Source: Nannochloropsis salina CCMP1776
Taxonomy: Eukaryota; Sar; Eustigmatophyceae; Eustigmatales; Monodopsidaceae
DNA: 23,450 bases
Reading direction: 5' to 3'
NCBI GenBank assembly: GCA_004565275.1
Contig: SDOX01000101.1
Coordinates: forward strand, 141,270 to 164,719
Below, piece by piece: positions 1 through 23,450 of the stretch. The notes below the pieces were generated by a model. It had not been told where the DNA came from, did no database searches, and saw only the letters and a program-made list of their open reading frames with translations. Position numbers and translations under genes: made by a program. Numbering within the stretch: the stretch's first letter is position 1; each line of letters begins with the position of its first letter.

Positions 1-30
1 GCCCGAGACCCTACACATATGAAATATAAA

Positions 31-165
31 AACATGATGCACAAGCTGTAAGACGGAGGGGATTATAACATGCAGCATCACATATTTCACCATATTGGTA
101 GTGGATCGATAAGATTGAGATTGCGCAAAAATCGTCTCAACTACGCATGCCATCCTCGAGCCAGG
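31..165 (+). repeat. Dispersed repeat, copy 1 (unnamed family)
   Basis: This stretch matches 7,160-7,295 in the same orientation over about 135 bases. Shared landmarks in the same order are ATGATGCACAAGCT near the left end, CATATATTT or CACATATTT, GGATCGA, and CATCCTCGAG near the right end. By eye identity is roughly two thirds to three quarters, so the copies are old. No coding potential or terminal repeat is evident. The rest of 1-371 shows no gene. Confidence 0.6.
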
Positions 166-371
166 GGAGTCATCTCATCTAGGGGTTAACAATGAGGGAC
201 ACCAATCATTGCTGAAATTCGACTCATGAATGACGCTTGAGTATTTTCAAACACTCAATGAACAGGGACTGAGAGGCATGGCCGGGGCCCATGGAGCGAA
301 AGACCTTAGTCCAACGAGTAGTACCGTTGCTTCAAGGCTTGATCTGAGCGTCTAAGCGCCTTTTTTCTTCG

Positions 372-1260
372 TTATTTGAGGAAAAAACTTCCTTGCAGCT
401 TGGCTTTCCTTTCATATCTGCTCTTTATCCTACTGTGTGTGCACAGATCTTCTCCCCATTGTGAGCAAGACACAGTATTCCACTCGATCACTTTTTCGCC
501 AATAAACCTAACCATCGTCCTAACCCTAGTCTCGCTGAGCTTCTCGGCGACGCATACTACAAATGGTAGGAACGACTCGTTCATGCAAGTGATGTGAACA
601 TTAAGGTCTCTCCCGTTGCCGCGACCACTCAAGCACCTGACCTCGTACACTTTGCGTCGCGTGTGAAGAAGGCCAAGCATGGGTCGAGGTAGACGATTGA
701 ATTCGATATGCCGATGGAATTTATTGATCAAGTGAGTCAGTTGCATAGGTTCATCGATTTCCATATCAAATCGATGCTTAATTTTCCTAGCTAGCTCCTC
801 AGCTGCTTCGCAAGTTTCTCCTAGGTCACCATTTTCGTCGAAATTAAGGTGGCTGAATTCAGACATCAACGATGCTTTTTGTGTCTCTCCTCTTAATTCG
901 TATTTATCTGTAAGCGCTTAAAAAGCACCAGACCCATCCTTGTTTGAACGGAATTTCTCGATAAGATTCGCTGCCGCTCCCTTCAAGTACTTCTTGAGAG
1001 TGAAGTAACCCTTGACATTCTTTTCATCATAAGATTTTACCTCGTCCCCAGAAATCGGTGACTTGGTTAATCCAACAATGATATCTGCCATTTCTGGGTC
1101 CTTTGCCCCTATGAAGCTTTCAATATCTCTTTTTCAATAATCCCAGTCCTCTAATCTTCCACTGAAGATTGCCATCCGATAATCGTCTTTGTCTGCTATG
1201 ACTTTAAAGTTATAATCCTGGCCAGCCCAATATTCAGCCTCCAGATCCAATCAATTCCTG
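372..1260 (-). mobile_element. Probable Copia-like LTR retrotransposon gag fossil
   Basis: The minus strand carries consecutive coding-like stretches, the longest being 372-869. Their charged, helical character and order (a leading segment, then a Leu/Lys/Glu-rich segment) resemble the gag region of Copia-type elements (UBN2-like gag families). The element is broken, with roughly two or three breaks, and only a gag-like part is visible. No reverse transcriptase, integrase or LTR was found in the window, and pol would be expected to the left on this strand, where only unrelated repeat sequence is seen. The family call rests on general resemblance and could be wrong. Confidence 0.35.
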
Positions 1261-1303
1261 TTTTTAATCTAGCAAATTTAATTACCAATTAAAATAGTCC
1301 TGA

Positions 1304-1383
1304 ATCTCTGCAAATCCAATTGCACCAGAGAGATTCAACTTAATCCAGACCTCTATCTCTGCAAATCCAATTGCACTAGAGAT
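1304..1383. repeat. Two direct repeats of a 29-base hairpin unit, period 51
   Basis: The units lie at 1,304-1,332 and 1,355-1,383 and share the core TGCAAATCCAATTGCA, flanked by ATCTCT on the left and AGAGAG or AGAGAT on the right. Each unit can fold: outer arms ATCTCT/AGAGAT and inner arms GCAA/TTGC around a short loop. The surrounding 1,260-1,660 is AT-rich and shows no gene. Confidence 0.7.
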
Positions 1384-1667
1384 AGCTCGTCGATCAGTGT
1401 CGTTTCAGATTGCTTATTCAACTCAAAAGGTTAGGTCAATTAGGGCCCATAACCTGATGCGAATAAACAAACTAAAACACTGCGGATAACCCAATATCCA
1501 ATTGATTCTTCAGTTCAATTAATAATGTGATATTATTATTCTATAATGGATGTAGGTGCAACACTCTCTCAACCTCCTACCGCTGATATCCTGCTCCCTT
1601 AGCATCATCATCATCATGTCATCCTTATATTCGCGTCACCTCCCTCCCTCGTTCCCTCCCCTCTCAG

Positions 1668-1801
1668 GCCTGGGGTGGCTGCCAGTGCGTGGGCCCGTAC
1701 GGGCAGGAGCTTCCGGGCCTGGGGATGAAGGAGTCTCGCCTCGACGAGAACGCCCTCCTCGACAAGCTGGAAGTTTTTCGACCGGGCTTCACGCGGTTCA
1801 G
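1668..1801 (+). pseudogene. Orphan internal exon of a class-V PLP-dependent aminotransferase
   Basis: One open stretch of about 44 codons begins after a pyrimidine-rich acceptor (CTCTCAG) and ends at a donor-like CAG|GTGCCC. It contains GGCQCVGPYGQELPGLG and then RPGFTRF. In the class-V aminotransferase (NifS/cysteine-desulfurase-like) family the C-terminal region has a GGCxCAGPYG segment and, about 25-40 residues on, a PGxxRxxxPYF segment, so both spacing and order fit. No partner exon is visible. After the next CTCAG (1,923) only a serine-leucine match remains before the frame closes. It is best read as a duplicated or stranded exon fragment with intron flanks. The family assignment is from memory of motifs, without alignment. 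Confidence 0.55.
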
Positions 1802-1927
1802 GTGCCCGCCCGCCCTCCCTCCCTCCCTCCTTCCCTCCCTTCCTCCCGTCGTTCTTTCCTCATCCCACCCTGACCGCGGGTTTTTCTCTCCCTTTCTCCC
1901 TCCCTCCCTCCCTCGCTCCCTCAGCCT
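1802..1927 (+). repeat. (CCCT)n pyrimidine tract, intron-like
   Basis: Almost pure C/T sequence built from CCCT and CCTT units between the donor-like site at 1,802 and an acceptor-like CTCAG ending at 1,927. It looks like the remaining intron downstream of the orphan aminotransferase exon. Confidence 0.6.
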
Positions 1928-1959
1928 ACTATCGCGTCGCCCACCACGGCTATAAATGG

Positions 1960-2447
1960 CTCCCAAACTGTCTGAGATCCTGAGAGGGGCGAGGTCCTGT
2001 CCCTGTTCTATTTCTCTCGACAACTTTACAGCTTGGAGGCATTGACCCGTCTGTGGGGGGAGTATCCCTCTACCGCCAATCATAACCAAGCAGTAGTCTA
2101 TCTTAGACCAGATTTGTTGTTTGGGAGCCCTTTGCTCGTAGCGGATACCTTAGATATAATCAATGAAGAACATTCCAATAGATTATTGCGGCCCCGAACA
2201 GTCTTGATTTTGACGTTTTTGGCCGCATGAACGACCAATTTGCCTCGGAAGTCCGGATGTGATGAGTGTATACGGGCATCAAGAGAATGACATTGACCGT
2301 TCCATGGAGGAGAATCCGACCAAGCATCTCTATACCGATAGCTTTTTAGCTTGGCTGATGAAGGACAGGAGAATAACATGCGAAACTCTCGATTTTTCCT
2401 TGAAGCGTTCTAGAGCACGGATTCATAAAAGAGAATGGAAGAAGTAA
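1960..2447 (+). pseudogene. Frame-disrupted glycosyltransferase-like host pseudogene
   Basis: Three reading frames in succession carry parts of one recognisable pattern. The first (about 1,982-2,180) has RQLYSLEALTRLW and then VVYLRPDLLF. The second (about 2,200-2,250) has FDVFGRMNDQFA. The third (2,253-2,447) has PDVMSVYGHQENDIDR, then LYTDSFLAWLM and LDFSLKRSRA. This order (xxYLRPDxxF, a Pro-Asp-Phe-x-x-Phe-Gly-x-x-NDxFA block, a VYG block, and a C-terminal R-x-RA block) is typical of algal and plant putative glycosyltransferases in which RPD and NDRFA are signatures. Two frame changes, near 2,180-2,200 and near 2,235-2,255, break it. The N-terminal part and any membrane anchor are absent, so it is a decayed relative of the intact glyco-genes further right. 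The exact CAZy family is not known to me. Confidence 0.55.
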
Positions 2448-3420
2448 GAGACATGAAGGGTAAAATGATTATTAGTTTTGGTCAAGTGCTTTCATGTTAT
2501 GCGTGCATGTCCATTCCGTTCTTCAACTTGTTTATCGTCCTACCTGCACCCAAAAATCTTCACGGCCCTCGCTCATGTATGTTGCAGACGTATGCTTCTA
2601 TGAAGCCTAGATTGCTCACATACTTTCCCACCCTGTGTGAGTCCGTGGCATTGCCTAGGTAAGCATGGCAGTGCCAGTAGAAGAGGGCCAACAGCCAAAT
2701 GAGAAGGCTTAATCTTCTCGACAAGGAGGTCCGCATTTTCATCCTGCCTGAGCAAGCAATTTTTCAAGAACCAAACACTCTACGCCTGTCTTTGCCGTTA
2801 TTTTCGCCCTCATTCTCTACTTAAGCCCCGAACTCAATGTCGGACTTTCCTCCCTTCGATTGCTCTGTGCCTCTTGAAAAGAAATGCCATCTTTGTGGGG
2901 GGATCAGAACCTTGAGACGGACACAAGACTTTCCTCGACGTAGACTCACCAAAAGTTTCATGTTCAGCTCCGTCTCCCTGATCACCCGCTCGCTTTCGAG
3001 AAGTTTCTCTGGATTGCTAGCAGCGAGGAGGGAGAGCTCATGCTCAAGCACCTCGTTGCCTTTGTCCTTTTTCCTTCTACCCAACATGGTCTCTTTCACA
3101 AGGCTCCTTGTTCCCAGATGCATGGGTTCAAAGAGATAACAAATTTGCATCATTTAAGACAGGAGAGGCAGGGAAAGGTCAACGGAGGCGGTGAGGAGGA
3201 GGAGGAGGTGCGGGAGGAGGATGGATGCCTGATTGTTCAAACGAACATTTGGTTTCACCTTCAAATGCTAGCACTAAGAGGCCTACAAACAAATGTAGGA
3301 TGTAAATTTTTTTATTCCATGTCCATGACCAACGCAAGACACGCTCAATCGAAAATGTACAAGAGATTAAACTCTCCTCGAGGGGTCTCGATGGGATGGG
3401 GAACATGGCGGCGGAACGTC
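2448..3420. other. No convincing gene; one weak minus-strand open frame
   Basis: The best candidate is a 110-codon open frame at 2,821-3,153 on the minus strand, rich in Lys/Glu/Leu (for example NEVLEHELSLLAASNPEKLL), which could be a helical fragment. I do not recognise it and no splice partner or promoter was identified. A short GAG-rich purine tract lies at about 3,188-3,225. The rest shows no structure I can name. Confidence 0.3.
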
Positions 3421-3429
3421 AGCTGACGC

Positions 3430-3590
3430 AAGCGATATGATGGAAAAAGAACCGATGACGATGACGATATGATCGAAAAGGGATCGATGTCGATGACGAT
3501 ATGATGGAAAAGGGATCGATGACGATGACGGTATGATGGAAAAGGAACCAATGACGATGACGCTATGATGAAAAAGGGACCTTCGCTTGG
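3430..3590. repeat. 32-bp minisatellite, about five copies
   Basis: The motif GATATGATGGAAAAGG followed by GATGACGATGAC recurs with an exact 32-base spacing: the TATGAT core starts at about 3,436, 3,468, 3,500, 3,532 and 3,564. Copies differ by a few substitutions. Because 32 is not a multiple of three, the Ser/Ile-rich open frames across it on the minus strand are artefacts of the repeat. Confidence 0.85.
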
Positions 3591-3844
3591 CAGGTGGGCG
3601 GCGCTGGGGCTGTGAAATGCAGGGAGGTAGAAATTTGCAAGCCTGTGCGCCATACAGGTACTTCAAGCTCTTGGCTACTGTGTATTGTGTTGAACTGATA
3701 CTTTTTGGGAAGTAACGCTTAGATGTTTCGAATATTTTCGATTCGTGTTCCTTCGGAAGCAGGTGTGTTTTGATCGGCAGGCTAGCAATGTGACAACTTC
3801 TATTCCATCAAGTTTCTCAGCGGAAAGGAGGCGTCGTGTGTGAA

Positions 3845-4077
3845 GATGGATAGATACTCAGTCCGCGTGTTGGCATTTATATGCTGAATCACAGCCACTT
3901 CCTCGACAAAATGCATTTTGGTCTTGATTGAGGCATGTTGAGTGCAACAAGGCTCGGCGTCGTGAATGGTTGACTAGTTGCACCTTTATCGCCATCTCCT
4001 GTTGTGTGGTTGCCACAAGTACACTTGACGAAAAAATATCACAGGGACGCGATTTATAAACTCTGTATCTATCCATC
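3845..4077. repeat. 233-bp segment bounded by 13-bp inverted repeats
   Basis: GATGGATAGATAC (3,845-3,857) recurs as its exact reverse complement GTATCTATCCATC (4,065-4,077). The inner segment has no convincing gene. It could be a small non-autonomous DNA element (MITE-like), but no target-site duplication is obvious and GATA-type simple sequence could produce the match by chance. Confidence 0.35.
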
Positions 4078-4230
4078 GAAGTAGCGCAAAATGGAACCCT
4101 AAAATCGTTCAAGCACACGGACGCTCTCAAAGCGCATCGCCCCCTCTCACCAATGCCTCGTGCTTATCCCTCAACGACAGAGTCTCAGTTGAGCTACGTG
4201 CCCGGAAAGTCAGGCCGCGGTGCGGCACAC

Positions 4231-5796
4231 ATGGGTAAGGCAATGATTTGACACCCTTGGCGCCCGCCTCTTTTCTTTCTTCTTCCCTGTGGTTCATCTC
4301 TTCATCGTTTTCTTTATCCAAGAGGAAGGGCAAAGACCCTTCAAACATGCAAGTTTTCAGTCGCAACGTTTTTTTACAAAAATCAAATGAAAAAAACCAA
4401 GGCTGACAATCCCTTCCCTTTCCCACCTTCCCAGCCCTTTCCGCGCGGTGGGTGCTACAGGCCGAGAGTGAGCTCCGCTTTGAAGTCCCGGAAGACAGTG
4501 CCTTCACTTGCGTGTTAGAAAGGTACTCCGCCGTCCAATTCCCCTGCCTCGTGTCCCCTTTCCATCTCCCTCCTTGCCTCGCTTCACCTTTTCTCCTTGG
4601 GCCCTCTGTTGGCCCCCGCCCTCCTCCTCTCCCAGCGGGACCGCAGAGATCTTTGGAAGCGAGCTGGTGGCAGGGAGGGAGTATACCTTCACCAACGTAA
4701 AGCTGGCCGTGTTCACGTGGTACGGCGCGGTGCTGAAAGCCACCGAGCTGGAAGGGGTACGCGGAACGGAGGGAGGGAGGGAGGGAGGGAAGGAGGGAGG
4801 GAGAGGGGGGTTGGGACCGTACCCTGGAAGCGCAAGCCTTCCTGTCCATCGGCAAGTCTGCCACACTTTCCAGTGGGGGCATGCACGCGCCAAATACCCT
4901 TGGACATGTCCCGACAGACCCGTGTGGGGCCGGGGCGCCTCCCTCACCCTCCCTCCAGGGCCTCCTCAACGCCGTCCTCGCCGTCCTCCACCCGGTCTCT
5001 GCCACCGGGCTCCCGCCCTTTTCGGGAAGGGGGACAGGGAAAGGGAAGGAGGGAGGGAGGGAGGGAGGGAGGGAGGGCGAGGAGGAGGAGGAGGAGGAGG
5101 ACGGGGAGGAGACCTTGGATCCTGCCTTGGCCCTTAGCAATGTGGCCGGCTTTGTGCATGTCACGGGTGAGGAAAGGGGGGGAGGGAGGGAGGGAAGGAG
5201 GGAGGGAGGGAGAGAGGGAGGGCGGGCGGGGACCTACGGGCACGCGGAGAAGGAGGGCAGGGACGGATTCCCTCCCTCCCTCCCGCCTTCATGTGTCGCA
5301 GGGGTGAGGGGAAGAATTTTCTGGCACGGACCTGGAGCTTCTCGCTGGGAGGGGGGGAGCAAGAGCCAGGATTCGTCAAGATCCTTGATCTGAAGCCTCT
5401 TCGTCCCTTAGAGATATATGGCTGTTTTCCTGTTCTTTCCCCTCCCTCCTGCCTGGCCCGCGTCCGTATCTCCGGGTCGTTTTCCCTGGGAGGAATCCCA
5501 TACCTGCCCGCAGCTTTTTCCATGAACGATGTGTCGGGGGACGTCCGTCCTCGTCTGTGTCCTTGTCGTTTCCCCACCCTCTCTCCCTGGGTGCCCTGGA
5601 TCACGCTTCCCGATTCTGACCTTTTCCCACACACTCATGTCCTCTCTTGCTTTCCTTTCTGTCATGTCTCGGCATCACATACATAGGGGTGGATGTGGAC
5701 CGGAAGAAAATTCGGGCGTTGGCGCCCTGTCCAGGGACGTTGCCGAGCCGTTACCTGGTGGTGGGAAGCCTCGTTTGGATCGAGGAAGGGAGCTGA
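4231..5796 (+). CDS. CLP1: CLP1-like mRNA 3'-end/tRNA-splicing factor lacking the kinase core
   Basis: Predicted exons are 4,231-4,234 (ATG plus one base before GTAAGG), 4,435-4,522, 4,636-4,756, 4,959-5,166 and 5,687-5,796. All phases agree, giving 176 residues ending at TGA 5,794-5,796. CLP1 is a polynucleotide 5'-hydroxyl kinase family protein of pre-mRNA cleavage factor II and the tRNA-splicing complex. The N-terminal beta domain is clear (ESELRFEV, TAEIFGSELV, LAVFTWYG), as is the C-terminal domain (GLLNAVLAVLHP, NVAGFVHVTG, then APCPGTLPSRYLVVGSLVW at the end). Family members have about 420-450 residues. Here the central roughly 270 residues, with the P-loop GxxxxGK(S/T), are missing between exons 3 and 4, where the 202-base intron holds a (GGGA)n tract. 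Exon 4 also contains an in-frame purine repeat encoding Gly/Arg/Glu. Either the gene is a shortened paralogue or the assembly collapsed across GGGA repeats. The four-base first exon is an inference. Confidence 0.75.
4757..4958 (+). other. Intron 3 of the CLP1-like gene with (GGGA)n tract
   Basis: It begins GTACGC and ends CCTCCAG. A GGGA/GGAA purine run fills 4,766-4,806. The remaining ~150 bases have no clear CLP1 match, although a full-length gene would need several hundred coding bases here. Confidence 0.55.
5167..5686 (+). other. Intron 4 of the CLP1-like gene with complementary purine and pyrimidine tracts
   Basis: It begins GTGAGG and ends ACATAG. A (GGGA)n tract at about 5,177-5,222 is followed by a short CCCTCCCTCCC block at about 5,271-5,283, so the two could pair in RNA. 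No other exon is evident inside. Confidence 0.6.
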
Positions 5797-7159
5797 TTTG
5801 TGGACCAGAAATGGGGGTCACGTGAGCCGTGGGACTCCATGGCCCATGTTGTGGTACAACGACGCTTGGCAGCAGGAGCCCCGTTCCGAACATGACTCAT
5901 CGCCCCCTGGAAGGCAAGAACAGGCGCCACCGGGGGGAGGAGGAGGCATGGCACGCGTTCAAAGGGTGTGTGTCCCCGAGGCCGGTGAGGAGGCATTTCA
6001 GACTCGAATATCTTCTCTGGTAGGGTTATCTCCTAGACTGTGTTTGACTAGAAGGACACCTCTTGGTCTAGTGTTCACGCCCCGTCGCCGAGCTCGCCGT
6101 CCTCATGCATGTGCTCGTCGGGGCAAAAAGTAAACAAGTCACGAGGGCTATTCCCACCGCATGGATCTTTACCTTACAGGTTTCCGACTATTGACTGAGT
6201 GGAACCTATGGGTATACCAGAGTCCTCGTACATTTATGTTTCGGGCATCTTTTTCTTTTTGGAAAGTCACCCACGTGTTTGCTCTAATTTGGCAGGTGGA
6301 AGTTGGCAAGTCGCTGATGCGTAGTTCGGATTATTCGAGTGCCTTCCGTGTCAACAAGCGGAGGAATACCCATCTTCTTCTTCAGGTTGCGTCGACGGTC
6401 ATGATTGTCCTGTCATCACATTATTGTCGCAAGTCCAAAATTCTACACCGAGATAGTGTGAATAGTTGGGGAGCGTTCAATTCTTCTGCACTACACAATC
6501 GTTCCTCTTAAAGGTTACCAGCACTTCGGTACCATAGCGCAGAGAAGTAAAGATACTATAGTAAAGATGCTATCGTCACGTCTACTATTTATGTGGTCGT
6601 CAAGAATCGTACCACTTTGAAGCCTGTGCCCAGCCCGCAAAGAAGAATACACCCGTCACTCAACGATCGATTCATGTGTATGAAACTTAATGCTTTTGTC
6701 CTTGCCCAAAGCTTTCTGACACAGCCTACAGATGTGCGTTTCTACCAGCACCATTGATCAATGTATCGCACAGTATTGGCGCTGATCTTGAAGTGGAAAA
6801 GAGGCACAGACATCGACTTTGTTGCAAGTGTATCTCTGTGTTTTTCCAGACATGCAAAACATGTGGGTCTTGTCCAGCTGGCTGGTTTTATAGAAGACAA
6901 CGTTATACAACTCTTTTTGGAATATTCTTTGCGCAGAGACGTCGATTTGCATACGTACATTATAGTTTCATTCCATAATCCAAGCCATAATGGAGCTGTA
7001 CCAAGCCCAACACCGGCCATACTGATCTGTTGCTACAGATCGAACACTTACATAGAAGCCTGTTGATAGTCACACAAGCTGCTTTCTGTGCTGCTTGGCA
7101 TGGATACGCTGCCCAGCTGGAACGCGACACATAATAACGGCCAGACATAGAACTGAGAT
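5797..7159. other. No convincing gene
   Basis: The end of the CLP1-like gene is followed by ordinary-composition DNA. The open frames seen (6,161-6,511; 6,761-7,066 on plus; 6,742-7,020 on minus) overlap one another in different frames and match no family I know. The region 6,820-6,890 is Cys-rich in one plus frame (CCKC, CKTCGSC) but lacks any wider zinc-finger context. Confidence 0.4.
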
Positions 7160-7295
7160 GATGCTTATGATGCACAAGCTTTGCTACGGGGGGATTTACA
7201 TGCATGATCATATATTTCTTAATGTGGATAAGGGATCGACAAATTGGAGACTGCACAGAAAGCGTCTTAACAACGCACGGCATCCTCGAGCACTA
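7160..7295 (+). repeat. Dispersed repeat, copy 2 (unnamed family)
   Basis: Same-orientation counterpart of 31-165, with ATGATGCACAAGCT, CATATATTT, GGGATCGA and CATCCTCGAG in the same order. The 600 bases that follow, to the sulfotransferase start, hold no recognised feature. Confidence 0.6.
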
Positions 7296-7894
7296 AATCG
7301 CATAGAACCGTTACTATCATAGTCATACTGTTGAGGAAACGTTGAATAACTATGCTCTTCGTGCTCTCCGCAACTAGACATAGCGGGCCTTTGTTTCATA
7401 AGTACTTCAGCTGAGGCACAAGACAAAGACGACCACGACCACCTTAAAGGTTTTGCAAACCACTTTTCTCAACTTGTCGCCGTCGCGCGGAGGTATTTAG
7501 GTTCTCGCTCCTTGGTGATCGTGTTCGAGTCTCTTGAATGCTCATCCCATTGCGTTCATCGATTATTAATTCACCTTTTCCAGGGGTATACAACATTTAG
7601 GAGGCCTGCATGAGAAAGTCGCGATGAAGACATCTTAGAAAGAGGGAGTGCGATTACCCTGCTCTTGCCGTTCCCCCAAAAAAATGCATACTTTTGGTGA
7701 TGAGTTACCGCCATAATAAAAATACTCAGGCTACACAATGGTATGCACTTAGTCTTCTCACCCCATGACACGGATGCATGTCATCAATATATGGAAGGAT
7801 TTGCTCAAAGAAGGCTTTCGGCACAGTGCCCCATCACCACCTACAAATAATATGAGCTCATAGCTTAACCCAATCAATCCTTCTACCACAGCAC

Positions 7895-8620
7895 ATGGCG
7901 TGTAAGATGGCGTCCTGGCACATGATACTGGGACTCCTCGTGCTGATTCTCCTCTCCATATTTTCTGCAAGGGAGTTTGCCGGCGGGGAAGGTGGCTACA
8001 CAAAGAAAGATAGAACACTGTTCCAATCCAACCGCGGGAAAGTCCTCATCACTGGAACTGGGCGATCAGGAACAACATTTCTCATACAGCTTTTAACCTT
8101 CTTGGATCTGGATACTGGCTATCACAGGGAAACCTATTCCAAACATGTCTTTGGCATTTCTGGATCGGGCATGGAGCGGCCCATCAGCGCTCCACATAAA
8201 TTCCTAAAAAGTCCATTTTACATCAAAACGCTAGGACAAGATATGAAAGATTTCCTGCGGATGAACACAAGCATTCAAGCAGTAATTGTGCCGATACGAG
8301 ACTACACCGAATCAGCCGTGTCACGATTCCGTCTCGGGAATGGTGGTAAAGGAGGCCTGTGGAAAGCTTCTGATGTACCATCTCAAGAAAATATGTACTA
8401 TAAAATCATGGCTGAGTATCTCCTTTCAATGGTGGTATACGATATCAATACAATATTTATCGATTATAATCGCATGGTATCAGATCCTGTGTACCTATAT
8501 ACGAAGGTGAGACAAGTCTTACCCCACAACATATCAGTCGAGAAATTCACGGATGCATTTCAGGAGGCATCGGAGGTAAACGAAAGGTCTAAGGAAAAAA
8601 GAAAAAGTAAGGAGAATTGA
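7895..8620 (+). CDS. Golgi-type membrane-anchored sulfotransferase-like protein
   Basis: This intronless gene encodes 241 residues. A hydrophobic anchor at about residues 9-25 follows a short basic N-terminus, as in type II Golgi proteins. Residues 49-63 read KVLITGTGRSGTTFL, the 5'-phosphosulfate-binding P-loop of PAPS-dependent sulfotransferases. Residues 130-145 (VIVPIRDYTESAVSRF) fit the 3'-phosphate-binding strand and helix with Arg135 and Ser143. The C-terminus ends in a lysine-rich tail. At 241 residues it is slightly short for the family, and no catalytic His/Glu can be assigned with certainty. Expected role: transfer of sulfate from PAPS to a glycan in the Golgi lumen. ATG 7,895 is chosen because it precedes the anchor, and Met5 is an alternative. 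It shares orientation with the epimerase fusion 1.1 kb downstream. A generic P-loop protein of another kind is less likely. Confidence 0.75.
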   Translation: MACKMASWHMILGLLVLILLSIFSAREFAGGEGGYTKKDRTLFQSNRGKVLITGTGRSGTTFLIQLLTFLDLDTGYHRETYSKHVFGISGSGMERPISAPHKFLKSPFYIKTLGQDMKDFLRMNTSIQAVIVPIRDYTESAVSRFRLGNGGKGGLWKASDVPSQENMYYKIMAEYLLSMVVYDINTIFIDYNRMVSDPVYLYTKVRQVLPHNISVEKFTDAFQEASEVNERSKEKRKSKEN

Positions 8621-9751
8621 TTGAAGAGACGGTACGCTGTAACTAGTCTGATATACTGGCTTGCATCCTGCACGCTGACGGCACTCATCACGGTAGGGAG
8701 GTAACACGAGAATTTACACTAAATTTATTTTCTTTGGCACTTATTGCTCACTGCCCCGGATCTTTCATTAATACATCGCCTGAGAGTCATAGGGAGATGA
8801 AAGGGGATCCTCGTTTGGTCATTGATTGACTGGACTAAAAATTGATAGACGGCTCGATAGAGATTCCGCCGATCTTTCTTCCCAGAATAGAGGCCCGTCT
8901 TCGGAAAGCTCTAAAGTGAACAAGCTCCCTTCGATGACATTGAGGTTGAAGCTATTTCGAGGCTCAACCAGGTGCTTTTTGGGGTCCACAGCAAAGTGAT
9001 TACACCCAAGATACTTGAGATATTCCTTCATACGCGAGCAGTTGCTCTTAGTTGTTGCGTCGGGAGTAATATGCGTTTGTACAACCTTCTTCTTCTCCAG
9101 CTATCGGCGACTTGCAAACGAGAGCGCCCCGGCTCCTCCTACGAATGATGCCTTAAAACTTCGTAAATACCCCTTGTCTCGCATAATTTTTATTCGGCTT
9201 ACCAACTCCCTTTCGTCAATCTTCAGAGGCGTAGGGGTAAAAACAAAATCATGAAGACAGAAGTACAAGCACATTCACGTTACCCAAAGTATCCAGCTTT
9301 CCTTATTTTATTGTTTTCCTGAGTGCATCTATCTATCTATTTACAATATCCTTTAAGCTGCTTATCCCCTTGACCGAGCTTATCTCCCGATCTTTTCATG
9401 AGATGCTTGTCATCAAAGATTGTGGTAATCGGGCAAAGGCCGCCGTACAGATAAAAAATGTGAGTCTGTGAGGCATTTTTGAAATCCTATTTTTCACCCA
9501 ATGAGAGGGGGTCTCGGTACGATGGTACTACTTGGCCAGCATTTCTTCGGCACAGCAAGCATGCGGGAGATGAGAGGGCTTAGAGTCGCCGAATCCACTT
9601 GCAGACGTCCCCCTGCGCACAGCCGTTACGTCGAGAATTAGGACCAGGGTTTCCCAAAACTCGAAGAAACATTCAAGTTTCGAGCGTAATTTAATTCTAA
9701 AACGTCTCTTCTACCTCCTGTTCGCTATATATCGTTGCTCACCCGTACAGG
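8621..9751. other. Intergenic; weak minus-strand coding-like stretch at 8,819-9,260
   Basis: The minus strand has a 70-codon open frame at 8,819-9,031, with upstream sequence in the same frame that is also protein-like (for example DERELVSRIKIMRDKGYL). I do not recognise the family. It may be a decayed gene or chance. A short ATCT run lies at about 9,327-9,340. No promoter element can be assigned for the gene at 9,752, though TATATA occurs at 9,726-9,731 about 25 bases ahead of its first ATG. Confidence 0.25.
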
Positions 9752-11812
9752 ATGCAGTGCCTGCTTTCTAAACATTCGGTCAAGATGACCTCGACCCAAC
9801 TGAAGCACATAGTCTTGGCTCTGAGTACCATCATTGCTTTCCTTGTGATGCAAAATCAGCTCCACGCTTTCCCAGACTCGCATCAATGGACATTCAACCA
9901 ACCGGTAACCCCGCTTGTAAACGAGAACTCGACGGTACTTATCACAGGAGTTGCAGGATTTATTGGATTCTCCGTGGCAAAGTTCCTTGCTGAGCACACC
10001 AAAGCAAAGGTTGTGGGGTTGGATAACTTCAATGATTACTATGATGTCGCACTTAAATACAAGAGAGCAGACTTGCTGAGTCACTGGAACACGGTCCAGG
10101 TCTTAGATGGCGACGTTTGTGACGCCCCCTTCTTGCGGAGTATTCTTGAAGATCACCATGTGACTCATGTACTTCATCTAGCTGCGCAAGCAGGGGTACG
10201 GTACTCATTGGAGCAGCCCTTAAGCTATGTCCGAAACAACATTCAATGTTTTGTAACGCTTCTAGAAGAGCTTCGTCGATTAAAAGGAAGCTCTAACGAT
10301 AGTGTGCTTCCTCGCTTTGTCTACGCGTCCTCTTCGAGTGTATATGGCGGGAATGTGGAAATACCTTTCAAAGAGACAGATGAGGTGGACAACCCCTCTA
10401 GTGTTTACGGCTTCTCAAAGCGAGCGAATGAGCTCTTAGCTCTTGTGTATTTCAAGGTCTTCGGCATTCCATCTGTTGGGCTCAGATTCTTCACTGTGTA
10501 TGGACCTTGGGGGAGACCTGATATGGCACCCTACAAGTTTACTGCTAGCATTTCCAAAGGGGAGAATATTACAGTTTACAACCAAGGAGACATGGCTCGA
10601 GATTTTACTTACATTGACGACATAGTTTCAGGAATATATGCCTCCTTAAGCTACCTTCCGAGTTCTTCGGAAGTTATCAACTTGGGGAAAAGTAAGCCAG
10701 AGCAGGTTCTGGATTTGGTAAAAATCATTGAGAAGGAGGTTGGTCGGACGGCACGGCTAAGCTTTGAGGATTCTGCAGTTGATTTACACGCGACCTATGC
10801 TTCAACGAGCAAGGCGAAAGGGCTCCTCTCTTATGCTCCTCAAGTAAACATGGATGAAGGGATCAAAAGATTTGTCGAATGGTACTTCCTGTATACAGGT
10901 GAACGTGCATTGTGCGCCAGCGAGTGCTCGGAGATGAGCCGTTGCATACCATCGCCATTCGATGATATGTTGACTCAATCCGTGGAAGCTACACACGGTT
11001 GCCAAACTGTAATTTACACTGCATTTTTCGGACCGACTAGATCGGGTCTACAGGACCCTCCTGCAGAGCTTGCCTGCAATGACGAGAGATGCTGCGCCGT
11101 TGCCTTCACCAATATTGAGATCCCGATGTCAGCGTCCCGCGATAGATGGAAGACAATTATGTGGAGCGGAGAAAATTTCCATTTTTGGGACAATCGGCGG
11201 CTGTCAAAGGTTGTGAAGCTTAACCCCACTCGCTTTTTTTCATCATCTGTGAAGCAAGCCATTTGGATTGATACGAAGCTGACATTGAAAGCAGACTATA
11301 ATTATCTTGTTGGGATGCTGAGTGACAACGAAAATCGTACAGCAAGCCTTGTGGCACTACAGAACCCATTTAGAAATAACCCTTTTGAGGCGAAAGTGGC
11401 CATCAAACAACGTAAAAGAAGTCGATGGAGTACCACCTACACCCTTAGAACCATGGACCATCAGGTGAGTGACTATCTTGATCTTCAAAAACGTCGCAAC
11501 ATCTCATTGGTAAACATGATCGACTCAGCAATATTGGCTCATGATCTAAAAAGCGAAGCTGGTCGCAAATTTCGCTGCGCGTGGTCGAAAGAATATTACC
11601 AAGGCTGTGATAGGGATCAGATCCCATTTACGGCTGTTCTTGCGAAAGAAGCCCATAATGCCGGATCAAATCTTGATCCCGATCAGGAGTGGTGCAAAGT
11701 GAGTAGTGACCCTGACTCGTACGTACGAATACTACCCAATACTTTGCACTGGAATAAAGGGTCCTCAGCTATTGCAAAATTTAGAGGGTCGTATGATAGG
11801 AGGCTTGTCTAA
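9752..11812 (+). CDS. Fusion: UDP-glucuronate 4-epimerase-like domain + TOD1/MUCI70 (DUF616) glycosyltransferase-like domain
   Basis: Intronless, 686 residues. A hydrophobic anchor at about 18-33 implies a type II Golgi protein; Met12 (9,785) is an equally good start. Residues 60-385 form a short-chain dehydrogenase/reductase sugar-nucleotide epimerase: GVAGFIG (66-72, NAD binding), DNFNDYYD (91-98), HLAAQAGVRYS (142-152), the SSSSVYG strand (193-199), catalytic Tyr219 and Lys223 in YGFSK, and RFFTVYGPWGRPDMA (245-259), the signature of UDP-glucuronate 4-epimerases that make UDP-galacturonate. A Cys-rich linker (388-399) leads to a second domain from about 416 (VIYTAFFG) to about 675, with AIWIDTKL (503-510) and GCDRDQIPF (618-626). 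These fit the TOD1/MUCI70 family, linked in plants to glucuronosyltransferase or pectin and mucilage functions. A single chain may thus make UDP-uronate and use it. All key epimerase residues are present; the acceptor and product are unknown. Confidence 0.85.
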   Translation: MQCLLSKHSVKMTSTQLKHIVLALSTIIAFLVMQNQLHAFPDSHQWTFNQPVTPLVNENSTVLITGVAGFIGFSVAKFLAEHTKAKVVGLDNFNDYYDVALKYKRADLLSHWNTVQVLDGDVCDAPFLRSILEDHHVTHVLHLAAQAGVRYSLEQPLSYVRNNIQCFVTLLEELRRLKGSSNDSVLPRFVYASSSSVYGGNVEIPFKETDEVDNPSSVYGFSKRANELLALVYFKVFGIPSVGLRFFTVYGPWGRPDMAPYKFTASISKGENITVYNQGDMARDFTYIDDIVSGIYASLSYLPSSSEVINLGKSKPEQVLDLVKIIEKEVGRTARLSFEDSAVDLHATYASTSKAKGLLSYAPQVNMDEGIKRFVEWYFLYTGERALCASECSEMSRCIPSPFDDMLTQSVEATHGCQTVIYTAFFGPTRSGLQDPPAELACNDERCCAVAFTNIEIPMSASRDRWKTIMWSGENFHFWDNRRLSKVVKLNPTRFFSSSVKQAIWIDTKLTLKADYNYLVGMLSDNENRTASLVALQNPFRNNPFEAKVAIKQRKRSRWSTTYTLRTMDHQVSDYLDLQKRRNISLVNMIDSAILAHDLKSEAGRKFRCAWSKEYYQGCDRDQIPFTAVLAKEAHNAGSNLDPDQEWCKVSSDPDSYVRILPNTLHWNKGSSAIAKFRGSYDRRLV

Positions 11813-12304
11813 GCGTAATGGCCGTCCCAACGCCAGCGCCGCTTCCCCCAACCGGCGTCCCTACTGCCCGAGAGAGGTGCACACGTCCTTCAAACCGTCC
11901 AAGCAAACCATGGGGGACCAATGTGCCCACGAGGGAGGCGGGGAATAGGATAGGAAGGAAATGGCCACCCCCGGCGCCGGCCTAGGAAAGAGCAACGATA
12001 TGGCCGAGGGAAACAAGACAAGGTCCGAAACCGTTGCGCGCCGCAGGTGGCAGTGGCAGAGGAAGGGGAGGACCTTCCCACCATAAAATGTATCCTTGCC
12101 TGCCGCCAGGACGCAGGGGGCGGGCTCCGCGCCCCGGGTGAGGAGGGGAAGGAGGGGGAGAGGGAATAGGGTTGGGTGGAAAATGTGAGGAGGGAGAGGA
12201 GATGGGACTCAGGTGGTGGAGAGAAGCTCGGAGGGTCTCTGCAGGCACGGCTATGGCCGTCGCTTCCTTGTCGGGGCGGGCTGAGAAGCGTCGTTGCTTC
12301 TTTC
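11813..12304. other. Convergent intergenic region between the fusion gene and the EFG1-like gene
   Basis: About 490 GC-rich bases separate the plus-strand stop at 11,812 from the minus-strand stop at 12,305. It probably contains both 3' ends. A purine-rich stretch lies at about 12,130-12,210. Open frames here on both strands overlap and look like composition artefacts. Confidence 0.45.
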
Positions 12305-14304
12305 TCAAAACCGTCGATGCCTCCCAGGTCCTTTCCCCCTTCCTTCCCCCCTTCCTCCTTCCCTACCCGCCCTCCTTCCCTTCCCCCGCCCCGAGACCCC
12401 CTCGCCACCCCACCCTTTCCCTTTCCCCACGCCCCACTTCCCGTGCTCCTCCCATTGCCGCCGGTGCAAGGTCGAGGAAAATTCCCGCATCTCCCGGTGT
12501 TGCCCCCGGGCCTGCGCCTGTGCCGTCCAGGCCACCGGCGCTCCTTCCCGCCCGTCCTGTCCGCTCTCCGTCGGCGTTTCTTCCAGAAAGAAATCGTCCG
12601 CTTCCACCACATCCAGGCCCAGCGACTTTTCCTCACGGCCCTGGCGCGCCGCCTTCGGGTCTGAGGAAGGGGCTGGGGACGTTTTGACGCCCCGCGGCCC
12701 TCTTCCTTCCTCTCTGTCCTCCTCCTCCTCCTCTTCTTCCTCCTCCTCCTCCTCCTCCTTTTCCTCTCCCTCTTCCTCCTCCTCTACCTCCTCTAACATC
12801 TCCTCCTCCTCCTCCTCCTCCTCCTCCTCCTCCTCCTCCTCCTCCTCTTCCTCCTCCTCCTCCTCCTCCTCCTCCTCCTCTTCCTCCTCCTTCGCACTNN
12901 NNNNNNNNNNNNNNNNNNNNNNNNNNNNNNNNNNNNNNNNNNNNNNNNNNNNNNNNNNNNNNNNNNNNNNNNNNNNNNNNNNNNNNNNNNNNNNNNNNGG
13001 GGAGGGAAGGAGGGAGGGAGGAAGGGAAGGAGGGAGCCCCTCCCCCGGGAGCGCACCTCCCGAGCCGGCGGGCGTGGCGTCGTGCGGCAACGAGGGCAGG
13101 GCCGAGGGCGGGGCCGAGGGCGGGACCGAGGGCGAGGGATCGGCAGAGGGTGGGCAAAGAGACGATTCCGTAGCCATCGCCGCTTTCCAAGCCGCCTGGT
13201 AGCGTCGGACCAACTTCCGGGTATCGAAAAACCGAACTTTCCGATACTTGAGGGCATGTTTCCGCTCGAGTGTCTGCTGCCGGCGTTCTTCCAGGGCCGA
13301 CTCCAACGCTTGGAGTTGCTCGTGAAGGTGTGCATGGCTTGGCTGGTTGGAATTTTTGAAAAGAGGGGAGGACGTAGGAGGGAGGGAGGGAGGGAGGGAG
13401 GGAGGGAGAGAGGGAGGTGAATGAGAAGGCGAGGTGCGGCACAAAGGGCGACCCCCCTCGGCATCTGAAATCGAGGCGTTATGTCTAAAAGGAGCTTCGC
13501 ACCAAGAAAAAATTACTGGGGGAAGAAAGATAATAGTGAAGGGAAGGAGAGAAGGTGGACGGGGGGGAGGGAGGGAAGGAGGGAGGGAAGGTGGGAGGGA
13601 AGGTGGGAGGGAAGGTGGGAGGGAGGGAAGGAGGGTTTGGGGGAGAAAATGGCGGCAAAGGCGGGATAAAGGGCAAGAGAATACAGGCACAGAAAGAAAA
13701 AACATGACAAGAGAAAGAATGCTACAAGGATACGGTGGTTTGGTAAATTCCCACGGGGGGAGGAAAAAAAACAAACTGACAAGAGACGAATGCTATAAGG
13801 ATACGGTGGTTTGGTAAATTCCCACGGGGGGAGGAAAGGGGCACTTTGACAAGGTTTGGTAAATTCCCACGGGGGGAGGAAAGGGGCACTTTGACAAGAA
13901 GAAGGAGCAAGGGAAGAGACTAGGAAGGTGGGCGGGAGTCGACGCGAGGGGCGAACACCGTCGCCATGCCGCCGTGCTCTTTGGAAGAAAAGCGAAGCGT
14001 TTATGCATGGTCTGCATTTAGGCGCGTCATGGAGTGAGAAGAAAAGCTAAAGTGGACACAGACTCCTTCACAACCGAAGGACACGGGAAGGAAGCACCCG
14101 AGCCGTGCAAATTCATCGGGCCACAACAAGTACCTGGACGAGGCCATTCTTGTCTGTGGGCCTTGCGGTTCCTTCCAGCTTGCGCAGACGGCGTTGCAGA
14201 CTTCGGATCTGATTCTTGATGGACGTTTTTTTCCGTTTTCTGGAACCACTTTGATCGCTCCGCGAGGGAGGTCGCTTCCCCCGGGGGGGGGCGGAGGGAA
14301 CCAT
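12305..14304 (-). CDS. EFG1: EFG1-like 18S rRNA-processing protein (two exons seen, interrupted by assembly gap)
   Basis: Exon 1 runs from ATG 14,304 to 14,134 (57 codons, ending CAG|GTACTT). It contains SIKNQIRSLQRRLRKLEG, the Efg1 N-terminal helix. Exon 2 starts at 13,342 after a pyrimidine-rich acceptor (AACCAG) and has HLHEQLQALESALEERR followed by ERKHALKYRKVRFFDTRKLV, the hallmark Efg1 coiled-coil and YxxVRFFxxRK core. Both junctions are phase 0. The frame then enters a Pro/Ser-rich stretch, the 100-N gap, a long Glu tract (12,718-12,893) and a C-terminal LDVVEADDFFLEETP, a typical nucleolar acidic tail. Efg1 acts in the nucleolus in early 18S rRNA maturation. The end at 12,305 is the first in-frame stop and may instead lie in an intron. 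Frame continuity through the gap is assumed, not shown. The usual LPxxxR segment after the first helix is not evident, so a short exon could be missed. Confidence 0.7.
12718..12898 (-). repeat. (CTC)n / poly-glutamate codon repeat
   Basis: CTC/CTT triplets on the plus strand read as GAG/GAA on the minus strand, giving about 60 mostly Glu codons in the EFG1-like frame. It abuts the N gap and is a likely cause of that gap. Confidence 0.8.
12899..12998. other. Assembly gap (100 N)
   Basis: Exactly 100 N by position, a conventional placeholder for a gap of unknown size, lying between a (CTC)n tract and a (GGGA)n tract. Confidence 0.98.
13343..14133 (-). repeat. EFG1-like intron packed with (GGGA)n and nested tandem repeats
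   Basis: This 791-base intron holds GGGA tracts at 13,377-13,410 and 13,560-13,636. It also has a tandem block at about 13,705-13,900 with the unit GGTTTGGTAAATTCCCACGG (then GGGGAGGAAA). A 71-base spacing separates the first two copies (GCTAYAAGGA at 13,721 and 13,792) and 45 bases separate the second and third (GGTTTGGTAAATTCC at 13,808 and 13,853). On the minus strand the first GGGA tract becomes the pyrimidine tract just upstream of the exon 2 acceptor. Confidence 0.75.
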
Positions 14305-15559
14305 TGTCAGAGTAATCTGCGTCGGGTATGTGAAAAATGGGACCGATTATTTTTGCGTAAAGATTCTGCTGTACATTTGTGTACTTTTACAAATTGACGT
14401 GGTCCGTGCGCCAGCATTGGGCATAGATTGGATGCCGCCATGGACGTGCCTACGAGATGGTTTGCCCATGACCATATACGATTTGTACGGTCACAAATGA
14501 GCTTTTCCACTTTTTCCTCACCAGTACAGTCAAATGCATGGTCGCGACCATGATATTTTCTTCAAGCCTAAGAAATCTACCTTCTACTTAATACCATGAG
14601 TTGCTCTGCCAGAGCAACCTCCTCCCCGCCTCTCAAGGCGAGGAGGTTGCCTGCCCCTCCCAAGGAGAAATGGTACCCTTTTCGTGTTATAAAATCTGCA
14701 GATGACGTTGTGTGCATCTAGCATTGGAGAAAGGTAGAAAATTGCGAGGCAACAGCCAATGGATCGGGTACAATCATGGGTGGCCACATTGGTGCAAGCC
14801 CACAGTCTACCTCCTCCACGATCCGATCTGTTCATGGCGGCCGAACCTCTGTCAAATGACATTTCTGTATTTGTGCACAAGTGTAGACAGGATGAGGTGT
14901 AAGAACGGAAAAAATAATCGATTATCTAAATTTGTGTCCCTTTTGAGATTAAGATGAGATTACCATTAATGCTCGAGAGCCTACAGCTAAATAACGCCGC
15001 AACTCTTCGCCTTTCAGCCATGCTCTCGTGCTCCATAATGCTGGCACCATGTCTGAGCGGCAACATCACCGTGTGCACCGTCCTTTGCCATGTGGGTCTC
15101 TGTAAGACGCTTTTGACAACCGTCTGGCGACGCACGATCCCGTGCCATCTTAGGTAATTAAAACCTGTTGTCTATGTGTGATGGCTACTCTGTTTTAAAG
15201 GAACGTTTCGTGTTTCAAGAGGTATGAAACTGGTCATGTCAATTATTAATTTAGCCCTTCTACTTACCGCGTCACCGAAAAAGCTGACTTGTTTACCTAT
15301 TGAGCCGGTCACCCTATGTGTAACAATAGAATAGTTTGTATTTATCATTCGTGCCCCTTTCGGTCCGTAGAACATAGCAGTCTGCCGACACCAGAATATG
15401 TAGAGATCATTTTCATTGCTTCACACGCTCCTCGCACCTAAAGGAGTTTAAAAAAATGCCTCTCAGCTGTTTTACAGGGGCTACGAGTGATCGTTACTTG
15501 ATGGTCTTCAGCACTGTTGCCGTAAAGCCTGAATGTGACGGTGCTCATGCAACCTCTAA
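14305..15559. other. Intergenic; no gene seen, one structured inverted-repeat element
   Basis: Lies upstream of the EFG1-like start. Short open frames on both strands show no family signature. The only clear structure is the double hairpin at 14,600-14,650. The promoter of the minus-strand gene should lie here but has no recognised motif. Confidence 0.4.
14600..14650. repeat. Overlapping hairpins
   Basis: GTTGCTCT/AGAGCAAC (14,600-14,618) forms an 8-bp stem with a GCC loop. GCAACCTCCTC...GCCT pairs with AGGCGAGGAGGTTGC (14,614-14,650) as a strong stem of about 15 bp with a three-base bulge. The shared GCAAC makes the two folds mutually exclusive. Confidence 0.75.
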
Positions 15560-15724
15560 GGACTGTTGTTTGATGAAATATGGCAAACAAAAGAAGAGAA
15601 GGACCTCCTGAATGCAGGAGTAAAGCAAGTATTTCACATCGTTTATGACTATGATATGGTTGGCAAAGGTAGTATCTCCGGACGAATAAGTGCTCAAAGC
15701 TATTTTGGCAAGACAGACCATTAG
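15560..15724 (+). pseudogene. Unidentified coding-like relic (54 codons, no start)
   Basis: An open stretch between two stops reads like real protein: FDEIWQTKEEKDLLNAG, then QVFHIVYDYDMVGKGSISG. Composition is balanced and amphipathic, unlike the repeat-derived frames nearby. There is no ATG at its head and protein-like sequence in other frames on each side (15,455-15,590; 15,740-15,797) hints at a longer gene that has decayed. I do not recognise the family. From 15,725 to about 16,190 nothing else is visible. Confidence 0.35.
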
Positions 15725-16189
15725 AATTTGTTGAAAGTATAACGTTGATATCGATATGCGGACTTTTATTTCCATGACAAAGAGTATGGGAGAGAGATGA
15801 CAGCAAAAGAGAAAGGTACAGAGCTCAAGGTGGGCCTGCTCTTCACGAGGAACGACACATCATTCGCACATTAATTATTCTTTTAAAGTGAATGTACCGT
15901 CTCTCAAGTTAATTCGGATGTTGGCCGATTACACCAGATCTAAACTCTGCTGCCATATCCTAATCAAGTAAATGCTATACACACATGATTAAGTACAAAA
16001 AGTTCCTTTGACCCATAGGATCTCCCCCTGGCTCACTCGTATTTGGAACTTTATTCTTCGCACGCGGAATCCCGGTTGATTGCCAGTTCAGGGTTCGCAG
16101 ATATCAAAACAATCATCCTCTGCTTTTATCCATTCTATTTGTTAAAATGTCGTCTTTACCCAAGAAGGAGCGATTGATGGTTCATGGTA

Positions 16190-16870
16190 GAGGAAGAGGA
16201 AGGCGCACTGGGAGTCGAGCCGATAGGACTATATCTGGAACAAGAGGGTACCGATAGCGTACCCTACGTGATAAGGGAGGTAGCTTTCCTCGTGGCGCGG
16301 GGAAAAAAGAAAAGTTGTAGTGTTACCTTCAATATTATTCCCTGTAAGCTTCCTTTCCCCTGTGGATACCGCCGGTCTGTATGGCTCGTTACCTTTATCA
16401 TGGGACGGGTGGCAACGAGAGGGTGGGACTCCTGTCCGTGGTCCATATGACCTTGTAGGTTTATCGGCCGATGTATGCACGGTCCGTTATCGAAGAAACG
16501 ATCACGAGAGAGACACTTGCACAGTTATTGTTCTTTTGTCTCTGACTTTTCTATGAGTTTACAATGGGGATGCATTGTACCCCTCCGCCCTCTTTTCTTT
16601 CATTCCCTCGCTCCCTCCCACCCTCCTTTCCCTCTCTCCCTTGCTCCCTCCCTTCCTACCTCCCTCCTTCCCTCTCTCCCTCCATCCCTCCCTCCTCCTC
16701 TTTTCGTGATTCCTTGTCTTCTTGGCCGTACCACATCAATTGAATGACCACACTTCGATAGTGTCTCCCTCTGCTTTTGTTTTAAATGCTTGGACCGCGG
16801 TCCAACGTCTCAGTCCTTGCTACTTTGGCCTTTAGATAACACACGTGGAGCCTTCTGGGGCCCTTATACA
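16190..16870 (+). repeat. Unnamed dispersed element, copy 1
   Basis: Shares ordered blocks with 17,030-17,525 and 21,560-21,960. The clearest block is CCTTTCCCCTGTGGATACCG...GGACGGGTGGCAACGAGAGGGTGGG...CATATGACCT (16,351-16,453). A later block, CTCAGTCCTTGCT...GGAGCCTTCTGGGGCCC (about 16,810-16,863), is shared with copy 2. A CCCT-type pyrimidine tract (16,600-16,695) interrupts it. No intact coding frame is shared between copies. Confidence 0.6.
16600..16695. repeat. (CCCT)n pyrimidine tract
   Basis: Nearly pure C/T run of CCCT, CTTC and CTCC units inside element copy 1. It is absent from the other copies, so it expanded or inserted after the copies diverged. Confidence 0.8.
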
Positions 16871-17029
16871 ACCTAGAAATAGTTATTAAACACATTGGAT
16901 GAAAAGTATTCGCACTCGGACGCCCTGCACTCGACTCGAGGGCTGTACTTGGATCTGAGCGAAAATTGTGGAAAATGTCGTGTCGGGCTACAAAGGAGTG
17001 AGTGTTTTTCGGGTATGAACATGCTACCG

Positions 17030-17525
17030 TCGGATGCCGAGCCTAGCCGAGGTATCACCCGGCGGGATGCACCCGAGGGAGAATGGACTTTCCCTCGAGA
17101 AAGAAAAGGTTGTCATGATTTTACATGGTACAGTATTTCTCTGTACCTTTCTTTTTCCCTGTCACCACCGTCAACCTATTGCGACTTTTACTTATAGCAA
17201 TAGGACGGGCGGCACGACGGGGTGGGGATCTTGCCCATAGGTCGTGTGACCTGGTTCGCTTGCCCACGCGCTTGAGGAAGAAACAGTCACACGAAAGACA
17301 TTTGACCAGTTCATGTAAGTTCCCCGGGAAAGTCACGCCTCTTTCTTTGATCGTCTCCCTCACCCTCGGAGAGCACGCTGCCAATTTGCTATGAGGGGCA
17401 ACATGACTGTTTTCGTAAAAAAGCACTGAGCTCTCTCGCTTCACGGGCTGAAGCCTCTCAGTTCTTGCTCGATGGGCCTTAAGAAATGAACCAGCAGCCT
17501 TCTGTGGCTACTAGGCGCCCCAAAA
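17030..17525 (+). repeat. Unnamed dispersed element, copy 2, plus partial fourth copy of its 3' part
   Basis: Corresponding block: CTTTTTCCCTGTCACCACCG...GGACGGGCGGCACGACGGGGTGGGG...GTGTGACCT (about 17,150-17,252), then CTCAGTTCTTGCT...CAGCCTTCTGTGG (about 17,457-17,506). The element's CTCACCCTCGGAGAGCACGCTGCC block at about 17,349-17,373 recurs at 17,634-17,655 as CTCATCCTCGGAGAGCACGCTG, a partial fourth copy. Copies 1 and 2 are thus neighbours in the same orientation. Confidence 0.6.
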
Positions 17526-17669
17526 ATGTTTACATGTTAATCGTATTTTCTCCACACTTTGCTCGCATAGCGACGCCTACACTTCCACATTTGTTTCCAC
17601 GAGAATGTCACACCATCTTTCCCGAGCCGTTCCCTCATCCTCGGAGAGCACGCTGCTAGCTTGTACGTT

Positions 17670-18198
17670 TTAATGTACCAGCCAATCCGGCTCACCGGCC
17701 AGCGTATTTTGGTATTTATGTGGCTTAACTTTATCTATTGCAATGTTTTATCCAACCTTGGTTGCTCAGGCGTGTATTCGCCGCCTTGGACATGCTCTTC
17801 GGCTGCTCTTGGCATGGCGTTATCATAATCGGTGCTTTATCTATTTGAAATACGCTGCACCGATTTCTCTGCAGATGTGAGAGAGCGCGTAGAACCTTGT
17901 ATACTTCCATGTTTTTCATGTACCAGCCCCACATATGCCGGTGCCGCAATGTACCATGACTTGGGTAAAAGTAAAGTCATAATAGCTCCTGAGTCCAGGG
18001 AGCCTCCTCGGAGATTCCTCGATATATGGGGTAGGATTAGAAATAATAATTAAGCATGGTTTTCCAGGGGCGTAGTAGGGCATTACTACGAGTCGTATCA
18101 CGACCAGTAACTCAAATAGGCTCTACTTCAATCTTACATCACATCTATTTTCATCTTATGAGACTTTACAGGAGACTTCGAAAGAACTTTCGCCGAGC
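17670..18198. other. No gene seen
   Basis: Ordinary-composition DNA upstream of the fucosyltransferase-like gene. A small hairpin, CGTAGTA...TACTACG, lies at about 18,070-18,090. No promoter element is assigned. Confidence 0.4.
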
Positions 18199-19295
18199 AT
18201 GCGAGGTCGTGCATTTCTGGCCATAACAGTCTTTTGCTGTGGTCTGACTTACTTTAGTTTATACAGAGAAACGCCAATCTCCGTCGTTTTTGATCAGCAT
18301 ACGGAGCGACCAAAATGCGATCCAATCTTGCAAACAGCACTTCCTGACGCGGCAATGAACAAGTCTTCATGCTTATGGATTCAATTCACAACTTTGGCCG
18401 CTCAGGAAACCATTTAATAGAGCTTGCACAAGTCAATGAAGCGTTATCTCATTGCTCTGGGGTAGCGACCAGCTCTCCCGAGGTAAACAGGGATTCTGGT
18501 GTGGTTTTTCCGCCTGTTTTGATTGCAGCGCGAGGCGAAGTCAATTCGAGCATAGAGTCTTTAATGGAATCCGCTGCAATGTCATGCCGTGAAGTCAATT
18601 ACACCTGGGGTGGTGGAAAAGAACTTCTCCAACAATGCTCCAGTACTCCACTTTACAACGTTCATTCAGATATCAAAGCCCATGGGTCTGATTTAGTCAA
18701 TAGTGCATTGCTAAACGTATATCCAGACAGAAGGAGTTGGAACACAAACTTTGAAGATATGATGGTGATGTATTTTCGAGGAGGTGATATTTTGCAGGAG
18801 ACAGCACATGGTGGTTACAGCCAGGCGCCCTGCTCTCTCTTTCTTGAGGCGTTCAACTTTGTAAATGCCTCAAGACTCATGCTCGTCTTCGACCGAAACG
18901 CAACTTTACATCCATGTATTGATGTAGTCCGGAGTAAGATTCCAAATTCAACCTTTGTTTCGACGCCATGTGATAGCATTGGATGTCACATGACTTTACT
19001 TGGACGGGCATCCTACTTAGTGGTATCAGGAGTCACAACATTTGCGAGGGGAGCCCAGTCTCTGTTTCCCTCTAGGAGACGAGTAGTCTTTGAGTACTTT
19101 TGTACTCACAAGCCGCGCGAGGATGGAAACTCCACTATCAAGATCTGTGCCGCGGGCAATACCTCAGCCTTCAAACCATGGAGTTACACAGAGACCACCA
19201 AAATCCAGATGCTAACCACACGTAGCGAGCTTGTGCTGGGCAAGTATAATATGACGTCTATCCGTGATTTTCTGAACGGAAGTAGACCATATTAA
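18199..19295 (+). pseudogene. Fucosyltransferase-like Golgi glycosyltransferase split by one frame shift
   Basis: The first frame (18,199-18,417) starts ATG and encodes a type II signal anchor at about residues 5-21, then a stem. The second (18,369-19,295, 308 codons) carries the catalytic region. It opens with HNFGRSGNHLIELAQ, the glycine/asparagine-rich N-terminal loop of GT11-like and other GT-B fucosyltransferases. It continues with MYFRGGDIL (residues 134-142), equivalent to the HxRxGD GDP-fucose-binding motif, and ends with LLGRASYLVVSGVTTFARGA (210-229), the conserved A...LVxSxSTF block. Several Asn-x-Ser/Thr sites suit a luminal protein. The frames overlap out of phase, so an indel, real or a sequencing error, must lie around 18,360-18,390. 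No GT-AG intron there would keep the GRSGNH loop. If it is an assembly error the gene is intact, about 360 residues. The His before RxGD is replaced by Tyr/Phe, so the donor is uncertain. Confidence 0.65.
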
Positions 19296-20570
19296 AGCCA
19301 CACATCGAACGTCAAATCTGTCTTCTCCCTCTTGGGTTTCTTTATTTTGGACGGTCAAGAAACGCACGGAAAGGAAGCTCATTTATTTTCCGGTAACCAA
19401 AAGAGCCATGGCTGGGAAGAAAAAAGAGGGTGTAAGGAGGTATGCTGTACTCAGACTCAGGATCGGCGGGCAGCATCCGCGGTGTGAGAAGCGAAAGGAC
19501 TGGCTAACATTTTTGCTGGATGGATCCGAGAATCCTCGAAATAATGTGGAGGTTCCATGACAATTTCTGTCTCCTCCCCCCATCCCCCAACCCAGTCGCT
19601 ACTGCCAACTACAGTGCATTGTTGCATTGCTGAAATATTTGCCTTCATGTGTTCCTTCCAACTCGTGTCACGCTGCTATTAGAACACTTGCCCAATTTGC
19701 TAAGAAAGGATGCTCATCAGCAAATGTTTCTCGTGGGGGACAGTCCGAGAAAACTCTTCGTGGATGCCTGGAATCGGAGCGGACTACGATTTCATCACCG
19801 ACCTGATGCCCAAATTCTTTGCTTATATTGCCTGTGCACACTGTGGTGGAAAAGCTTTTTTAAAGGATGGAAAAAGGGGGACAGGGTAAAGGGGAGGGCA
19901 AGAGCGCGGATCCGAGCGGACACAGGCTGTGGGAGAAAGTCCTAGAGGAGCCCGACCCAAGAAGAAAGAAGCGACCAGCGAGGCGCGGGAACCGAGCACC
20001 GAGACAAACGCTGCCTTTTCCATAGCACATTAATACCAGGAGGCGGTGGATGTGGTCAAAGGCAAGGTGGGACGGCTCGTCGGAAAGGGAAAACCCTCGG
20101 AGACATCCAAAACGCGAATTCGGTGCTTTTTTGGGCTTTTGTCTTATAAAATTAACGGTGTCACTATTCTCAGAAACTGACCATAAATCATGCTGTCCTG
20201 CAAATTTGTTTCAATCGCTTAGTAACGGTGCGGTGTCCAGGCCTGGTACTCATTATTACCTCCTTGGGAGTCGGTTGTGCCTCCTCCTTACTGATTCTCC
20301 CCTCTTCTTCCACTTGCAATTCCTACATGTGGCTCCATCCTACTCGGACTCCAAATCCGCCTCTCCCTCTATTATCGTGCCTCCCCTCCCCCTCTTCTTT
20401 TCCCTCCTTCTTGGTCCCTCTCTTTCCTTCCTCCTGCGTGCGATCCACTTCCCTTTTGCCAGTCGCCAACTCATCGGGAGGGTGATGGTTGCTCCTGGGC
20501 GACAAGGGGCAGAGAAAACGGGCTTTCGCTCCCCTCCCCCCGCCCCCCCCCCTCCCAGCATAGTCAGGTA
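19296..20570. other. No convincing gene; one small coding-like frame
   Basis: At 19,710-19,889 (+) a 59-codon frame reads like protein (for example PGIGADYDFITDLMPKFFAY, then CAHCGGKAF) and its end overlaps a donor-like AGG|GTAAAG, so it may be an exon or relic; family not recognised. From about 20,340 to 20,450 the plus strand is pyrimidine-rich, and a C-run lies at 20,535-20,555. Confidence 0.3.
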
Positions 20571-21270
20571 GAATTTGAACCTGCATGGCCCTCCTCCTCT
20601 TGTGCCTTCGCTTCCAGGACCGCCGCCAGCCCGGAAGGGACGCTCCTTCCTTGCCTCCCTCCTCCCTCCGTAGGGCATGGAAGAGCTGGGTGAAGGTGAC
20701 TTGAGACCAATGGGAAAGCCACTGGAGGTCAGTGAGGGTGGAATCCTGGCCCAGGCCGTGGCGGAGAGCGGGAGAGAGGGCGGCCGTCGCGGCTGCGAGG
20801 AGGGAAGGGTGGGAGGCATGGGTGGAGAGAAGCCGGATCCGTTGCGGCAAGAGGGCAAGATGAGCCGTGTGAATGTGAGCAATTCCGCCATTATTCTTTG
20901 CGAGTGCACCGAATACCCCATTTGTGACGACATTTCCCTCCCTCCTGCGCTGTCCTTCTCTTCCCACCTCCCTGATTCCAAAATGATGAGCAAGCCGCCA
21001 CTCTCCTCGCTCTGCAGAAAACGACATAATTCTTTTTTTTCTACTTTCAATTTTCCATTGAAAGGCAACGCGGGGTGGTTTAAGTCGATGCATTCCTCCC
21101 ATTCCATGTCTTCTCCCTCCTCCTCTTCCTCCTCCTCGTCGTCCTCCTCCCCTTTCTCCTCCTCCTCCCCGTCCCCAGTTGCTTCCCCTCTATCTCTAAA
21201 TCTTCCTGTATTTTCTGCACTGACACCGGTGCGGGGTCTGGAAGGACTTAAAGATGACAGAACCACGGAA
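20560..21270 (-). CDS. Possible uncharacterised gene segment on the minus strand
   Basis: Two minus frames look coding in succession. The first (about 21,266-21,000) has an acidic tract and then DMEWEECIDLNHPALPFNG. The second (about 20,940-20,580) has HLALLPQRIRLLSTHASHPS, LLAAATAALSPALRHG and LTDLQWLSHWSQVTFTQLFH, an alpha-helical Leu/Ala-rich pattern a little like the helical repeats of organelle RNA-binding proteins. No convincing donor/acceptor pair joining them was identified, and neither end is defined. The overlapping plus-strand frame (20,677-21,495) is Ser- and Gly-rich and less plausible. Treat as a hint only. Confidence 0.25.
21118..21175. repeat. (CTC)n triplet tract
   Basis: CTCCTC and TCGTCC triplets read as Ser runs on plus and as the acidic Glu/Asp run of the minus-strand candidate. 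Confidence 0.7.
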
Positions 21271-21559
21271 AGAAGGTCACGGAGGAGTGGAAATGAAAGG
21301 GGGGGGGGCAGGAGGTTACGAAAATATTATATTTACACTACATGGTGCGATTCGGCAGCACCAACCACAGCAATGCCCTCCGACAGTACTCAGCGCATAA
21401 GTATTGCTTTGCTTTCCGAAGCACAGAAGCAGCATTATTTCTATTGTGCGAGAGGTGGTTGCCCGCATTTACAGCTGGCAAGGGCTTTTCCCTGAAATCG
21501 CCAGAAGTGTTCAAAAAGTGATAAAAACATGGGCCCCAAAGAGGAGAGATGGATGATGT

Positions 21560-21960
21560 TTCTTGAGAGAGGAAACGAGAAGTGCATGCCACGACGAGTC
21601 GATAGGACACCCTGTGTGACTTCGGCGGTGAAGGAGACCTGCAGAGTTACCTCGAAGGGCATATTTTGCATTACTCCTTTTCCTTGTGGGAACCGCCGGT
21701 TTATATCGTTCGATACCACAGCAATGGAGATGGGTGGCACGACAGGGGGCGACTCCTATACATAGCCTTGATGACCTCGAGGGTATATCGGCCTCCGCAC
21801 GCGCGCTCCGTGCCTGGACGAAATTATGACGAGAGAGGCAATTGGCACACTTCTTGCTCTGTTGTCTCTTTGATGGGTTCATGTTGGGAATGCACAACAC
21901 TTTCCCGGTGTCGTTCTCTCACTCCTATAGAGCCTGATGTTGGCAAGCTCTGAGAGCCGA
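21560..21960 (+). repeat. Unnamed dispersed element, copy 3
   Basis: Corresponding block: CCTTTTCCTTGTGGGAACCG...GAGATGGGTGGCACGACAGG...TGATGACCT (about 21,676-21,778), followed by a GAGAGAGGCAATTGGCACACTT block matching GAGAGACACTTGCACA of copy 1, and a 3' CTCACTCCTATAGAGCCTGATG block matching copy 2. It is several kb from the other two copies and has the same orientation. From 21,961 to 22,490 I see nothing else. Confidence 0.55.
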
Positions 21961-22490
21961 CCCCCACGTTGAAACACACGGAGCGCGAAACACGGAACCA
22001 GTTTTGTTCCACAGCGACCGGTTACTCGGTTCCGGCATGTCAACTTGGCCAAAAGTCCAGGAAGTTTGCAACCAAAGTTTTCTCTTGCGCAGCATCAGTT
22101 TTGTCTCGATGGAGATGGCGACAAGTTTAATTTCCTAGCAGGTCGTGAATAGAGCCACCGTACCAGGCTCCCTACCACTCTTTCAAGGGGCAGCGTACCT
22201 CTTTCAAGCATGCTCTGTGCCTTTTCTCACTCGTTACTGCTCCCATTCACTGTTCAGACTGTACATGCTGTTGACGCCGCTCCACTCTTTGCAAACCTTG
22301 CAATTCGCCCATTGGGACGGGGTGTGGTAGCAGGTACGACTTCATTCTCTGCCTCGCCCGTATTTCATTCATGACTGCTCGTCCACCTCTCACTTACATT
22401 TCTTTCACTCATTTTTTTTCTATTATTTTGGAAAATGAACTCCTCCATCCCCATCTCAAGTCTCATTTCTCATTCTCCTTCTCACAGCTC

Positions 22491-22882
22491 CCTCGACTTT
22501 CCTGTCAGCCGCCTTGTCTTCAAGTATGGGAAGTTCCAGTCCTCCCGCGTCCCCGCGCTCCCACCCCTCGTCGTCGCCCTTGGTCGCTGCGGACCTGTCT
22601 CCCCACCCATTTCCTCCCCAGACTGCGTGTCTTACACCGTTACCGGATAGCCGTCCCGCATGGCCCGAGAACTGCCACGACAAGGAGCGAGGGAGGCAGG
22701 ATGGGAGTGGAGGACCGGAAGAGCGTCCAGTTCCCGCCGGGGTACGGACTCTGCCCCTGTCGACGGCTATCCTCTGCCTGCTTGCCATCCTAGTACAACG
22801 GCTCTTCGTGGGGGCTGGCACATGCGCGGGTTTGGCGTGGCGGCAGGTGTGGAAAGAGGGTCGGTCCCGGAAGGGAGTGTAA
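22491..22882 (+). other. Possible exon with a membrane segment, unidentified
   Basis: After a CTTCTCACAG acceptor-like site at about 22,487, the frame ending at 22,882 has a Ser/Pro-rich part and then LPLSTAILCLLAILVQRLFV, a plausible membrane span. Other frames on both strands are also open in this GC-rich stretch, so the choice is uncertain. Confidence 0.2.
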
Positions 22883-23039
22883 CGGTCAGACAGGAAATAG
22901 CCGCTCGCCGTCGGTTTCGGCGTTTGTCGGGTATCCCTCCCTGGAATTGCCTGTCTGTATCATTCCGCGGTCCCTTTGACCTGGGATGGTTTGCGCCGTT
23001 GTCTTGTCTTCTTGTCCGACCCCTATTTTTTTCCCCCTC

Positions 23040-23450
23040 CTTCCCTCCCTCCTTCCCGCCCTCCTTCGGTCCTTCCCTCGTCTTCTTCGTCGTTTTTCCC
23101 GGCGGCCCAGTCAGGGCGCACCAGCCAGGAGTCAGGACTGTGTCACAGTCTATCCCGCTCCTCCTCCTCCTCCCCCTCCCCCTCCTCCTTCTCCTCCTCC
23201 CCCTCCTCCTTCTCCTCCTCCCCCTCACCCACCTCCTCCTCCTCCCCCTCCTCCTCTCTCCTCAGCAGCTCCTTAAGCCCTTCCCAGATTTTCCCGCCCC
23301 CCACCGTCCTTCCAAACACCTCACTTCCCTCGTGTAATCGCTGTAGCTGCGCCTCGCCCTCCCTCCCGCCCTCCTTCCCGCCCTCCCTCCGGCCTCTCTG
23401 TGGCCGGCCAAGATACACTTCGCGAAGGGCAGCTCCTGACACCCAAGGCA
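23040..23450 (-). other. Repeat-rich right edge with possible minus-strand exon
   Basis: (CCCT)n lies at 23,035-23,075 and 23,355-23,395, and (CTC)n at 23,158-23,265. On the minus strand, following a GGCGCAG acceptor-like site at about 23,350, a frame reads LQRLHEGSEVFGRTVGGGKI and then WEGLKELLRREEEG before an acidic run and a stop at 23,143. It may be the last exon of a gene extending beyond the window; not identified. Confidence 0.25.

Follow-up and report, generated by a model that had tools for sequence, protein, structure and literature searches.

The window (the whole analysed stretch of 23,450 nucleotides from Nannochloropsis salina CCMP1776) contains an intronless open frame of 686 codons in which an N-terminal membrane anchor is followed by a UGAepi-type epimerase domain and a PF04765 (TOD1/MUCI70, GT116) domain (Table 1). 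The original prediction, that one intronless polypeptide joins an epimerase-like to a TOD1/MUCI70-like domain, was borne out by the ORF analysis, in which the frame stayed open across all 686 codons with no break near position 10,900 where one had been considered possible, and by a Pfam search of the product. Epimerase PF01370 matched residues 62-312 (164.7 bits), GDP_Man_Dehyd PF16363 residues 63-373 (158.8 bits) and TOD1_MUCI70 PF04765 residues 465-634 (35.2 bits against a curated cut-off of 21.4). A single anchor had also been claimed, and the sole candidate outside the folded domains is an N-terminal hydrophobic helix (residues 15-33, mean Kyte-Doolittle value 1.72; residues 14-38 in the AF2 model); a segment starting at residue 62 is more hydrophobic (1.92), but the folded NAD-binding domain begins with it. 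Both N272 and N583 lie in glycosylation sequons that are conserved in 6/6 fusion rows. Like the conserved cysteines of the linker, these sequons agree with a type II orientation in which the protein faces the secretory lumen, the topology that we infer.

Table 1. Positions of the fusion gene and its features in the window (numbering of the 23,450-nucleotide stretch).
Feature	Positions	Strand	Basis
Fusion gene, 686 aa	9752..11812	+	ORF, Pfam, paralogues, metagenomic fusions
N-terminal membrane anchor helix, residues 14-38, predicted type II topology	9791..9865	+	hydropathy, AF2
Gene-conversion tract with L002	9931..11190	+	identity per 60 nt; dS
UDP-glucuronate 4-epimerase-type SDR domain, residues 62-373	9935..10870	+	Pfam; solved sequence/fold relatives
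S194-S195-S196, equivalent to carboxylate-binding T126-S127-S128 of B. cereus UGAepi	10331..10339	+	alignment; roles from excerpts of PMC7984243
Catalytic Y219xxxK223	10406..10420	+	Y219 aligns with Y149; both invariant in six rows
T248...R255, equivalent to T178 and R185 of B. cereus UGAepi	10493..10516	+	alignment; invariant in six rows
Cysteine-rich linker, four invariant Cys (388, 392, 398, 417)	10913..11002	+	6/6 fusion rows
PF04765/GT116-type domain, GT-A-like predicted fold	10985..11809	+	Pfam 465-634; AF2; Foldseek, VIA-align
WIDTK, residues 505-509, D507 constant	11264..11278	+	18/18 bacterial, 6/6 fusion rows
N538, H in comparison set	11363..11365	+	H in 18/18 bacterial, 5/5 other fusion rows
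A547, E in comparison set	11390..11392	+	same alignment comparison
CDRDQ, residues 619-623; R621-D622-Q623 constant in comparison set	11606..11620	+	alignment
P625, S in comparison set (RDQxS)	11624..11626	+	same alignment comparison

The closest solved relatives of the epimerase half, both by sequence and by fold, are a K. pneumoniae protein (5u4q, deposited as dehydratase or epimerase) and the UGAepi of B. cereus (6zl6/6zll). The epimerase motifs had been described as complete, and the glycine motif for NAD binding (TGVAGFIG at residues 65-72, one position variable among the fusions), the Tyr/Lys pair, the carboxylate set and the equivalents of Thr178 and Arg185 are all present. According to excerpts of the published work on UGAepi, the substrate carboxylate is held by Thr126, Ser127, Ser128 and Thr178 and the product by Arg185 (PMC7984243, PMC12338863), and decarboxylases have a Glu at the position of Ser128 (PMC7984243). 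Given that the carboxylate-holding residues are kept, with Ser and not Glu at the third position, a uronate epimerase is supported and a decarboxylase disfavoured. Judged by this residue set, UDP-GlcA would be indistinguishable from other UDP-uronates as the substrate, and the matching NCBIfam models (GalE, RmlB, TviC and others) all scored below their own cut-offs, so that no named specificity was assigned.

Structure prediction of the transferase half (residues 399-686 alone) gave a good model (pLDDT 82.6, pTM 0.84) with a GT-A-like fold that matches nucleotide-sugar glycosyltransferases (Foldseek, VIA-align), and the IWIDTK (residues 504-509) and CDRDQ (residues 619-623) motifs that had been pointed out in this half are both there. 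When solved structures were matched to it by sequence, the 10 matches all had E values of 0.28 or worse and were taken as chance. PF04765 corresponds to family GT116, for which excerpts of two papers name one biochemically confirmed Arabidopsis member, the galacturonosyltransferase MUCI70/RGGAT1 (PMC10576798, PMC11765706). Since the UGAepi carboxylate residues are kept and MUCI70/RGGAT1 is reported to transfer galacturonate, the natural reading is that UDP-GalA is made and used within one chain. We therefore favour, with a probability of roughly two in three, a model in which the fusion family is a membrane-anchored, lumen-facing enzyme that takes UDP-GlcA to UDP-GalA and on to a polysaccharide, the transferase half of the window copy being altered. 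The N-terminal domain, with bound NAD, would invert C4 of UDP-glucuronate to give UDP-galacturonate, and the PF04765/GT116 domain, held on the cysteine-rich linker, would move that galacturonate onto a secreted acidic polysaccharide.

Two more complete fusions were found in the same 26.5 Mb genome, L002 (88% identity to the window copy) and L003 (60%), both on the same 164,719-base contig (C3) as the window copy, and a further copy (L004) is interrupted by a 100-N assembly gap. PF04765 gave at least three matches in a six-frame search of this genome, in which all counts are lower bounds, and all of them lay within these fusions. Independent metagenome assemblies contained fusions P0001, P0002, P0003, P0006 and P0007, all with both Pfam domains (P0001, P0002 and P0007 being incomplete N-terminally); identity to the window protein is 44-46% for P0003, P0006 and P0007. 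The PF04765 scores of L003, P0003 and L002 were 62.6, 47.6 and 45.0 bits, respectively, compared to 35.2 for the window copy. Between the window copy and L002, dN/dS was 0.05 in the linker stretch and 0.31 in the GT part, which indicated that the frame is under purifying selection. The paralogues, the independent metagenome assemblies and the signs of purifying selection confirm, at the level of sequence, that the fusion is more than a chance observation.

The GT part was also compared with 5.8 billion proteins in the length range of the whole protein, and only the five metagenomic fusions named above were returned; this search reaches solely relatives that share exact words, and more distant or stand-alone relatives may exist. 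A search for stand-alone PF04765 relatives with the GT alignment A3 (about 155-495 aa) yielded P0001 and P0004 only, the latter being listed as the window's own, and when A3 was used to scan bacterial genomes (28 pattern matches) and viral contigs (72) none was confirmed. When viral contigs were searched with the whole fusion, at least 80 loci matched; among those listed, the match covers the epimerase part and goes no further than query residue 402, with the exception of viral locus L187, in which it extends to 433.

The integrity of the GT half was judged from nine positions that are constant in a comparison set of 18 of the 37 bacterial PF04765 open frames (see below), picked for diversity, and five other fusions (alignment A7), these positions being a proxy chosen in this analysis and not a published definition of catalytic competence. 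The window copy keeps six of the nine (K489, D507, W611, R621, D622 and Q623) and has lost three (H538N, E547A and S625P), while L002, L003, P0003, P0006 and P0007 keep 9/9, by definition of the set. All three changes (N538, A547 and P625) are also found in P0001, which is 93% identical to the window copy. The nine sites are not strictly constant beyond the main comparison set, given that in a wider sample the S of RDQxS is replaced by G in the bacterial frame L229 and by C in the viral row L287, D622 is E in the bacterial L234, and several viral rows deviate as well, a simple pattern search failing to pick out a clear H...[YF]xE motif in about 8/22 of them (the structure alignment took in 22 of 80 viral PF04765 loci, four more being dropped for stops). 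In addition, the fusion rows have K509 where 15/18 bacterial rows have N, so that donor or metal binding may differ. Both domains are present, but the GT half of the window copy is without three residues that its sister copies keep. Because of this loss L002, L003 or the metagenomic fusions better represent a working enzyme. In the window copy the epimerase half looks intact, but the other half seems changed: its transferase could be weak, of different specificity or inactive altogether.

The divergence between the window copy and L002 was distributed unevenly along the gene. Identity per 60 nt was 93-100% within the tract given in Table 1, compared to 63-73% in the gene just upstream of it and 70-88% over positions 11191-11670, and dS was 0.039 for the epimerase, 0.10 for the linker stretch, 0.48 for the GT part and 0.58 for the N-terminus. 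The low epimerase dS and the sharp identity boundaries at about 9,931 and 11,190 are the mark of gene conversion, which homogenises the epimerase and linker and spares the transferase core. When changes in residues 465-672 were polarised, 16 were window-only and 11 L002-only, and three of the 16 fell on the nine constant sites (hypergeometric test, P = 0.024). This bias, the three losses at sites constant in 18/18 bacterial and 5/5 other fusion rows and the contrast in dS are what one would expect if the window copy were now essentially an epimerase, with a transferase half that has lost function or drifted, gene conversion with L002 preserving the epimerase, and the sisters remaining bifunctional. 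We regard this as possible but on balance unlikely, since a dN/dS of 0.31 points to divergence under constraint and not to free divergence, the residues K489, D507, W611 and RDQ are kept, the half models well, the same three changes persist in P0001, and the sites concerned vary in the wider sample.

In bacteria, PF04765 was above its cut-off in 1/26 genomes reached through epimerase loci, 3/398 genomes of the phylum of Onishia (including one from the epimerase-loci set), 11/198 genomes of the phylum of Cellulophaga, 10/194 genomes of the cyanobacterial phylum and 21/382 genomes of one class within that phylum (the last two sets overlap). Thirty-eight bacterial stretches were fetched with flanks and 37 were counted, L224 being dropped for a stop inside its PF04765 frame; the sub-cut-off matches L192, L215 and L257 were left out of the flank set. 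A frame was counted as a partner when it scored above 200 bits against a profile built from the epimerases of the fusions together with L005, the stand-alone epimerase of the alga. Such a UGAepi partner was present at 10/37 loci, all among the 24 from the cyanobacterial phylum (four of which come from one genome, G714). In nine cases the partner follows PF04765 immediately on its 3' side and on the same strand, the mechanically assigned start lying at -15 to +33 bases relative to the last sense codon of PF04765, and in the tenth (L240) the two are fused. At the other 14 of the 24 cyanobacterial-phylum loci and at all 13 loci of Bacteroidota and Pseudomonadota no UGAepi frame above the threshold was found in the fetched flanks, and no frame above 200 bits was found elsewhere in these flanks; the stretch of L241 ends 53 bases past the gene, which leaves its 3' neighbour out of view. 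Epimerase-family frames of 26-145 bits occurred elsewhere in eight stretches (L221, L223, L225, L242, L243, L261, L266 and L268), including one cut by the stretch end (L225, 133.7 bits) and one across the L242/L243 border that reached 129.3 bits when joined and so stayed below the 200-bit line. That line matters given that these lower-scoring frames exist. The bacterial PF04765 alignment confirmed 428 viral-contig stretches, and for the best 80 of these no epimerase frame above 150 bits was found in flanks of up to 6 kb. The absence of such a UGAepi from the fetched flanks of 14/24 cyanobacterial-phylum loci, of all 13 other bacterial loci and of all 80 viral loci indicated that PF04765 is by no means always paired with it.

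Among the ten pairs the PF04765 proteins are 33-75% identical to one another, which suggests that the linkage has outlasted much divergence; the ten pairs are related and do not represent ten events. Photosystem reaction-centre genes were found in 0/10 of the paired genomes (8 matches in the cyanobacterial control), so that these bacteria are taken as cyanobacterial relatives that do not photosynthesise. The fused protein (L240:8509-11028, 840 residues) has the order RgpF, PF04765 and epimerase, opposite to that in the alga, with scores of 88.3 bits for RgpF (N-terminal piece), 47.3 bits for PF04765 and 346 bits for the epimerase (own profile). An RgpF-epimerase fusion comes next to, and after, the PF04765 gene at L258 and L261 (RgpF scores of 122.2 and 124.6 bits). 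RgpF of L240 was absent when the whole 840-residue protein was scanned, and PF04765 was likewise missed by hmmscan in the whole L266 and L267 proteins and found on domain pieces (39.9 and 33.5 bits); these misses were taken as probable losses to HMMER filters. L268 was barely over the PF04765 cut-off (22.6 versus 21.4). RgpF in the other pairs was sought only with profiles from L240, L258 and L261 and in ten neighbouring frames out of 80 listed, so that 3/10 pairs with RgpF is a lower bound. The ten neighbouring genes scanned were mostly glycosyltransferases and other surface-polysaccharide genes.

In a midpoint-rooted tree of the epimerases, for which the bootstrap was not fully settled, the six algal-type fusion epimerases formed one clade (100/99), with a Chlamydiae sequence as the nearest row (98/97), and the bacterial partner epimerases, L240 included, formed a separate clade (100/100). 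L005 branched beside the bacterial partners, outside both clades. The tree covered 26/80 bacterial epimerase loci and 9/10 partners (L260, near L259, was omitted) and held no plant sequences. Given that the algal and bacterial epimerases belong to different clades, the two fusions are best read as independent, and on this evidence the GT116-UGAepi pairing probably arose at least twice.

It is conceivable that the two domains are targeted together without being coupled, the epimerase feeding a general UDP-GalA pool and the GT domain using a different donor. The donor of GT116 is reported, in the excerpted sources, for one Arabidopsis member only, 27/37 bacterial PF04765 loci have no UGAepi-type frame above 200 bits nearby, and the fusions have K509 where most bacteria have N. 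We nevertheless consider this rather improbable, as two fusions of opposite order with epimerases of different clades and nine adjacent pairs would be difficult to account for unless the two enzymes had a substrate in common. Still less probable is a different UDP-uronate or UDP-sugar (such as UDP-GlcNAcA or UDP-Xyl) as the substrate of the epimerase, with the GT using what is made from it; the sub-cut-off NCBIfam matches leave room for this, but against it stand the retained UGAepi carboxylate residues and the closest solved relatives, 5u4q and UGAepi. An alkaline ceramidase function of the PF04765 part, like that published for the Arabidopsis PF04765 protein TOD1, for which hydrolysis of ceramide after expression in yeast is reported (excerpts of PMC4309442), is very hard to reconcile with a predicted fold matching nucleotide-sugar glycosyltransferases, with fusion to a sugar-nucleotide epimerase and with bacterial PF04765 domains that are fused to or beside glycosyltransferases. 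An assembly or gene-model artefact that joins two genes can practically be dismissed: N gaps do occur in the contig, and L004 is cut by one of them, but two intact paralogues and independent metagenomic fusions have the same join, and purifying selection acts across the linker.

The model of an enzyme that makes and uses its own UDP-GalA draws on the domain architecture and its conservation, on the specificity residues of the epimerase, on the prediction of a GT-A-like fold and on the bacterial pairing with epimerases of another clade. From these we infer that the fusion is catalytically active, that UDP-GalA is its donor, that it is located in the Golgi lumen and that it supplies its donor locally. 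The original prediction that a single polypeptide makes and uses a uronic-acid donor is accordingly supported by the UGAepi residues, the GT116 member reported to transfer GalA and the bacterial pairing, and is weakened for the window copy by its altered GT half. Channelling between the two domains, which had also been proposed, is possible.

Many copia-type frames are present on contig C3 (three frames were put to Pfam). The gag of a copia-type element on C3 matches copies on nine other contigs of the genome (C1, C9, C49, C71, C72, C75, C76, C80 and C94), so that contamination, considered as an origin of this contig, is unlikely. C3 also carries other single-frame genes with an N-terminal hydrophobic segment. 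Among these, Pfam recognises a sulfotransferase, a methyltransferase, a GT61 and a protein resembling xyloglucan fucosyltransferases, and it has no match for several others; in the window itself, the ORF at 7895-8620 resembles sulfotransferases below cut-off. Judging by this gene content, the region looks suited to the decoration of a secreted polysaccharide that is acidic and perhaps also fucosylated and sulfated. The genome as a whole gave 34 light-harvesting-type matches, which points to a photosynthetic eukaryote.

RgpF is, by its family name, rhamnan synthesis protein F, and for this reason the bacterial trio of RgpF, GT116 and UGAepi suggests a rhamnose-galacturonate polymer. Tentatively, GT116 and UGAepi could form a recurrent, independently evolved module for making and using galacturonate, of which L240, L258 and L261 would be a compact rhamnose-galacturonate machine (resembling an RG-I backbone) and the algal Golgi-type fusion the eukaryotic counterpart, with GT116 being UDP-GalA-dependent well outside land plants. 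Fusion to and adjacency with the enzyme that should make UDP-GalA, in alga and bacteria, give a testable donor prediction for GT116. If true, this prediction would place synthesis of an RG-I-type galacturonate polymer in lineages where it is unexpected, and would provide a naturally occurring single-chain tool able to produce UDP-GalA for itself out of UDP-GlcA. The three paralogues on one contig provide a built-in comparison of apparently intact and altered transferase halves.

The GAE enzymes of plants are UDP-glucuronic acid 4-epimerases. The comparisons with known systems were made without plant GT116 or plant GAE sequences, and among the papers listed by literature searches no title or abstract opening named a GT116-epimerase fusion. 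The epimerase half shares with UGAepi (B. cereus 6zl6/6zll; K. pneumoniae 5u4q) the SDR fold, the Y/K pair, the carboxylate set and the product-holding arginine, and differs in being anchored and joined to a PF04765 domain and, with respect to the B. cereus enzyme, in having Ser for Thr126; its clade is also set apart from the alga's stand-alone epimerase L005. With MUCI70/RGGAT1 and TOD1, the transferase half has in common a PF04765 match above cut-off, D507, the RDQ motif and the predicted GT-A-like fold, and the N-terminal anchor is like that reported for TOD1 in the excerpted source; unlike these proteins it is fused to an epimerase, and the window copy is without three positions constant in the main set. 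L240 combines the same two enzymes in one chain, but with the transferase first, an extra N-terminal RgpF and an epimerase of another clade. The nine bacterial pairs consist of the same two enzymes, with the epimerase directly 3' of the transferase, but as two genes and not one, and in L258 and L261 with the epimerase fused to RgpF. Known enzyme types thus seem to occur here in a new, conserved arrangement that has apparently evolved more than once.

The window copy of the fusion and a full-length sister on the same contig (L002) share an abrupt-edged gene-conversion tract, which spans the epimerase and the linker and leaves the transferase core outside. The alga's stand-alone epimerase (L005) is 44% identical, branches elsewhere in the epimerase tree and lacks a PF04765 domain.

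The contig (C3, loci L012-L028) is rich in copia and also encodes numerous glycan enzymes as single frames with a hydrophobic N-terminus (GT61, XG_FTase-like, sulfotransferase, methyltransferase); some of the frames occur in duplicate. In the window, the YFRGGD motif of a 308-aa frame may resemble one of fucosyltransferases.

PF04765-like proteins were common among viral contigs (428 stretches confirmed in IMG/VR) and no epimerase scoring above 150 bits was found near any of the best 80 (L269-L348). The bacterial domains of L233-L237, L239, L241, L262 and L263 lie inside proteins of about 500-530 aa, among which L235 was checked and has a GT2-PF04765 architecture, and L245 encodes a GT8-PF04765 protein; the fetched flanks of all these loci contained no UGAepi-type frame above 200 bits.

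Coordinates of the features discussed
Feature	Position	Strand	Remarks
Gene-conversion tract	window 9931-11190
241-aa single-frame protein	window 7895-8620	+	hydrophobic N-terminal segment; weak sulfotransferase similarity, under Pfam cut-off
308-aa frame	window 18369-19295	+	no Pfam match; YFRGGD motif
Glycan-enzyme frames (examples)	C3:45311-46222, 60816-62348, 67422-68243, 108040-109008
Stand-alone UGAepi-like epimerase, 521 aa	G000:C55:381092-382096
RgpF, PF04765, epimerase frame	L240:8509-11028 (G800)
RgpF-epimerase fusion	L258:4780-6555	-	immediately 3' of PF04765 gene
RgpF-epimerase fusion	L261:10109-11905	+	immediately 3' of PF04765 gene

Two other bacterial loci encode RgpF fused to a UGAepi-type epimerase, and at L240 RgpF, PF04765 and a UGAepi-type epimerase are united within one frame, the product of which could possibly be a one-chain module for rhamnose-galacturonate synthesis.
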